DNA of 64,000 nucleotides, taken from Rhodoferax sp. TS-BS-61-7. GTDB taxonomy: Bacteria; Pseudomonadota; Gammaproteobacteria; Burkholderiales; Burkholderiaceae_C. Below are positions 1-64,000 of this stretch, piece after piece. Below the pieces are notes generated by a model. It was not told the DNA's origin and searched no databases. It worked only from the letters and a program-made list of their open reading frames with translations. A program made the position numbers and the translations under genes. The stretch lies in assembly GCF_002943465.1 (NCBI RefSeq), contig NZ_PTQY01000002.1, positions 248,001-312,000 on the forward strand. Direction: 5' to 3'. Each line of letters begins with the position of its first letter. Positions within the stretch are counted from its first letter, which is position 1.

Positions 1-974
1 TTGTGGACTTTCTGGGCCTGTTCAAGCTCAACGAGAAATACATCACGGTCACGCCGCTGCCCACGGGCGAGCTGGAGATCGTGATTGAGGGGCCGTGGCT
101 GCACACCATCCTGTTCGAGATCCCGGTGTTGGCCATCGTCAACGAGGTGTACTTTCGCAACACCCAGCCGACGCCGAATCTGGACGAAGGCCGCCGGCGC
201 CTGGACACCAAGATTGCCGAGCTGCGTGTGGCGGGCTTGGGCGACCTCAAGATTGCCGACTACGGCACACGGCGCCGTTTTTCGCGCGCCTGGCACGAAG
301 AGGTGCTGCGTGTGTTGGCCGCCAAGCTGGGCACGGTACGCAGCCCGGGCCAGGCAGGTGCTGCGCCGGGGCAGTTGGCCGGCACCAGCAATGTGCTGCA
401 AGCCATGCGCATGGGCCTGCTGCCGCTGGGCACCATGGCGCACGAGTACCTGCAGGCCTCGCAGGCGCTGGGGCCACGCCTGCGCGACAGCCAGATTTTT
501 GCTTTCGAGTCATGGGCGCGCGAGTACCGCGGTGACCTGGGCATTGCGCTCAGCGACGTGTATGGCATGAACGCGTTTCTGCGCGACTTTGACATGTACT
601 TCTGCAAGCTATTTGACGGCGCCCGCCACGACAGCGGCGACCCCTTCCACTGGGGCGAACGCATGTTGGAGCACTACCAGCGCAACCGCGTGAACCCGCG
701 CACCAAAACGCTGATCTTCAGTGATGGCTTGACGGTGCCGCGCACCATTGAGCTCTACCAGCAGTTCCGTGGGCGCTGCCAGCTGGCATTTGGCATTGGC
801 ACCAACCTCACCAATGACCTGGGTTACGAGCCCTTGCAAATAGTCATCAAGATGGTGCGCTGCAACGGCCAACCGGTGGCCAAGTTGTCGGATACTCCTT
901 CCAAGAATATGTGCGATGACGAGAAGTACCTGGCCTACCTGCGCCAGGTTTTCCAGATCACATCGCCCGCCTGA
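1..974 (+). CDS. pncB: Nicotinate phosphoribosyltransferase, 5' truncated by window edge
   Basis: The enzyme joins nicotinate to PRPP with ATP to give nicotinate mononucleotide in the Preiss-Handler branch of NAD salvage, in the cytosol. The reading frame (codons starting at base 3) is open from the first base, and about 323 residues are visible against about 400 in the family, so roughly 75 N-terminal residues lie outside the window. The GTG at base 3 is internal, not a real start. Family hallmarks are ARHDSGDP (base ~620), [11 protein letters not shown] (~707) and [12 protein letters not shown] (~790). A 40-base gap follows before the next gene, which may be cotranscribed. Identity is clear from the motifs; only the N terminus is unknown. 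Confidence 0.95.
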
Positions 975-1014
975 TTGCCAACTGCTGTCCAGCGCCTTTT
1001 TCCAGGGAACCCGC

Positions 1015-2015
1015 ATGTCTATTTCTGCCGCCAAGCCACGCATTCTTGTGGCCCGCGCCCTCTTTCCGGAGGTGTTGGACTTCTTGTCCCAGCACTTCGA
1101 CGTAGAGTCCAACCAGGCCGACGCCGCCTGGAGTGCGGAGCAACTGATCGACAAGCTGCAAGGCAAGGTGGGCGTGCTGAGCACGGGCGGCGAGCGCATC
1201 AGCGCCGCGCTGCTGGCGGCCTGCCCGCAGCTGCGCATCTGCGCCAACATGGCGGTGGGCTTTAACAACTTTGACCTGGACGCCATGACGGCCGCGGGCG
1301 TGCAGGGCACCAATGCGCCCGACGTGTTGACCGAAACCACCGCCGACTTTGGTTTTGCCCTGCTGATGGCCACCGCTCGGCGCGTGACCGAGAGCGAACA
1401 CTACCTGCGCGCCGGCCACTGGACACGCTGGAGCTACGACATGTTTTGCGGCTCCGACATCCATAGCGCCACGCTGGGCATCATCGGCATGGGCCGTATT
1501 GGCCAGGCGATTGCGCGGCGTGGTGCTTTGGGCTTTGGCATGCAGGTGATCTATCACAACCGCAGCCGTCTGGACGCCGCCACCGAGGCCGCCTGTGGCG
1601 CCCGTTATGTGGACAAAACCACGCTGTTGCAGACTGCCGACCACGTGCTGCTGGTGGTGCCATATTCGACCGCCTCGCACCACACCATCGGTGCGGCCGA
1701 ACTGGCCCAGATGAAACCCACGGCCACACTGATCAACATCGCCCGCGGCGGCATTGTGGACGATGCGGCCCTGGCCGTGGCCCTGCGTGAACGGCGCATT
1801 GCCGCGGCAGGGCTGGACGTGTTTGAAGGTGAACCCAAAGTCCACCCCGACCTGCTGACTGTTTCCAATGTGGTGCTCACGCCGCACATTGCCAGCGCCA
1901 CGCTGCGCACACGCCGCGCCATGGCGCAACTGGCGGCGGACAACCTGGTCGACTTTCTGGTGCATGGCAAGGTGCGCACCCCTATCAACACGCCACAGCC
2001 CGTGGCCCGCAGCAC

Positions 2016-2019
<4 letters not shown>
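1015..2019 (+). CDS. D-2-hydroxyacid dehydrogenase (glyoxylate/hydroxypyruvate reductase type)
   Basis: A 334-residue NAD(P)-dependent reductase of the D-isomer 2-hydroxyacid dehydrogenase family, which interconverts 2-oxoacids (glyoxylate, hydroxypyruvate, 2-ketogluconate) and D-2-hydroxyacids. The Rossmann motif GMGRIG is near residue 158. The catalytic set is visible in order: Arg in NIARGG, Glu in FEGEP, His in LTPHIAS. The frame is open upstream of 1015, but the ATG at 1015 follows an AGGGAA ribosome site and gives the expected N terminus (MSISAAKPRILVA). Its stop overlaps the next start (ATGA at 2016-2019), so it is probably translationally coupled to the sensor kinase. Substrate cannot be assigned; GhrB-like is the closest general class. 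Confidence 0.9.
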
Positions 2020-4931
<2,912 letters not shown>

Positions 4932-4989
4932 TTTGCTATAAATTCAGGAGCTGCTTGCGCAGACTCCATAAGGGCTAGAGTGCTTTTTT
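4932..4989 (+). repeat. Dispersed 57-bp element, copy A (forward)
   Basis: Intergenic copy between the kinase stop and rmuC. It shows GCTAT, a 7-base loop, GGAGC, then TGCTTGCGCA, a CCATAAGGGCTAGAG tail and a T-rich end. Read on the minus strand it gives the peptide frame MESAQAAPEFIA, the same frame used by the copies inside rpoS and the imelysin gene. The T-run at its end could help terminate the upstream transcript. Confidence 0.85.
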
Positions 4990-5013
4990 ATTCATATTTT
5001 GGTGGGTGTGGCA

Positions 5014-6399
5014 ATGCAATGGTTTGAATGGCTGCTGGTCGGGTTGGCGGTGGTGCAGCTGGTGGTGTTGGTGCTACTGCTGGTGCGGCGTCCAGTGCCA
5101 ACGCTCCCTAGCCCCTTGCAAGAGGCGCAGCGCCAGGAGCTGCTGGCGCTGGTCAAAACCAGCAGCGAGCGGTTGGAGCGCGAGCTGCGCCGCGAAGTGA
5201 CCGAGTCCGCCCGCGGCGGTCGCCAAGAGCTGGCGCAGAGCCTGGCCACCTTCCAGCAAAGCCTGGTGCAGCAGGGGGCTGAGGCTACCCGCACGCAGAA
5301 CACCCAGATCGACGCGTTTGGCCAGCAGCTCGCCTTGTTGCAGAAAACGCTGTCCGACACGCTGACCAACCAGCTCTCCAGCTTGAGCGAATCCAATGCG
5401 CGGCGCATGAACGAAGTGCGCGAGACGCTGGAGAAGCAGCTCGCGCAGCTGCAAACCACCAACGCTGCCAAGCTGGACGAGATGCGCGCCACGGTGGATG
5501 AGAAACTGCAGACCACGCTGCAGGCCCGCCTGGGTGAGAGTTTTAAACAGGTGGCCGAGCGGCTGGAGCAGGTGCACAAAGGCCTGGGTGAAATGCAGAC
5601 GCTGGCGCAGGGCGTGGGTGACCTCAAGCATTTGCTGACCAATGTGAAAACCCGCGGCATGTTTGGCGAGGCGCAGCTGGCCGGCCTGCTGGAGCAGGTG
5701 TTTGTGCCCGACCAGTACGCCACCCAGGTGGCTACGCGCCCTGGCAGCAAAAACGTGGTGGACTTTGCCATCAAGCTGCCCGGCAAGTCGGACGACGGCA
5801 CGCCACTGTGGCTGCCCATCGACGCGAAGTTTCCCAACGAAGACTACGAGCGCCTGCTCGACGCCCAGGGCCGCGCCGATGTGCTGGCCGCCGAGGTGGC
5901 CGGCAAGGCGCTGGAGATGCGCATCCGGCTGGAGGCCAAATCGATCTCCGAGAAATACGTGGAGCCGCCGTACACCACCGACTTCGCCATTTTGTTTTTA
6001 CCTACTGAGGGCCTGTACGCCGAGGTGCTGCGCCGCCCCGGCCTGATGGAAAGTCTGCAGCGTGACCACCGCATCACGCTGGCCGGCCCCACCACGCTGT
6101 TGGCCATGCTGAGCTCGCTGCAAATGGGCTTTCGCACGCTGGCGCTGGAGAAACGCTCCAGCGAGGTGTGGCAGGTGCTGGGCGCCGTCAAAACCGAGTT
6201 CGGCAAGTTTGGCGATGTGTTGGCCAAGGTCAAGGCGCAGACCGAAACCGTGCTCAAAACGCTGGACAGTGCCGAGGTGCGCAGCCGCGCCATGGGCCGT
6301 GCGCTCAAAAAAGTGGACGCGCTGCCGGACACGCAAGCCCAGGCTTTGCTGCCCACCGACCGCGACTTTGACCGGGATGCTGACACGGGCACGGTATGA
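5014..6399 (+). CDS. rmuC: RmuC-family DNA recombination protein
   Basis: A 461-residue RmuC homolog; in E. coli rmuC limits recombination at short inverted repeats, and the family has a restriction-endonuclease-like core fold. The N terminus is one membrane-anchor helix (WLLVGLAVVQLVVLVLLLV). A long Gln/Glu/Leu-rich coiled coil spans residues ~30-200. The conserved core begins at VKTRGMFGE and includes DFAIKLPG and PIDAKFPNEDY, family signatures. In-frame TTG and GTG codons lie a few bases upstream, but ATG 5014 with GGTGGGTG just before it is the simplest start. Its stop overlaps the following transporter start (ATGA at 6396). Confidence 0.92.
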   Translation: MQWFEWLLVGLAVVQLVVLVLLLVRRPVPTLPSPLQEAQRQELLALVKTSSERLERELRREVTESARGGRQELAQSLATFQQSLVQQGAEATRTQNTQIDAFGQQLALLQKTLSDTLTNQLSSLSESNARRMNEVRETLEKQLAQLQTTNAAKLDEMRATVDEKLQTTLQARLGESFKQVAERLEQVHKGLGEMQTLAQGVGDLKHLLTNVKTRGMFGEAQLAGLLEQVFVPDQYATQVATRPGSKNVVDFAIKLPGKSDDGTPLWLPIDAKFPNEDYERLLDAQGRADVLAAEVAGKALEMRIRLEAKSISEKYVEPPYTTDFAILFLPTEGLYAEVLRRPGLMESLQRDHRITLAGPTTLLAMLSSLQMGFRTLALEKRSSEVWQVLGAVKTEFGKFGDVLAKVKAQTETVLKTLDSAEVRSRAMGRALKKVDALPDTQAQALLPTDRDFDRDADTGTV

Positions 6400-7604
6400 G
6401 TGCTTCCGGCTCTGAGGCCCACACCAACAGCAGTGTTTGGGGGCTGCTACGGCTGATTGCCGGGCAGGTGTGCCTGCACGCCAGCATGGCGGGTATGCGT
6501 ATGGCGGCACCGCTGTGGGCTTTGCAGCAGGGGTATGGTCCGCTCGCCGTCGGGTTTTTGCTGGCCCTGTTTTCACTGAGCCAGGTGTTTCTGGCGCTGC
6601 CTGCGGGACGTTATGCAGACCGCCACGGCCTGCGTCGCCCGGTGGCGTTGGGCATTGGGGCTTCCATGCTGGGTGGTGGTGTGGCGGCATTGTTTCCCCA
6701 CTTCGCGATTTTGTGTTTCAGTGCCTTGTTGACGGGCGCCGCCACCGGGGCAGCTTCCATTGCGCTGCAGCGGCATGTGGGCCGCGCTGCGCATGGCGCG
6801 CAGGAGCTGCGGCGTGTTTTCAGCTGGTTGTCCATTGGGCCGGCGGTGTCCAACTTTTTGGGCCCGGTGTGTGTGGGCTTGCTGATTGACCACGCCGGGG
6901 TATGGCTGGGTGGGCGTGCGGCCGATCACAACGGCTTTGTCGCCGCCTTTGCCCTGACGGCATTGGTGCCCGCCTTGTGCTGGTTGTGTGTGCGCCATAC
7001 GGTGGAGTTGCCCAGCTTGCATTCCGAGCCGGGCAGTGCCGCGCCGAGCGTGTGGCCGCTGTTGTGCGAGCCTTTGATGCGTCGTCTGTTGCTGGTGAAC
7101 TGGCTGCTGTCGAGCTGCTGGGATGTGCACACCTTTGTGGTGCCGGTGATCGGCCATGAGCGCGGTTTTAGCGCCTCGGTCATTGGTGCCATTCTGGGCG
7201 GTTTTGCCGTGGCGGCCGCTTCGGTGCGGGTGCTGATGCCGCTGCTGGCTGCACACCTGCGTGAATGGGCGGTGGTAACCGGTGCCATGGTGGCCACTGC
7301 CGTGTTGTTTGCGGCCTACCCCTTCATGCCCGGTGCCTGGTCCATGGGGCTGTGTTCGGTGTTGCTGGGGCTGGCCCTGGGCACGGTGCAACCCATGCTT
7401 ATGAGCACGCTGCACCAGATCACACCGCACGCTCTGCATGGCCAGGCCATCGCGCTGCGGCTCATGAGCATCAACCTCTCCAGCGTGCTCATGCCCATGC
7501 TGTTTGGCACGGCGGGTGTGGTGGTGGGGGTGTCTGTGGTGTTCTGGACCGTGGGGACGCTGGTGGGGCTGGGGGCCCCGGCGGCCTGGAAGCTGCGGCC
7601 CTAA
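6396..7604 (+). CDS. MFS transporter
   Basis: A 402-residue polytopic membrane protein with about twelve hydrophobic segments. The MFS signature loop between segments 2 and 3 is visible as GRYADRHGLRRP, and a second-half equivalent is weaker. It overlaps the rmuC stop by 4 bases, suggesting coupled translation. The substrate cannot be read from sequence; the architecture resembles drug or small-metabolite exporters of the MFS-1 group. It converges on the LOG-family gene with a 27-base gap. Confidence 0.87.
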   Translation: MSASGSEAHTNSSVWGLLRLIAGQVCLHASMAGMRMAAPLWALQQGYGPLAVGFLLALFSLSQVFLALPAGRYADRHGLRRPVALGIGASMLGGGVAALFPHFAILCFSALLTGAATGAASIALQRHVGRAAHGAQELRRVFSWLSIGPAVSNFLGPVCVGLLIDHAGVWLGGRAADHNGFVAAFALTALVPALCWLCVRHTVELPSLHSEPGSAAPSVWPLLCEPLMRRLLLVNWLLSSCWDVHTFVVPVIGHERGFSASVIGAILGGFAVAAASVRVLMPLLAAHLREWAVVTGAMVATAVLFAAYPFMPGAWSMGLCSVLLGLALGTVQPMLMSTLHQITPHALHGQAIALRLMSINLSSVLMPMLFGTAGVVVGVSVVFWTVGTLVGLGAPAAWKLRP

Positions 7605-7631
7605 GCGCACCAACCTTCAGGCAGCAGTGCC

Positions 7632-8501
7632 TTATAGGGGCAGGTTGTAGAAGGTGCGGATGGTGTCCCAGGCCTCTTGCGGGTCGTCGGTGTAGTGCAG
7701 CAGGTTCAGGTCTTCGGGCGAGATGGCGCCTTCTTCCACCAGCACGTCCATATTGATCAGCCGTTTCCAATAATCGGTGCCAAACAGCACGATGGGCACG
7801 GGTTTGGCCTTTTTGGTTTGCACCAGTGTGATGACTTCGAACAGCTCGTCCAGCGTGCCAAAACCGCCGGGGAAGGCCACCAACGCCTTGGCACGCATCA
7901 TGAAATGCATCTTGCGTGTGGCGAAGTAGTGGAACTTGAAGCTCAGCGACGGCGTGACATAGGGGTTGGCCCGCTGCTCGTGGGGCAAGGCGATGTTCAG
8001 GCCCGGCGTGGGCGCGCCCATTTCAAACGCGCCGCGGTTGGCGGCTTCCATGATGCCGGGGCCGCCACCGGTGCAGATGAACAGGCGGTCCTTCAGCGGC
8101 TTGCGCGCGCTGTAGCCAGCCACCAGGCGGGCAAACAGGCGGGCGTTGTCGTAGTGTTTGGCGTTGCGCACATGGCGCTCGGCCAGGGCCAGTTGTTGGG
8201 CGTCACCACTGGCCTTGGCGGCTTCCAAGGCGGTGTTGGCGTCTTCGGGGGACGGAAAACGGGCGCTGCCAAACACCACCACGGTGTTCTCCACGCCCTG
8301 GGCCGCCTGGTCCAGATCGGGCTTGAGCATCTCCAGCTGGATGCGCAGGCCACGGGTCTCGCGGCGCAGCAGAAATTCGGGGTCGGCAAACGCCAGGCGG
8401 TAGGCGTCAGTCTCCAGCATATTGCCGAGGTCGGCGTGGGCTTGCAGGTCGGCCCAGGCATTGGCCAGGCGGGCTTCGTTGAGGTTTTGCGTGTTTTCCA
8501 T
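7632..8501 (-). CDS. LOG-family protein (lysine-decarboxylase-like nucleotide phosphoribohydrolase fold)
   Basis: A 289-residue member of the LOG/TIGR00730-like group, enzymes that in characterised cases release a base from nucleoside 5'-monophosphates such as cytokinin ribotides. The nucleotide-binding motif GGGPGIMEA and the family motif PGGFGTLDE are both present, as is the TRKMHF segment. The open frame extends 32 codons upstream through a terminator hairpin, so ATG 8501 (MENTQNLNE) is chosen. This version has a longer N-terminal part (~100 residues before the Rossmann core) than the short LOG proteins. It lies downstream of efp on the same strand but is separated by a terminator, so it is probably a separate transcript. 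Confidence 0.9.
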   Translation of the reverse strand: MENTQNLNEARLANAWADLQAHADLGNMLETDAYRLAFADPEFLLRRETRGLRIQLEMLKPDLDQAAQGVENTVVVFGSARFPSPEDANTALEAAKASGDAQQLALAERHVRNAKHYDNARLFARLVAGYSARKPLKDRLFICTGGGPGIMEAANRGAFEMGAPTPGLNIALPHEQRANPYVTPSLSFKFHYFATRKMHFMMRAKALVAFPGGFGTLDELFEVITLVQTKKAKPVPIVLFGTDYWKRLINMDVLVEEGAISPEDLNLLHYTDDPQEAWDTIRTFYNLPL

Positions 8502-8531
8502 GCGTGCATTGTGCGGCAAATGCAAGACAGC

Positions 8532-8557
8532 AAAAAGGCTCCCGAAGGAGCCTTTTT
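8532..8557. terminator. Bidirectional-type intrinsic terminator downstream of efp
   Basis: Perfect 11-bp inverted repeat AAAAAGGCTCC / GGAGCCTTTTT around a CGAA loop, with A and T runs on both sides. It lies about 50 bases past the efp stop and just before the LOG gene start on the minus strand. Confidence 0.9.
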
Positions 8558-8606
8558 GAACTGGGCACGAAGCGCAGTTTCGATGCGCTTGAGGCAACGC
8601 GGCTGG

Positions 8607-9161
8607 TCAGACGCGTTTACGGTATTCGCCGGTACGGGTGTCGATTTCGACCTTGTCGCCTTGGGCCACGAAGATTGGCACGCCGATTTCGAAACCGGTG
8701 GCGATCTTGGCGGGCTTGAGCACCTTGCCCGATGTGTCGCCCTTGACGGCGGGTTCGGTCCAGGTGATTTCGCGTTCCACGCTGGTGGGCAGTTCCACCG
8801 AGATGGCCTTGCCTTCGTAGAACACCACTTCGGCGGTCATGCCGTCTTCCAGGTAGTTCAGCGAGTCACCCATGTTTTCGGATTCGACTTCGTACTGGTT
8901 GTAGTCGGCGTCCATCCAGACGTACAGGGGATCAGCGAAGTAGGAGTAGGTGCAATCCTTCTTGTCCAGAATGATCTGGTCAATCTTGTCGTCGGCCTTG
9001 AACACGACTTCGGTGCCGAAGTTGGCGATCAGGCTCTTGAGCTTCATGCGCACGGTGGCAGAGTTGCGGCCGCCGCGGCTGTATTCGGTTTTCAGGACGA
9101 CCATGGGGTCTTTGCCGTGCATGATCACATTGCCGGCGCGGATTTCTTGAGCGATTTTCAT
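8607..9161 (-). CDS. efp: Translation elongation factor P, Arg32 (rhamnosylated) type
   Basis: A 184-residue EF-P that relieves ribosome stalling at polyproline stretches. The N-terminal KOW-like domain carries the modification loop SRGGRNSA, with arginine at position 32 rather than lysine 34. That is the subtype modified by the rhamnosyltransferase EarP, and an earP gene lies directly upstream. Two OB-type domains follow, ending in the signature [11 protein letters not shown]. The frame is open upstream, but ATG 9161 ([10 protein letters not shown]) is the universal family start. The 106-base gap to earP allows either cotranscription or a separate promoter. Confidence 0.97.
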
Positions 9162-9267
9162 AGGGTTGCAGGAACGAATGTCGCGTGGTGCGACTGTAGG
9201 CCGCAGTCTGCGGCGGGGCATGACTTGCCCCAAAACTCAGGCGGCAAATTCAGCAAAGCCTAGCATT

Positions 9268-10407
9268 TTATCTTTTTTTCAGCACGAAATTGGTGAGCTG
9301 GCTGCTCAGGTCGTCCGCTTGCAGCAGGGTGCGGCGCCAATCGTGTGCGGCAGCCGACCATTCGGCCAGGGGCAGACTGCTCCAGTCCGGCTTGGCTTGG
9401 CCCGGCCCAGCCACGTCAGAGAGGTTGTTCCAAGCCAGCTGTGCCGCGCGCAGCGAGTCCGGTGCCTGCATCTGGTCCAGCAGGGCGTTCAGCTTGTCAG
9501 CGTGCGCCCCATCGTCCTGCGGGTAGATGTGCCACAGCCAGGGTTTGCCCGCCCAGATGGCGCGCACCAGCGAGTCTTCGCCGCGCACCAGATTCAGGTC
9601 ACACGCCCACAGCAGCGCGTCAAATTCGGTCTGGGTTAGCGGCTCCAGCCAGTGCAGCGCCAGCGCGCCAGCGCCGGTAGGGGCGATGTCCATCTGCGCA
9701 AGCGCGGTTTGCACCGCGCGCTGGGCGCGGCCCGGTGTGACCAGCAGCAGGGTGGGGGCCGCACCGTCCATCAAACCTTGCAGCAGGGCTGCCAGCGCGG
9801 GCGGCTCATAACAAAAGAGCGATACCAAGCGCTGGCCGTGCCAAGGAATTCGTTGTTGGGCCAGCCAGGTGCTGCGTGCCGTTGCGTCAAAGGCGGTTTG
9901 TCGTGCCAGGTAGTCCGGCTCGCGCAGCAGCCCGCCCGTGTGTGCTGTGAAACCGGGGTAGTAAAAATGTTTGGTCCAGCCTTGGGCGGGGCCCTGCATC
10001 ACGGGCGAAGGCAGGGCGTGGCAACGTTCCACATAGGCCTCGGCCGACAGGTACTCCAGGTTGATCCACACCGGAGGTTTATGCCCATTTTGGCCTCTAG
10101 GACCCGTACTTATTGCGCAAGCAGCTATGAATTCAGGAGCAATTTCGCAACCAAAACCTTCCACCCAGACATCGGCGGGGGGCAGGTCCGTCAGTGCCGA
10201 GGGCTTGTGCGCATCCGCCCAGTTGCGCACCTGCACGCCAGGCCAGCGGCCCTCCAGCGCGCCGGGCGCCATCCACGCGAGGGCGCTGGCGTCGTCCACC
10301 CACAGGCGCACCGTGTGGCCGCGGCGGGCCAAGTCGGCACACAGGCGCCAACACACACCGATGTCGCCAAAGTTGTCGATGACCTTGCAGAAAATATCCC
10401 ATTGCAT
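9268..10407 (-). CDS. earP: EF-P arginine rhamnosyltransferase EarP (DUF2331)
   Basis: EarP transfers rhamnose from dTDP-L-rhamnose to Arg32 of EF-P. The 379-residue protein starts at ATG 10407 with MQWDIFCKVIDNFGDIGVCW, which contains the family signature DNFGDIGV with the catalytic aspartates. Other recognisable stretches are PPVWINLEYLSAE and FYPGF in the middle, and RGEDSLVRAIWAGKP near the C terminus (nucleotide-sugar site). Residues ~90-110 (around EFIAACAISTGPRGQNG) are encoded by a dispersed 57-bp element inserted in frame just before the PPVWINLEYL motif, where family members normally have a shorter linker. Gene pairing with an Arg32-type efp confirms the role. Confidence 0.95.
   Translation of the reverse strand: MQWDIFCKVIDNFGDIGVCWRLCADLARRGHTVRLWVDDASALAWMAPGALEGRWPGVQVRNWADAHKPSALTDLPPADVWVEGFGCEIAPEFIAACAISTGPRGQNGHKPPVWINLEYLSAEAYVERCHALPSPVMQGPAQGWTKHFYYPGFTAHTGGLLREPDYLARQTAFDATARSTWLAQQRIPWHGQRLVSLFCYEPPALAALLQGLMDGAAPTLLLVTPGRAQRAVQTALAQMDIAPTGAGALALHWLEPLTQTEFDALLWACDLNLVRGEDSLVRAIWAGKPWLWHIYPQDDGAHADKLNALLDQMQAPDSLRAAQLAWNNLSDVAGPGQAKPDWSSLPLAEWSAAAHDWRRTLLQADDLSSQLTNFVLKKR
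10085..10142 (-). repeat. Dispersed 57-bp element, copy B (reverse), inside earP
   Basis: Read on the minus strand: GCTCC, 7-base loop, ATAGC, TGCTTGCGCA, then a tail ending CCTAGAGGCC. The copy is in frame within earP and contributes about 19 codons (EFIAACAISTG...). The left arm carries GCTCC instead of GCTAT. Confidence 0.85.
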
Positions 10408-10463
10408 GGCGGCTATTGTCCATGCGCGGTCCACCCTCCAAGTAGCAAGCACAATAGCGTCCC

Positions 10464-12449
10464 ATGTCTGAAGCCCCCTCCGCAGAAACCCATTCCGACG
10501 CGCTGCTGCGCGAGGTGGCGGCCTTGCCGTCGCTGCCCGGGGTCTACCGCTACTTTGATGCGGACAACCAGCTGCTGTACGTGGGCAAGGCCATTAGCCT
10601 GAAGAAGCGGGTCAGCAGTTATTTCCAGAAGGACCACGGTGGCACACGCATCGGCCACATGGTCAGCAAGATTGTGCGCATGGAGACCACGGTGGTGCGC
10701 TCCGAGGCCGAGGCCCTGCTGCTGGAAAACAACCTCATCAAGACGCTGAACCCGAAATACAACATCCTGTTTCGGGACGACAAGAGCTACCCCTATTTGA
10801 AGATGACCGGCACGCCGCCCGTGCCGAAAAATCTGGCGCCTGCTGAACCGAGCGCCAAGCCCCGGCCCCCGCAGCCGGTGGAGTTTGCCCGCGTGTCTTA
10901 CTACCGCGGCGGGGTGGAAAAGAAGCACCGCTACTTTGGACCCTACCCCAGCGCCTGGGCGGTGAAGGAGGCCATCCTGCTGATGCAAAAGGTGTTTCGC
11001 CTGCGTACCTGCGAAGACCCGGTGTTCAGCAACCGCACGCGGCCCTGCCTGCTGTACCAGATCAAGCGCTGCTCCGCGCCCTGCGTCGGCCACATCAGCC
11101 CGCTGGACTACGCGCAGGACGTGGCCAACGCCGAACGCTTTTTGCGCGGCGAGGCGCAGGACGTGATGCGTGGCCTGGAGGCCCGCATGATGGCGCATTC
11201 CGACAAGCTGGAGTTTGAGCAGGCGGCTGAACTGCGCAACCAGGTGGCGGCGCTCTCCAATGTGCTGCACCAGCAGTCGGTGGACAACGTGTCGGACCGC
11301 GATGTGGACATCCTGGCCGTCAAGGTGCAGGGCGGCAAGGCCTGTGTGAACCTGGCCATGGTGCGCGGCGGTCGCCACTTGGGCGACCGGCCTTACTTCC
11401 CCGTGCATGTGGAAGACGCCACTGCCATGGTCGAGGCGGATGACACCGAGGTAAAGAAGTCGGTAGAGGCCCAGGTGCTGGAGGCCTTCCTGGCGCAGCA
11501 CTATATCGACGTGCCCATGCCCGGCGCGCTGGTGGTCAGCGAGCCCGTGAGCAAAGTGCTGTTGCAGGCGCTGACCGAGCAAACCGGCATCAAGGTCACC
11601 GCAGTGCACCAGCCGCGCGAACAGCGCCGCGCCTGGCTGGACATGGCGCAGACCAATGCCGCGCTGCAGCTTGCGCGTCTGTTGGCCGAAGAAGGTTCGC
11701 AGCAGGCGCGCACACGTGCGCTGGCCGACGCGCTGGACCTGGCGCTGGACGATTTGGACGCGCTGCGCATTGAATGCTTCGACATCTCGCACACCGCGGG
11801 CGAGGCTACCCAGGCATCGTGCGTGGTGTTCCAGCACCACAAGATGCAGAACAGTGAATACCGCCGCTTCAATATAGAAGGCATCACCGGGGGCGACGAT
11901 TACGCCGCCATGCGCCAGGTGCTGACGCGCCGCTACAGCAAGCTGGCCGAAGCCCTGCGCGAAGCCAAACACCAGGGCACCACGCCTAGCGGCACCGCAC
12001 GCCTGCCCGACCTGGTGCTAGTGGACGGTGGCAAGGGCCAGGTGGCCATGGCGCGTGAGGTGTTTGAGAGCCTGGGGCTGGACCTGTCGCTCATCGTGGG
12101 CGTGGAGAAGGGCGAGGGTCGCAAGGTGGGGCTGGAGGAGTTGGTGTTTGCCGATGGCCGCGAGAAGGTGTATCTGGGCGCGGATTCGGCCGCCCTCATG
12201 CTGGTGGCGCTGATCCGCGATGAGGCGCACCGTTTTGCCATCACCGGCATGCGCGCCGCACGTGCCAAGGTGCGCACCGGTGGCGGCAAGCTCGAAGAAA
12301 TTCCGGGCATAGGCCCCAAGCGCCGTGCCAAACTGCTGCAGCGTTTTGGTGGTGTGCGCGGTGTGGCACTGGCCAGCGCACAGGACATTGCCACGGTGGA
12401 CGGCATCTCGCGCGAACTGGCTGATGAAATCTACCGGGCGCTGCATTAG
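10464..12449 (+). CDS. uvrC: UvrABC excinuclease subunit C
   Basis: UvrC makes both incisions in nucleotide excision repair. The 661-residue protein has an N-terminal GIY-YIG nuclease ([18 protein letters not shown]), a cysteine-containing segment ([15 protein letters not shown]), and a UVR motif ([13 protein letters not shown]) that contacts UvrB. The RNase H-like endonuclease region includes RIECFDISH and [10 protein letters not shown], and a helix-hairpin-helix tail ends [18 protein letters not shown]. It is about 50 residues longer than E. coli UvrC, partly from a Pro/Ala-rich insert near residues 112-135. It is divergent from earP with a 56-base shared intergenic region and is followed 18 bases later by pgsA, echoing the uvrC-pgsA order of many proteobacteria. 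Confidence 0.97.
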
Positions 12450-12467
12450 CCGTGCCACAATCCCGCC

Positions 12468-13043
12468 ATGTTTATGACCATCCCCACCCTCATGACCTGG
12501 ACGCGAATCTTCGCGATTCCCCTCATCCTGGGTGTCTTCTATTTGCCCGATTCCATGGCGTCTGCCTATGAGCGCAACCTGGTGGCCACGATCATGTTCG
12601 TGGTCTTCGCGGCGACGGACTGGCTGGATGGTTACCTGGCGCGCAAGCTCAACCAGACCTCGTCATTCGGCGCCTTTCTGGACCCGGTGGCCGATAAATT
12701 TTTGGTGTGTGCCTGTGTCCTGGTCTTGGTGCACCTGCAACGCGCCGATGTGTTTGTGGCCCTCATCATCATCGGCCGCGAGATTGCTATCTCGGCTCTG
12801 CGCGAGTGGATGGCGCAGATTGGTGCATCGCGCAGTGTGGCCGTGCACATGATTGGCAAAGTCAAGACCGTGGTGCAGATGGTGGCCATTCCCTTTCTGC
12901 TGTTTGATGGTGTGCTGTTTGGTGTGATTGACACCCATCTGTGGGGTGTGTGGCTCATTTGGGCCGCCGCCGTTCTCACCGTCTGGTCCATGGTGTATTA
13001 CCTGCAAAAAGCCTTGCCCGAAATCCGCGCACGCACCAAATAA
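12468..13043 (+). CDS. pgsA: CDP-diacylglycerol--glycerol-3-phosphate 3-phosphatidyltransferase
   Basis: A 191-residue inner-membrane enzyme that makes phosphatidylglycerol phosphate, the committed step to phosphatidylglycerol and cardiolipin. The complete CDP-alcohol phosphotransferase signature is present: D-W-L-D-G-Y-L-A-R, eight residues, G, three residues, D, three residues, D, near residues 45-70. Four to five hydrophobic segments flank it. Two in-frame ATGs (12468 and 12474) are possible starts. It follows uvrC closely and is probably cotranscribed. Confidence 0.95.
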   Translation: MFMTIPTLMTWTRIFAIPLILGVFYLPDSMASAYERNLVATIMFVVFAATDWLDGYLARKLNQTSSFGAFLDPVADKFLVCACVLVLVHLQRADVFVALIIIGREIAISALREWMAQIGASRSVAVHMIGKVKTVVQMVAIPFLLFDGVLFGVIDTHLWGVWLIWAAAVLTVWSMVYYLQKALPEIRARTK

Positions 13044-13211
13044 CCTGCCCTCGGGCTAAGTGCCCCGAAGCGGTGCACCCCGCATGGCGCCTACACTTTG
13101 TTGCATTTGCGACAGTGCCAAGCGCCATAAAAAACTTCCACCCTTGCTCCAGTTTTGGAAAGAATTGCGTCTAGAATTCGCCTCCGCGCTGTCGCAATGT
13201 TGCAGGGCATA

Positions 13212-13240
13212 TTGACACGGAATTCGGCCGTGGCTTTAAT
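13212..13240 (+). promoter_or_regulatory. Strong sigma-70 promoter of hupB
   Basis: Perfect -35 TTGACA (13212-13217), 17-base spacer, -10 TTTAAT (13235-13240, 5/6). It lies in the 337-base gap between pgsA and hupB and implies a leader of about 130 bases. The rest of the gap has a 9-bp inverted repeat, TTGCGACAG (13107) / CTGTCGCAA (13189), and no gene that can be supported. Confidence 0.8.
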
Positions 13241-13380
13241 GCAATGCAGCAGCTTTGACTGCTACCGCCGAATCGTTTTGTGTCTGCGTTGTGTGCCATT
13301 GCACCGCATCTCAGGTCCAAGGCGGTACAACCAAATTTGAAGAGACAATCCATTAATTCGCTTCCGTACAAGGGGTCTTT

Positions 13381-13653
13381 GTGAATAAAACAGAACTGAT
13401 TGAGCACATTGCAAAACACGCCGACATTTCCAAGGCCGCTGCAACGCGCGCTCTGGAATCCACCATTGGCGCAGTGAAGACCACCCTCAAAAAAGGTGGC
13501 ACTGTTTCCCTGGTCGGTTTTGGTACTTTTGCAGTGGGCAAACGTGCTGCTCGCACGGGTCGCAATCCACGTACCGGCGCTGCGATTAAAATCAAGGCTG
13601 CCAAAGTGCCAAAGTTCCGTCCAGGCAAAGCATTGAAAGATGCCCTGAACTAA
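13381..13653 (+). CDS. hupB: DNA-binding protein HU (beta type)
   Basis: A 90-residue nucleoid-associated histone-like protein. It begins with GTG ([14 protein letters not shown]) and keeps the HU core: the loop [11 protein letters not shown] and the DNA-intercalating arm RTGRNPRTG with its conserved proline, followed by [12 protein letters not shown]. Length matches the family. It has its own strong promoter upstream and is followed by tRNA-Val after only 16 bases, then ppiD. The hupB-ppiD neighbourhood is conserved in proteobacteria. Confidence 0.98.
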
Positions 13654-13669
13654 AATTCGGTTTCGGTTT

Positions 13670-13745
13670 GGGTGATTAGCTCAGTTGGTAGAGCGTCTGC
13701 CTTACACGCAGAATGTCGGCGGTTCGAGCCCGTCATCACCCACCA
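13670..13745 (+). tRNA. tRNA-Val (UAC)
   Basis: 76-nt cloverleaf: acceptor GGGTGAT pairs with ATCACCC, the D arm contains AGCTCAGTTGGTAGAGC, the anticodon loop CTTACAC gives anticodon TAC, the T arm contains GGTTCGAGCC, and the 3' end has encoded CCA. It sits 16 bases after hupB and may be processed from the hupB transcript. Confidence 0.97.
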
Positions 13746-13755
13746 CCCACCCAGC

Positions 13756-13783
13756 AAAGGCGAACAGTGTGTTCGCCTTTTTT
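13756..13783 (+). terminator. Intrinsic terminator after tRNA-Val
   Basis: AAAGGCGAACA / TGTTCGCCTTT stem with a T-run (TTTTTT), ten bases past the tRNA 3' end. It closes the hupB-tRNA unit before ppiD. Confidence 0.9.
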
Positions 13784-13807
13784 GTTGTTTACATGGAGAG
13801 TTAGTGC

Positions 13808-15733
13808 ATGTTTGAATTTGTCCGCCGGAACACCAAGTTCATCGCGGCGCCATTGTTCTTGCTGATCATTGCCGCTTTTGTGTTGGTGGGGATTGATGGG
13901 TACAAAGGTGTCGTCTCCAGTGGTGCGACCGTGGCCCAAGTGGGCAATGCCAGCATCACCCAGGAAGAGTGGGACTTTGCCCATAAGAATGAGGTGGACC
14001 GTTTGCGTGCGTCTGTGCCCAACTTGGACGCCAAACTGCTGGACTCCCCTGAAGCCCGTTACGCGACGCTGGAACGCCTGGTGCGTGAGCGCGTGATGGC
14101 TGCTGCGGTAAGTGACGCTCACTTCACCACCTCCGATGCACGCCTGGCCCGTGAATTGCAGCAGAACCCCACGATTGCGGGCCTGCGCAAGCCCGATGGT
14201 TCGCTCGACATGGAACGGTACCGCCAGCTCGCCGCCAGCCAGGGCCTGACGCCTGAAGGTTTTGAAGCACGCGTGCGCAGTGATTTGTCGCTGATGCAAG
14301 TGGAGTCTGGCATGACATCCACGGCGTTCGCTCCCAATGCCTTGGCTGACATCGCCCTGAACGCATTTTTTGAGCGCCGCGAAGTGCAAATTACGCGCTT
14401 TAGCCCTGCCGACTTTGCCAGCAAGGTGAATCTGTCGGACGCCGATATCGAAGCCTTCTACCAAGCCAACTTGTCGCAGTTCCAGTCACCCGAGTCGGCT
14501 ACGGTGGAGTACGTGGTGCTGGACCTGGACGCTGTCAAAAAGACCGTCGTGGTGAATGACGCCGACCTCAAGTCGTACTTTGAACAAAATGCGGACCGTT
14601 TGAGCGCCAAGGAAGAGCGCCGTGCGAGCCACATCCTGATCAACGCGCCCAAAGACATGCCCGCCGCTGATCGCCAGAAGGCCAAAGAAAAAGCGCAAGC
14701 CCTGTTGGAACAGGCCCGCAAGGCGCCGGCCACCTTTGCAGATCTGGCCAAGAAAAACTCGCAAGACACGGGCTCGGCTCCCAACGGCGGCGACCTCGAT
14801 TTCTTTGCCCGTGGCGCCATGGTCAAGCCCTTTGAGGATGCTGCCTTTGCGATGAAGAAGGGCGACATCAGCGATGTGGTGGAGTCCGACTTTGGCTTTC
14901 ACATCATCAAACTCACCGACGTGAAAGCCCCCAAGCAACCCGTGTTTGAAGAAGCACGTGCGGGGCTCGAAGCCGAGCTGCGCGTGCAACAGGCACAGCG
15001 CAAGTTTGCCGAAGTGGCGGAGACCTTTACCAATGGGGTGTACGAGCAGTCAGACAGCCTGAAGCCCGTGGCCGAACGCCTCAAGCTGGAGGTCAAACAA
15101 GCCAGCAATCTGCAACGCCAACCCGCGGTGGATGCCAAAGGTGTGCTGGCCAACGCCAAGTTGCTCGCTGCTGTGTTCAGCGCCGATTCGCTGGAGAAGA
15201 AGCGCAACACCGAAGCCGTGGAAACCGGCCCCAGCCAACTGAGCGCGGCACGTGTGGTGTCTTACAGCCCTGCCGCGGCCTTGCCTTTGTCGGTGGTGCG
15301 TGCCCAAGTGCGTGAGCAACTGGTGGCCAGCCGGGCCCAGGAGTTGGCCAAGAAAGAGGGCGCTGCCAAGCTGGAAGCCTGGAAGGCTGCCCCCGCATCG
15401 GCCAGCTTCCCAGCGGCCGTGACGGTGTCACGCGAAGCCAACCAGCCTGTGCAAGGGCTGCTGTTGGACGCCGCCCTGCGCGCCGACCCAACCAAGCTGC
15501 CCGCCACTGTGGGTGTGGACTTGGGCCGCCAAGGTTATGCGATTGTGAAGGTCAACAAAGTGTTGCCGCGCGCGCCTGTGGCCGACGATGTGGCCAAGCA
15601 GGAGCGCAACCAGTATGCGCAATGGACCGCCAACGCCGAAAGCCAAGCCTATTACGCAGTGCTCAAAGAGCGTTTCAAGGTGCAAATCAAAGTGCCAGCG
15701 CCTACAAGTTCTGTGCCGCCCGAGGCTCCATAA
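13808..15733 (+). CDS. ppiD: Periplasmic folding chaperone PpiD (SurA N-like plus parvulin PPIase)
   Basis: A 641-residue inner-membrane-anchored chaperone that helps newly exported proteins leave the Sec translocon. One N-terminal transmembrane helix (residues ~12-30) is followed by a SurA-N-like region (VAQVGNASITQEEW) and one parvulin domain at ~275-375, with RRASHILI at its start, GGDLDFFARGAMVKPFEDA in the middle and FGFHIIKL at the end. The C-terminal part is less conserved. Length fits the family (about 620-650). It lies between a terminator and tRNA-His. Confidence 0.96.
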   Translation: MFEFVRRNTKFIAAPLFLLIIAAFVLVGIDGYKGVVSSGATVAQVGNASITQEEWDFAHKNEVDRLRASVPNLDAKLLDSPEARYATLERLVRERVMAAAVSDAHFTTSDARLARELQQNPTIAGLRKPDGSLDMERYRQLAASQGLTPEGFEARVRSDLSLMQVESGMTSTAFAPNALADIALNAFFERREVQITRFSPADFASKVNLSDADIEAFYQANLSQFQSPESATVEYVVLDLDAVKKTVVVNDADLKSYFEQNADRLSAKEERRASHILINAPKDMPAADRQKAKEKAQALLEQARKAPATFADLAKKNSQDTGSAPNGGDLDFFARGAMVKPFEDAAFAMKKGDISDVVESDFGFHIIKLTDVKAPKQPVFEEARAGLEAELRVQQAQRKFAEVAETFTNGVYEQSDSLKPVAERLKLEVKQASNLQRQPAVDAKGVLANAKLLAAVFSADSLEKKRNTEAVETGPSQLSAARVVSYSPAAALPLSVVRAQVREQLVASRAQELAKKEGAAKLEAWKAAPASASFPAAVTVSREANQPVQGLLLDAALRADPTKLPATVGVDLGRQGYAIVKVNKVLPRAPVADDVAKQERNQYAQWTANAESQAYYAVLKERFKVQIKVPAPTSSVPPEAP

Positions 15734-15747
15734 GGGTTTTATCGGGT

Positions 15748-15753
15748 TATAAT
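15748..15753 (+). promoter_or_regulatory. Consensus -10 box of tRNA-His
   Basis: Perfect TATAAT ending 11 bases before the tRNA 5' end, the usual distance for tRNA promoters. No good -35 is visible at 16-18 bases upstream. Confidence 0.6.
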
Positions 15754-15764
15754 TTCGGCTCTGC

Positions 15765-15841
15765 GGTGGCTGTAGCTCAGTTGGTAGAGTCCAGGATTGT
15801 GATTCCTGTTGTCGTGGGTTCGAGCCCCATCAGCCACCCCA
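15765..15841 (+). tRNA. tRNA-His (GUG)
   Basis: 77 nt counting the extra 5' G(-1). The acceptor GTGGCTG pairs with CAGCCAC, G(-1) at 15765 faces C73 at 15838 (the histidine identity pair, encoded in the DNA), the anticodon is GTG in the loop ATTGTGATT, the T arm contains GGTTCGAGCC, and CCA is encoded. Confidence 0.96.
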
Positions 15842-15849
15842 AGGTATGT

Positions 15850-15886
15850 AAAAACCCTGTTTTCGTAAGGAAACAGGGTTTTTTTA
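15850..15886 (+). terminator. Intrinsic terminator after tRNA-His
   Basis: Stem AAAAACCCTGTTTTC / GGAAACAGGGTTTTT with a GTAA-like loop and a T7 tract, nine bases beyond the tRNA. Confidence 0.92.
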
Positions 15887-16024
15887 CGTCTGGTGCTTGT
15901 GGTTGCCCGGCCTGGGTTTGAAGAAACTTTCCTTGCTATCCGATATCTCATCCATCTGACCTGGAGGCGCGCAGCGTGTGATCGCAGCAGCAGCAACCGG
16001 GCTGTCGTTGGATGGAGAAAACAC

Positions 16025-16273
16025 ATGGTTGAAGACAGCATCTTTTTCAAGACGATTGATGCGGCCTTTCCGAACATTGGAAAGAAGATCAAACTGTTCT
16101 GGGGACACCCGGAGTTTGTAGCGCTAATGCACGAGCTGCAGCACGATGTGGGTGATCGGCCACGGGCAGGCTTTCCCGCAGAGGTGTTGATGGCGATTCA
16201 CGAGTTGTCGAATGACCACGATGCGATTTACCCGCATCTTGCCCGCAAAGATGCCAACCTTTGGCACCTTTGA
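16025..16273 (+). CDS. Small uncharacterised protein, 82 residues
   Basis: Not recognised with certainty. The open frame extends further upstream, but ATG 16025 after a GGAGAAAA site gives a compact acidic protein starting MVEDSIFFKTIDAAFPNIG. It has no signal peptide, membrane segment or cysteine motif; hydrophobic and charged residues alternate as in a small globular alpha-helical domain, with a His/Asp-rich C-terminal half (MHELQHD, ELSNDHDAIYPHL). It is isolated between the tRNA-His terminator and a convergent oxidoreductase, with 11 bases between the two stops. The bases 15887-16024 contain nothing else I can support. Confidence 0.6.
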   Translation: MVEDSIFFKTIDAAFPNIGKKIKLFWGHPEFVALMHELQHDVGDRPRAGFPAEVLMAIHELSNDHDAIYPHLARKDANLWHL

Positions 16274-16284
16274 GGCCCCGCGTT

Positions 16285-17259
16285 TCAGTTCACCATCACC
16301 AGCTTGCCCATTACTCCACGTGAGCCCATGTGGGCGTAGGCGGCTTTGAGTTCGGCCATGGGCATGGTGCGGTCGATCACGGGTTTGATCTTTCCCTGGC
16401 CGTACCACTGGGCCAGCTCGCCCATCATGGCGGCGTTGGCCTTGGGTTCCTTCTTGGCAAAGTCGCCCCAGAACACACCGACGATGGACGCGCCCTTGAG
16501 CAGCGCCAGGTTGAAAGGCAGGGCGGGGATGGGGCCGGACGCAAAGCCCACCACCAAGTAACGGCCGCGCCAGGCGATGGAGCGGAAGGCGGGCTCGGCA
16601 AAGTCACCGCCCACCGGGTCGTAAATCACGTCCGGTCCTTTGCCATCGGTCAAGGCCTTGAGGGCATCGCGCAAATTCTCGGTGCTGTAGTTGATGGTGG
16701 CGTCTGCGCCAATCGACTTGCAGAGCTCACACTTCTCTTGCGTGGAGGCTGCGGCAATGACGCGCGCACCCATGGCCTTGGCGATTTGGATGGCCGAGGT
16801 GCCCACACCACCGGCCGCGCCCAGCACCAGCACGGTTTCACCGGCCTTGAGTTGGGCCCGGTCCACCAGCGCGTGGTAGGACGTGGCGTAGATCATGATG
16901 AAGGCCGCGGCATCCACCATGGGGAAGCCGGGGGGCAGGGGCATGCACAGCGCGGCAGGGGCGATGGTGTGGGTGCCAAAGCCGCCGGTGCCGCTCAAGC
17001 AGGCGACGGGCTGGCCGACTTTCAGATGCGTCACGCCTTCACCCACGGCTTGCACAATGCCGGCGTACTCCGAGCCCGGTACAAAGGGCAGGGCGGGTTT
17101 CATCTGGTACTTGTTTTGCACGATCAGAATGTCGGGGAAGTTCAGGCTGGCGGCCTTGATCTCCAGCAGCACTTCACCAGCCTTGGGTTGCGGTGTGGGC
17201 AGCTCTTTCCAGGTCAGGGCGTCGATGCCGGTGGGGTTTTCGCATAACCAGGCGTGCAT
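16285..17259 (-). CDS. NADPH:quinone oxidoreductase-like medium-chain dehydrogenase
   Basis: A 324-residue member of the zinc-independent quinone oxidoreductase branch of the MDR superfamily. The GroES-like domain has [11 protein letters not shown] and [12 protein letters not shown]; the nucleotide-binding domain has [19 protein letters not shown]. The catalytic zinc ligands of alcohol dehydrogenases are absent, which fits the QOR/acryloyl-reductase type. The start is ATG 17259 (MHAWLCENP); eight further upstream codons are open but lack the family N terminus. The actual electron acceptor is unknown. It is divergent from surE with 113 bases between the starts. Confidence 0.9.
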
Positions 17260-17372
17260 GGGGTGTCTCCAAAAAGTTGGCAAATCATAGGTGGGCGGGC
17301 GTTTTAAAAATGTCTCTCGTGCGACCAGGTTTCACACCCCCCACCTACAATGCCAGCACACTCTGCACTCCT

Positions 17373-18149
17373 ATGAAAATCCTGATTTCCAACGACGACG
17401 GCTACCAAGCCCCCGGCATCGTGGCGCTGTATGAGGCGCTCAAAGACATTGCCGAGGTCGAGGTGATTGCGCCCGAGCAAAACAACAGCGCCAAATCGAA
17501 TGCGCTGACCCTGCATTCGCCGCTGTATGTGCACCGCGCAGCCAACGGCTTTCGTTATGTGAATGGCACCCCGGCCGACTGTGTGCACATTGCGCTGACC
17601 GGCCTGCTGGACTACCGGCCTGACCTGGTGGTGTCCGGCATCAACAATGGCGCCAATATGGGCGACGACACGATTTACTCCGGCACCGTGGGGGCGGCCA
17701 TGGAGGGCTTTTTGTTTGGCATTCCGGCCATCGCTTTCTCGCAGGTCGAAAAAGACTGGGTGCACCTGGCCTCGGCCGCTCAAAAGGCGCGCGAGCTGGT
17801 GCTCGCCATGCAACAGCAGCAGCTCATCACCCCCAAGCCTTGGCTGCTCAACGTCAACATTCCCAATCTGCCGTTTGACGAGATTGGCAGTGTGAAGTTG
17901 TGCCGCCTGGGCAAGCGCCATGCAGCCGAAAAAGTGATTCAACAGCAAAGCCCGCGCGGCGAGACCATGTACTGGATTGGCGCGGCTGGCCCGGTGAAAG
18001 ACGATGCCGAGGGCACCGACTTCCACGCCACAGCGCAAGGCCATGTGGCCATCACACCGCTGAAAGTGGACCTGACCGACCACGACAACCTGGGCTACTG
18101 GGCGCAAACCGCGTCCCGGCTGGCGCAGCACCCTCCGGTTGTGGCATGA
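17373..18149 (+). CDS. surE: 5'/3'-nucleotidase SurE
   Basis: A 258-residue metal-dependent phosphatase acting on nucleoside monophosphates, linked to stationary-phase survival. The N terminus [15 protein letters not shown] carries the metal-binding Asp pair, followed by the conserved serine ([11 protein letters not shown]) and the Asn/Gly loop [12 protein letters not shown]. Length matches the family. The start is ATG 17373; the frame is open far upstream by chance. A TACAAT sequence at 17346-17351 could be its -10 box. Its stop overlaps the pcm start by four bases. It heads the classical surE-pcm-nlpD-rpoS block. Confidence 0.97.
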
Positions 18150-19003
18150 AGCCACGCCCGTCCTTCCCCGCCCGGCTGGACGCTACGCTGGCCAAAACAC
18201 GGCCCAACCCCCACGGCGCCGTGGCCAGCAGTGGGGTGTCTGTGGCCAAGCCAATACCCAAGACTGCCGCGCAGGCAGCGCCAGCCAAGCCCGTGGTGTT
18301 GCCCACCGCGCGCGCCAAAGCCAGCAGTCACCCGTTGCACCACATGCCCCAGGGCCATGGCATGGACTCCGAAGCCGTGCGCCAGCGCATGGTGCAAAAG
18401 CTGGCCGGGCAGGGCGTGACTGACCCGCTGGTGCTGGGCGCCATGGGTGCGATTGAGCGCCACCGTTTTGTGGACAGCGCGCTGGTCAATCAAGCGTACG
18501 AAGACACCAGCCTGCCGATTGGCTTGGGACAAACGATTTCCAAACCCGGAGTGGTGTCGCGCATGATTGAGCTGCTGCGCAACGGCGCCACGGGCCGTGT
18601 GGGCCGCGTGTTGGAGATTGGCACGGGCTGCGGTTACCAGGCCGCCGTGTTGAGCCTGGTGGCCGACGAGGTGTACAGCATTGAGCGCCTGCGCGGCCTG
18701 CACGACAAGGCACGCGAAAACCTGCGCCACCTGCGGCTGCCCAATGTGCATTTGCTGTTTGGGGATGGCATGGCGGGTTATGCCAAGGGCGCGCCTTATG
18801 CCGGCATCATTGCGGCAGCCGGTGGCGAGGCGCTGCCCCAGGCCTGGGTGGACCAGTTGGCCGTGGGTGGGCGCCTGGTGGCACCCGTGGTTACGGGGGC
18901 GGGCACGCAGGCTTTGCTGGTGCTGGACAAGACGCCGCAGGGGGTGCGCCAGACCCTGTTGGAGGCGGTGCATTTTGTCCCTCTAAAATCGGGCATTGCC
19001 TAA
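18146..19003 (+). CDS. pcm: Protein-L-isoaspartate O-methyltransferase with N-terminal extension
   Basis: Repairs age-damaged proteins by methylating L-isoaspartyl residues with S-adenosylmethionine. The catalytic domain starts around residue 75 and includes [14 protein letters not shown] (substrate-site Ser), the SAM motif [13 protein letters not shown] and FGDGMAGY. The 285-residue length exceeds the usual ~210 because of a low-complexity Pro/Ala/Lys/Arg-rich N-terminal extension of ~70 residues, probably disordered. ATG 18146 overlaps the surE stop (ATGA), indicating translational coupling. Confidence 0.94.
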
Positions 19004-19017
19004 AGGGAAAGAAACAT

Positions 19018-19893
19018 ATGTTTGGTGTGCGTCGTTTAGCGTTGGCCGGGGCTTGTGTGGCTGTGGTGGTGTTGTCTGCTTGTAGCTCTACGTCCGTGAA
19101 CCGCGCGCCTGTCGAGGACCGTGGCAGCTCCGCCGGCAAGTCGGCCCCGGTGACGGACCCCCGCACCCAGCCTGTCAAGCAGCCATCGGGCTTTGAGAAC
19201 GCGGGCAAGGCTGGCTACTACACCGTCAAACCCGGCGATACGCTGATGCGCATTGGCCTGGAAACCGGTCAGGGCCACAAAGACATCGCGCGCTGGAACG
19301 CGATGGACAACCCCGACAAGATTGAAGTGGGCCAGGTGCTGCGCGTGGTGCCGCCCGTTGCGGACACGGTGGCAGTGGCCAAGCCCGTGGCAAGTTCGTC
19401 GGCCACCACGACCACGCTGCCCGCAGCGGGTGCGGCATCGGCGCCTGCCAAGGCGGCATCCACACCGGTTGCCGCTGCTTCGGCACCCAGCACACCCGCG
19501 CCCGCAGCCGCAGCGTCTGGGGAAGATGATCTGGCCTGGATCTGGCCCGGCAATGGCCCGGTGGTCGCGGGTTTTGACGAAGTGAAGAACAAAGGCCTGG
19601 ACATTGGTGGCGCCGCGGGCGACCCGGTGCTGGCTGCCGGCGAAGGCAAGGTGGTGTATGCCGGTGCCGGCCTGCGTGGTTATGGCAACCTGATCATTCT
19701 CAAACACAACAACACCTACCTTACGGCTTACGCCCACAACCAGACCCTGCTGGTCAAGGAAGACCAGACGGTGAAAAAGGGCCAAAAGATTGCCGAGATG
19801 GGCAGCAGCGATGCCGACCGCGTGAAACTGCACTTTGAGGTGCGCCGGCAAGGCAAGCCGGTGGACCCGGCCAAATACCTCCCCGCCAGATAG
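19018..19893 (+). CDS. nlpD: Lipoprotein NlpD: LysM plus degenerate M23 peptidase domain
   Basis: A 291-residue outer-membrane lipoprotein that in enterobacteria activates the amidase AmiC at the division septum. The signal peptide ends in a lipobox LSAC (Cys21). A LysM domain (YYTVKPGDTLMRIG...) binds peptidoglycan at residues ~62-110. An Ala/Pro-rich linker follows, then an M23-type domain from ~175. The metal ligands are incomplete: the HxxxD position reads NKGLD and the HxH position reads KLHFE, so it should be non-catalytic like E. coli NlpD. Fifteen bases separate it from pcm; rpoS follows ten bases later. Confidence 0.95.
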   Translation: MFGVRRLALAGACVAVVVLSACSSTSVNRAPVEDRGSSAGKSAPVTDPRTQPVKQPSGFENAGKAGYYTVKPGDTLMRIGLETGQGHKDIARWNAMDNPDKIEVGQVLRVVPPVADTVAVAKPVASSSATTTTLPAAGAASAPAKAASTPVAAASAPSTPAPAAAASGEDDLAWIWPGNGPVVAGFDEVKNKGLDIGGAAGDPVLAAGEGKVVYAGAGLRGYGNLIILKHNNTYLTAYAHNQTLLVKEDQTVKKGQKIAEMGSSDADRVKLHFEVRRQGKPVDPAKYLPAR

Positions 19894-19902
19894 CAGGCCC
19901 CC

Positions 19903-20937
19903 ATGAAAAAGCCCCGCCCCCCCGCACCGGATGACGCTCCCGCCCGTCCGAACCACGCGGGGAGCGATTGGGCATCAAATCGGCCTCCGGGGCGCATGGA
20001 TTCTGCGCAAGCAGCTCCTGAAAGCATAGCAAGCCAAGCCCCCGAGGGCTGGACCGCTGAGGCTACCGCGCCCACCGCGGGCGAGGACGTAGCCGATGCG
20101 CTGGCCGTGTACCTGCGCGGCGTGCGGCGTACCACCTTGTTCACCCCCGAAGAAGAGTTCAGCATGGCGGTGCGCGCCCGTGCCGGCGACTTTGCGGCGC
20201 GCCAAAGCATGATCGAACACAACCTGCGCCTGGTGGTCAGCATTGCCAAGGGCTACAACGGGCGCGGCGTGCCCATGTCCGACCTGATCGAAGAGGGCAA
20301 CCTGGGGCTGATGCACGCCATCGACAAGTTTGAGCCCGAGCGGGGCTTTCGTTTCTCCACCTACGCCACCTGGTGGATACGCCAGTCGGTGGACCGAGCG
20401 CTGATGTACCAGGGCCGTGCCGTGCGCCTGCCGGTGAATGTGGTGCGCGAGGTGCAGCAGGTGCTGCGCGCACGTCGGGCGCTGGAAAACGATGCCGCGT
20501 TGGTGGCGCAGCGCCCCGAAGGCATTCGTGTGGAGGACATTGCGGCACTGTTGGGGCGCGATGCGCCCGATGTGGCCGATCTGCTGGCCATGTCCGAGGC
20601 ACCACGCTCGCTCGATGCCACGCTGGATCCGGGCGGCGAAGAACATTCGCTGGGCGACAGCCTGGTGGACGAGCTGGCGCTGGACCCCCAAGCGCAGGCC
20701 CATGCCCATGAGGTGGACGTGTTGCTGGAGGAGTGGATTGCCACCCTGTCGCCACGTGAGCGCGAGGTGCTGGAGGGCCGTTTCGGCTTGCATGACCGTG
20801 AACCCGAAACGCTGGACGTGATCAGCAGCCGGCTGGGGCTGACACGTGAGCGTGTGCGCCAGGTGCAAAACGAGGCTTTGTTCAAGCTCAAACGCCACCT
20901 GGCCCGCCGCGGTATCAAACGCGAATTTTTAATGTAG
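19903..20937 (+). CDS. rpoS: RNA polymerase sigma factor RpoS, with a repeat-derived insert in its N terminus
   Basis: Stationary-phase/general-stress sigma factor, 344 residues. Region 1.2 starts near [18 protein letters not shown], region 2 has [34 protein letters not shown] and [13 protein letters not shown], and region 4 ends with [14 protein letters not shown]. The position after nlpD is the canonical one. Residues ~26-44 (around [15 protein letters not shown]) are encoded by a 57-bp dispersed element lying in frame in the poorly conserved region 1.1, which leaves all functional regions intact. The start ATG 19903 has no strong ribosome site; rpoS translation is commonly regulated through its leader, which here lies within nlpD. 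Confidence 0.96.
19977..20032 (-). repeat. Dispersed 57-bp element, copy C (reverse), inside rpoS
   Basis: Plus-strand order: GGCCTCCGGGGCGCATGGA, then TGCGCAAGCA, GCTCC, 7-base loop, ATAGC. It is in frame with rpoS, frame GCG-CAA-GCA-GCT, giving AQAAPESIA. Confidence 0.85.
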
Positions 20938-20986
20938 CCGGTGGCCTTACGCCGGGGCCGGTGTGCGTACCTGAGACAATTCAGGC

Positions 20987-22501
20987 ATGAGCGACGTTAT
21001 TTCCCCCGACACCCTTTCCCCTATCTCCCCTGAAGTTTTGACCGAAGCCGCATTGCCCGAGGGCTGGTTGCGCGTCAAATCCCTGGACCTGGAAGCCCAG
21101 GGTGTAGCCCACCGGCCCGATGGCAAGGTGGTGTTTATTGATGGTGCGCTGCCGTTTGAGGTGGTGAGCGCCCAGATCCATCGCAGCAAAAGCAGCTTCG
21201 AGAAGGGCACACTGACCGAGATCCACCAGGAATCGTCCCAGCGCGTGCGCCCGGCCTGCCCGCACTTCGGCCTGCACGAAGGCGCTTGTGGCGGCTGCAA
21301 GATGCAGCATTTGCACGTGAGCGCCCAGGTGGCGGTGAAGCAGCGCGTGCTGGAGGACAACCTTTGGCACATCGGCAAGGTCAAGCCCGACAACATCCTG
21401 CGCCCCATCGAAGGCCCGGCCTGGGGCTACCGCTACCGTGCACGCCTGTCGGTGCGCCATGTGCGCAAAAAAGGGCAGGTGCTGATTGGTTTTCATGAGC
21501 GCAAGAGCCGCTACGTGGCCGACATGAAGGAATGCCATGTGCTGGCGCCCCATGTGAGCGCCATGCTGGTACCTCTGCGCCGCCTGATTGAGTCTATGGA
21601 CGCGATAGAGACGCTGGCGCAGATCGAGCTGGCCATGGGCGACATGGCCCCCACCGCCGGTGCCAATGGCGGTGCGGGCGAGGTGATTGCCATGGTGCTG
21701 CGCCACCTGGAGCCACTGTCCGATGGCGACCTGAATCGCCTGCGCCAGTTTGCCTCGCTCAACCCCGGCTTGCAATGGTGGTTGCAGCCCAAGGGGCTGG
21801 ACACGGTGCATCGTCTTGACGAACTGCCAGGCCACACCACGGGCCAATTGGCTTATCAGCTGCCGGACTTCGGCATCACCATGCCGTTTCGCCCGACCGA
21901 CTTCACCCAGGTGAACCCGCACATCAACCGCGTGTTGGTGTCGCGCGCGCTGGGCCTGCTGGCGGTGCAAAAGACCGAACGTGTGATCGACTGGTTCTGC
22001 GGCCTGGGCAACTTCACGCTGCCGCTGGCCACGCAGGCGCGCGAGGTGCTGGGTGTGGAGGGCGCCGAGGCGCTGGTGGCACGTTCGCGCGAAAATCTGG
22101 CGCTGAATATGGCCGCGACTTCTTCATCAAATAGCCCTCTAGCCCCGGTAAAACCTGCGCTGGCAGCTACTGAATTTGTAGCGCGCAACCTGTTCGAGAT
22201 GACGCCCGAGTTGCTGATTGGTGATGGCGCCGCCGACAAATGGCTGGTGGACCCTCCGCGTGAAGGCGCGTTCTCCCTGGTGCAGGCTTTGGCTGCCTTG
22301 CACCAGCAGCCCGAGCTGCGCAAAGGTTGGACGCCACCCCAGCGCATCGTCTACGTGAGCTGCAACCCCGCCACGCTGGCGCGCGATGCGGGCGTGTTGG
22401 TGCAAGAGGCGGGTTACCGCTGTACCAAGGGGGGCGTGGTGAACATGTTCCCCCACACGGCGCACGTGGAGAGTATTGCGGTGTTTGAGCTGCAGGACTG
22501 A
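20987..22501 (+). CDS. rlmD: 23S rRNA (uracil-1939-C5)-methyltransferase
   Basis: A 504-residue SAM-dependent methyltransferase of the RumA/TrmA family. An N-terminal TRAM-like region is followed by a [4Fe-4S] cysteine set (C-P-H-F, then ACGGCKM). The SAM domain has [14 protein letters not shown], and the catalytic nucleophile lies in [13 protein letters not shown]. It is longer than E. coli RlmD (about 433); one contributor is an in-frame 57-bp dispersed element at residues ~381-399, between the SAM-binding region and the RNLFEM motif. No other rRNA gene is nearby. The start is ATG 20987, 49 bases after rpoS. Confidence 0.95.
22128..22183 (-). repeat. Dispersed 57-bp element, copy D (reverse), inside rlmD
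   Basis: Plus-strand order: AAATAGCCCTCTAGCCCC tail, TGCGCTGGCA, then GCTAC, 7-base loop, GTAGC. Both arms differ from consensus in a compensating way and still pair perfectly. It is read in rlmD in the same frame as copy C (ALAATEFVA). Confidence 0.8.
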
Positions 22502-22534
22502 GTGTGAAGGCCCCACGTCCGTGGGGTGGCGCTC

Positions 22535-22921
22535 TCAGTGGGCGCTGGACTTCTCGCCACCGGCCTTGGCCGTTTTGGTCTTGGCCTTGGGGTCTTTGGC
22601 TTCGGCGTCCTTGGTTTCGGTGATCACGCCGTCTGCATCTGTGGCCGAAGCGGGTTTGATGCCGGTGGGCGCCACGCCCTCGATCTTGTTGTCGCGCATG
22701 TACTGGTCCATGTCTTTCCAGCCCGTGAAAACGGCCGCCTTGGAGGCCTTCTCGTTCATGGCATAACAGTCTTCAATGCTGCGCAGCCCGTGGCGGCAGG
22801 CGCTGCCGATGGCCTTGGCGTCGGCCTCACGCTGGGCCACACGCGGGTCTGCCAGCAGGGCTTGCAGGTCGCAGCCAGCGAGCAGAAGGGTGAGGGCGAG
22901 GGGGAGTAGGCGCAGGGACAT
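22535..22921 (-). CDS. Small hypothetical lipoprotein, 128 residues
   Basis: Starts at ATG 22921 with a signal peptide MSLRLLPLALTLLLAGC whose lipobox LAGC ends at Cys17, so it should be a membrane-anchored lipoprotein. Two further cysteines (SACRHGL and EDCYAM) could form a disulfide in the periplasm. The C-terminal third is rich in Lys, Ala, Asp and Thr and looks disordered. The open frame extends ~90 codons further but into a terminator. I do not recognise a family; the Cys-containing core resembles short periplasmic proteins of unknown function in Comamonadaceae. It converges on rlmD. Confidence 0.7.
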   Translation of the reverse strand: MSLRLLPLALTLLLAGCDLQALLADPRVAQREADAKAIGSACRHGLRSIEDCYAMNEKASKAAVFTGWKDMDQYMRDNKIEGVAPTGIKPASATDADGVITETKDAEAKDPKAKTKTAKAGGEKSSAH

Positions 22922-22983
22922 GGATGCAGAGAGTGGTCTAGGTCTTTTATCGGCTGATTTTGCGCGCAATTGAGCGCGCCATG

Positions 22984-23005
22984 CAAAAAGGCCCCGAAGG
23001 GCCTT
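22984..23005 (-). terminator. Intrinsic terminator of the yccA-type gene
   Basis: On the minus strand AAGGCCC TTC GGGGCCTT followed by a T-run. It lies 25 bases beyond the stop of the Bax-inhibitor-family gene. Confidence 0.8.
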
Positions 23006-23030
23006 GATGTGCAGGGGATGTGCGCGGTGT

Positions 23031-23732
23031 TTAGTCGCGTTCGCCACCAAAGATACCCAGCAGGGCCAACAGGCTCTGGAACACGTTGATGATGTCCAGG
23101 TACAGGGCCAGCGTGGCGCTGATGTAGTTGGTTTCGCCGCCGTCAATGATCTGCTTGATGTCGTACAGCATGTAGGCGCTGAAGATACCAATGGCTGCCA
23201 TGGACATGGCCATCATGCCGGCGGTGGAACCGACAAAGGCGTTGATCACGCCACCGACCAGCAACACGATGGTGCCGACAAACAGCCACTTGCCCATGCC
23301 GGACAGATCACGCTTGATGACGCTGGCCAGCGAGGCCATCACCAAAAACACACCCGCGGTGCCGCCAAAGGCGGTGAACACGAGTTCAGCGCCGTTGCGG
23401 AAGCCCAGCACGTGGCCAATTAGCCGCGACAGCATCAGGCCCATGAAGAAGGTGAAGCCCAGCAGCACGGGCACGCCGGCGGCAGAGTTTTTGGTTTTTT
23501 CGATGGCGTAGATGAAACCGAACGCGCCGGCCAAAAACACCACCATACCCATGATGCCGCCCAGCGACTGGGTAATGCCGGTGGCCACACCAACCCATGC
23601 GCCCAAGACGGTGGGGACCAGGCTCAGGGCCAGCAGCCAATAAGTGTTGCGCAGCACTTTGTTGCGCTGTGCGGAAGATGCGCCATAGCCCAGGCTTTGG
23701 CCCATGGTGGTTATGCGATCGGTCATAGTCAT
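23031..23732 (-). CDS. Bax inhibitor-1 / YccA family membrane protein
   Basis: A 233-residue inner-membrane protein with about seven hydrophobic segments. Family hallmarks include NKVLRNTYWLLALSL at the first helix, LGFRNGAELVFTAFGG in the middle, and the C-terminal signature LYDIKQIIDGGETNYISATLALYLDIINVF. E. coli YccA modulates the FtsH protease, and BI-1 homologs can conduct calcium; neither can be inferred for this protein specifically. Two in-frame start codons exist (ATG 23732 and 23726). Monocistronic by its terminator. Confidence 0.93.
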   Translation of the reverse strand: MTMTDRITTMGQSLGYGASSAQRNKVLRNTYWLLALSLVPTVLGAWVGVATGITQSLGGIMGMVVFLAGAFGFIYAIEKTKNSAAGVPVLLGFTFFMGLMLSRLIGHVLGFRNGAELVFTAFGGTAGVFLVMASLASVIKRDLSGMGKWLFVGTIVLLVGGVINAFVGSTAGMMAMSMAAIGIFSAYMLYDIKQIIDGGETNYISATLALYLDIINVFQSLLALLGIFGGERD

Positions 23733-23932
23733 TGCTCCTTGTTACTGCAGTCTGCAGGTGCAACCATTCTAGGGAAAAACAAGGCTTGCGCCGCATTTGG
23801 CCCCGCGATTGGCCGGGTTTTGTGCAGGGCTGTTCTGCGCTTGGCACGGTCAATGCTGCCTTGGCAAACGGTATGCTTGGGGTTTTCCCCCTCTCTCACT
23901 CTCTTTGCCCCCTATTTTTTGCAAGGTCTGCC

Positions 23933-24340
23933 ATGAAAACCAAATCCGTACTCGAATTCGCTGATGTCAAAGCCATTGCCGCTGCGGCCGAAGCTGAAGC
24001 CCTGAAAAACAACTGGGCCGTCAGCATTGCCATCGTGGACGATGGCGGACACCTGCTGTCTTTCCAGCGCCTGGACGGAGCGGCGCCCATCTCCGCCCAC
24101 ATTGCACCCGGCAAGGCCCACACGGCCGCCATGGGCCGCCGCGAGAGCAAGGTGTACGAGGACATGATTAATGGTGGCCGCGTGTCGTTCCTGAGCGCGC
24201 CCAACCTGGAAGGCATGCTGGAGGGCGGTGTGCCCATCCTCAAAGACGGCCAATGCCTGGGTGCGGTGGGGGTGAGCGGCGTCAAGTCCAACGAGGACGC
24301 CCAGATTGCCAAGGCCGGGATTGCCGCCATCGGCCTGTAA
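23933..24340 (+). CDS. GlcG/HbpS family heme-degrading-like protein
   Basis: A 135-residue protein of the GlcG/HbpS family (DUF336), small proteins that bind heme or corrinoids or accompany glycolate oxidation. Diagnostic stretches are SIAIVDDGGHLLSFQRLDGA, APGKAHTAAMGRR and GGVPILKDGQCLGAVGVSG. The start is ATG 23933 (MKTKSVLEFADVK); the frame is open 67 codons further upstream without family sequence. It converges on hemP, the last gene of the tonB-type operon, across a palindromic repeat. Heme-related context is suggestive but not proof of heme binding. Confidence 0.88.
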   Translation: MKTKSVLEFADVKAIAAAAEAEALKNNWAVSIAIVDDGGHLLSFQRLDGAAPISAHIAPGKAHTAAMGRRESKVYEDMINGGRVSFLSAPNLEGMLEGGVPILKDGQCLGAVGVSGVKSNEDAQIAKAGIAAIGL

Positions 24341-24350
24341 GCCGCCAAGC

Positions 24351-24410
24351 TGCTATTAAAAGCATAGCTGCTCGCGCACTGTGAATGTGCGCTAGCAGCT
24401 ATTTTTATGC
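24351..24410 (+). repeat. Dispersed element, copy E, palindromic composite
   Basis: Forward half GCTAT, 7-base loop, ATAGC, TGCTCGCGCA, immediately mirrored. Bases 24364-24379 pair with 24387-24402 (15 of 16) around a 7-base loop, followed by ATTTTTAT. It lies between convergent genes and probably works as their shared terminator. Confidence 0.85.
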
Positions 24411-24623
24411 CTATTTGGTGAGAATGAGTTTGCCCGACTTGGTGCTTTGCAGGCGGTAACGCTGGCCGTTGTGCTCAATCTCGATGGCCTGGCGGGGCCC
24501 CAGCAGGGCGCTGGATTGCAACACGTCGTGGTTCTCTCGCGCTTTCCCCGGCACCGGGGAAGGGGGACTGCGCGGTGTGGGCGAGGGGATCGGGCTGTCG
24601 CAGGCTTCTTGGGTGCTAGGCAT
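24411..24623 (-). CDS. hemP: Hemin uptake protein HemP
   Basis: A 70-residue protein whose C-terminal half is the HemP domain: LLGPRQAIEIEHNGQRYRLQ followed by the terminal KSGKLILTK. In Burkholderia and related genera HemP is a Fur-controlled activator needed for heme receptor expression. The N-terminal 30 residues are Pro/Ser-rich. ATG 24623 overlaps the upstream SRPBCC gene stop by 8 bases. It is the last gene of the bfd-tonB-exbB-exbD unit. No heme receptor gene lies in the window. Confidence 0.9.
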   Translation of the reverse strand: MPSTQEACDSPIPSPTPRSPPSPVPGKARENHDVLQSSALLGPRQAIEIEHNGQRYRLQSTKSGKLILTK

Positions 24624-25086
24624 ACGAGAAACTCCGGCGCACGAGCTGCTGCCAGCGCTGCTGGCGGTGTTTGTAAAACCCCCAGGCAAACAGCCACACC
24701 AAGGGCGTAAGCCAGCCGGCCCGGATGTCCACTTGGTCGGTGTAGTGGCAGCCCTGCTCTGCCGCCTGAATGAAGATGCGGTGGTCCCAGCGCGAGATCA
24801 GTGTGCCCGAGCCGTTGTCGCGTAGCTCCACGGAGAAGTGGCCGTCTCGTTGCGTGTGGTCCTGGCCCGAGATACGCACCATCTGCCGCCCCAGCGGAAT
24901 ACAACCCAGCAGGTGCATGGCGACCTCGTACTCCCGCGCCTCCCACCGCGCAGGCAACTGCGGCGGGGTGATGGGCGTGAAGTGCACGAGTGGCTGCGCA
25001 ATGTGCAGCAGCAGGCGCGGCGTTTGCACCTCGTCAAAGCAGCGCTCTGCGGTGCAGTCCAGGCGGGTTTTCAGGGTCAGCAGCAT
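24616..25086 (-). CDS. SRPBCC/START-like protein of the hemP operon
   Basis: A 156-residue protein without signal peptide. The sequence MLLTLKTRLDCTAERCFDEV and a mix of strands with a C-terminal amphipathic helix (WGFYKHRQQRWQQLVRRS) resemble the polyketide-cyclase/SRPBCC ligand-binding fold. A hydrophobic stretch LTPLVWLFAWGFY near the C terminus may face a ligand pocket or membrane. Its place between exbD and hemP suggests a link to iron or heme acquisition, but this is context only. Confidence 0.7.
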   Translation of the reverse strand: MLLTLKTRLDCTAERCFDEVQTPRLLLHIAQPLVHFTPITPPQLPARWEAREYEVAMHLLGCIPLGRQMVRISGQDHTQRDGHFSVELRDNGSGTLISRWDHRIFIQAAEQGCHYTDQVDIRAGWLTPLVWLFAWGFYKHRQQRWQQLVRRSFSYA

Positions 25087-25097
25087 GGGCGCCTGCC

Positions 25098-25520
25098 TCA
25101 GGGCTTGGGTTCGGTGATGAAACCGATCTTGCGCAGCCCGGCCACTTGGGCCGCGCCCATGGCCTGAGCGACAAACTCGTAGCGCACGGTTTTGTCGCCG
25201 CGGATGTGCAGCTCTGGCTGCGGGTCCTTGGTTGCCTCGGCCTGCAACACGGCGGGCAAGGCGTCTGCGGCGACCGGGTTCTGGTTCAGGAAGTAGGCGC
25301 CCTGGGCGTCCACGCTGAGCTGAATGGTTTCTGGCTTGGCGTTTTGGGGCTGGCTGCTGGCCGTGGGCAGTTCCACGTTCACCGCGTGTTTCATCACCGG
25401 CACGGTGATGATGAAGATGATGAGCAACACCAGCATCACGTCCACCAGGGGCGTCATGTTGATTTCGTTCATCACATCGGCGTCGCCCTCTGCGCTGGCG
25501 TCTTGTATTCCGAAGGACAT
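25098..25520 (-). CDS. exbD: Biopolymer transport protein ExbD
   Basis: A 140-residue inner-membrane subunit of the TonB energising complex. The single transmembrane helix has the family signature MNEINMTPLVDVMLVLLIIF with the proton-path aspartate, followed by a periplasmic domain. Eight bases separate it from exbB and eleven from the next gene, as expected for one operon. It should work with ExbB and TonB to drive outer-membrane siderophore or heme receptors. Confidence 0.96.
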   Translation of the reverse strand: MSFGIQDASAEGDADVMNEINMTPLVDVMLVLLIIFIITVPVMKHAVNVELPTASSQPQNAKPETIQLSVDAQGAYFLNQNPVAADALPAVLQAEATKDPQPELHIRGDKTVRYEFVAQAMGAAQVAGLRKIGFITEPKP

Positions 25521-25528
25521 ACCTTGCC

Positions 25529-26245
25529 TTATGCCTTCTTCATGGCAATGACCTTGCCGTCTGCCTGGCGGTTGCCCACGCGGGCACCCGTCACAAAGTA
25601 AGCGTGCAGGTCGTGCGCAAACCGGTTGAGCTTGGTCAGGATGGACTTGTTGCCACGCACCAGGGCGTTGTAGCCCAGCACGGCGGGAATCGCCACGGCC
25701 AGACCCAGCGCGGTCATGATCAACGCCTCACCAATCGGGCCTGCCACCTTGTCGATGGTGGCTGAGCCGGCGGCACCAATGCCCATCAGCGCGTGGTAGA
25801 TGCCCCACACGGTGCCAAACAGGCCCACAAATGGCGCTGTGGAACCCACCGAGGCCAGAATCGCCAGACCGCCCTGGAGGCGCGCAGTACTGTCATCGAT
25901 GCTGTTGCGCAGCGAGCGGCTGATCCAGTCGCTGATGTCCAGCGCATCGTGCAGCTGGGTTTGGGTGTTGCGGTGGTGGGCGGTGGCTTCCTCGCCGGTC
26001 TGGGCCAGTTGCACAAAGGGGTTGTCCTGCTGGGGGCCCAGGGCCTTCATGCCTGCGGAGAAGTCTTCGCTGTGCCAAAACGCTTCGGTACGCTGGCCCA
26101 GGGACTTGAATTTGAAAACGTCCAGTGCCTTGATCAGAATCACGATCCACGAGGACAAGGACATGATCAGCAAAAGCAGGGCGACGGCTTTGGTGACCCA
26201 ATCGCCTTGGGTCCAGAGGGTCATGAGTCCGAGTTGCGATTCCAT
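25529..26245 (-). CDS. exbB: ExbB/MotA/TolQ-family proton channel subunit
   Basis: A 238-residue protein with three transmembrane segments: one N-terminal and a pair at ~125-150 and ~165-190. The conserved core includes LAILASVGSTAPFVGLFGTV and GEALIMTALGLAVAIPAVLGYN. With ExbD it forms the proton-driven motor coupled to TonB. The position between tonB and exbD settles ExbB over TolQ. Confidence 0.95.
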   Translation of the reverse strand: MESQLGLMTLWTQGDWVTKAVALLLLIMSLSSWIVILIKALDVFKFKSLGQRTEAFWHSEDFSAGMKALGPQQDNPFVQLAQTGEEATAHHRNTQTQLHDALDISDWISRSLRNSIDDSTARLQGGLAILASVGSTAPFVGLFGTVWGIYHALMGIGAAGSATIDKVAGPIGEALIMTALGLAVAIPAVLGYNALVRGNKSILTKLNRFAHDLHAYFVTGARVGNRQADGKVIAMKKA

Positions 26246-26289
26246 TTACTACTCCACAAAAAATCAGAAAGAGATACAGAAAAAAAGAA

Positions 26290-27012
26290 CTACTGGAGCG
26301 TCCAGTTCACGGGCACGTCAAACCACATCGCCTCGGGCACGCCACCGCGTTTGCCTGGCACGTAGCGCCACTTGAGAATGGTGGTGACCGCCGCCTGGTC
26401 CAGCCGGTCAGAGCCGCTGGACGTCTTGACGCTGGCCTGGGATGCCTGGCCATCGGGACTGATCAGCACACGCACGACCACCTTGCCCTGTTCGCCAAGG
26501 CGCTTGCTCATGGAGGGGTAGGCCGGCAAGGGGTTGTTCAAATAGGCAGCGTCGCTGGATGGCAGCTCCACTTTGGGGGGCGCGGGCGGGGCGGGCGGTG
26601 CATTGGCCTTGCTGCCGGCATTGGTAGACGCGGGGGCGGGTGCCACGGCGGTGGGGGCTGCGGCGCTGGCTTCGGGGGCCACGGCCGAGGGCGCAATGGC
26701 CAGCGGCACCGGGGTGGGTTGTGGGGCGACGGCAGGGGCCGGTGTGGGCTGGACGGGTTTGGGCGTCACGGCCTTGGGCTGCACCTTGGGTTGCGGCTGC
26801 ACCACCGGTTTGGGGGCAGGCGGCGCCGCAGGGGGGGACATGATCTCGACCAGGATTTCGGCAGGCACCACGGCCTCGGCCACGCGGCGCAGCAAACCGG
26901 TTTGCATGGCCCACAGCACCACCACGTGCAGGGCAATGACGCTGAGAACGATGGTGGTGTTGCGGCTCAGGGCAGGCAAGGCGCTGGGGCGGGGTAGGGC
27001 GGAAGTGGACAT
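26290..27012 (-). CDS. tonB: Energy transducer TonB
   Basis: A 240-residue protein with an N-terminal membrane anchor (VLSVIALHVVVLWAM, preceded by a short cytosolic tail), a Pro/Ala/Val/Lys-rich periplasm-spanning segment at residues ~55-155, and a C-terminal TonB domain (LPAYPSMSKRLGEQGKVVVR and later VTTILKWRYVPGK). It moves the proton-motive force from ExbBD to outer-membrane receptors. It lies 133 bases after bfd and 44 bases before exbB. A perfect inverted repeat lies in the bfd-tonB gap. Confidence 0.95.
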   Translation of the reverse strand: MSTSALPRPSALPALSRNTTIVLSVIALHVVVLWAMQTGLLRRVAEAVVPAEILVEIMSPPAAPPAPKPVVQPQPKVQPKAVTPKPVQPTPAPAVAPQPTPVPLAIAPSAVAPEASAAAPTAVAPAPASTNAGSKANAPPAPPAPPKVELPSSDAAYLNNPLPAYPSMSKRLGEQGKVVVRVLISPDGQASQASVKTSSGSDRLDQAAVTTILKWRYVPGKRGGVPEAMWFDVPVNWTLQ

Positions 27013-27102
27013 TGGTGGAGGAGGCCCAGGGAAGCTACCTGATCTTGCGTGCTATCGGTGAGGGGAGATGCAAAAAAGGAGGCGGAGAGATCAAAATCAA
27101 TG

Positions 27103-27125
27103 CAAACAAGAAGCGTTCTTGTTTG
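27103..27125. promoter_or_regulatory. Perfect 10-bp inverted repeat between bfd and tonB
   Basis: CAAACAAGAA, loop GCG, TTCTTGTTTG, with near-symmetric TGCA flanks. In the direction of transcription it lies just past the bfd stop and about 90 bases before the tonB start. It could be an attenuator or weak terminator setting the bfd/tonB ratio, or an operator. No long T-run follows it on the minus strand, so a strong terminator is less likely. Confidence 0.5.
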
Positions 27126-27145
27126 TGTGCAAAAAAACGACCCAC

Positions 27146-27361
27146 TTAGCGGGACATGGATACGGCAATCGGCATCCAACCCTGCTGGGCGATGCTGGCT
27201 TGGGCGTGGCACTTGTCGATGACTTCGCGTGCGCAGTCTTCACACTTGCCGCATTGGGTGGCCACACCCAGTTCAAACTGGATGTCGTCAAAACCCATGC
27301 CCTCGCTGGCGTGCAGAGCAATCTCTTTCTCGGACACACGGCGGCAGACGCAAACAATCAT
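27146..27361 (-). CDS. bfd: Bacterioferritin-associated ferredoxin
   Basis: A 71-residue [2Fe-2S] ferredoxin that reduces ferric iron in bacterioferritin so it can be released. The cysteine pattern MIVCVC (Cys4, Cys6) and QCGKCEDC (Cys37, Cys40, Cys43) is the BFD signature. A Fur-box-like site lies ~40-60 bases upstream, fitting induction under iron limitation. It heads the minus-strand tonB unit, whereas bfr itself is 6 kb away within the same iron block. Confidence 0.92.
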   Translation of the reverse strand: MIVCVCRRVSEKEIALHASEGMGFDDIQFELGVATQCGKCEDCAREVIDKCHAQASIAQQGWMPIAVSMSR

Positions 27362-27398
27362 GGCAAATTGGGGTGGCTGGTGTTGATGGGTGGATTCT

Positions 27399-27420
27399 AA
27401 ATGAGAATCTATCTTATTTG
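27399..27420. promoter_or_regulatory. Fur-box-like site upstream of bfd-tonB
   Basis: AAATGAGAATCTATCTTATTT resembles the Fur consensus (ATGAGAAT half-site plus an imperfect inverted half). It lies between the divergent bfd and solute-binding-like genes, so it may control both. Confidence 0.6.
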
Positions 27421-27511
27421 TATTCTATGTGAAGAAATATGTAGGCTGTGTGTGGCTTCAGTGAAGCAGGCCAGTGCGATACTGGCCGCCGTCGTTGTGA
27501 TTGGAGTCTTC

Positions 27512-28330
27512 ATGAGCCCACCGGATACAGGGGGGACTGGGGGCAAATGCCGGCCGTGGCTCTGCGCTGTGTTGGCCGGTTTATTGGTGTTGCCCACCGG
27601 CCCATTGCTGGCCCAAACCCCGCAGGGGATGGTGCTGGGAACATCGCGCCCGGATGGCAGTTATGCCGGACGAATGCTGCGGCGTACTTTCCAGGAGTTG
27701 TTCCGCCGTTTGGGAGTGCCGCTGGAGATGAAGGTGATGCCTTCGGCCCGGCTCACGGTGGAGCTGGCCGCTGACCGCATTGATGGTGAGGTGGCCCGCC
27801 CCCTGGCCTTTGCCGACAGCCAGCCTGGCCTGGTGCGGGTGGAAGAGCCCATCATGACCATTGGCTTTGCACTCTGGTCCATCCAACCCAGGCCCCTGTT
27901 GCTGCGCTTGGACCAGTTGGCGGACTCCGGCCTGTCGGTCAATTTCACGCGTGGCGTGGTGGAGTGTGAACGCCTGCTGCAAGGTCTGCTGCCGCCCCAA
28001 CGCGTGGTGGATGTGACCACCACCGTCAACGCGCTGACCCTGCTGCAGATGGGGCGCAACGATGTGCACTGTGGCATCGATGCCGCGGTGTTGTCCGATG
28101 CCGGCAGTGCCGAGCTGGCGGGCCTGCCGCCACCCATCAAGCTGTTTTCGGTGGGTGAGGCGATTCCGCTGTACTTTTACCTGCAGCGCAAACACGCGGC
28201 GCTGGTGCCGCAGATCGATGCCGTGCTGAAAAAGATGAAGGCCGAAGGTGTGCTGGAGCAAATCCGCCGGGAGACGCTGGTGGAGTACAAACTCGCGCCG
28301 GTCTTGAAACCAGTAGCCCCCGCGCGCTAA
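27512..28330 (+). CDS. Periplasmic solute-binding-like protein (SBP family 3 type)
   Basis: A 272-residue predicted periplasmic protein. ATG 27512 follows TTGGAG and gives a signal peptide (hydrophobic LCAVLAGLLVLPTGPLLAQ, likely cut after LLAQ). The mature part shows the bacterial extracellular solute-binding family 3 layout, with R-x-L-x-V-E-like segments (MPSARLTVELAADRIDGE) and a C-terminal helix KMKAEGVLEQIRRET. No permease or ATPase gene is adjacent, so it may serve as an orphan sensor-like or scavenging protein. It shares a Fur-box-containing intergenic region with bfd. Confidence 0.72.
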   Translation: MSPPDTGGTGGKCRPWLCAVLAGLLVLPTGPLLAQTPQGMVLGTSRPDGSYAGRMLRRTFQELFRRLGVPLEMKVMPSARLTVELAADRIDGEVARPLAFADSQPGLVRVEEPIMTIGFALWSIQPRPLLLRLDQLADSGLSVNFTRGVVECERLLQGLLPPQRVVDVTTTVNALTLLQMGRNDVHCGIDAAVLSDAGSAELAGLPPPIKLFSVGEAIPLYFYLQRKHAALVPQIDAVLKKMKAEGVLEQIRRETLVEYKLAPVLKPVAPAR

Positions 28331-28345
28331 GCCGCTGTTTAAGTA

Positions 28346-28402
28346 TCAAACAGGGCTGTAGGCCATGTGGAATATGCGCAAGCAGCTATGTAAACGATAG
28401 CA
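28346..28402 (-). repeat. Dispersed 57-bp element, copy F (reverse), provides a stop codon
   Basis: GGGCTGTAGGCC tail, CATGTGGAATATGCGCAAGCA, GCTAT, 7-base loop, ATAGC. The arm GCTAT contains the stop codon (CTA, read TAG on the minus strand at 28386-28388) of the DUF1513 gene, so the last few codons of that gene are repeat sequence. Confidence 0.85.
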
Positions 28403-29498
28403 AGGTGGCGTGATTGTCCCACGGCAAGGCCACGCCGTAGCGCTGCGGCTGCGGGGCGTGACTGCGGTAAAGCAGGGCCGCCGTGTCGCCGCCGACCATC
28501 CAGCGCTCACCGCCAGCTGCCAAGGCGCCAGCGCCAGCCAGGGCCTGGGTTTGCAGGCCTTCACCCGCGACAGACCACGACGCCAGCCAGCCCGCATGCG
28601 GCGCGCTGACCCAGAACCGGTTGTCTGCACAACACACGTCGCCCGCGTAACCGTCCCAGGCGTCGGGGGCTTGGCCCACTGCCCAGTCCACCGTGCGCAG
28701 GGTGTCACCCTGCAGCAGGGCCAGTGCGGGCGCGGCCTGGCGGTCCTGCGGCTGCGGGTGTTCGGCCTGTAGCGCAATGCCCAGCGTGCCATCGGGCGCA
28801 AAGGCCAGGTGGCGCAGGCTCAGGTAGTGGTCAGCCAAGCGGTACTGCGCCAGTACCTGGCCACTCTGCACGTCCAGCCGGGTCAGGTTGGAATCCATGC
28901 GGCCAATGTTGAGCTTGCGCCGCCCGGTTTCGGGCAGGTTCAGGATGCCGCCATTGGCCACCAGCAGCGTGCCGCTGGCTTCCAGCAATAGCGCGTGTGG
29001 ACCAATGCCGCCGCTGGGAAATTCGCGCAGTTTCTCCAGCGTGTGCAGGTCGCGCTCGGCAATCAAGCCCTGGCCGGTGTCGCCGTCGGTTTCGGTGGTG
29101 AAAAAGGTCTTGCCGTTGGCGGACAGGGCTGCGTGGCCACCGAGGTAACGGTCGTCTTCCATGGTGTGCCACTGCAGGGCCTTGCCCCGCAGCGGGTCCA
29201 TGCGCAGCAGGTATTCACCGGGCCGGCGGGCCAGCACCAGCGCCTGTGGCGCATTGCCTGGCGTGCCAGGCAGCACCAGCAACTGGTGCGCGCGTGCGGG
29301 CAGGGCGACGCCGCGGGGCGTTTGCTCTGGCGTCCACACGCCAGCCCAGGACTGTTCGCCGCGCATCCATGCGGTCAGCACCCGCGGGGTGTTTGGCGCG
29401 CGTGGCGTGGCGGCCCCGGCGTGCCAACCGCTGCCCGCCAAGCCGAGGGCGGTCACGGCCTGGCCCAGAAAGGCGCGACGGGACGGGTGAAAAGCCAT
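28386..29498 (-). CDS. DUF1513 family periplasmic beta-propeller-like protein
   Basis: A 370-residue protein starting at ATG 29498 with a twin-arginine signal peptide (SRRAFLG followed by a hydrophobic stretch and HAGAA). The mature part is rich in short beta repeats around GGHAALSANGKTFFTTE, as in a WD40/YVTN-like propeller. It is the last gene of a four-gene cluster with two imelysin-like genes and a di-heme oxidoreductase, an arrangement also known in pseudomonads as an iron-responsive locus. Its stop codon and last five or so codons are inside a dispersed repeat. Function unknown; likely periplasmic iron handling. Confidence 0.85.
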   Translation of the reverse strand: MAFHPSRRAFLGQAVTALGLAGSGWHAGAATPRAPNTPRVLTAWMRGEQSWAGVWTPEQTPRGVALPARAHQLLVLPGTPGNAPQALVLARRPGEYLLRMDPLRGKALQWHTMEDDRYLGGHAALSANGKTFFTTETDGDTGQGLIAERDLHTLEKLREFPSGGIGPHALLLEASGTLLVANGGILNLPETGRRKLNIGRMDSNLTRLDVQSGQVLAQYRLADHYLSLRHLAFAPDGTLGIALQAEHPQPQDRQAAPALALLQGDTLRTVDWAVGQAPDAWDGYAGDVCCADNRFWVSAPHAGWLASWSVAGEGLQTQALAGAGALAAGGERWMVGGDTAALLYRSHAPQPQRYGVALPWDNHATLLSFT

Positions 29499-29505
29499 GG
29501 AGGCG

Positions 29506-30558
29506 TTAGTCCCCATCGGCGTCGGTAAAACCCATGGTGATGGCCAGCACATCGCCTGCCAGGCCATTGGCCTGTGCCGAGATCTGGGCCAAAGCAGCCT
29601 GGGCGGCGCGCACCGACGCGGCGTTGCCAGGGCGTGCTGCTTGCACCGTGCGCAGCAGGGTGGCGGTGCGCTCTTGCAAGGTCAGGCTGTCGCGCAAATG
29701 GCCGCGGCCCAGCAGCAGGCTGTTGAGGCTGCCCGCCACCGGCCAGCCAGGGTTGGCGGCTTGGGTGGCCGCCCGCGCCGCGGGCGAGCCGATCAGGAAG
29801 GCTTGCAGGCCTTGTGCCTGGGCCAGCCAGGCGGCGGCGGTTTGGCCGCTGACACCACGCACCCAGGGTGCGCTGTCCTTGCCGCGGGTGTCGGGCACCA
29901 TTTTTTTGATGCGCAACTGGTCCAGCCCGCCCACGGCCTGGCCAAACCACTCGCCGTACAGGGCCCAGGCGTCTTCCTCTTCCCATGCGGTATCGGCCAG
30001 GGTCTGGTAGCCCGCTTGCAGCGCCTGGCTCTCAGTCAGAATTTGCTGGGCCAGCACGCTGGCGTAGGTCTGCGCGTGGCCGCTGCCATCGGTCTTCCAC
30101 AGCAGCCATTCCAGCGCGGGCAGGCCGCGTGCGGTGGCGCCCACGGTTTCCAGCTGCTGCACGCTGGTGACGCTGCCGCTCTCCAGCAGGCGCTGGATTT
30201 GGGCGGGGCGGGTCGGCCAAAAATCAATGGCGCGGGCCGAGCGCCGCTCCAGCAGCGGCCCCACGGCCACCGCCGCCAGCCGTTCCCAGGCCAGCATGGT
30301 GGCCACCCACCGCGGGCGGTGCTGTGCCCAGGGTGTTGTGCCGTGCGACAAAGATTGCGCCAGGGCCTGCGCAGCCTGCTGCAGGCTTGCTGCACTGGGC
30401 TGCAGGTGCTGCTTCAGCAGGCCCAGCACCATTTGGCTGGACGAGATAAAGGGGGCTGCCACTCGTGGAGTTGCTATGGTTTTAGGAGCTGATCGCGCAG
30501 TTTCCATGAGGGCTAGAGCCCCAAAAGGCATGTAAGTCAGCAGGGTGCGTCGTTTCAC
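29506..30558 (-). CDS. Imelysin-like periplasmic protein lacking the motif histidine
   Basis: A 350-residue imelysin-family protein. The family motif GxHxxE reads GLPALE here, so the histidine is missing, as in the EfeO/EfeM-like subgroup; metal binding must differ from the partner gene upstream. The predicted signal peptide (MKRRTLLTYMPFGALALMETA...) is unusual because residues ~10-30 are encoded by a dispersed 57-bp element that supplies much of the hydrophobic core and the likely cleavage region. It overlaps the di-heme gene stop by 4 bases and is followed 7 bases later by DUF1513. Confidence 0.87.
   Translation of the reverse strand: MKRRTLLTYMPFGALALMETARSAPKTIATPRVAAPFISSSQMVLGLLKQHLQPSAASLQQAAQALAQSLSHGTTPWAQHRPRWVATMLAWERLAAVAVGPLLERRSARAIDFWPTRPAQIQRLLESGSVTSVQQLETVGATARGLPALEWLLWKTDGSGHAQTYASVLAQQILTESQALQAGYQTLADTAWEEEDAWALYGEWFGQAVGGLDQLRIKKMVPDTRGKDSAPWVRGVSGQTAAAWLAQAQGLQAFLIGSPAARAATQAANPGWPVAGSLNSLLLGRGHLRDSLTLQERTATLLRTVQAARPGNAASVRAAQAALAQISAQANGLAGDVLAITMGFTDADGD
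30470..30529 (+). repeat. Dispersed 57-bp element, copy G (forward), inside a signal-peptide coding region
   Basis: GCTAT, 7-base loop, GGAGC, TGATCGCGCA, then TTCCATGAGGGCTAGAGCC. Read by the minus-strand gene in the same frame as copies C and D: ALMETARSAPKTIA. Confidence 0.85.
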
Positions 30559-32000
30559 AAAGACTCCACAAAAGCCACCAGCGCTTGCCGGTCGCGGGCA
30601 TTGAGTTGCAGCACGTTGTTTTTGGCCCCTTGCGCCTCACCACCGTGCCACAGAATCGCTTCGAGCACGCCGTTGGCCCGGCCATCGTGCAGCAGGCGGC
30701 GGTGGCCGTTGACGTCATGGATCAGGCCCACGCCCCACAGCGGCGGGGTTTTCCATTGCTGGCCGTTGGCTGCGTAGTCAGGGCGACCATCGGCCAGGTC
30801 CGGGCCCATGTTGTGCAGCAGCAGGTCGGTGTAGGGCCAGATTTTCAGGCCCTGCACCTTGGTGCTGGACAGGCGCGGGAACGGTGCCGCACCCGTGGTG
30901 TAGCTGGGGCGGTGGCAGGCACTGCACTGGGCCTGGGCAAACAGGGCCTGGCCGCGCACAACCTTGGCGTCGTTCACATTGCGCCGCGCCGCTGGCGCCA
31001 GCGTGGCCTGGTAGAAGATCACGTCCGCCAGTGTGCGCTCATCTATCTCGGGCGCCTTGCCTTGCGCGCCGCGGGGTGCGGCCAGGCAGTCTTTTTGCGT
31101 GAGCGTGCACGCCTCGTCGGGGTGCTGGGGTGAGGTGATGCCGATGTCGCCCAAAAACGCGCCTGCGGTCTGGCTCGCCAGGCTGGCCTGGTTGGCCTTC
31201 CAGCCAAAGCGGCCCACACGTTGGGCCTGGGCAAAGTCGTCCCACACGTGGTTGGGCTGGCCTTTGATCGGGCCCGCCGCAGCGGCTTGTGCCGCAGCGT
31301 TGGCCAGAATGTCGGATTCGGGAATGGCTTCGAGCAGGCCCACGCCCGCCATTTGCGGGGCGATGCGCGGGCTGATCATGGCGCCGGGTGCCAGCGGGCC
31401 GTAGGCCAGTTGGGTCAGGCTGTAGAGCGGTTTGCGCAGCGTGTAGGGCGTGCCATCGGCAAACTGGCCGCGCAGGGTTTGGTAGCGAATGCGGATTTGG
31501 CCTTCGGGCTGTACGCCCTGGATGGCCGCGTTGTTGAGCTGGTCGCCGTAGACCGGGTCGGGCACCACGCCACCGTGGGCACCCACGCCAGGCACGGACA
31601 GGCGCATCAGCAGCGCCACGGGCGGATCGCTCAGGCCCTTGCGGAAATCGGGCGGCGCACCGCGGCCGTCCTGCACATGGCAGCCGCCGCAGGAGCGCGC
31701 AATGAAATGCGGCCCCAGGCCATCACGCGCGGTGGTGGAGGCGGGGGCTTCCACCCAGTTGCGGCGGAAGAAAGAATTGCCCACCGCGAAACGCGCATTT
31801 TCTGCGTCGTCCAGCGTGGGCAGGGGCATGGAAAAGGCGTTGCGCCCGGTGGCAAACACCGTGGCCTCTGCGGCCGTGAGTTCACCTTGAACCACGCCGG
31901 AGAGGTCGGTATTGCTGTGGCCCCACAGGGGCCACGTCAAGCCAGCAACAGCGCCCGCCAGAGTCAGTACGAGGCCGACTTTTTGACGGGCTCGCATCAT
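30555..32000 (-). CDS. Di-heme oxidoreductase family protein (DUF1111)
   Basis: A 481-residue c-type cytochrome of the thiol oxidoreductase/DUF1111 family. Two heme-binding motifs are visible: CGGCH (Cys104-His108) and CSACH (Cys359-His363). An N-terminal hydrophobic helix (LVLTLAGAVAGLTWPLW) exports or anchors it. In context with two imelysin-like proteins, it is likely part of a periplasmic iron oxidation or transfer system. It overlaps both neighbours by 4 bases (ATGA), a tight translational unit. Confidence 0.9.
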   Translation of the reverse strand: MMRARQKVGLVLTLAGAVAGLTWPLWGHSNTDLSGVVQGELTAAEATVFATGRNAFSMPLPTLDDAENARFAVGNSFFRRNWVEAPASTTARDGLGPHFIARSCGGCHVQDGRGAPPDFRKGLSDPPVALLMRLSVPGVGAHGGVVPDPVYGDQLNNAAIQGVQPEGQIRIRYQTLRGQFADGTPYTLRKPLYSLTQLAYGPLAPGAMISPRIAPQMAGVGLLEAIPESDILANAAAQAAAAGPIKGQPNHVWDDFAQAQRVGRFGWKANQASLASQTAGAFLGDIGITSPQHPDEACTLTQKDCLAAPRGAQGKAPEIDERTLADVIFYQATLAPAARRNVNDAKVVRGQALFAQAQCSACHRPSYTTGAAPFPRLSSTKVQGLKIWPYTDLLLHNMGPDLADGRPDYAANGQQWKTPPLWGVGLIHDVNGHRRLLHDGRANGVLEAILWHGGEAQGAKNNVLQLNARDRQALVAFVESL

Positions 32001-33154
32001 TTGGCCTGGGCCAGCTTGGTAATGCCCAAAGCGGCTGCCGCTTCGGTGATGTCCTTGGACTGTTGCACCAGGCTGTCAATCGTCTTTTGCACGCGGATAC
32101 GGCCCGGCGCGTCCTTGTTGCCAACGATTTCGCGGTCAAACGGGGCCTGGATGGCGGTGGCATTGGCCACGCTTTGGGCGATCTGTTGGCTCACCTTGTC
32201 GGCCAGTGCGGCGTTTTTGGCGGCAACTAGGTCCTTGAGCGAAGCGCCTTGCACCATGCTGCCGTCCAAGCGCTTGTAGCTGCCCAGCCAGACGTTGGCA
32301 ATGCCTTGGGCATTGGTCACCACATCGCGGTGGGTGTTGTCGGAGAAGCAGGAGTGTTCGTCTTCCTTGTCCTGCGTGTTCATGGCCACTTCCAGGCGTT
32401 CACCGGCCAGTTCACCGCGCGAGAGCGAGCCCATGCCGACAATGATCTTGCGCACGGATTGGATACCGCCTTGCTCAAACTTGGCGCGGTAGTTTTTGGC
32501 GCCGGGTGTCCAGGCCTTGACCAGGAAGCCGAGGTCGTCGATCAGCAGCTCGGTGGCGGTGACCAGGTAGGCACGGCGGCGGTCGGCATTGGGGGTTTTG
32601 CCGTCCACAAAGTCTTCAAACGAACGGTTGCCGGGACCGGTGTCGCTTTGGTCTTGGCCCCACAGCGAGAACTCGATGGCGTGCCAGCCCGCAGCAATGT
32701 TTTCTTCACCGCCACGTTCGTTGAGTTTGGACAGGCTGGCTTTGGTGATTTTGATTTTGGGGTTGTTCACCAAGCCGGCCTTGGGCTTGCCCGCCACGCT
32801 GTCGATGTAAGACTCGTCCAGCGGCCAGGCGTTGATGCGGCCCTCAGGCCCGTTGTCGTCGTCAATCGGGCCGCTGTAGAAGCGGAACACTTCGGTCTGG
32901 CCGTAGAACTCACGCGCAGCCAACCAGGCTTTTTTGGCGTCTTCCAGGCCTTGGGCCGATGGGGCTGCGGCAAACGCGGCGATGGCCTTTTGCAGGGTCT
33001 GGGCGCTGGTCAACACGTCGCTGTAGTTGGCGTGTACCAGGGTGGCGTAGTGCTGCACCACGGCTTTGGCATCGACGGTTTGCGCCTGGGCCGAGAAACC
33101 TGTGAGCAGGGCCGCACCGAGCAGCGTGGCGGTGAGGAAGTGTCGCTTTTGCAT
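31997..33154 (-). CDS. Imelysin family protein (IrpA/IcmP-like) with GxHxxE
   Basis: A 385-residue exported protein; the signal peptide MQKRHFLTATLLGAALLTGFSAQAQ probably ends at AQA. The conserved motif GWHAIE (His158, Glu161) is intact, marking the metal-binding type once described as an insulin-cleaving metalloprotease and as iron-regulated protein A. Family members are now mostly linked to iron uptake. It opens the four-gene cluster and has a Fur-box-like sequence ~75-95 bases upstream of its start. The alternative longer frame (21 more codons) lacks an export signal. Confidence 0.92.
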   Translation of the reverse strand: MQKRHFLTATLLGAALLTGFSAQAQTVDAKAVVQHYATLVHANYSDVLTSAQTLQKAIAAFAAAPSAQGLEDAKKAWLAAREFYGQTEVFRFYSGPIDDDNGPEGRINAWPLDESYIDSVAGKPKAGLVNNPKIKITKASLSKLNERGGEENIAAGWHAIEFSLWGQDQSDTGPGNRSFEDFVDGKTPNADRRRAYLVTATELLIDDLGFLVKAWTPGAKNYRAKFEQGGIQSVRKIIVGMGSLSRGELAGERLEVAMNTQDKEDEHSCFSDNTHRDVVTNAQGIANVWLGSYKRLDGSMVQGASLKDLVAAKNAALADKVSQQIAQSVANATAIQAPFDREIVGNKDAPGRIRVQKTIDSLVQQSKDITEAAAALGITKLAQAK

Positions 33155-33224
33155 GAATGTCTTTCTGGAAAGTACAAAGAGGCTGCTGTGCAGAAAGCTG
33201 CATGGCAGGAACGGCATGTATGTT

Positions 33225-33247
33225 AATACAAATCGTTCTCATTTGTA
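33225..33247 (-). promoter_or_regulatory. Fur-box-like site upstream of the imelysin cluster
   Basis: On the minus strand TACAAATGAGAACGATTTGT: an AAATGAGAA half-site with good dyad symmetry (ACAAAT...ATTTGT). It lies ~70 bases upstream of the imelysin start, where a promoter would be. Confidence 0.65.
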
Positions 33248-33304
33248 GACCGAAGAAAGCGCCCTTGTGATCGGGCGCAAAAGCGGGGAGTGCTTGCGTA
33301 CGTG

Positions 33305-33781
33305 TTAGGACAGCTCGCCCATCTGGCTCTGCAGGTAGTTCTGCAGGCCTACCTTGCCAATCAGCTCGATCTGGGTTTCCAGAAAGTCGATGTGCTCTTC
33401 GGTGTCGTCCAGAATTTTTTGCAGCAGGTCGCGCGAAACATAGTCACGCACCGATTCGCAGTGGGCGATGCCGGCTTTGATGGTGGCCTGGGCACCAACT
33501 TCGGCTTTCAAGTCGCATTCCAGCGCTTCGGGCACGTTTTCGCCGACCAGGATCTTGGCCATGTCCTGCACATTGGGCAGGCCGTCCAGCGTGAAGATGC
33601 GGTCCATCAACAGGTCGGCATGTTTCATTTCGCCGATGGATTCGGAGTATTCCTTCTTGGCCAGCTTGTCCAGGCCCCAGTGTTTGTACATGCGGTAGTG
33701 CAAAAAGTACTGGTTGATGGCGGTGAGTTCGTTCTTGAGCTGGGCCTGCAAATGGGCAATGACTTGTGCGTCACCTTTCAT
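33305..33781 (-). CDS. bfr: Bacterioferritin
   Basis: A 158-residue heme-containing ferritin that stores iron as a 24-mer. Ferroxidase ligands are visible: Glu18, Glu51, His54, and later Glu94, Glu127 and His130. The heme ligand Met52 is present (GEMKHAD). Length matches the family. It is divergent from a small-gene cluster, with a strong Fur-box-like sequence between them (33887-33910). Its partner bfd is 6 kb to the left. Confidence 0.97.
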   Translation of the reverse strand: MKGDAQVIAHLQAQLKNELTAINQYFLHYRMYKHWGLDKLAKKEYSESIGEMKHADLLMDRIFTLDGLPNVQDMAKILVGENVPEALECDLKAEVGAQATIKAGIAHCESVRDYVSRDLLQKILDDTEEHIDFLETQIELIGKVGLQNYLQSQMGELS

Positions 33782-33886
33782 GGGGAACTCCTTGTATTGG
33801 TATGGAAAGCGCGATTATCCCCACCGGCTTCGATTGCAGCGAATCCGGTCCCTTGGAATAACCCCCAAACAAGAACTATAAAAATA

Positions 33887-33910
33887 TTGCAAATGAGAAT
33901 GATTCGCATA
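33887..33910. promoter_or_regulatory. Fur-box-like palindrome between bfr and the small-gene cluster
   Basis: GCAAATGAGAATGATTCGCA, the best Fur-like palindrome of the window. It is ~110 bases upstream of bfr and ~55 bases upstream of the plus-strand ORF at 33964, so the plus-strand genes are the more likely direct targets. Confidence 0.7.
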
Positions 33911-33963
33911 TACTGAGTCCATTCATACAACAGTCAGCACACGGATACCACCAAGGAGAGACC

Positions 33964-34278
33964 ATGCAAAGCACCGCAGCCCCGCATTACAACGAGGAGT
34001 ACACCATGCCCTGTGCCGAGGCCTTGCTGGCTGGCACCATGGCACTGATGACGGGCCACGTGCAGGCCTGTTGCGGTGCGCACCGGGAGGCCATGGCAGG
34101 GAAAATCGTGTCGAATCTCACAGCGCTGGCCGAAGATCCACTGCTGTCCCCCGGTTTCAAAACCTTGCTGTGGGCCTTGCGCCAGCGCTGGCAAAACCAG
34201 GGGCAGGGTGCCGCGCTGGCGCAGTTGCCGGCCACCGAGCGCAGTCTCTGGCACCACAGCCCGGAGGTGGTGCAGTGA
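33964..34278 (+). CDS. Small hypothetical protein downstream of a Fur box, 104 residues
   Basis: Not recognised. The protein starts MQSTAAPHYNEEYTMPCAEALLAG after a GGAGAG ribosome site. It is largely helical, soluble, with Cys17 and a Cys-Cys pair (QACCGAH), which could bind metal. It has no signal peptide or membrane segment. A closely overlapping second small gene follows (GTGA). Codon use matches its neighbours. Fur-box position suggests expression under iron limitation. A similar layout with a DUF2325 gene downstream suggests a conserved iron-responsive unit. Confidence 0.65.
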   Translation: MQSTAAPHYNEEYTMPCAEALLAGTMALMTGHVQACCGAHREAMAGKIVSNLTALAEDPLLSPGFKTLLWALRQRWQNQGQGAALAQLPATERSLWHHSPEVVQ

Positions 34279-34496
34279 GTTCGGCCGTAGAAGCTTTGCT
34301 CGAAGGCCACACGCCCGCAGCCCGACATGGCAAGCGCAGTGCCTACCGGGCCATGTGTGCCTGTTGCGCCCCGGAGCCCGAAGCCCTGGAGGGCAAACCC
34401 CAGCGTCGCAGCGTCAACCGCCCGACCTTGGCCTGGCGCACCCGTCTGGCAGCGCAGCAAGCGCTGGCAGAGGGCGCAGGTGAAACCAGCGTTTGA
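34275..34496 (+). CDS. Small basic hypothetical protein, 73 residues, GTG start
   Basis: Starts with GTG overlapping the previous stop (GTGA at 34275-34278), so it is likely coupled. The sequence carries a CACC motif (MCACCAPEPE) and is rich in Arg/Ala (KPQRRSVNRPTLAWRTRLAAQQALAEG). Not recognised; possible small metal-binding protein. A dispersed repeat starts right after its stop. Confidence 0.55.
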   Translation: MSSAVEALLEGHTPAARHGKRSAYRAMCACCAPEPEALEGKPQRRSVNRPTLAWRTRLAAQQALAEGAGETSV

Positions 34497-34500
34497 AGGT

Positions 34501-34557
34501 AAAAAGTGCCAATAGCCCTTACAGGTACTGCGCAAGCAGCTATTGAAAAAATAGCAT
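34501..34557 (-). repeat. Dispersed 57-bp element, copy H (reverse)
   Basis: AATAGCCCTTACAGGTACTGCG region, then CAAGCA, GCTAT, 7-base loop, ATAGC. It abuts the ribosome site (TAGGAGG at 34558) of the DUF2325 gene and could affect its translation. Read forward it is open in frame with that gene (AQAAIEKIA), creating a possible 22-residue N-terminal extension. Confidence 0.85.
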
Positions 34558-34571
34558 TAGGAGGCCAGCCC

Positions 34572-35822
34572 ATGCTGAAGAATCTGCCTAGCCCCGAGAT
34601 CCATTGCCACCAGGAACATGTGGCACCACCGTCATCCGGTTCCCGGCGCCGGCGCTTGTGGGACTTGGACCACCATTGCCATTGCCCCCTGGTGGGGGTG
34701 AGCCTGCCCATCGACACCTTGCGCCGTCTGGTCAACAAGGCGCTGGGCGGCAGTGCGGTGGCCAACGACTACGAGGTGCATGCAGGCGCCGTATCGGAAT
34801 GCGCACGCCGCTGCAAACTGTCGGAGCTGATGCAGGACGAGCTGGATGCGCGGTACGTCCGCGAGATCCAGACCTTCAAAGCGGCCAAAAGTGCGTTGGC
34901 CGTGGCGGAGTTGTGGATCAAGTACCTGAAGGCGGGTGACGTGGCGGGTGCCTTTTGGGCCGCGCTCTCGCATCCGCGTTGTGACATGCCGCTGCAGGAG
35001 GCCATGTGCAAGGACCTGCACATGTTCCAGCACCAAGCTGGCGCCGGTGTGCGCCTGGAGATTGCCCGTTTTAACGCACTGGCAGAAGAAAACGCCGTGC
35101 TGGGCCGGGAGCTGGGCAAGGTGCAAGAGCGCATCACCCGGGTCATGGCACAAAAGACGGCGGACATCGAACGTCTCAACGCCGAGTTACTGCAGGTGCG
35201 TGCCGAGGCCATTGCCAAAGACAGCCGTATCGTTTTTATGGCGCAGGATCTGGAAGCCCTCCAAGCCTCCATTCCCCAACTGGAAGACAAGCAGCGCCTG
35301 CAAAAGCGGGTAGACCAAATGGCCCAACGCCAGCAGGAGCTGGAAGCGCAGAACGGTGACTTACGGCGCCGGCTGGCCGTGGCAGAACGCGTGGCTGCCG
35401 AGCGCGCGGGGCTGGAGCGGGTGGCCATGGGAGCCGAGGCCGGTGCGCTGCAGGATGTGCAAGCCATGGTGGTGCAGTTGCACCAAAAAATGGTGCTGTG
35501 TGTGGGGGGGCGCAGCGGCAACATTGCCAACTACCGCGATGTGGTGGAGCGCGTGGGTGGCCGCTTTGCGCACCACGATGGTGGGGTGGAGGACAACGCC
35601 TCGGTGCTGGATGCCAACCTCGCGGCCGCTGACCTGGTGATTTGCCAGACCGGCTGCATCAGCCACAACGCCTACTGGCGAGTCAAAGACTTTTGCAAAC
35701 GCACCGGCAAACGTTGTGTGTTTGTGGAGAACCCCAGCGCGTCTTCGCTGGAGCGTGGTTTGGCCCAGATTGCCATCGCCAAGCCGGCAGTCGACGTGCT
35801 GGTACCGGAACTGCCACGCTGA
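34572..35822 (+). CDS. DUF2325 domain protein with long coiled coil
   Basis: A 416-residue cytosolic protein. The N-terminal ~160 residues are His/Cys-rich at the start (HCHQEHV, DHHCHCPL) and may bind metal. A charged coiled coil spans ~165-300, and the C-terminal DUF2325 domain begins KMVLCVGGRSGNIANYRDVV and includes CQTGCISHNAYWRVK. ATG 34572 follows a perfect TAGGAGG site; the longer frame starting inside the repeat is less likely. Proteins of this family occur near Fur-regulated genes, but their function is unknown. A strong terminator follows. Confidence 0.85.
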   Translation: MLKNLPSPEIHCHQEHVAPPSSGSRRRRLWDLDHHCHCPLVGVSLPIDTLRRLVNKALGGSAVANDYEVHAGAVSECARRCKLSELMQDELDARYVREIQTFKAAKSALAVAELWIKYLKAGDVAGAFWAALSHPRCDMPLQEAMCKDLHMFQHQAGAGVRLEIARFNALAEENAVLGRELGKVQERITRVMAQKTADIERLNAELLQVRAEAIAKDSRIVFMAQDLEALQASIPQLEDKQRLQKRVDQMAQRQQELEAQNGDLRRRLAVAERVAAERAGLERVAMGAEAGALQDVQAMVVQLHQKMVLCVGGRSGNIANYRDVVERVGGRFAHHDGGVEDNASVLDANLAAADLVICQTGCISHNAYWRVKDFCKRTGKRCVFVENPSASSLERGLAQIAIAKPAVDVLVPELPR

Positions 35823-35876
35823 CGCCAGGCGCTGTTGGCATGTAAAACACAGCTTTTACGGTGAGGGCACCGTTCA

Positions 35877-35909
35877 CCGGGAGCACCTTCGGGGGCTCCC
35901 GGTTTTTTT
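35877..35909 (+). terminator. Intrinsic terminator after the DUF2325 gene
   Basis: CCGGGAGC / GCTCCCGG stem with an ACCTTCGGGG loop and a T7 tract, 55 bases beyond the stop. Confidence 0.92.
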
Positions 35910-35926
35910 ACCTACCCACGCAACGT

Positions 35927-36874
35927 ATGACGACCAAAATCTTGCTCACGACCATGCATCTCTGTCTGGGCCTGTGCCTGGGGACGGTGGTGATGGCGCA
36001 AACCCCAACCCCAACACCACCGCCCCATGTGCTGCAGGGCCGCATCTGGGACACCCGCGCCCAGCAGTTCATCACGGAAGACGCGCTCTACCAGCGTGCT
36101 GCCGTCGCGCGGTATGTGTTGCTGGGTGAAAAACACGACAGTGAGGCCCACCACGCACGCCAGCTCGATGTGCTCAAAGGTTTGGCTGCTTTGGGGGCCA
36201 AACCCGCCCTGGCCATGGAGCAGATGGATTCGGAACACCAAACCGCATTGACCCAGGCCCAAGGTGCCGGACAGGCCGATGCCGAAGCCCTGGCCGATGC
36301 GGGCCAGCTCAACCGCAAGGGCTGGCGCTGGCCTATGTACAAAGACCTGATGGCCTTTGCCGCCCAGCACCGGTGGCCGCTGCGCGCCGCCAACCTGTCA
36401 CGCACCGAGGCGCGCAAAATTGCTCTGGGTGAGCGCACCCCCAACTTGCCCGCGGCCACGCCGGAGCAACAGGCCGCGCTGGAGAACGATGTGGTGCAAG
36501 GCCACTGCGGTTATCGGCCCGAGACTGCGCGCCTCAATGGCATCGTGGCGGCGCAGCGTGCGCGAGACGCGCGCATGGCCCAGACGATGGATGCTGTGGG
36601 TGGCCCGGTGGTGCTGATTGCCGGTGCCGGCCATGTGCGTGCCGACCGTGCCGTGCCACGTTATCTGGCGGCGCCTGCGCAGGCACTGAGCATCGCCATG
36701 GTGGAAACCGTGGCTGGGCAGGCCCGTCCCGCCGACTACGACCGTGCGGGGTTTGATGTGTTGTGGTTCACCGCAGCGGGCGAGGATCGACCCGACCCCT
36801 GCGCCACACCTCTGCCGGGCCTGGCGGCGCCTGCCGCACCGGGGGCGGCTCCGTCGGCCAGCCCCAAGCCCTGA
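35927..36874 (+). CDS. ChaN-like heme-associated protein
   Basis: A 315-residue exported protein of the ChaN/Cofac_haem_bdg (DUF399) family; Campylobacter ChaN binds heme. The signal peptide is MTTKILLTTMHLCLGLCLGTVVMAQ. Family landmarks are GRIWDTRAQQFI, YVLLGEKHDSEAHH, ALAMEQMDSEHQ and VVLIAGAGHVRADRAVPRYL. ATG 35927 is chosen; an open frame of 22 codons upstream runs through the terminator. It ends with a Pro/Ala-rich tail. It fits the iron/heme acquisition theme of the neighbourhood. Confidence 0.88.
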   Translation: MTTKILLTTMHLCLGLCLGTVVMAQTPTPTPPPHVLQGRIWDTRAQQFITEDALYQRAAVARYVLLGEKHDSEAHHARQLDVLKGLAALGAKPALAMEQMDSEHQTALTQAQGAGQADAEALADAGQLNRKGWRWPMYKDLMAFAAQHRWPLRAANLSRTEARKIALGERTPNLPAATPEQQAALENDVVQGHCGYRPETARLNGIVAAQRARDARMAQTMDAVGGPVVLIAGAGHVRADRAVPRYLAAPAQALSIAMVETVAGQARPADYDRAGFDVLWFTAAGEDRPDPCATPLPGLAAPAAPGAAPSASPKP

Positions 36875-36919
36875 AAGAACGCGGGCATCGTCGCGTTGTC
36901 CCAGTCGCGTTTTATGAGA

Positions 36920-36976
36920 GAAATGGGCCTCTAGGCCCCGTGGAATATGCGCAAGCAGCTATCAAATTAATAGTGA
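36920..36976 (-). repeat. Dispersed 57-bp element, copy I (reverse)
   Basis: GGGCCTCTAGGCCCCGTGGAAT, then ATGCGCAAGCA, GCTAT, 7-base loop, ATAGT. Intergenic between the ChaN gene and ppsR. Confidence 0.85.
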
Positions 36977-37081
36977 ATGGGCGGCGGAGTGTGGGGGCCA
37001 ACCAGCCGCCGGGCCGCCCCAAGGCGGGTTAACCCCCTCTGGGGGCAGCGACCCGCGTAGCGGCGGAGCGTGGGGCTTTAT
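36977..37081. repeat. GC-rich Comamonadaceae-type intergenic repeat
   Basis: A GC-rich block containing CCCCAAGGCGGGTTAACCCC, CTCTGGGGGCAGCGACCCG and GTAGCGGCGGAGCGTGGGG. The CCCCCTCTGGGGG part can form a hairpin. Very similar blocks recur between genes in Comamonadaceae genomes (recollection, not searched). It separates the convergent ChaN and ppsR genes, beside copy I. Confidence 0.6.
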
Positions 37082-37085
37082 CCCA

Positions 37086-37907
37086 TCAGTACACCAGCCG
37101 CTCCGGGTGGATCTCCTGCAGGATGGTGGTGGCAATCTCTTCGATGGACTTGGTGGTGGTGGACAACCAGCGGATGCCGGCGCGCCGCATCATGGTCTCG
37201 GCCTCGGCCACTTCCATGCGGCAGTTCTCCATAGAGGCGTATTTGGAGTTGGGGCGCCGTTCGTTGCGGATTTCGCTCAGGCGTTCGGGTTGGATCGTCA
37301 GGCCAAAAATCTTGGCCTTGTGCGCCACCAGCGCCGGCGGCAGCTGGCGGCGTTCAAAGTCTTCGGGGATCAGCGGGTAGTTGGACGCCTTCAGGCCGTA
37401 TTGCATGGCCAGGTAGAGCGAGGTGGGGGTTTTGCCGCTGCGGCTCACACCCACCAGAATCACGTCGCTTTGCTCCAGGTCGCGGTTGCTCTGGCCGTCG
37501 TCGTGTGCCAATGAGAAGTTGATCGCCTCAATGCGGTCCTGGTACTCCTTGCTCTTGCTGGCGTCGCTGAAGCGGCCAATGCGGTGGTTGGATTTGATGC
37601 CCAGCTCGTTTTCCAGCGGGTGCACAAACATGCCAAACATGTCCAGCAGCATCCCCTGGCAGCCCTCCTGAATCACCTTCAGCACCTCCATGTTCACCAG
37701 TGTGGTGAACACAATCGGTTTGTTGCCATCCACCACGCCCGTGTGGTTGATCTGGCGCACCGCTTGGTAAGCCTTGTCGGCCGTGTCCACAAAGGGCAGG
37801 CGCACGTGGCGTGCCTTCATCTCAAACTGGGCCAGGATGGCGTTGCCAAAGGTTTCGGCGGTGATGCCGGTGCCGTCGGAAATGAAAAATACGGTGCGTT
37901 GGGGCAT
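37086..37907 (-). CDS. ppsR: PEP synthase regulatory protein (kinase/pyrophosphorylase, DUF299)
   Basis: A bifunctional protein that inactivates PEP synthase by ADP-dependent threonine phosphorylation and reactivates it by phosphate-dependent dephosphorylation. The 273-residue sequence has the family N terminus MPQRTVFFISDGTGITAE and a P-loop GVSRSGKTPTSLYLA. An earlier in-frame ATG at 37940 is possible. It is divergent from its target ppsA, a conserved pairing. Confidence 0.95.
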   Translation of the reverse strand: MPQRTVFFISDGTGITAETFGNAILAQFEMKARHVRLPFVDTADKAYQAVRQINHTGVVDGNKPIVFTTLVNMEVLKVIQEGCQGMLLDMFGMFVHPLENELGIKSNHRIGRFSDASKSKEYQDRIEAINFSLAHDDGQSNRDLEQSDVILVGVSRSGKTPTSLYLAMQYGLKASNYPLIPEDFERRQLPPALVAHKAKIFGLTIQPERLSEIRNERRPNSKYASMENCRMEVAEAETMMRRAGIRWLSTTTKSIEEIATTILQEIHPERLVY

Positions 37908-37962
37908 GGTGGGTGGGTCCGGGATGTCAGTGATTTGCAAGCGCAGGCGGGTTTTCCGTAGT

Positions 37963-37990
37963 CTGACCTACTGCGTCCGCCACCTACAAT
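37963..37990 (+). promoter_or_regulatory. Candidate promoter of ppsA
   Basis: -35-like CTGACC (37963-37968), 16-base spacer, -10-like TACAAT (37985-37990). It lies in the 222-base gap shared by ppsR and ppsA and would give a leader of about 130 bases. Nothing else in the gap is supportable. Confidence 0.4.
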
Positions 37991-38129
37991 CACCGCAATT
38001 TAGCGCATTTGGTAACCGGTTCGTTATCCAGAACACCAACAACAGAAAACGAACGGTCGTGCGCTTGCGGCAGGCGGGTGACATCTCCCCGCGGGGCCCT
38101 GTAAAGGTTTTAACTTCTGGAGCATTCCT

Positions 38130-40523
38130 ATGTCTAATCTTTTCAACCCGACCGACCTGGTCGTCCCCTTCGAGCTGCTGCGCATGGCCGATGTGGAATC
38201 CGTGGGGGGCAAGAACGCCTCCTTGGGGGAGATGATTTCGCAACTTCCCCAGGGTGTGAAAGTGCCCACGGGCTTCGCCACCACGGCCCATGCCTTCCGC
38301 CAGTTCCTGGCCCATGCCGGCCTGGCCGACAAGATCAGCGCCAAACTCAAGAATCTGGATACTGAAGACGTGCGCGCGCTGGCCGTGGTGGGTGCCGAAA
38401 TTCGCGCGATGGTCGAGGCCCAGCCTTTCCCGGCGGATCTGGAAAAAGCCATCCGCGAGGCCTTTGTCACGCTGTCCGCAGGAAACGCCCAAGCTAGCTT
38501 TGCCGTGCGCTCCTCCGCCACGGCCGAAGACTTGCCTGATGCGTCGTTTGCCGGCCAGCAGGAAACCTTCCTCAACGTGGTCGGCATTGAAGACGTGCTG
38601 CACAAGATGAAAGAGGTGTTTGCCAGCCTCTACAACGACCGCGCCATCAGCTACCGCGTGCACAAGGGTTTTGCCCATGACGTGGTGGCACTTTCTGCCG
38701 GTGTGCAACGTATGGTGCGTTCCGACCTGGGCGCAGCGGGTGTGATGTTCACCATCGACACCGAATCCGGTTTTGACCAGGTGGTGTTTATCACCAGCAG
38801 TTACGGCCTGGGCGAAACCGTGGTGCAGGGCGCCGTGAACCCCGACGAGTTCTACGTGCACAAGCCCATGCTCAAGGCGGGCAAACGTGCGCTGATCCGC
38901 CGCAACCTGGGCTCCAAGCTGTTGCAGATGGTGTTCACCTCGCCCGAGGAAAAGGCCGCCGGCGGCAAGCTGGTCAAAACCACCGACGTGCCCACCGAGT
39001 TGCGCAACCGCTACTCGCTGACCGACGCCGACGTGGAGCAACTGGCCCGCTACGCGCTGGTGATTGAAGAGCATTACGGTCGCCCCATGGACATCGAGTG
39101 GGGCAAAGACGGCATCGACGGTGAGCTCTACATCCTGCAGGCCCGCCCCGAGACGGTCAAGAGCCAGGCCGGCAACCAGGCCGAGTACCGCTACAAGCTC
39201 AAGGGCAAAGGCACGGTGCTGGTGGAAGGGCGTGCGATTGGCCAAAAGATTGGCACCGGCCCCGTGCGCATCGTGCACAACATCAATGAGATGGACCAGG
39301 TGCAGGCCGGCGACATCTTGGTCACCGACATGACCGACCCGAACTGGGAACCGGTGATGAAACGCGCCAGCGCCATCGTGACCAACCGCGGCGGCCGCAC
39401 CTGCCACGCCGCCATCATCGCGCGTGAATTGGGTATTCCGGCCGTGGTGGGCTGTGGCAATGCCACCGACCTGCTGAAAGACGGCATGCTGGTGACGGTG
39501 AGCTGCGCCGAGGGCGACACCGGCTTCATCTACGACGGCCTGCTGGAAACCGAAGTGTCCGAGGTGCAGCGCGGCGAGATGCCCGAAATTCCCGTCAAGA
39601 TCATGATGAACGTGGGCAACCCCCAGCTGGCGTTTGACTTTTGCCAGCTGCCCAACCAGGGCGTGGGCCTGGCCCGGCTGGAGTTCATCATCAACAACAA
39701 CATTGGTGTGCACCCCAAGGCCATCCTGGATTACCCCAACATCGACAGCGACCTGAAAAAGGCGGTCGAGTCGGTGGCCCGGGGCCATGCATCGCCACGC
39801 GCCTTCTACGTGGACCGTGTGGCGGAGGGCGTGGCCACCATTGCCGCGGCCTTCTGGCCCAAGCCGGTGATCGTGCGCCTGTCGGACTTCAAGAGCAATG
39901 AGTACCGCAAGCTCATCGGCGGTAGCCGCTACGAGCCCGAGGAAGAGAACCCCATGCTGGGCTTCCGCGGCGCCGTGCGTTACACCAGCACCGAGTTTGG
40001 TGAGGCCTTTGCCATGGAATGCGAAGCGCTCAACCGCGTGCGCAACGACATGGGCCTGACCAATGTGCAGGTCATGGTGCCGTTTGTGCGCACCTTGGGC
40101 CAGGCCAAAAAAGTGACCGAGCTGCTCGGCCGCCACGGCCTGCGCCGTGGCGAGAACGAGCTGAAGCTGGTAATGATGTGCGAGATCCCGAGCAATGCCA
40201 TCCTGGCAGACCAGTTCCTCGAATACTTCGACGGTTTCTCTATCGGTTCCAACGACCTGACCCAGCTCACCCTGGGGCTGGACCGTGACTCGGGCCTGGA
40301 GCTGCTGGCGGCGGACTTTGATGAACGCGACCCGGCGGTCAAGGCGCTGATCAGCCTGGCCATTGACGCTTGCAAGCGCCAGGGCAAGTACATCGGCATC
40401 TGCGGCCAGGGCCCCAGCGACCACCCCGACTTTGCGCAGTGGCTGGAAGAGCAGGGCATTTCCTCCATCTCCTTGAACCCTGACTCGGTGGTTGCCACCT
40501 GGCAGCAGCTCGCCAGCAAATGA
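38130..40523 (+). CDS. ppsA: Phosphoenolpyruvate synthase
   Basis: Converts pyruvate and ATP to PEP, AMP and phosphate, the entry step to gluconeogenesis from pyruvate. The 797-residue protein has the ATP-grasp-like N-terminal domain ([34 protein letters not shown]), the phosphohistidine domain with catalytic His in [14 protein letters not shown], and a C-terminal TIM barrel ([29 protein letters not shown]). The start ATG 38130 follows CTGGAGC. The stop overlaps the symporter start by 4 bases. Regulated post-translationally by the divergent ppsR product. Confidence 0.98.
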
Positions 40524-42826
40524 CCGGGGGGGCAAGCCCACGCCGGTGGCACCTGCATGCAGGGCTGCTGGCGCTGTGGTTTGCCGTGTCGTTTGGCGTG
40601 GTGTTTTTCGCCTACGACCTGCAACAAGAAGTCCTGTCCTGGCCCGTGGGTTTCTGGTTCGCGGCCCAGGGCGCGGTACTGGCCTTCATTGCCATCGTGG
40701 TGGTGTTTGCCTGGCGGGTGAACCAGCGCAACACCGAAACCCTGGACTTCGACCCTGTGGTGTACCACCGCTACGAGCGGCGTCTGCACCGCCGTTTTGG
40801 CCTGTACGTGTTGTCGGTGCTGTTGTTCATTGCGGCATTGGCGGTGGCCGAGGGCATGGGATTGTCCAAACCCTGGGTGGCGGGCATTTTCTTGTCGACC
40901 ACCCTGGTGCTGTACGCCGTTATCGGCGTGGTCGGCCGCACGGCCGATGCCAACGAATACTACGTGGCGGGGCGACGTGTACCTGCCATGTACAACGGCA
41001 TGGCCACGGCGGCGGACTGGATGAGTGCGGCCTCCTTCATCAGTATGGCCGGGGGCTTGTATTTGCAGGGCTTTTCAGGAGCCGGCGGGCAGCCCGGTGG
41101 TTTGGCCTATGTGCTGGGCTGGACGGGCGGTTTTTGCCTGGTAGCCCTGCTGGTGGCACCCTACCTGCGCCGCATGCGGCTGTACACCGTGCCTGACTAC
41201 TTTGCGGTGCGTTTCGGAGGGCGCTGGCCGCGCATGCTGGCCGCCCTGGCGGCGGTGTTGTGTTCTTTCACCTATGTGGTGGCACAGATCTACGGGGTGG
41301 GCCTGATCACCTCGCGGTTGACCGGCGTGCATTTCGAGATTGGCATTTTGCTGGGGCTGGGTGGTGTACTGGTGTGTTCGTTTTTGGGCGGTATGCGGGC
41401 CGTGACCTGGACCCAGGTCACCCAATACGTGATCATCATTCTGGCGTTCCTGATACCCGTGTCCTGGCTGTCTTACAAGCAGACCGGCAACCCGCTGGCG
41501 CCCTTGGCCTATGGCCAGCAGCTGGGCAAGATTGCCGAGCTGGAGCGCCAGTTCAAAGAGTCGCCCGCTGAGCAAGAGGTCATCAGCATTTATGCCCGGC
41601 GTGCCCAGGAGCTGGAGCGCAAGCTGCAAAACGTGGAAGAGGCCTTGCAGCAGGAGCGCCAGGAGCTGCGCCGCCAATTGCGTGCGCTGGGGGAGCAGAA
41701 AGCCGACGATGCCCACGCCCAGCATTTGCGCCGTGAGCTGGCTGCCCTGCCCAAAGATGTGGATGCGGCGCGCGATCGCTGGACCAAGGCCCTGGCTGAC
41801 AACCAGGAGCGTGCCCAACCCCTGGGCGGCATGCCCGCCCATACGCGCCCCTATGCCGGCAAGCCAGACGGCACGCCGCAGGAGCAGAAAGACTTTGACA
41901 ACTCCCGGGCCAATTTTTTGGCCTTGATGTTTTGCCTGATGGTGGGCACGGCGGGTTTGCCACATTTGCTCACGCGTTACTACACCACGCCCTCGGTGGC
42001 CGAGGCGCGGCGATCGGTGGCCTGGTCCCTGGTGTTCATTGCCTTGTTGTATCTGTCGGCCCCGGCGCTGGCGGTGCTGGTCAAGTACGAGGTGATGGCG
42101 CATTTGGTCGGGCGGCCCATGGATGCGCTGCCGCATTGGATCGCCCAGTGGGCACGTGACCCGTCCTTGCTGATGGCGGTGGACGTGAATGGGGACCGGA
42201 TATTGCAGTTTGCCGAGCTCAAAATCGGCCCGGACCTGGTGATGCTGGCGACGCCGGAGATTGGCGGCTTGCCGTATGTGGTGTCGGTGCTGGTGGCGGC
42301 GGGGGGCTTGGCCGCAGCCTTGTCCACGGCCGACGGCTTGTTGCTTACCATTGGCAATGCGCTGGCCCACGATGTGTACTTTGAGGGCAATAGCAACAAG
42401 GCCCAGGCCATGCGTCGGGTGATGTGGTCCAAGTTTGCCCTGCTGGTGGTGGCCTTGCTGGCGGCCTATGCAGCGGCGCAGCGGCCTGCGGGCATTTTGT
42501 ACCTCGTGTCTGCATCCTTCTCCTTGGCCGGCGCCGCTTTTGTGCCGGCCATGGTGCTGGGCATCTTCTGGCCGGGCATGACCCGCGCGGGGGCGGTCGG
42601 CGGCATGTTGACCGGTTTGGGCGTCACCGTGTATTACATGGCGATCAACCTGCCGGTGGTGCGCCAGGCGCTGGGTCTGCAGGGTGATGGGCTGTGGTGG
42701 GGTATCCAGCCCATTTCGGCCGGCGTGTTCGGCGTGCCTGCGGGTTTTGTCGCGGGTGTGCTGTGCAGCTGGTTGGGTCGCCCCGACCCGGTTCCTGAGC
42801 GGGATTTGGCCCCCCATCTTGGCTGA
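40520..42826 (+). CDS. Sodium:solute symporter, DUF4212 small subunit fused to SSS large subunit with coiled-coil insert
   Basis: A 768-residue membrane protein. The first ~75 residues ([21 protein letters not shown]... [27 protein letters not shown]) match the DUF4212 small-subunit type of acetate/solute symporters. Thereafter a VC_2705-type SSS core follows, with [18 protein letters not shown] and the late segment [16 protein letters not shown] soluble charged insert of about 120 residues (~335-460), strongly coiled-coil (Glu/Arg/Gln/Leu), interrupts the transmembrane core between two membrane segments. Translational overlap with ppsA suggests a role in taking up a small carboxylate feeding gluconeogenesis; the substrate is inferred only from context. 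Confidence 0.9.
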
Positions 42827-42834
42827 GCTATAAT
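42806..42834 (+). promoter_or_regulatory. Promoter of the rpsF operon
   Basis: -35 TTGGCC (42806-42811), 17-base spacer, perfect -10 TATAAT (42829-42834). It overlaps the last codons of the symporter gene and leaves a leader of about 80 bases before rpsF. Confidence 0.7.
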
Positions 42835-42887
42835 CTTGGGCTTCGCCTTGCTGCACCCTGTTTAGACGCCGGGGGCAGCTTACTTAA

Positions 42888-42902
42888 TCCCAGATGCTGG
42901 GA
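42888..42902 (+). promoter_or_regulatory. Leader hairpin upstream of rpsF
   Basis: TCCCAG, loop ATG, CTGGGA, ending 18 bases before the rpsF start and just 5' of its ribosome site. The S6:S18 complex autoregulates rpsF operons through leader hairpins in other bacteria. Whether this is such a site is inference. Confidence 0.35.
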
Positions 42903-42920
42903 AATCCTCAAGGAGTATCA

Positions 42921-43286
42921 ATGCGTCATTACGAAATCATCCTCATGATCCACCCGGATCAGAGCGAACAAGTTCCTGCCATGCTGGAACGTTACAAGGG
43001 CATGATCACCGCTGGCGGTGGCAAGGTGCACCGTGTTGAAGATTGGGGCCGTCGTCAGATGGTGTACATGATCAACAAGCTGGCCAAGGCCCACTACCTG
43101 TGCGTCAACATAGAAGCCGACCAGGCTGTGATGTCTGAACTGGAACACGCGTTCAAGTTCAACGACGCCGTGTTGCGCCACCTCACCGTGTTGAAGAAAA
43201 AAGCCGACACCGGTCCTTCTTCCATGATGAAGACCGTGGAACGTGAAGACGCACGCAAGGCCCAACAGGCCGAGTACCAGGCGTAA
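42921..43286 (+). CDS. rpsF: 30S ribosomal protein S6
   Basis: A 121-residue small-subunit protein of the central domain that pairs with S18. It starts [19 protein letters not shown] and contains the signature [16 protein letters not shown] and [16 protein letters not shown] 42921 follows AAGGAG. First gene of the rpsF-priB-rpsR-rplI operon. Confidence 0.98.
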
Positions 43287-43308
43287 ACACGTATTTGCCT
43301 GAAAAGGA

Positions 43309-43602
43309 GTGCAAGCCAACTCATTGGTTTTAAGCGCCTGTATCGCAGAGGTTGAATCCATGCGTTACACGCCAGCCGGCCTACCCGCTCTGAACCTGCG
43401 ACTCGAACACGAGTCCCGCGTATCGGAAGCAGAAGGCCAGCGAACCGTGAAGGTGGTGGTGAAAGCGGTGGCTTTCGGCACATTGGCAGAGCGGCTTGCA
43501 AAGCAGGCCATCGGCAGTGTCTGGAAGTTCAACGGTTTTCTTGCCAATGCACGCCAAGGCAAATCACTCGTGTTTCACATTCAAGATTTTTTGCAAGACT
43601 AA
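43309..43602 (+). CDS. priB: Primosomal replication protein N (PriB)
   Basis: A ~97-residue single-strand-DNA-binding OB-fold protein of the replication restart primosome. The core RYTPAGLPALNLRLEHES is characteristic, and the rpsF-priB-rpsR order is standard. The start is uncertain: GTG 43309 overlaps the AAAGGAG ribosome site, while TTG 43324 gives LVLSACIAE, closer to the usual MNRLVLTA-type N terminus but with ~14 bases of spacing. Either way a non-ATG start is used. Confidence 0.9.
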   Translation: MQANSLVLSACIAEVESMRYTPAGLPALNLRLEHESRVSEAEGQRTVKVVVKAVAFGTLAERLAKQAIGSVWKFNGFLANARQGKSLVFHIQDFLQD

Positions 43603-43618
43603 TTTTTAGGAGTCCATC

Positions 43619-43900
43619 ATGCCCGGACCAAAACGTTTCAACAAAGACAAGCGCCCCAAGCGCAACACGCAATCCCTGCTGTTCAAGCGCAAGCGCTTTT
43701 GCCGCTTCACCGTGACCGGTGTGGAAGAGATTGACTACAAAGACATCGACACGCTGCGTGACTTCATTGCTGAAAATGGCAAGATCATCCCCGCACGCCT
43801 GACCGGCACCCGCGCTATTTTCCAGCGCCAACTGAACACCGCTATCAAGCGCGCTCGCTTCTTGGCGATGTTGCCTTACAGCGACCAGCACAAGATCTAA
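43619..43900 (+). CDS. rpsR: 30S ribosomal protein S18
   Basis: A 93-residue ribosomal protein ([15 protein letters not shown]... [30 protein letters not shown]). The single Cys in RFCRFT is not in a zinc pair, so it is the zinc-free type. ATG 43619 follows AGGAGT. Confidence 0.98.
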
Positions 43901-43912
43901 GGAGCTCCGACC

Positions 43913-44365
43913 ATGCAAATTATTCTGCTCGACAAGGTCGTGAACCTCGGCAACCTGGGCGAAATCGTCAAGGTCAAAGATGGCTACGCACGCAACTTCC
44001 TGATCCCATCCGGCCGTGCACGCCGTGCTACCGAATCTGCCAAGGCAGAGTTCGAAGCCAAGCGCGCTGAACTGGAAAAGGCTGCAGCCGCCAAGCTGGC
44101 CGAGTGCCAAGCTTTGGGCGAAAAGCTCGGTGGTACCACCATCAAGCTGACCCAAAAGGCTGGCGTGGATGGCCGTTTGTTTGGTTCCGTGACCAACTAC
44201 GACATCGCCGAAGAACTGGTGAAAGCCGGCTACAAGGTTGCCAAGTCCCAAGTGCGTATGCCCAACGGTCCTATCAAGATCGTTAGCGACAGCACCGTGA
44301 GCGTGGCTCTGCACACCGACGTGGTGGTGGACATCACTGTGTCTGTGTACGGCGAAACCGCTTAA
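43913..44365 (+). CDS. rplI: 50S ribosomal protein L9
   Basis: A 150-residue ribosomal protein with the N-terminal signature [19 protein letters not shown] and [14 protein letters not shown], a long connecting helix and a C-terminal domain. It is last in the operon and is followed by an intrinsic terminator. Confidence 0.98.
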
Positions 44366-44408
44366 CAGCACCCTGAAGACTGGCCCGGCAACGGGACAGT
44401 TCTCACCA

Positions 44409-44448
44409 AAAGCCGCCGGGGCTGGTCCCTTGCGGCTTTTGTGTTTTT
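44409..44448 (+). terminator. Terminator of the rpsF-rplI operon
   Basis: AAAAGCCGC stem pairing with GCGGCTTTT across a G-rich loop, followed by T-rich sequence (GTGTTTTTGG). Confidence 0.85.
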
Positions 44449-44560
44449 GGGGTGGACTTATCCCGCCCTTTGCACAGTTTGCCCACAACTTGCCCCCAGC
44501 CTTTGCCCTCGACGCCGCTTTGTTAGCCGCTTAGGATGCAAGGTTCCAAGGAAATTGACC

Positions 44561-45967
44561 ATGTCTGCCGTTTTGTCTGCCAGCGACGCCTTCGAGCCCG
44601 ACCGCCAAATTGCCCAACTGCGCGTACCGCCCCATTCCATCGAGGGGGAGTCCAGTGTGCTGGGTGGTTTGTTGCTCGACAACGAAGCCTGGGACCGCGT
44701 GGGTGATGTGGTGGTGGATACCGACTTTTACCGCTACGAACACCGCCTGATTTACGCTTCGATTGGTACGCTGATCAACGGCAACAAACCGGCCGATGTG
44801 ATCACGGTGTTTGAGCACCTGCAGAGCCAGGGCAAGGCCGAAGAGATTGGCGGGTTGACCTACCTGAACTCGCTGGCCCAGTACGTGCCCAGCGCCAGCA
44901 ATATCCGCCGTTATGCTGAGATCGTGCGGGACCGCTCCATCCTGCGCAAGCTGGTCAGCGCCAGCGACGAGATTGCCACCAACGCCTTCAACCCCAAGGG
45001 GCGGCCGGTGTCCGAGATCGTAGACGAGTCCGAGCAGAAGATCTTCAACATCGGTGAAGCCGGCAAACGCAACAAACAGGGTTTCCAGGGCATGGACACG
45101 CTGGTGGTCAACCTGCTGGACCGTGTGCAGGAGATGGCCGACAACCCCAACGACGTGACCGGGGTGCCCACCGGTTTTATCGACTTTGACCGCATGACCG
45201 CCGGCCTGCAGGCGGGGGACTTGATTGTGCTGGCTGCACGTCCTTCCATGGGCAAGACAGCGTTGGCGATCAACATCGCAGAACATGTGGCCCTCAACGA
45301 AGGCCTGCCGGTTGCCATTTTTTCGATGGAAATGGGAGCCGCCCAGTTGGCGGTGCGTATTGTGGGTTCCATCGGCCGTATCGACCAGGGCCACTTGCGC
45401 ACCGGCAAACTCACCGATGACGAGTGGCCGCGCCTGTCGGAAGCGATCGAAAAACTGCGCACCATCTCGCTGCACATCGACGAAAGCGCGGGTCTCAATT
45501 CCAGCGAGGTACGGGCCAATGCGCGCCGTCTTGCCCGCCAATGCGGCCAATTGGGCCTGATCGTGGTGGACTATTTGCAGCTCATGAGCGGTAGCAGCAG
45601 CGACGGGGAAAACCGCGCCACCGAGCTGGGTGAAATCTCCCGGGGCCTGAAGATGCTGGCGCGGGAACTGAAGTGCCCGGTGATTGCGCTCTCGCAGCTT
45701 AACCGCTCAGTCGAGCAGCGCCCCGACAAGCGCCCCATGATGAGTGACTTGCGTGAATCCGGCGCTATTGAGCAGGATGCGGACATCATCATGTTCATCT
45801 ACCGCGACGAGTACTACACCAAGGACCAGTGCAAGGAGCCCGGCGTGGCCGAGGTCATCATTGCCAAGCAGCGTAACGGCCCCACGGGCACGGTCAAACT
45901 GGCCTTCATGAACCGCTTCACCAAATTTGAAAACTTGGCCCATGGCGGCGGTGGCGACGACTACTGA
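44561..45967 (+). CDS. dnaB: Replicative DNA helicase DnaB
   Basis: A 468-residue hexameric helicase that unwinds DNA at the fork. The N-terminal primase-interaction domain (VPPHSIEGESSVLGGLLLDN) is followed by the RecA-type motor: Walker A ARPSMGKTALAIN, Walker B-like LGLIVVDYLQLMSG, and DNA-binding KCPVIALSQLNRSVEQRPDK. The frame is open 40 codons upstream, but ATG 44561 follows CAAGGAAA and gives the family N terminus. No intein is seen. Confidence 0.98.
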   Translation: MSAVLSASDAFEPDRQIAQLRVPPHSIEGESSVLGGLLLDNEAWDRVGDVVVDTDFYRYEHRLIYASIGTLINGNKPADVITVFEHLQSQGKAEEIGGLTYLNSLAQYVPSASNIRRYAEIVRDRSILRKLVSASDEIATNAFNPKGRPVSEIVDESEQKIFNIGEAGKRNKQGFQGMDTLVVNLLDRVQEMADNPNDVTGVPTGFIDFDRMTAGLQAGDLIVLAARPSMGKTALAINIAEHVALNEGLPVAIFSMEMGAAQLAVRIVGSIGRIDQGHLRTGKLTDDEWPRLSEAIEKLRTISLHIDESAGLNSSEVRANARRLARQCGQLGLIVVDYLQLMSGSSSDGENRATELGEISRGLKMLARELKCPVIALSQLNRSVEQRPDKRPMMSDLRESGAIEQDADIIMFIYRDEYYTKDQCKEPGVAEVIIAKQRNGPTGTVKLAFMNRFTKFENLAHGGGGDDY

Positions 45968-45989
45968 ACACGGTTTGCGGCCATAAGAA

Positions 45990-46022
45990 AAGGGCTGGAT
46001 GCCAAATTGGCCTCCAGCCCTT
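45990..46022 (+). terminator. Inverted repeat terminator downstream of dnaB, shared with repeat J
   Basis: AAGGGCTGGA / TCCAGCCCTT 10-bp perfect stem with an inner GCCAA/TTGGC stem. The right arm is part of copy J of the dispersed element, so the terminator seems to have been formed with the repeat. Confidence 0.65.
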
Positions 46023-46059
46023 GCCGTTGTTGCGCAAGCAGCTACTGAATCAATAGCAA
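46003..46059 (-). repeat. Dispersed 57-bp element, copy J (reverse)
   Basis: AATTGGCCTCCAGCCC tail, TTGTTGCGCAAGCA, GCTAC, 7-base loop, ATAGC. Intergenic between the convergent dnaB and phoH-type genes. Confidence 0.85.
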
Positions 46060-46084
46060 GTAGTCTGCATCATTTCAGTCAGCT

Positions 46085-46121
46085 GGGGTCAGAGCACGTC
46101 GCTTTGCGAGTGGTCTGCCCC
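46085..46121. repeat. REP-like imperfect palindrome
   Basis: GGGGTCAGAGCAC ... GTGGTCTGCCCC around GTCGCTTTGCGA. The GGGGTCAGA/TCTG(A)CCCC ends are typical of REP palindromes mobilised by REP-associated tyrosine transposases in this group (from memory, not searched). It is 6 bases from the stop of the phoH-type gene. Confidence 0.55.
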
Positions 46122-46127
46122 TCAAAC

Positions 46128-47816
46128 TCACAGGACTTCACTCGCAAAGTCCGCCAGACGCGAGCGTTCACCACGTGCCAGTGTGATGTGGCCACCGTGC
46201 GGCCAGCCCTTGAACTTGTCCACTGCAAAGGTCAGGCCTGAGGAGCCTTCGGTCAGGTAGGGCGTGTCGATCTGCGCCAGATTGCCCATGCAGATGATCT
46301 TGGTGCCGGGGCCGGCACGGGTGATCAGCGTTTTCATCTGTTTGGGCGTCAGGTTTTGCGCTTCGTCGATGATCACGTATTTGTTGAGGAATGTGCGTCC
46401 GCGCATGAAGTTCATGCTCTTGATCTTGATGCGGCTGCGGATCAGCTCGTTGGTGGCCGCGCGGCCCCATTCACCGGCGCTGGTGTCGGTCTTGCCCAAT
46501 ACTTCCAGGTTGTCGTCCAATGCGCCCATCCACGGGCCCATCTTTTCTTCTTCGGTACCGGGCAGGAAGCCGATGTCTTCCCCCACGCTCACGGTGGCGC
46601 GGGTGACGATGATTTCGGTGTAGCGGCGGTCGTCCAGCACCTGGGTCAGGCCGGCGGCTAGGGCCATCAGCGTTTTGCCGGTGCCGGCGGTACCGGTCAG
46701 GGTGACAAAGTCGACTTCGGGGTCGGTCAGCAGGTTCATCGCGAAGTTTTGTTCGCGGTTGCGGGTTGTCACACCCCACACGGCATTCTTCAGGTGGTTG
46801 AAGTCTTTCAGCGTCTTGAGCACGGCCGTGGTGCCGCGGATTTCGGTCACGCGTGCATACAGGCTGGGTTCGCCGGGCGACTCGAAGTAGACAAACTGGT
46901 TGATCATCATGCTGGGCACCGCGGGGCCGTCCACCTTGTAGAAGGTGTGCGGGCCTTGTTGCCAGCTCTCCACGCTCTGGCCATGGGTGGCCCAGAAGTC
47001 GGTGGGCAGGGCGAGTGCGCCGGAGTACAGCAGGTCGCCGTCTTCCAGGGTTTTGTCGTTCTGGTAGTCGTCGGTGGCCAGGCCCAAGGCGCGGGCCTTC
47101 ACGCGCATGTTGATGTCCTTGGACACCAGCACCACTTCACGCGGTGCGTAGTGCTGGCGCAGGGCTTCCACCACCCCCAGGATCTGGTTGTCCGCCTTGC
47201 CCTGGGGCAGGCTGGTGGGCAGGGTGTAGTTCAGCGGCTGGGTCTGGAACATCAGCTTGCCGCGGGCGTCTTTGTGGCCGGTGCTGTCGAGCTGGAAGCC
47301 CGCCGTGATGTCCGCCCCGGGCGTGCCGGCCAGGGCATCCAGCGTACGGCTGGTCTGGCGCGCATTACGCGCCACTTCGGTCATGCCCTTTTTGTGGCCG
47401 TCGAGCTCCTCCAGCACGATCATGGGCAGGTAGATGTCGTGTTCTTCAAAGCGGAACAGGCACATCGGATCGTGCATCAGCACATTGGTGTCCAGCACAA
47501 ACAGCTTGGTAGGGCCGGTGCCTGCGGTGCGTTTGGCGCGGCGAACCGGAGATACCGCTGCTTTGGGCGCCAGCGTGGTGGCCACAGGTGCGGGCACGTT
47601 GACCGGCGTGTGGGTCAGCGCGGCGGTTTGCGGTTTTTTTGCGGACTCAGGTGCCGCCGGTTTGCTGCGAACAGCGGGGACGACGTGGACAGCAGGGGCC
47701 AGGGCTTGGGTGTGCGGTGTTTTGCGCAGAGGGCGCTGGGAGGCTCGTGCGGGTGCGTCAAACTCTTTGGCGGTCAGGCGATCGGCGCGCTTGGACGGGG
47801 CAGTGGGCAATGGCAT
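46128..47816 (-). CDS. PhoH family protein with N-terminal PIN domain (PhoH2/YlaK type)
   Basis: A 562-residue protein. Residues 1-100 are a low-complexity, Pro/Lys/Ala-rich extension, probably disordered. A PIN nuclease domain follows with acidic residues in FVLDTNVLMHDP (Asp109) and IVLEELDGHKKG. The C-terminal PhoH ATPase has Walker A GTAGTGKTLMALAAG and Walker B-like YVIIDEAQNLTPKQ. Homologs act as RNA helicase/ribonucleases in mycobacteria. ATG 47816 is chosen. A perfect terminator lies upstream. Confidence 0.92.
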   Translation of the reverse strand: MPLPTAPSKRADRLTAKEFDAPARASQRPLRKTPHTQALAPAVHVVPAVRSKPAAPESAKKPQTAALTHTPVNVPAPVATTLAPKAAVSPVRRAKRTAGTGPTKLFVLDTNVLMHDPMCLFRFEEHDIYLPMIVLEELDGHKKGMTEVARNARQTSRTLDALAGTPGADITAGFQLDSTGHKDARGKLMFQTQPLNYTLPTSLPQGKADNQILGVVEALRQHYAPREVVLVSKDINMRVKARALGLATDDYQNDKTLEDGDLLYSGALALPTDFWATHGQSVESWQQGPHTFYKVDGPAVPSMMINQFVYFESPGEPSLYARVTEIRGTTAVLKTLKDFNHLKNAVWGVTTRNREQNFAMNLLTDPEVDFVTLTGTAGTGKTLMALAAGLTQVLDDRRYTEIIVTRATVSVGEDIGFLPGTEEEKMGPWMGALDDNLEVLGKTDTSAGEWGRAATNELIRSRIKIKSMNFMRGRTFLNKYVIIDEAQNLTPKQMKTLITRAGPGTKIICMGNLAQIDTPYLTEGSSGLTFAVDKFKGWPHGGHITLARGERSRLADFASEVL

Positions 47817-47866
47817 GGAGTGGGCTCGCAGAGGATGAAAAATGGAAAACACTAGCCGGAAAAACG

Positions 47867-47897
47867 AAAAAGCCGCCTTGAGCCAAGGCGGCTTTTT
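47867..47897. terminator. Bidirectional perfect 14-bp terminator hairpin
   Basis: AAAAAGCCGCCTTG / CAAGGCGGCTTTTT around an AGC loop. It lies between bcp and the phoH-type gene, both on the minus strand, so it ends the bcp transcript. Confidence 0.92.
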
Positions 47898-47956
47898 GTG
47901 AGAGCGCGGTTGCGACGTTCAACGGCATGAAACCATTATGCATGAGCGCCATGGCC

Positions 47957-47987
47957 CTGTTGTTTTGGTGGTGCACCAAAACAACAG
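47957..47987. promoter_or_regulatory. Perfect 14-bp hairpin 7 bases downstream of bcp
   Basis: CTGTTGTTTTGGTG, loop GTG, CACCAAAACAACAG. No T-run follows on the minus strand, so it is unlikely to be the main terminator (that is at 47867-47897); it may protect the bcp mRNA 3' end. Confidence 0.6.
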
Positions 47988-47994
47988 TGAAGGG

Positions 47995-48471
47995 TCAGCC
48001 GGCTTTTTTGAGCGCTTTGACAGCCTTGAGCACGTCGTCCACATGGCCAGGGACCTTGAGTCCACGCCACTCTTCTTTCAGCATGCCATCGGCGCCCACC
48101 AGGAAGGTGCTGCGCTCGATGCCCTTGACCTTCTTGCCGTACATGATCTTGTTTTTGACCACACCAAACATGTGGCACATTTTTTCTTCGGTGTCGGCAA
48201 TCAGCTCAAACGGGAGTTCCAGCTTGGTCTTGAACTCGTCGTGGGACTTCATGTTGTCGCGGGAAACACCGAACACTTCGGCGCCTGCCTTGACGAAATC
48301 TTTGTACTTGTCGCGGAATTGCATGGCTTCCGTGGTGCAGCCGGGGGTGTTGTCCTTGGGGTAGAAGTACAAAACCATGGTTTTGCCGACATGGGTGGTG
48401 TTGGTCACCCTGATGCCGCCGGTAGCGTTGGCTTCAAATTCGGGGAGGGGTTTGTTGACAACGATCGCCAT
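47995..48471 (-). CDS. bcp: Thioredoxin-dependent peroxiredoxin, Bcp/PrxQ type
   Basis: A 158-residue peroxidase that reduces hydroperoxides. The peroxidatic Cys45 lies in KDNTPGCTTEA. The resolving Cys found five residues later in E. coli Bcp is replaced by Met50; the only other cysteine is Cys99 (EKMCHMF), which could resolve instead, making it an atypical or one-Cys enzyme. A double hairpin region follows. Confidence 0.94.
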   Translation of the reverse strand: MAIVVNKPLPEFEANATGGIRVTNTTHVGKTMVLYFYPKDNTPGCTTEAMQFRDKYKDFVKAGAEVFGVSRDNMKSHDEFKTKLELPFELIADTEEKMCHMFGVVKNKIMYGKKVKGIERSTFLVGADGMLKEEWRGLKVPGHVDDVLKAVKALKKAG

Positions 48472-48612
48472 AGGGTATTTCAGTCTCGCGTGCTTGATGT
48501 GTCAGTCGTAGTGCGGGGCGTCAAACGTGACAGCAATTTGTCGCCCCAGACCGCAACCCGCAATTTTACTCTGAAATGACTACCACCCCGCCACGAATTC
48601 CTAGTGGATTCC

Positions 48613-48978
48613 CTAGACCAGCAAAGCGGCGACCACCTTGCGGCCTTCGCCGGCCAGAAAGTTGTAGGTGCGGCAGGCCGCCTGGGTGTCCATGGTTTCC
48701 ACACCAATGCGCCGGGCATACAGGGCGGCAAGCCACTGTGGCGGCGGAAACTGGATGCGTGGGCCACTGCCAAACAACACCAATTCGGGTTCCAGCGCCG
48801 CCAACTCGTCAAAGTGTGCACTCTGCAAGTCGGCAAAGCTGGCGCCCCCCCAGGGGCGGCACAGGCCCTGGCTGCTGACCAGAATGCTGGCGTGGTGTTG
48901 CTCGCCATTCACGCCGATCCAGCCCGGCCCGTAACCGGTGATGGACGGACCTTGGGCAGCATCGGGGATAAATTTCAT
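48613..48978 (-). CDS. Mth938-like domain (DUF498) protein
   Basis: A 121-residue cytosolic protein of the Mth938/AAMDC family, of unknown molecular role. Landmarks are ITGYGPGWIGVNGEQH, PELVLFGSGPRIQFPP and GVETMDTQAACRTYNFLAGEGR. Its start ATG 48978 is 120 bases from the divergent aminotransferase start. The 141 bases between it and bcp hold nothing I can support. Confidence 0.88.
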   Translation of the reverse strand: MKFIPDAAQGPSITGYGPGWIGVNGEQHHASILVSSQGLCRPWGGASFADLQSAHFDELAALEPELVLFGSGPRIQFPPPQWLAALYARRIGVETMDTQAACRTYNFLAGEGRKVVAALLV

Positions 48979-49098
48979 GGTGGGCGGCGGCGTGTGTAGA
49001 GGGAGTGCTGGATGTAGCGGTGGTGACGCAGGCTTGGCGTCGTCGTTCTGTGGTCAAATTATAGGTTTCACCCTGTGCTGACACCTCCCGGAGGGACT

Positions 49099-50325
49099 TT
49101 GAAAACCATTCAGAAATCTGCCAAGCTGGCCAATGTGCTTTATGACATCCGCGGTCCCATCATGGACGCGGCGCGTCAGATGGAGGACGAAGGCCAAAAA
49201 ATCATCAAGCTCAATCTGGGCAATTTGGCGGTGTTTGGTTTTGACGCGCCCGAGGAAATTCAGCAAGACATGATCCGCAATCTGCCCAATTCGGCGGGTT
49301 ATTCGGACAGCAAGGGCATCTTCGCCGCGCGCAAGGCGGTGATGCACGAAACCCAGAAGCAGGGCATTGCCGGCGTCACCCTCGATGACATCTACCTGGG
49401 CAATGGCGCCAGTGAACTCATCACCATGGCCACCAACGCGCTGCTGGACGACGGCGACGAGTTGCTGTTGCCCATGCCCGACTACCCACTGTGGACGGCC
49501 GCTACTAGCTTGTCCGGTGGCACGCCAGTGCACTACCTGTGTGATGAGTCCAATGGCTGGATGCCCAACCTAGACGACATCCGCGCCAAGATCACGCCGC
49601 GCACCAAAGGCATTGTGGTCATCAACCCCAACAACCCCACGGGCGTGTTGTATTCCAACGAACTGCTGCAAGGCATCATCGAAGTCGCGCGTGAGCACGG
49701 GCTGGTGATCCTGGCCGACGAGGTGTATGACAAGGTGCTGTACGACGGCATCCACCACACGGCCATTGCCAGCATGTCCACTGACATATTGACGCTGACC
49801 TTCAACTCCCTGTCCAAGAGCTACCGCTCCTGCGGTTACCGCGCCGGCTGGCTGGTGGTGTCGGGCGACAAGAAGAATGCCACGGACTACATCGAGGGCT
49901 TGAACATGCTCTCGAACATGAAGCTGTGCTCCAACGTGCCCGGCCAGTGGGCGATTCAGACTGCACTGGGCGGTTACCAGAGCATCAACGATTTGGTGTG
50001 TGAGGGCGGACGCCTGCGCCGCCAGCGCGACCTGGCCTACGAGCTGATCACCGCCATCCCCGGAGTGAGCTGCGTGAAGCCACAGGCTGCGCTCTACATG
50101 TTTCCCAAGCTGGATCCGGCGGTGTACCCGATTGCCGATGACCGCCAGTTCTTTCTGGAGCTGCTGCGTGAGACCCGCGTGATGCTGGTGCAGGGCACGG
50201 GGTTCAACTGGCAACAGCCAGACCATTTCCGCATTGTGTTTTTGCCACACGAGGACGACTTGCGTGAGGCCATTGGCCGCATCGCCAAGTTCCTGGAGAG
50301 CTACCGCAAGCGCAATGGGACTTGA
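49099..50325 (+). CDS. Alanine-type pyridoxal phosphate aminotransferase
   Basis: A 408-residue class I aminotransferase, close to the AlaA/AlaT glutamate-pyruvate group. The PLP lysine is in SLSKSYRSCGYRAGW; the phosphate loop NPNNPTGVLYS and LADEVYDK are intact. The start is a TTG codon at 49099, five bases after GGAGGGAC; it gives the conserved N terminus (M)KTIQKSAKLANVLYD. It precedes hom-thrC, as in many betaproteobacteria, and is likely cotranscribed with it through repeat K. Confidence 0.93.
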   Translation: MKTIQKSAKLANVLYDIRGPIMDAARQMEDEGQKIIKLNLGNLAVFGFDAPEEIQQDMIRNLPNSAGYSDSKGIFAARKAVMHETQKQGIAGVTLDDIYLGNGASELITMATNALLDDGDELLLPMPDYPLWTAATSLSGGTPVHYLCDESNGWMPNLDDIRAKITPRTKGIVVINPNNPTGVLYSNELLQGIIEVAREHGLVILADEVYDKVLYDGIHHTAIASMSTDILTLTFNSLSKSYRSCGYRAGWLVVSGDKKNATDYIEGLNMLSNMKLCSNVPGQWAIQTALGGYQSINDLVCEGGRLRRQRDLAYELITAIPGVSCVKPQAALYMFPKLDPAVYPIADDRQFFLELLRETRVMLVQGTGFNWQQPDHFRIVFLPHEDDLREAIGRIAKFLESYRKRNGT

Positions 50326-50327
50326 AT

Positions 50328-50386
50328 CACTCCGATTTTGATAGCGGCTCGCGCAGTATTCATGCGGGCCAGACCTACTTTTTACC
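50328..50386 (+). repeat. Dispersed 57-bp element, copy K (forward)
   Basis: ACTCC, 7-base loop, ATAGC, GGCTCGCGCA, then GTATTCATGCGGGCCAGACC and TTTTT. It fills the gap between the aminotransferase stop and the hom start, so hom's ribosome site is at its edge. Confidence 0.8.
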
Positions 50387-50396
50387 TGAAGAATTT

Positions 50397-51719
50397 ATGA
50401 AACCGATACAAGTGGGCGTGATGGGCCTGGGCACCGTGGGCAGCGGTGTGTTCAACGTCCTGCAGCGCAACCAGGAAGAAATCAAGGGCCGCGCTGGCCG
50501 CGGCATTGAGGTGACCATGGTGTCGCGCCGCAACACCGCGCTGGCCAAAGAAATCGTGGGAGACAAGGCTAAGGTAGTTGCCGATGCACGCGAGATTATT
50601 CGTAACCCCGACATCGACATCGTGGTGGAGCTGATCGGTGGCTACACGCTGGCCAAGGAACTGGTGCTCGAAGCCATTGCCGCCGGCAAACACGTGGTTA
50701 CTGCCAACAAAGCGCTGCTGGCCGTGCATGGCACCGAGATTTTTGCCGCCGCGTCCGCCAAGGGCGTGATGGTGGCCTTTGAAGCAGCCGTGGCTGGTGG
50801 CATCCCCATCATCAAGGCGCTGCGCGAAGGCCTGACCGCCAACCGCGTGCAGTGGATCGCCGGCATCATCAACGGCACCACCAACTTCATCCTGTCCGAG
50901 ATGCGCGACAAGGGCCTGGACTTTGACGTGGTGCTGAAAGAAGCGCAACGCCTGGGCTACGCCGAAGCCGACCCGACTTTCGACATCGAAGGCGTGGACG
51001 CCGCGCACAAGTTAACCCTAATGTCGGCCATCGCCTTCGGTATTCCCGTGCAGTTCGACAAGGCCTATGTGGAAGGCATCACCAAGCTCGGTTCGGCCGA
51101 CATCAAGTACGCCGAGCAACTGGGCTACCGCATCAAGCTGCTGGGCATCACCAAGCGCATGGCCAATGGCATCGAGCTGCGCGTGCACCCCACGCTGATC
51201 CCGGCCAAGCGCCTGATCGCCAATGTGGAAGGCGCCATGAACGCCGTGGTCGTCAATGGTGACGCCGTGGGCACCACGCTGTACTACGGTAAGGGCGCGG
51301 GTTCCGAGCCCACCGGCAGCGCCGTGATTGCCGACCTGGTGGACATCACCCGCCTGCACACCGCCGACGCGGCCCAGCGCGTGCCGCACCTGGCCTTCCA
51401 GCCCGGCGCTATGAGCAACACGCCCATCCTGCCCATGGGTGAGGTGGTGACCAGCTACTACTTGCGCCTGCGCGTGGCCGACGAGGCCGGCGTGCTGGCC
51501 AAGGTCACCGGCATCTTGGCCGAGGCCAACATCAGCATCGACGCGGTGCTGCAGCGCGAAGCCGACGAGATCAGCGGCGAGGCCGGTACCCAGACCGACG
51601 TCATCATCCTCACACACGACTGTGCCGAGGCCAAGATGGATGCGGCCATCGCCCAGATGCAGGCCCTGCCCACCGTGCTGGCGCCCATCACCCGTATCCG
51701 CAAAGAGGAGCTGAACTGA
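50397..51719 (+). CDS. hom: Homoserine dehydrogenase
   Basis: Reduces aspartate semialdehyde to homoserine in threonine/methionine synthesis. The 440-residue protein has the NAD(P) motif GLGTVGSGVFN, catalytic segment AGIINGTTNFIL and the Lys-containing AHKLTLMSA, and a C-terminal ACT domain (VADEAGVLAKVTGILAEANISI) for feedback by threonine. ATG 50397 follows a weak ribosome site next to repeat K. The stop overlaps thrC by one base. Confidence 0.97.
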   Translation: MKPIQVGVMGLGTVGSGVFNVLQRNQEEIKGRAGRGIEVTMVSRRNTALAKEIVGDKAKVVADAREIIRNPDIDIVVELIGGYTLAKELVLEAIAAGKHVVTANKALLAVHGTEIFAAASAKGVMVAFEAAVAGGIPIIKALREGLTANRVQWIAGIINGTTNFILSEMRDKGLDFDVVLKEAQRLGYAEADPTFDIEGVDAAHKLTLMSAIAFGIPVQFDKAYVEGITKLGSADIKYAEQLGYRIKLLGITKRMANGIELRVHPTLIPAKRLIANVEGAMNAVVVNGDAVGTTLYYGKGAGSEPTGSAVIADLVDITRLHTADAAQRVPHLAFQPGAMSNTPILPMGEVVTSYYLRLRVADEAGVLAKVTGILAEANISIDAVLQREADEISGEAGTQTDVIILTHDCAEAKMDAAIAQMQALPTVLAPITRIRKEELN

Positions 51720-53194
51720 TGCGTTACCTCTCTACGCGCGGCAACCCCGACCGCAAACGCTTTTGCGAAATCCTGCTCGAAGGCCTGGCGCCCGATGGCG
51801 GCCTCTACCTGCCCGAGGCCTACCCGCAAGTGAGCGATGCCACGCTGCAACAGTGGCGCACCGTGTACCACCAGCAGGGCTATGCCGCGCTGGCGTTCGA
51901 GATCCTCTCGCTCTACATCGACGATATTCCCGCCGACGACCTGCGCGCCCTGTGCGCCAAGACCTACACCGCCGAGGTGTTTGGCACCGGCGAGATCGTG
52001 CCGCTGCGCCATTTGGAAGACGGCGTGTGGATCGAAGCCCTGTCCAACGGCCCCACGCTGGCCTTCAAGGACATGGCCATGCAGTTGCTGGGCAACCTGT
52101 TCGAGTACGAGCTGGGCCGTCGCGGCGAGGAGCTCAACATCCTGGGTGCCACCAGTGGCGACACCGGCAGCGCGGCCGAGTACGCCATGCGCGGCAAGAA
52201 GGGCGTGCGCGTCTTCATGACCAGCCCGCACGGCCGCATGAGCCCCTTCCAACAGGCGCAGATGTTCAGCCTGCAGGACGCCAACATCCACAACATCGCC
52301 ATCAACGGCGTGTTCGATGATTGCCAGGACATCGTCAAGGCCGTGTCCAACGACCTGGCCTTCAAGCGCAAGTACAAGATCGGCACTGTCAATTCCATCA
52401 ACTGGGCGCGCTTGCTGGCCCAGGTGGTGTACTACTTTGCGGGCTATTTTCAAGCGACGGCATCGGACCCGATGAATATTCGCGCAGGAGTGGGCTCTTT
52501 CAGCGTCATTGAGCCTAGTAAAGTCAGCTTCGCGGTGCCATCTGGCAACTTCGGCAACGTCTGTGCCGGCCATGTGGCACGCCAAATGGGCTTGCCCGTC
52601 GACAAGCTGGTGGTCGCCACCAACGAGAACGATGTGCTCGACGAGTTCTTCCGCACCGGTGTCTACCGCGTGCGCGGCACGGCCGACACCCACGAGACCT
52701 CCAGCCCGTCCATGGACATTTCCAAGGCCAGCAACTTCGAGCGTTTTGTGTTCGACCTGCTGGGCCGCGACGGCGCGCGCGTCAAGGCGCTGTTTGGCGA
52801 AGGCTTGTCCAAGACCGGGCAGTTTGACCTGAGCGCCGACCCTGCGTTTGCCCAGGCCGCGACACGCTACGGTTTTGTCAGCGGCAAGAGCACACATGCC
52901 AACCGCCTGCAAACCATCCAGGACACGTGGAGCCGCCACGGCATGGTGATCGACACCCACACGGCCGACGGCCTGAAGGTGGGGCTGGAGCAGCGCACCG
53001 CCGGCGTGCCCATGGTGGTGCTGGAAACCGCGCTGCCCATCAAGTTCGCTGCCACCATCGTCGAAGCCCTGGGCCGAGAGCCCGAGCGGCCCGCCAAGTT
53101 CGAAGGCATTGAGGCCCTGCCCAAACGCGTGCAGGTGATGGACGCCGATGTGGCGGCCATCCAGGCCCTGATTGCTGCCGAGTGCGGCTACTGA
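51719..53194 (+). CDS. thrC: Threonine synthase
   Basis: Converts O-phosphohomoserine to threonine; 491 residues. The PLP lysine lies in NGPTLAFKDMAMQ, and GATSGDTGSAAEYA and VPSGNFGNVCAGH are intact. Around residues 247-267 the sequence carries an extra stretch (DPMNIRAGVGSFSV...) between ...YFQATAS and KVSFAVPSGNFG, where related proteins seem shorter; it may be a diverged dispersed element. Coupled to hom (TGATG). Confidence 0.96.
   Translation: MRYLSTRGNPDRKRFCEILLEGLAPDGGLYLPEAYPQVSDATLQQWRTVYHQQGYAALAFEILSLYIDDIPADDLRALCAKTYTAEVFGTGEIVPLRHLEDGVWIEALSNGPTLAFKDMAMQLLGNLFEYELGRRGEELNILGATSGDTGSAAEYAMRGKKGVRVFMTSPHGRMSPFQQAQMFSLQDANIHNIAINGVFDDCQDIVKAVSNDLAFKRKYKIGTVNSINWARLLAQVVYYFAGYFQATASDPMNIRAGVGSFSVIEPSKVSFAVPSGNFGNVCAGHVARQMGLPVDKLVVATNENDVLDEFFRTGVYRVRGTADTHETSSPSMDISKASNFERFVFDLLGRDGARVKALFGEGLSKTGQFDLSADPAFAQAATRYGFVSGKSTHANRLQTIQDTWSRHGMVIDTHTADGLKVGLEQRTAGVPMVVLETALPIKFAATIVEALGREPERPAKFEGIEALPKRVQVMDADVAAIQALIAAECGY
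52455..52519 (-). repeat. Possible diverged copy L of the dispersed element, inside thrC
   Basis: GGACCCGATGAATATTCGCG aligns with the tail part of other copies (GGCCCGCATGGAATATGCGC) with a few indels, but the 5-7-5 stem is not recognisable. Tentative. Confidence 0.35.
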
Positions 53195-53204
53195 GCCAAA
53201 TAGG

Positions 53205-53265
53205 AATGAAATAGCTGCTTGGCCCGCATGGAATATGCGCCAGCAGCTATATAAACCATAGCAAA
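53205..53265 (-). repeat. Dispersed element, copy M (reverse) with mirrored end
   Basis: ATAGCTGCT at 53211, then GGCCCGCATGGAATATGCGC, CAGCA, GCTAT, 7-base loop, ATAGC. The left ATAGCTGCT mirrors AGCAGCTAT, giving a long hairpin as in copy E. It lies between thrC and moeA. Confidence 0.85.
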
Positions 53266-53272
53266 TTACCGC

Positions 53273-54523
53273 ATGTCCAACGCCCCCCGCAAACCCCTGT
53301 TGCCGCTGGACGACGCGCTGGCCCAGCTGCTGGCCAGCGTGCAGCCCCTGACCCAGTTTGAGCCCGTGCCCACCGGTGACGCCGATGGCCGCGTGCTGGC
53401 GCAGGCCATTGTGTCGGGCCTGCAGGTGCCACCGTGCGACAACAGCGCCATGGACGGCTACGCCCTGCGTGTGGACGATGTGCTGGCTGCACAAGGCGCT
53501 TTGCCGGTGTCGCAGCGCATTGCGGCCGGCAGCGTGGGCACGCCCTTGCTCCCTGGCACCGTTGCCCGCATCTTCACCGGCGCACCGGTGCCCCCCGGGG
53601 CAGATGCGGTGGTGATGCAAGAGGAATGCACGGTGGTGGACGCGCCCGATGCGGCGGTCACGCCCCGTGTGCAGATCCACAGCACGCCGCTGCCTGGCCA
53701 GAATATCCGCCGCTCGGGTGAGGACGTGGCCCGTGGCGACGTGGTGCTGGCCGCGGGCACCCGCCTGGGCCCCGCCGCGCTGGGCCTGGCCGCCAGCGTG
53801 GGCATGGCCCAGCTGCAGGTGGTGCGCAAGCCGCGTGTGGCGCTGTTCTCCACGGGCGACGAGCTGGTGCTGCCCGGCACCGTGCCGCCGGAGCAGATGC
53901 CGCCGGGCGCCATTTACAACTCCAACCGCTTTTTCCTGGGTGCCATGCTGCGCCGCCTGGGTTGCGAGGTGACCGACCTGGGTATCGTGCCCGACCGGCT
54001 CGACGCCACGGTGCAAGCCTTGCAGCAGGCTGCTGCCAGCCATGACTTGGTGCTCACCAGCGGTGGCGTCTCGGTGGGCGAGGAAGACCATATCAAGCCC
54101 GCCGTGCAGTCGCTGGGGCAGCTGGACCTGTGGCAAATCGCCATCAAACCCGGCAAACCTTTTGCACATGGCCGTATCGGTTCGGCGCACTTCATCGGCC
54201 TGCCCGGCAACCCGGTGTCCAGTTTTGTGACTTTTGCACTGCTGGTGCGGCCCTTCTTGCTGCGGCTGCAAGGTGTGCACGATGTTGCTATGAAAAGCAT
54301 AGCTGCTCGCGCAGATTTTGACTGGCCTAGAGCCGAAAAACGCCGTGAATTTCTGCGTGTGCGTCGCAACGACCAGGGTGGCCTGGAGCTGTTTACCAAC
54401 CAGAGTTCGGGCGTGCTGACCTCGGCCGTCTGGGGCGACGGCCTGATCGACACGCCACCGGGCGAGGCCATCCAGTACGGCGCCACGGTGCGCTACATCC
54501 CGTTCAGCGAGTTGTTGGCATGA
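53273..54523 (+). CDS. moeA: Molybdopterin molybdotransferase MoeA
   Basis: Inserts molybdenum into molybdopterin. The 416-residue protein has PPCDNSAMDGYAL, TGAPVPPGADAVVMQE, the GDE-containing FSTGDELVLPG, and VLTSGGVSVGEEDH. A forward dispersed element covers residues ~338-356 (VAMKSIAARADFDWPRA). The RADFDWPRA part also resembles normal MoeA sequence, so only the first half looks truly extra. It overlaps moaD by four bases. Confidence 0.95.
   Translation: MSNAPRKPLLPLDDALAQLLASVQPLTQFEPVPTGDADGRVLAQAIVSGLQVPPCDNSAMDGYALRVDDVLAAQGALPVSQRIAAGSVGTPLLPGTVARIFTGAPVPPGADAVVMQEECTVVDAPDAAVTPRVQIHSTPLPGQNIRRSGEDVARGDVVLAAGTRLGPAALGLAASVGMAQLQVVRKPRVALFSTGDELVLPGTVPPEQMPPGAIYNSNRFFLGAMLRRLGCEVTDLGIVPDRLDATVQALQQAAASHDLVLTSGGVSVGEEDHIKPAVQSLGQLDLWQIAIKPGKPFAHGRIGSAHFIGLPGNPVSSFVTFALLVRPFLLRLQGVHDVAMKSIAARADFDWPRAEKRREFLRVRRNDQGGLELFTNQSSGVLTSAVWGDGLIDTPPGEAIQYGATVRYIPFSELLA
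54284..54340 (+). repeat. Dispersed 57-bp element, copy N (forward), inside moeA
   Basis: GCTAT, 7-base loop, ATAGC, TGCTCGCGCA, then TTGACTGGCCTAGAGCC. Perfect arms. In frame with moeA (AMKSIAARA). Confidence 0.85.
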
Positions 54524-54771
54524 AGGTCACCGTGTGTTACTTCGCCTCGGTGCGCGAGGCTATGGGCACTGGCACGGAGGTGCTGGACACCCAAGCCCCC
54601 ACGCTGGCCGCGCTGCGCGCCGAGCTGGTGGCGCGCGGCGGTGCCGGGGCCGACGCCCTGGCCCCAGGCCGCGCGGTGCGCATGGCGCTGGACCAGGTGA
54701 TGCGCCCCGAGTCCGCGGTGCTCACCGCGGGCTGCGAAGTCGCCTTTTTTCCGCCCGTTACCGGGGGTTAA
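54520..54771 (+). CDS. moaD: Molybdopterin synthase small subunit MoaD
   Basis: An 83-residue ubiquitin-like sulfur carrier ending in the required Gly-Gly (AFFPPVTGG). It starts MKVTVCYFASVREAMG and overlaps moeA (ATGA). Its last 14 bases overlap the 3' end of the opposite-strand dapA. The large subunit moaE lies 1.1 kb downstream, beyond dapA. Confidence 0.94.
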   Translation: MKVTVCYFASVREAMGTGTEVLDTQAPTLAALRAELVARGGAGADALAPGRAVRMALDQVMRPESAVLTAGCEVAFFPPVTGG

Positions 54772-55642
54772 CCTCCAGCGAGGCACTGAGCGCCACCAGC
54801 CGCTCAGTGAGCGCGTGGGAGGCTGCCGACATCGGTGCACGCAAGCTAGCCTGCATCAGCCCCTGCTGCGCTAGCAGCGCCTTCACCGGCGCCGGGTTTG
54901 GCTCCGCAAACAGGGCCTCGATCAAGGGCTGTAGCGGCCGCCATAGTGCCTGCGCCGCCACCAGTTCCCCGCGCACCACCTGCTGCATCAGCGCCACCAG
55001 GCGCGCCGTGTGCACATGGCCACTGGCTGCAATCGCACCTGTGCCGCCCAGCGCCAGCGTGGTGAAGATGTTGGCATCGTCCCCGGCCAGCACCTGCAGC
55101 TGCCCATCGGCAATCAGCGCCTGCGTCTTGGCCGGGTCGCCGCCACAGTCCTTGATGGCTGTGATGTTGGGGTGCTGGGCCAGCGTGCGCAGCGTGGCCA
55201 GCGTAAGCTGAACCCCGGTGCGTGCCGGAATGTCGTAAATCACCACAGGCTGGGCGCTCGCGTCGGCAATCGCCGTGAACCACTGCAGCAGCCCGGCTTG
55301 CGAGGGGCGAATGTAGTGGGGTGCCGGTACCAGCAGACCGGCCAGCTTCTGGGCATTCAAGGTGCGCACCCATGCCAGCGTGTCGCCCAGGTGGTAGCCC
55401 GACAGGCCCATCACCAGCGGCAGACCCGGGGCGGCCTGTGCTACGGTGTCCAGCACGGCCAGTTGCTCGTCTGCACCCAAGGCAGCGGCCTCGCCCGTGG
55501 AGCCGCAGACCACGATGCCGGCAATGCCTTGCGGCGCCAAGTGCTGCACCAGTGTGCGCAGCGCCGGGTGGTCCACCGCATGGTTGTGAAAGGGGGTGAC
55601 CAGTGGAATCCAGAGGCCGGAGAAGGTATCAGTAGTGTGCAC
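54758..55642 (-). CDS. dapA: 4-hydroxy-tetrahydrodipicolinate synthase
   Basis: Condenses pyruvate and aspartate semialdehyde in lysine synthesis. The 294-residue aldolase-fold protein has the Schiff-base Lys164 (TAIKDCGGD), Tyr136 and Arg141 (IYDIPARTG), and the GSTGEA loop, at positions very like E. coli. The GTG at 55642 after AAAGGA is preferred over an upstream TTG (55666). It is inserted between moaD and moaE on the opposite strand, with the tail overlapping moaD. Confidence 0.9.
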   Translation of the reverse strand: MHTTDTFSGLWIPLVTPFHNHAVDHPALRTLVQHLAPQGIAGIVVCGSTGEAAALGADEQLAVLDTVAQAAPGLPLVMGLSGYHLGDTLAWVRTLNAQKLAGLLVPAPHYIRPSQAGLLQWFTAIADASAQPVVIYDIPARTGVQLTLATLRTLAQHPNITAIKDCGGDPAKTQALIADGQLQVLAGDDANIFTTLALGGTGAIAASGHVHTARLVALMQQVVRGELVAAQALWRPLQPLIEALFAEPNPAPVKALLAQQGLMQASLRAPMSAASHALTERLVALSASLEVNPR

Positions 55643-55772
55643 GCGAACATCCTTTGCAGAAAACAAGACCGATGGAAAGAACCATCGTCAGCTGCGCGGC
55701 GGGTTGCGTAAACGGGGGAGGGGTGTTGTTCGCAGTTCCATCGCTCATCTGAGGACGGAACCGCAGCTCCGG

Positions 55773-55871
55773 TCAAATGAGCTTGGGTTTTTTGGATGTG
55801 TTCGCGGCCACCACACGTGCGCCGACCAGGGCCAGCGTGGCCATGGTGAGGAGTGCGGTGAATGCGAACAT
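55773..55871 (-). CDS. Possible 32-residue membrane microprotein
   Basis: ATG 55871 opens a 32-codon frame (MFAFTALLTMATLALVGARV then VAANTSKKPKLI) with one hydrophobic helix and a positive tail, a common microprotein layout. No ribosome site is obvious, so this is a weak call. The remaining ~100 bases between dapA and this frame contain nothing clear. Confidence 0.3.
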   Translation of the reverse strand: MFAFTALLTMATLALVGARVVAANTSKKPKLI

Positions 55872-55905
55872 GGGCACCATGCTAGCACGGTGCCACAATT
55901 CGGCC

Positions 55906-56406
55906 ATGCCCTCTGACGCCATTTCTTCCCCCCGTGTCCGCATTCAGCCACAGCCATTTGATGTGGCGCAGGAGATTGCCGCCCTGCAAGCCGGTGACCC
56001 GCGCGTGGGAGCGGTGTGCACCTTTGTGGGCACGGTACGTGACCGCAACACCCCGAGCGCTGCCGGCTCGGTGCAGACCATGGAGCTGGAGCACTACCCG
56101 GGCATGACCGAGAAGTCCATCGAGGCCATGGTGGACGCGGCCTTTGCGCGTTTTGACATTCTGGGAGCCCGTGTGGTGCACCGTGTGGGGGTGCTGCGGC
56201 CCACCGATGGGGTGGTGCTGGTAGTGGTGACCTCGGCCCACCGTGGCCAGAGCTTTCAGGCCTGCGAGTTTTTGATGGACTACCTCAAGACCCAGGCGCC
56301 GTTTTGGAAGAAGGAGCAGACCGCGGATGGGGCGCATTGGGTGGATGCGCGCGTGAGTGATGACGCTGCCCTGGCCCGCTGGGGCATAGAGGCGCGCAAC
56401 GCCTGA
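55906..56406 (+). CDS. moaE: Molybdopterin synthase catalytic subunit MoaE
   Basis: Transfers sulfur from MoaD to precursor Z. The 166-residue protein includes GAVCTFVGTVRDRN, TMELEHYPGM, the HRGQSFQACEF motif and the catalytic lysines in FWKKEQ. ATG 55906 is chosen; the frame is open upstream. It is separated from moaD by dapA. Confidence 0.95.
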   Translation: MPSDAISSPRVRIQPQPFDVAQEIAALQAGDPRVGAVCTFVGTVRDRNTPSAAGSVQTMELEHYPGMTEKSIEAMVDAAFARFDILGARVVHRVGVLRPTDGVVLVVVTSAHRGQSFQACEFLMDYLKTQAPFWKKEQTADGAHWVDARVSDDAALARWGIEARNA

Positions 56407-56547
56407 GCCCCCTGCGTTAAAAAGCGTAGCACACAGGCCCTGAAAACAGGCGTTTTGGGCCTGATCCCTCTACAATCATTTGCGGGTTGATGCTGCGGGA
56501 AGTTGCCCAGCTCAGTCTTCGCCTTACCTCAATACACAAGGGTAGAA

Positions 56548-58995
56548 ATGGATTTCCGGCGACTCGCACTGCGGCTAGGAGGGGGAGTGGTGGTCACGCT
56601 GTGGAGTGCCTGGGCGTTGGCTGCGCCCTTGCCGGTGGACTACCACTGCGGTCTGCAGTCGGTCCAGCAGACCATCGCCCAGCCCGCAAGCGCTTGGATC
56701 GCGGCACCCGAGGGGAAAGTGCCCGTGGACCCCGAGGGCGGTGCCTGCTGGGTCCGGATTGCCAGCCTGCCAGCCGGCCAGGCGCTGGAAACCCGGCCCT
56801 GGTTGTCCTTTGCCGACCTGAATGTGCAGCGTGTCAACATTGCGCTGTTCGATGCGCAGGGCAAGCCGTTGGGGCAGGCGCTGCGCCTGGGCCAAAGCAG
56901 CGGGGCCCTGGTCACTGGTCTGCGGGCCATTTTCACCCCCGACGCGGCGGCTGTATTTCCGCTCTATGCCCGCTTTGAACCCGCCCTGGGCGCATTGGCC
57001 TACCCAGGCTTGGCGCGCACCCTGTTGGTAGAAGCAGTGGTGCCCGAGGAGAGCCTGCGCGACGAGCACGGCACAGACCTGCTCAACCACAGCGGTGCGG
57101 TCTTCCTGTTCACCACGGCGCTGGTTGCGCTGTTTTTCAGCATCACCCTGCGGGAGGCCAATTACGCCATTTATGCGCTCTATGCGGGAGTGCAGTCGCT
57201 CACCATCTTCACCAAAAGCGGGCTGCCTTTTGTGCTCGACGCGAGCTCTCCGCTCTGGCTGAATGCCTGGATTTTTAACTACCTGGTGGGCGTACTCTCC
57301 GTTTTGTTGAGCGTGCGTTTTGGGCGGTTTGCCAGGCACAGCCCGCGCACCACCAAGGTGGCCTACGGCGTGGCCATGCTGTTTGCCAGCATGATCCCCT
57401 TGCACTACCTCTGGCCCAGCCTGGCCAATGTGCTGATTTACGCACTGGTGCCGCTGCACTTTTTGGTGCTGCTCACGGGCAACTGGCGCGGCTGGCGCGG
57501 GGGAGAGCGTGGCTGCGGAATTCTGCTGCTGGGGCTCACCCCCATTGCGATTTACTGGTCCGCATTTTTGCTCTACAACGTGGTGCTGCGCGAGCCCATG
57601 CCTTCGGCTGTGGCGCTGGGCTCCACGTTTGATTTTGCGCGTACCTTGTTGCTGCCTGTCGCGTTTTGTTACGGCATTGCCGACCGCACCTTGCGCTTGC
57701 AGCGCGAGACCTCGCGCATGGCCCGCTTTGATGCACTCACCGGACTGCTGAACCGTGAGGGCGCGCGCCAGTACGGCCAGTTGCGCATCGACGAAGGGGA
57801 CGTGCCGGCCGCCCTGATGCTCAATGTGGAGCGCTTCCACGCCATCAACGAAACTCTGGGCCCCATCTTGGGCGACCAGATACTCAAAGAAACCGGGCGC
57901 CGCTTGCAGGCCGTATGCCAGGTGCATGCCACGGCCTGTGTGGGGCGCATGCATGCGGACCAGTTCTGTCTGGTGTTCCCTAGTGACATCAGTCTGGCAG
58001 CCATGCGCGAAGAGGTGGACTACGCATTCAACAGCCCTGCGGAGATCGAGGGCCAGGCGGTGGACATCACGCTCGCCGTGGGCGTGGCCCTGCCGCCACC
58101 CGACAAGGCCTCCATGGCCCAGCTGCTGCGCAATGCCGAAATTGCCCTGGATGCGGGCCGTGCGCAGCACCGCAACTGGCTGCAGTACCAGCAGGAAATG
58201 GAAACCAGTCAGCGCGCCGACCTGGACCTGCTCTCCGAGCTCAAGCGCGCGGTGGAGCAGGGCGAGTTGCGTATGTACCTGCAGCCCAAGGTGCGCCTGA
58301 GCGACGGCACCGTGGGCAGCGCCGAAGCCTTGGTACGCTGGGAGCACCCGCGCCGCGGCATGATTCCGCCCGGCGACTTTGTCCCCTTTGCCGAAAAGAC
58401 CGGGCGCATCACCCTCATCACCCGCTGGGTGCTGGAGCAGGCCATGCGCCTGGCTGCCAGCTACCGTGCCCAGGGCCGCCCGCTGCAGATTTCGGTCAAT
58501 CTCTCTACCTTCGACCTGGGCGAGGCAGGCTTTGCGGCGCGCACGGCACTGCTGGCGCAGCAGGTAGGCGTAGACCCTGCTGACATCCGGCTTGAAATTA
58601 CGGAGAGCGGCGCCATGCAGGACCCAGCCTCCGCGCTGGAGGTGATGAACGCCTTGCGCACCAGCGGCTTCAGCCTGTCGATTGACGACTTCGGCACCGG
58701 CTACTCCTCGCTCGCGTATTTGCAAAAAATGCCGGTGGCCGAGCTCAAGATCGACCGTGCCTTTGTGCGCAATGTGCGCCATGGCAGCGACGGTGCGGCC
58801 CTGCTGGAGTCCACCATCGCCATGGGCCACCGCCTGGGGCTCAGCGTGGTGGCCGAGGGCCCCGAAGACGCCGAGGAATGGGCCTTGCTGTGCGCCATTG
58901 GCTGCGATTACGCGCAAGGCTGGTACGCTGCGCGGCCCATGCCGGTGCCGGAATTCGAGCGCTGGTGTGAGACGCAGCTGCCTTTTTTACGATGA
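56548..58995 (+). CDS. 7TM-DISM sensor with degenerate GGDEF and intact EAL domain
   Basis: An 815-residue membrane protein likely to hydrolyse cyclic di-GMP. A signal-peptide-like start precedes a periplasmic DISM extracellular domain (~25-190), then seven membrane segments (~190-390). The GGDEF domain begins DALTGLLNREGA, but its signature reads MHADQF (Asp471) instead of GGDEF, so cyclase activity is unlikely. The EAL domain is well kept: EALVRW (593-595), the N and E residues in SVNLSTFD and LEITESG, and DDFGTGYSSLAYLQ. ATG 56548 follows GGTAGAA. It is followed by the giant fusion gene after 32 bases. Confidence 0.92.
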   Translation: MDFRRLALRLGGGVVVTLWSAWALAAPLPVDYHCGLQSVQQTIAQPASAWIAAPEGKVPVDPEGGACWVRIASLPAGQALETRPWLSFADLNVQRVNIALFDAQGKPLGQALRLGQSSGALVTGLRAIFTPDAAAVFPLYARFEPALGALAYPGLARTLLVEAVVPEESLRDEHGTDLLNHSGAVFLFTTALVALFFSITLREANYAIYALYAGVQSLTIFTKSGLPFVLDASSPLWLNAWIFNYLVGVLSVLLSVRFGRFARHSPRTTKVAYGVAMLFASMIPLHYLWPSLANVLIYALVPLHFLVLLTGNWRGWRGGERGCGILLLGLTPIAIYWSAFLLYNVVLREPMPSAVALGSTFDFARTLLLPVAFCYGIADRTLRLQRETSRMARFDALTGLLNREGARQYGQLRIDEGDVPAALMLNVERFHAINETLGPILGDQILKETGRRLQAVCQVHATACVGRMHADQFCLVFPSDISLAAMREEVDYAFNSPAEIEGQAVDITLAVGVALPPPDKASMAQLLRNAEIALDAGRAQHRNWLQYQQEMETSQRADLDLLSELKRAVEQGELRMYLQPKVRLSDGTVGSAEALVRWEHPRRGMIPPGDFVPFAEKTGRITLITRWVLEQAMRLAASYRAQGRPLQISVNLSTFDLGEAGFAARTALLAQQVGVDPADIRLEITESGAMQDPASALEVMNALRTSGFSLSIDDFGTGYSSLAYLQKMPVAELKIDRAFVRNVRHGSDGAALLESTIAMGHRLGLSVVAEGPEDAEEWALLCAIGCDYAQGWYAARPMPVPEFERWCETQLPFLR

Positions 58996-59027
58996 ACTAA
59001 CGATTAAATTTCCAGGGAGGATTCGCT

Positions 59028-62000
59028 ATGCACTGGCTGTCACACGGTGTGGAGCAACTGATCACCAACACACAAGAAGGCTACGCGCCCGAGGTGCTGG
59101 TGGTGGGTTCGGGTTACGGCGGCTCGGTGGCCGCCTTGCGCTTTGCCGAGCATGGCCAGAGCGTGGCCGTGCTGGAGCGCGGCGCAGAGTACCTGGCCGG
59201 AGAGTTCCCCACTGATTTTGGCCAGTTTGGTGGCTTTGTGCGCGCCGAGGTGGGCGGCAATCTGGAACGTGGGCAGGGCCCCGCGGCCATTGGCTACGAA
59301 GACGCGCTGTTCGACTTTCGCGTGGGCACCCGTGCCAGTGCGCTGGTGGGCAATGGCCTGGGCGGTGGTAGCCTGATCAATGCGGCCGTGGCCTTGCGCC
59401 CCGACCCGCGCGTGTTTCAGCAGGACGCCTGGCCAGCTGCGGTGCGCGAGGCCTCGCTGGATGCCGACTACGCGCTGGCCACACAGGTGCTGGAGATCCA
59501 GTCGCCCCAGGCACAGCGTGCCTCACCGGCCTGCGTGCCGCAGCACACCGCCAAGTACCAGCGCATGCAAGAGATTGGCCAGGCAGCAGCCGACCGTTTT
59601 GGCAGCACCCGTCTGAAGGTCAGTACCGAAGACGTGCCCCTGGCCATCGAGTTTCGGGCCGATGCTCCGCTAGGGCTGGGCCCGCGGGATGCCTGCGTGG
59701 GCTGTGGCGACTGTTGCTCGGGCTGCAACCACAACGCCAAGCTCAGCCTGGATAAAACCTACCTGCCACGCGCTGCCCAAGCGGGTGCGCAGCTGTTCAC
59801 TGGCGTCAGCGTGCTCTATGTGCTGCACAAACCCGACGTGGCCCACCCCGGGCGTGACTGGGTGGTGCACTGCGTGCGCACCACCGAGCGTGGTACCTGG
59901 GAGCAATCTTTCGAGGCGCCCGAAGGCGCGCTCAACGGCGCCTACGAATTTGTGTTGCGCACCGGCCGCGTGGTGCTCAGCGCCGGCACCTTTGGTTCCA
60001 GTGAAATCCTGCTGCGCTCCCGGGAATACGGTCTGCCCGTGGCCCACAGCTGGCTGGGCAAGGGCATCTCTGCCAACGGCGATGACTTGAGCGCGGCCTA
60101 TGACATGGCAGACACGGCCAACGCGCTGGGGGAGGGCAGTGGCACCATGCGCGCCGCCACCGACAAGGTGGGGCCCACCATCAGTGCGGTGATCCGCTTT
60201 CATGACCAGTTAGACCATACCCAGAGCACCGTCACCGAAGACGGTGGCATTCCTGGCATGCTCGCGCCCATTGTGGGTGAGGCCCTGGCCACGCTGGGCG
60301 TGCTGCCCCAACTGGCGCGCTTTGGCTTGCGCCAGACGGGTGGACAAGACCCGCTGGTGGCCGACCCACGGCGCACGGCCCGCAGCCTGGTCATGCTGGG
60401 CATGGGGCACGACAGCTCGGCGGGGCAGGCCCAGTTGGCCAAACGGCAGTCGCGTATTGCCTGGTCCTGGGGCAGTGGCGCGGTGGACCCCGCGCCCGTG
60501 CTGCACCGCAGCCGTGCCGCCAGTGTGGAGGGCGTGGGCGCAGAATTTTTGCCCAACCCGGGCAGCGGTGTGCTCCCCGACAAGATTGCCAGCGTGCTCA
60601 GCGGCCCCAAGGCCGACACCAGTTGGATCACGGTGCACCCCTTGGGCGGCTGCCGTATGGCCGCCTCGCCCGCACAGGGCGTGGTCAACCACCAGGGCCA
60701 GGTCTTCCTGCCCGATGGGAGTGTGCACACCGGCCTGGTGGTGGTGGATGGTTCGGTTATCCCCACGTCGCTGGGTGTGAACCCCTTGCTGACGATCACA
60801 GCGCTTGCAGAACGGGCCTGCCGCCTGCTGTTGCAGGACGAACCGGCCCGCACGCCGCAAGCGCGCACCTTGCCCCCACACCCGCCCGTTGCCCCCATGG
60901 TGAAAGCCGAACCCGATGCACCCCATGGTGCTGTGTTGGCCGAGGTATTGCGCGGCCCCTTGCAGCCCGAGCCTGACGTGGTGTTGCCAGCCTGGTGGCC
61001 TGCCGGGCCAGTTGCACCTGCTGCCGCGCTGTTTCTAGAGATGGACGTGGCCGACTGGACCCGCCTGTGGCAAGACCCCAGCCACACCTTGCAGGCGCTG
61101 CCAGGCACTGCCACGGCGCGCAGCCTGACTGCCTCGCGCCTGGTCGTCGACGCTGTGCAGGGGCCGTCCACCGTACTGCAGGTCACCGGTGGCACCGTGC
61201 AGCTGTTCCGTGCGGCGCCCGAAGGCTTTGTGGCCCGTGCCTGCCGCACGCTGCGGGCCGGGTTGACTTACGGGATCACACGCTGGTACCCCGACAGCCA
61301 GCGCCCCAAGGTCGAAGGAGAAAAGAAACAAAAGATACGCGACATGGTCTGGGATGGTGCCAAGCTGCTCTGGCACGCCAGCGCTGCACGTACCTTTGAC
61401 TACCGGCTCACGCTGAGCGACGGCCAGCGCAACTGGTACCTGCAAGGAGAAAAGCTGATCCAGCCAGCCCTGAGCTGGGGTGAGCTGCGGGCTTGGCTGC
61501 GCAAAAAGTGGCAGCACGGCGGCTGGCCCGCCCCGCAGCGCCGCAGCGTGTGGGACGAGTTGACCCAGCTCGACGTGCAGCTTATGCAGGCCAAGGGAGG
61601 GCGTGTGTTGGCCACCGGTCGCCTGACCATGGACGTGCCCGAGATGGTGCGCCGCATTGCGCCGCAAATGAAGCCGGGCCCCGACACAGTCAACGCGCTG
61701 GCCGCCTTCATCACCTACCCGCTCACCATCCTGCGCTACGTGGTGAGCAGCCGCATGCTCGATTTCCGCCTGCCCGACTACAAGGCCGACCTGCCCGCCA
61801 CCGACCCGGCCACGCTGCCCGACAACGGCGATTTTGAGCTGACGGCCGACCAATACCCGCCTATCTGCCTGGCCGGGGGCGGCAAGGTGCTCCCGCAGGC
61901 GCCGGTATGCCTCACCGTGCCCCTGCGTGCGGGGGCTGATGTGTCTGATCCGAAGACCGAGACCATCCGCATTGGCCTGGTGCGTTATGCCCAGCCGCGG

Positions 62001-64000
62001 GTGGCATCCAGCGTCACCGCACAGGGCCTGCGGCGCTTCAAGTCCATCATCCTGCTCAACGGCTTTGCGCAAAACACCTTACCCTTTGTGGCCGAAGAGC
62101 TGGGCGAACGTGCGCTGGCCGCCATGCTTTACGCCCAGGGCTGGGACGTGTGGCTGCTCGAATACCGCGTCAGCCCCTTTCTGCGCGCCTCGGCCCGGCT
62201 CTCCAGCATGGATGACATTGGCGCCTGCGACCTGCCGGCCGCGGTCAACCACGCGCTGGCCGTGTTGCAGGCTGAGCGCATCGAGCCCGAGTTGCTGCCC
62301 GGCCAGCTCAGTGTGTTCAGCCACTGCGTGGGCTCGGCCTCTACCGCTATGGCTTTGCTGGGTGGGCACCTCATGCACGAGGCGGGCAAACCCAAAGTGG
62401 CGGCGGTACTGTTCTCGCAGTTTCAGCCCTATGTGATTGGCTCCGTTACCGCGCAAATGCGCCTGCAAGTGGCCTCGCTCATGGTCAATGCGCTGGGCCT
62501 GGAGTATGTGAACTTTGCTGCCGGAACGGCCCAGGCCAACGGCTTGCACGCCCTCATGGACCGGGCGTTTGCCAGCTTCCACTACGACGAGGCCGAGCGC
62601 TGCCCGCACGAGCACGACCTGCGCGTGCACCAGCCCGACAGCACCTCGTGCAAGCGCATGGCCGGTTTCTTGAGCCGCTTGTTCCGCCACGACCAGCTCA
62701 TTGAAAGCCAACCCGGCCGCCCCGGCACGCACGAGAAGCTGGACCTGTACTTTGGCCGCACCAACCTGGGTGTGTTCTTGCACGGCGCCAAGTGCGTGGA
62801 GTACGAGCACCTGGTGGACGCCGATGGCCAGAACATCTATGTGACGGACGAAAACGTGCGCCGCTACCTGGGCATGCCCGTCATGCTGCTGCACGGGGCC
62901 GACAACGTGCTGTTCGACCAGGAGTCGCTGCACGAAACCCAGCGCCAGTTCAGCCGCGCCTTTGGCGGGCAGCGCTTGGCCAGCAAGCTGGACCGCTTTC
63001 TGGTGGCACCCGAGCATGCGCACTTTGACTGCACCATCGGCAAGCGGGCGCCCGAGGTCATCTTCTCGGAGGTGGTGGACTTCTTCAACCAAGCCCAGGC
63101 CGCGGACCTGCCCGAGCCCATGACGCAAAACCGCCTCCGGGCCCGCCTGCCGCGCACCGGCCCGCTGACGGGCTGGGTACGCCGCGAGGGCGCAGACACC
63201 GTGCTGCGCGTGTGGATGGAGGTGGACAACTCGCAGGCAGACACGGCGGTAGGTGCCATGACGCTGCTCTCGGTGGGGCGCCAGCGCACCGTGCAAGCCT
63301 GGCCACTGGTCAGCAGCCCGCTGGAGGGCCTGGTGGGCGTGGCAAAAGACGCCTCACCGGACCAAAGCATTGTGTATGCCGTGGCCGACCTGCAGGTGCC
63401 AGCTGACTGGCAAGGCGCTATCACCGTGGCCATGGTGAGCCTGCACCGCATTGCGGCCGATGCACCTGCCGATGGTGCTGCCCACACACTGCATTGGCCC
63501 ACGGTGTGGGGGGCTCCGGTGACCGTGGAAGACGTGGCGCACAGCGCCGGGCGCAGCCCGGTGCCCGCAGTGCCACCCTCGGCCGAGGCCGCAAATGCGG
63601 ACTACCGGCAAACCCTGGCGCAGGGTCAGGGCGCCGCAGGCTGGGAGCTGGCCCCCACGGCCATGGCCGTCCCCCATGCGGTGGGCCATGGCGTGCTGCA
63701 GCCCCAGCCGCTGGACCTGACACTGGACGATGCCGTGGCCCTGCTGCGGCCACTGGCCGCGCTGGTGCGCGAGCAGCGCGCCGTGGCCTTGCGTGCGCAG
63801 CCCGGCACGCTGTCGCGCCAGCGCCGCAGCCTGCGCTGGATGCGCGACTGCGTGCTGCGCCTGCAGGGCCAGCTGCTGACCCCGCAGGCCGGCTTGCGCT
63901 TTGTGGCGGCCACCTGCCGCCACCCGGGCATTACCGAGTTTGAAGCGGCCCGCAGTGACCACACCCTGCAGCAGCTGGCCCTGCGCCAGCGGCAGGCGCC
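59028..64000 (+). CDS. Giant multidomain enzyme: GMC oxidoreductase plus Cys-nucleophile alpha/beta hydrolase, 3' end outside window
   Basis: At least 1657 codons, open to the edge. ATG 59028 follows a strong AGGGAGG site. Domain 1 (~20-600) is a cholesterol-oxidase-like GMC flavoprotein: FAD motif GSGYGG (27-32), GNGLGGGSLINAA, a cysteine cluster ACVGCGDCCSGCNHNAK (~222-238), and the C-terminal WITVHPLGGCRM and GVNPLLTITALAERA. An uncharacterised linker (~610-960) follows. Domain 2 (~1000-1365) is an alpha/beta hydrolase: FKSIILLNGFAQN, elbow SHCVGS with Cys1100 where serine is usual, acid LLHGADN, and His in PEHAHFD. The last ~60 visible residues (AATCRHPGITEFEAARSD) look like the start of a metallophosphoesterase/PhoD-like domain, uncertain. 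Substrate unknown; lipid or sterol-like compounds are a guess. Confidence 0.88.
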   Translation, partial: MHWLSHGVEQLITNTQEGYAPEVLVVGSGYGGSVAALRFAEHGQSVAVLERGAEYLAGEFPTDFGQFGGFVRAEVGGNLERGQGPAAIGYEDALFDFRVGTRASALVGNGLGGGSLINAAVALRPDPRVFQQDAWPAAVREASLDADYALATQVLEIQSPQAQRASPACVPQHTAKYQRMQEIGQAAADRFGSTRLKVSTEDVPLAIEFRADAPLGLGPRDACVGCGDCCSGCNHNAKLSLDKTYLPRAAQAGAQLFTGVSVLYVLHKPDVAHPGRDWVVHCVRTTERGTWEQSFEAPEGALNGAYEFVLRTGRVVLSAGTFGSSEILLRSREYGLPVAHSWLGKGISANGDDLSAAYDMADTANALGEGSGTMRAATDKVGPTISAVIRFHDQLDHTQSTVTEDGGIPGMLAPIVGEALATLGVLPQLARFGLRQTGGQDPLVADPRRTARSLVMLGMGHDSSAGQAQLAKRQSRIAWSWGSGAVDPAPVLHRSRAASVEGVGAEFLPNPGSGVLPDKIASVLSGPKADTSWITVHPLGGCRMAASPAQGVVNHQGQVFLPDGSVHTGLVVVDGSVIPTSLGVNPLLTITALAERACRLLLQDEPARTPQARTLPPHPPVAPMVKAEPDAPHGAVLAEVLRGPLQPEPDVVLPAWWPAGPVAPAAALFLEMDVADWTRLWQDPSHTLQALPGTATARSLTASRLVVDAVQGPSTVLQVTGGTVQLFRAAPEGFVARACRTLRAGLTYGITRWYPDSQRPKVEGEKKQKIRDMVWDGAKLLWHASAARTFDYRLTLSDGQRNWYLQGEKLIQPALSWGELRAWLRKKWQHGGWPAPQRRSVWDELTQLDVQLMQAKGGRVLATGRLTMDVPEMVRRIAPQMKPGPDTVNALAAFITYPLTILRYVVSSRMLDFRLPDYKADLPATDPATLPDNGDFELTADQYPPICLAGGGKVLPQAPVCLTVPLRAGADVSDPKTETIRIGLVRYAQPRVASSVTAQGLRRFKSIILLNGFAQNTLPFVAEELGERALAAMLYAQGWDVWLLEYRVSPFLRASARLSSMDDIGACDLPAAVNHALAVLQAERIEPELLPGQLSVFSHCVGSASTAMALLGGHLMHEAGKPKVAAVLFSQFQPYVIGSVTAQMRLQVASLMVNALGLEYVNFAAGTAQANGLHALMDRAFASFHYDEAERCPHEHDLRVHQPDSTSCKRMAGFLSRLFRHDQLIESQPGRPGTHEKLDLYFGRTNLGVFLHGAKCVEYEHLVDADGQNIYVTDENVRRYLGMPVMLLHGADNVLFDQESLHETQRQFSRAFGGQRLASKLDRFLVAPEHAHFDCTIGKRAPEVIFSEVVDFFNQAQAADLPEPMTQNRLRARLPRTGPLTGWVRREGADTVLRVWMEVDNSQADTAVGAMTLLSVGRQRTVQAWPLVSSPLEGLVGVAKDASPDQSIVYAVADLQVPADWQGAITVAMVSLHRIAADAPADGAAHTLHWPTVWGAPVTVEDVAHSAGRSPVPAVPPSAEAANADYRQTLAQGQGAAGWELAPTAMAVPHAVGHGVLQPQPLDLTLDDAVALLRPLAALVREQRAVALRAQPGTLSRQRRSLRWMRDCVLRLQGQLLTPQAGLRFVAATCRHPGITEFEAARSDHTLQQLALRQRQA

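Follow-up and report, generated by a model that had tools for sequence, protein, structure and literature searches.

Gastric and lysosomal acid lipases are serine hydrolases, and PHA synthase (PhaC) uses a Cys nucleophile in an alpha/beta hydrolase, set in a GxCxG box and accompanied by Asp and His. In bacterial FAD glucose dehydrogenase three of the four cysteines of one region bind a 3Fe-4S cluster, and the enzyme of Burkholderia cepacia has hitchhiker and multi-heme cytochrome subunits, according to PMC6719666. Among signalling proteins, the six-TM kinases CqsS and LqsS have known lipophilic ligands, and each is encoded together with its autoinducer synthase (PMC4821796, PMC3376566). The locus described here encodes modules comparable with these enzymes in one polypeptide, beside a gene for a signalling protein.

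The window, that is, the whole stretch of 64,000 nucleotides that was analysed (G000:C7:248001-312000, Rhodoferax sp. TS-BS-61-7), is part of a 600-kb contig in a 4.19-Mb genome. The features of the locus are as follows:

56503..58995, + strand: upstream 7TM-DISM/GGDEF/EAL protein (Pfam EAL 238.6, GGDEF 68.2 and 7TMR-DISM_7TM 35.8 bits)
59015..59021, + strand: Shine-Dalgarno-like GGGAGGA, 6 bases 5' of the ATG at 59028
59028..64000, + strand: giant fusion gene for 1974 residues, open across the window edge (L007:3028-8952; end of the stop at 64952)
59028..60887, + strand: GMC module, residues 1-620 (Pfam GMC_oxred_N and GMC_oxred_C)
59694..59726, + strand: CVGCGDCCSGC, residues 223-233, a ferredoxin-like CxxCxxCxxxC motif (from column counts)
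60945..61982, + strand: middle domain (MID), residues 640-985, of no known family
61983..63257, + strand: alpha/beta hydrolase (ABH) module, residues 986-1410 (Abhydrolase_1 matches of relatives and profile search)
62325..62327, + strand: Cys1100 in SHCVG, predicted nucleophile (Cys in 60/60 modules, window included)
62904..62906, + strand: Asn1293 in HGADN, where the triad acid normally sits, by alignment only (Asn in 59/60)
63021..63023, + strand: His1332 in HFDCTIG, predicted catalytic His (His in 60/60)
63258..63797, + strand: linker, residues 1411-1590, poorly conserved beyond near relatives
63798..64000, + strand: start of the PhoD-like module, residues 1591-1974, most of it beyond the window (L007:7798-8949; Pfam PhoD)

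The original prediction was of a single frame of at least 1657 codons, preceded by a ribosome site and running past the edge, in which a GMC flavoprotein is joined to a hydrolase and probably to a third domain in one real polypeptide. The frame was found to be unbroken from the ATG at 59028 up to the window edge, and downstream DNA (L007) carries it to a stop at window-equivalent 64952, extending the protein to 1974 residues; GGGAGGA stands in the place of the ribosome site, and a single real polypeptide that joins the GMC part to the hydrolase is confirmed. GC3 was between 0.80 and 0.86 in all five segments of the gene and codon-position composition was much alike throughout. When the frame was compared with six relatives (L008-L011, L013, L014) there were no internal stops, and divergence at third positions was greater than at first and second positions in each of the five segments, a pattern which indicates purifying selection along the whole length of the gene. 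Full-length copies of the gene also occur in seven further genome records, with 59-92% identity in the best segment. These are the whole-length matches (L008-L011, L013, L014, L016) among 14 loci compared, and they come from Curvibacter, Rhodoferax, another Burkholderiales and Pseudomonadaceae. Four of the 14 end at contig ends (L012, L015, L017, L018), L019 is a 29% relative that spans residues 22-1923 of the fusion protein, and L020 and L021 have only the PhoD part in common with it. No frameshift separates the parts, and an artefact of frameshift or chimera was ruled out by the full-length relatives, the stop-free frames and the codon-position pattern. The sole annotated full-length relative seen bears only the name 'alpha/beta fold hydrolase'.

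The GMC module scored 44.2 bits for GMC_oxred_N (cut-off 23) and 53.0 bits for GMC_oxred_C (cut-off 24.6), both matches lying between residues 87 and 594, and GSGYGG occupies residues 27-32. The best match of the GMC profile in the PDB was cholesterol oxidase (E 2e-48), followed by FAD glucose dehydrogenase. With cholesterol oxidase (PDB 1b4v, 4u2l) the module shares the GMC fold, the FAD motif, the HPLGG histidine and the NP asparagine; His537 and Asn585 were invariant in 51/51 loci showing the region. However, cholesterol oxidase is a stand-alone protein, without the four-Cys motif in the three solved structures aligned, and the module yielded 150.5 bits with the cholesterol oxidase equivalog (NCBIfam NF058674), for which the threshold is 850. 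The module had been called cholesterol-oxidase-like, which holds for the GMC fold, but cholesterol oxidase as a name is ruled out by the NF058674 threshold and the Cys motif.

The CxxCxxCxxxC motif was found in 51 of the 54 loci where GMC is part of one polypeptide with MID or ABH, the GMC part of the remaining three (L012, L053, L146) being cut or broken, and all four cysteines were kept in every one of the 51 loci that show the region. In a separate count the motif was also found in 13/18 GMC-only rows. A profile of the motif and the part upstream of it gave weak matches to Fe-S proteins, including 4Fe-4S proteins (best E 0.0027), while the motif-region profile aligned to residues 208-302 of FAD glucose dehydrogenase 6a2u (E 7e-4). 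Judged from the end points and the spacing of this alignment, residues 223, 229 and 233 would be the counterparts of the 6a2u cluster cysteines. Both proteins have the GMC fold and carry cysteines in the region that aligns, but 6a2u is a glucose enzyme, whereas the fusion protein has four Cys in ferredoxin-type spacing. These data suggest that the GMC module may hold an Fe-S cluster. The flavoprotein is probably an electron-relaying dehydrogenase and not a cholesterol oxidase; the ferredoxin-like Cys motif, which would correspond to the cluster site of FAD glucose dehydrogenase, speaks for this. Hitchhiker or multi-heme cytochrome subunits were not noticed beside the fusion gene; at two GMC-ABH loci, L128 and L065, the neighbouring gene codes for a RoxA-like cytochrome c, which would suit the role of electron acceptor.

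Beyond the three parts originally predicted, a further domain without a name (MID) sits between the GMC module and the hydrolase. A Pfam scan of the MID-ABH part gave MID no assignable family, and there was no match to it among PDB sequences at E <=1. MID is a separate gene in L150, and part of it is found at the C-terminus of a patatin in L121.

Residues 986-1410 of the window protein had no Pfam match. Abhydrolase_1 was detected at E <=0.1 in 31/43 aligned MID-ABH sequences and its curated cut-off was exceeded by three split relatives (L121, L125, L122); it is through relatives only that the module is placed in the alpha/beta hydrolase superfamily. Among solved sequences, a profile of the 43 MID-ABH sequences came closest to gastric lipase and lysosomal acid lipase (E 4e-17 to 3e-13), with a weaker match to PHA synthase 9knj (E 2e-4), and the annotated PhaC in L055 also matched the hydrolase profile (E 5e-7). 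The structure model of MID-ABH was weak (mean pLDDT 58) and Foldseek returned alpha/beta hydrolase-type enzymes of many kinds. The predicted catalytic roles of Cys, His and Asn come from an alignment of 60 modules from 60 loci, the window included, in which the lone exception to Asn was L091, whose gene has a broken downstream frame.

Unlike the acid lipases, the fusion family has Cys for Ser and Asn in the place of the acid, and membership of the acid lipase family was rejected on the replacement of the serine nucleophile in 60/60 modules. The Cys nucleophile and the His are shared with PhaC, but in the fusion family the box is HCxG in most modules, the acid position is Asn in 59/60 and the module is fused to GMC and PhoD; with HCxG in place of GxCxG, and Asn in place of Asp, it was not classed as a PHA synthase. 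By analogy with PHA synthase, the Cys nucleophile suggests thioester chemistry, in which an acyl group would be either hydrolysed or transferred. The nearest PDB sequences include both lysosomal acid lipase/cholesteryl ester hydrolase and cholesterol oxidase, as would fit a steryl ester oxidase whose hydrolase frees a sterol that the GMC module then oxidises. We consider such an enzyme very improbable, given the missed NF058674 threshold (150.5/850 bits), the Cys that replaces Ser, the absence of the four-Cys motif from the three aligned solved cholesterol oxidases and a phosphoesterase that would be left over; fold neighbours alone favour sterols, and a sterol-specific reading was set aside.

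The third domain, which had been given as probable, is a PhoD-like phosphoesterase, with a Pfam PhoD match of 69.5 bits (cut-off 27) over residues 1659-1900. It resembles the PhoD alkaline phosphatase/phosphodiesterase (PDB 2yeq) in the Pfam PhoD domain and in aligned GDxxY, DDHE and GDxH motifs, but it is an internal module of a larger protein and falls below the threshold of the alkaline phosphatase PhoD equivalog (NCBIfam NF058638, 19.9 bits vs 1000). Among 40 PhoD proteins, some with cut or broken frames, strict motifs were counted in 36 (GDxxYxD-type), 34 (DDHE) and 29 (GDxH). The PhoD model was weak (mean pLDDT 58); Foldseek gave PhoD first, 2yeq being the best match, and then mainly SMPDL3 phosphodiesterases.

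Relatives were sought in several sets of genomes. In the window's order 92/300 genomes matched the fusion protein (P0001) at 1e-3, and in its family 35/200 did so at 1e-20, in both cases many by single modules only. Flanks were taken for 18 of the 92 and 18 of the 35 (own genome aside); the choice fell mainly on the strongest matches and on split genes, so that the locus counts do not represent a random sample. In a phylum sample the family was found in 5/299 genomes at E <1e-100, and 11 passed 1e-10; at 1e-40 it was found in 9/194 genomes of the order of genome G617 and 2/190 of the class of genome G545. Weaker relatives were present in 75 plasmid records, none of which had one place matching >80% of the query. 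Loci that were GMC-only or unclear (L103, L123, L124, L127, L131, L132) were left out of the counts, as were L070 and L071, short contigs of one genome, and the short loci L023-L051 and L072-L085, which are repeats of re-fetched loci or have flanks unfetched.

The modules also occur together as separate genes. PhoD is the same-strand neighbour of GMC-ABH in seven loci (L060, L068, L086, L088, L089, L104, L129), with overlaps of 1-65 bases or gaps of 4-85 by our own gene calls. In L091 it lies in broken downstream frames, and it follows L101/L102, taken as one gene split by contig ends. PhoD, MID, GMC and ABH are four consecutive same-strand genes in L150, with gaps of 7-19 bases, and the PhoD gene there was confirmed by Pfam. 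In nine of the 16 GMC-MID-ABH loci without PhoD a calcineurin-type phosphoesterase (PF00149) lies within two genes; eight of these are above the Pfam cut-off (L058, L067, L095, L096, L105, L128, L143, L147), and the ninth, L054, was assigned by annotation and a GNHD motif, with no Pfam match. No phosphoesterase was counted in the other seven (L055, L056, L057, L065, L066, L069, L130), L130 having a divergent gene with the GNHD motif and no Pfam match. A calcineurin-type phosphoesterase also accompanies L126, where GMC and MID-ABH are two genes; none was seen near L125, and at L121 a patatin lies beside the split form.

On a quick tree of 56 GMC modules, midpoint-rooted for drawing, the fused state requires five changes, at least three of them forced by well-supported branches. 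Such repeated changes of state, together with PhoD as a separate gene in several lineages, are in favour of an opportunistic fusion, in which independent modules were joined as former neighbours. However, the adjacency persists over deep splits, even with a different phosphoesterase family, and an opportunistic origin appears quite unlikely. Of the earlier proposal that oxidase and hydrolase couple two steps on one lipid-like substrate, the coupling stands as the reading with the best support, since the modules remain associated whether they are fused or not, but the count of two steps leaves out the PhoD phosphoesterase that is also present.

Among the 31 PhoD-bearing loci that fall outside the window's clade, 26 have a multi-TM hybrid histidine kinase, always from a single family, adjoining the enzyme gene (19/21 fused, 7/10 separate), where L097/L098, L101/L102 and L148/L149 are counted once each and two genomes supply two loci each. 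The five without an adjoining kinase are L052, L053, L068, L129 and L150. At least 20 of the 31 also showed a LuxR-type regulator. All ten kinases tested with Pfam had HisKA, HATPase_c and receiver domains, and all three regulators tested had a receiver together with a DNA-binding domain of LuxR type. By crude hydropathy, 18 kinases (one from L066, a locus without PhoD) have 3-6 hydrophobic segments ahead of the H-box, and the kinases lack the space for a large outer domain. In L090, which is counted among the 26, kinase and enzyme lie in one open frame of 2443 codons, possibly owing to a stop lost by sequencing error; the kinase of L146 is broken into pieces.

The 356 genes up to three places from the enzyme included 26 matching the kinase profile together with its sensor part, 22 that satisfied the regulator rule, nine with GNHD, nine matching the kinase profile but not its sensor part and three with the GGDEF motif, against 1, 0, 1, 3 and 3, respectively, among 350 farther genes, counts that are not independent because 18 of these loci served to train the profiles. 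The 26 near genes do not coincide with the 26 loci: L066 and the EAL protein of L096 are among the genes, and L090 and L146 are missing from them. An independent set was provided by a search of another order, in which nine of 194 genomes matched; eight were new and all eight were read. The kinase was present in 6/6 PhoD-bearing loci of this set (L141, L142, L144, L145, L146, L148/L149), and a PF00149 phosphoesterase was adjacent in both loci without PhoD (L143, L147). A divergent adenylate cyclase-type protein lies alongside L052 and L129, and the type of regulator therefore varies; in L096 one protein combines GGDEF and EAL domains with a part resembling the sensor of the kinases.

A sensor kinase and regulator next to an enzyme is a common layout of inducible pathways. 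The adjacency seen here is consistent with a catabolic enzyme with its own inducer system, whose sensor would detect a membrane lipid-like substrate and induce the enzyme with no cell-cell signal. The patatin at L121, the TRAP transporter genes near L052 and L150 and the varying regulator type, with an adenylate cyclase-type neighbour at L052 and L129, also fit such a system, but no transporter or further catabolic gene was found by reading the neighbour lists to recur across loci, and we hold this explanation as a tentative one with some real chance of being right. Transport genes had been named at the outset as neighbours to look for; in the loci read they are not a general neighbour, TRAP genes being found near L052 and L150 only.

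The enzyme gene beside a multi-TM hybrid kinase and response regulator is also reminiscent of CqsA/CqsS and LqsA/LqsS; the likeness meant here is that of gene layout, and membership is not claimed. The enzyme might accordingly make, modify or destroy a hydrophobic signal that is read by the adjacent kinase. A kinase with 3-6 hydrophobic segments and without a large outer domain beside an enzyme with lipid-like folds would agree with this, as would the single frame of kinase and enzyme in L090 and the precedent of six-TM CqsS and LqsS, which are encoded with synthases and have lipophilic ligands (PMC4821796, PMC3376566). The window-clade loci read are, however, without the kinase. CqsA belongs to enzyme families other than those of the fusion protein, and most kinase-enzyme gene neighbours are not signalling pairs; a signal of this kind is doubtful.

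The gene for the 7TM-DISM/GGDEF/EAL protein ends 32 bases before the fusion ATG. Its GGDEF signature reads HADQF by eye, and cyclase activity is therefore unlikely; the EAL motif is present, and the protein is probably a c-di-GMP phosphodiesterase. A GGDEF/EAL protein is found in 6/9 loci of the window's clade (L007-L014, L016), namely L007-L011 and L013, with EAL and GGDEF confirmed by Pfam and the window counted once as L007; none was called in L014, L016 is unresolved and L012 is cut. In the tree of 56 GMC modules, from which L012 (cut in GMC) was left out, the clade (L007-L011, L013, L014, L016) is nested among kinase-bearing loci, and the kinase has therefore probably been lost from its locus. 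The hybrid kinase was not seen beside the gene in the window-clade loci read, and the window genome has one kinase elsewhere with a fitting sensor part (L152, E 9e-21). The downstream neighbour in the window is ClpB, and other near neighbours look housekeeping. Anti-phage defence was rejected, no PADLOC model being matched at E <=0.01.

The reading that we prefer, with a probability of about 0.5, is of a three-site enzyme that acts in one pathway on a hydrophobic molecule bearing ester and phosphoester groups and is coupled to the adjoining signalling protein. The enzyme would be cytoplasmic, as the N-termini read. In the order of steps that we infer, the PhoD module would cleave the phosphoester, the GMC module would oxidise an exposed or neighbouring alcohol, with electrons passing via the Fe-S cluster to a carrier, and the Cys hydrolase would take the acyl group as a thioester and then hydrolyse or transfer it; MID probably holds the lipid-like substrate. 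Any sensing role would fall to the signalling partner next door, which is the hybrid kinase with the LuxR-type regulator in many relatives and the 7TM GGDEF/EAL protein in the window's clade. Selection on all segments, the modules being together when unfused, the other phosphoesterase at 9 of 16 loci that lack PhoD, the conserved predicted catalytic residues and the sensor genes at 26 of 31 loci argue for one pathway tied to a sensor, and the profile matches to acid lipase, PHA synthase and cholesterol oxidase and the MID part on a patatin (L121) are hints as to the substrate. Against it are the seven of 16 loci in which no phosphoesterase was counted, the partial PhoD motifs, the weak models and the housekeeping-like neighbours in the window.

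All parts but MID belong to known superfamilies. In openly licensed PubMed Central literature, among the matches listed and as far as titles and abstract openings go, no description was found of the combination, the invariant Cys with the near-invariant Asn, the ferredoxin-like motif or the tie to a sensor. A wider proposal, which we regard as unlikely, is that of a scattered but widespread signalling system of Proteobacteria, in which the three-site enzyme would make or inactivate a lipid-like signal through cleavage of a phosphoester, oxidation of an alcohol and Cys-dependent transfer of an acyl group. The signal would be read by the multi-TM hybrid kinase and LuxR-type regulator, and in some clades a c-di-GMP (GGDEF/EAL) output or one of adenylate cyclase type would stand in for the kinase. 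If that were true, the make-up of this signalling enzyme (GMC, Cys hydrolase, PhoD) would be one that we have not found described. If the modules share a substrate, the fusion protein would represent a multi-step pathway whose chemistry is testable in one purified protein, and it would offer a route to a lipid-like molecule that is sensed or processed by environmental Proteobacteria.

In one related locus (L090:4003-11331) a single open frame of 2443 codons was found to encode a hybrid histidine kinase, a receiver, the GMC flavoprotein, the middle domain (MID), the alpha/beta hydrolase (ABH) and the PhoD-like phosphoesterase. Reading of this frame revealed no intervening stop between the kinase and enzyme parts. 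In L096 (13519-15324) GGDEF and EAL domains are joined to a part resembling the sensor of the kinases; here a similar sensor is paired with another kind of output. Broken frames were observed in enzyme, PhoD or kinase genes of L146, L091 and L053, and these perhaps represent decay or sequencing errors.

Regulators of other types adjoin some of the enzyme loci. Large divergent proteins were located beside two loci of the PhoD type (PhoD fused or in a neighbouring gene). In the first (L129:12539-16462) Pfam identified an AAA domain together with an adenylate/guanylate cyclase domain; for the second (L052:5459-9466) the existing annotation names an adenylate/guanylate cyclase domain. A convergent OmpR-type DNA-binding/ATPase/TPR regulator (L058:11609-14284 and L095:9127-11757) adjoins the GMC-ABH gene, the fused enzyme gene lacking PhoD, in two loci, and in both the partner of GMC-ABH is a calcineurin-type phosphoesterase (PF00149).

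TRAP transporter genes (L052:15896-18969) were annotated close to the PhoD-type locus of L052, and DctP and DctM genes of this type (L150:2023-4908) were identified by Pfam several genes from that of L150. On a Rhizobium plasmid PhaC and PhaE genes (L055:312-2052) lie a few kb from GMC-ABH, this PhaC matching the hydrolase profile at 5e-7. In the split locus L121 (7094-10723) a patatin carrying a C-terminal piece of MID is accompanied by genes for an acetoacetate decarboxylase-like protein and for a cysteine ABH; a porin gene adjoins the locus.

A second GMC gene adjoins the GMC-ABH gene downstream in L056 and upstream in L130. Immediately 3' of GMC-ABH in two loci is a gene for a RoxA-like cytochrome c (L128:9251-11137 and L065:5567-7522), a candidate electron acceptor.
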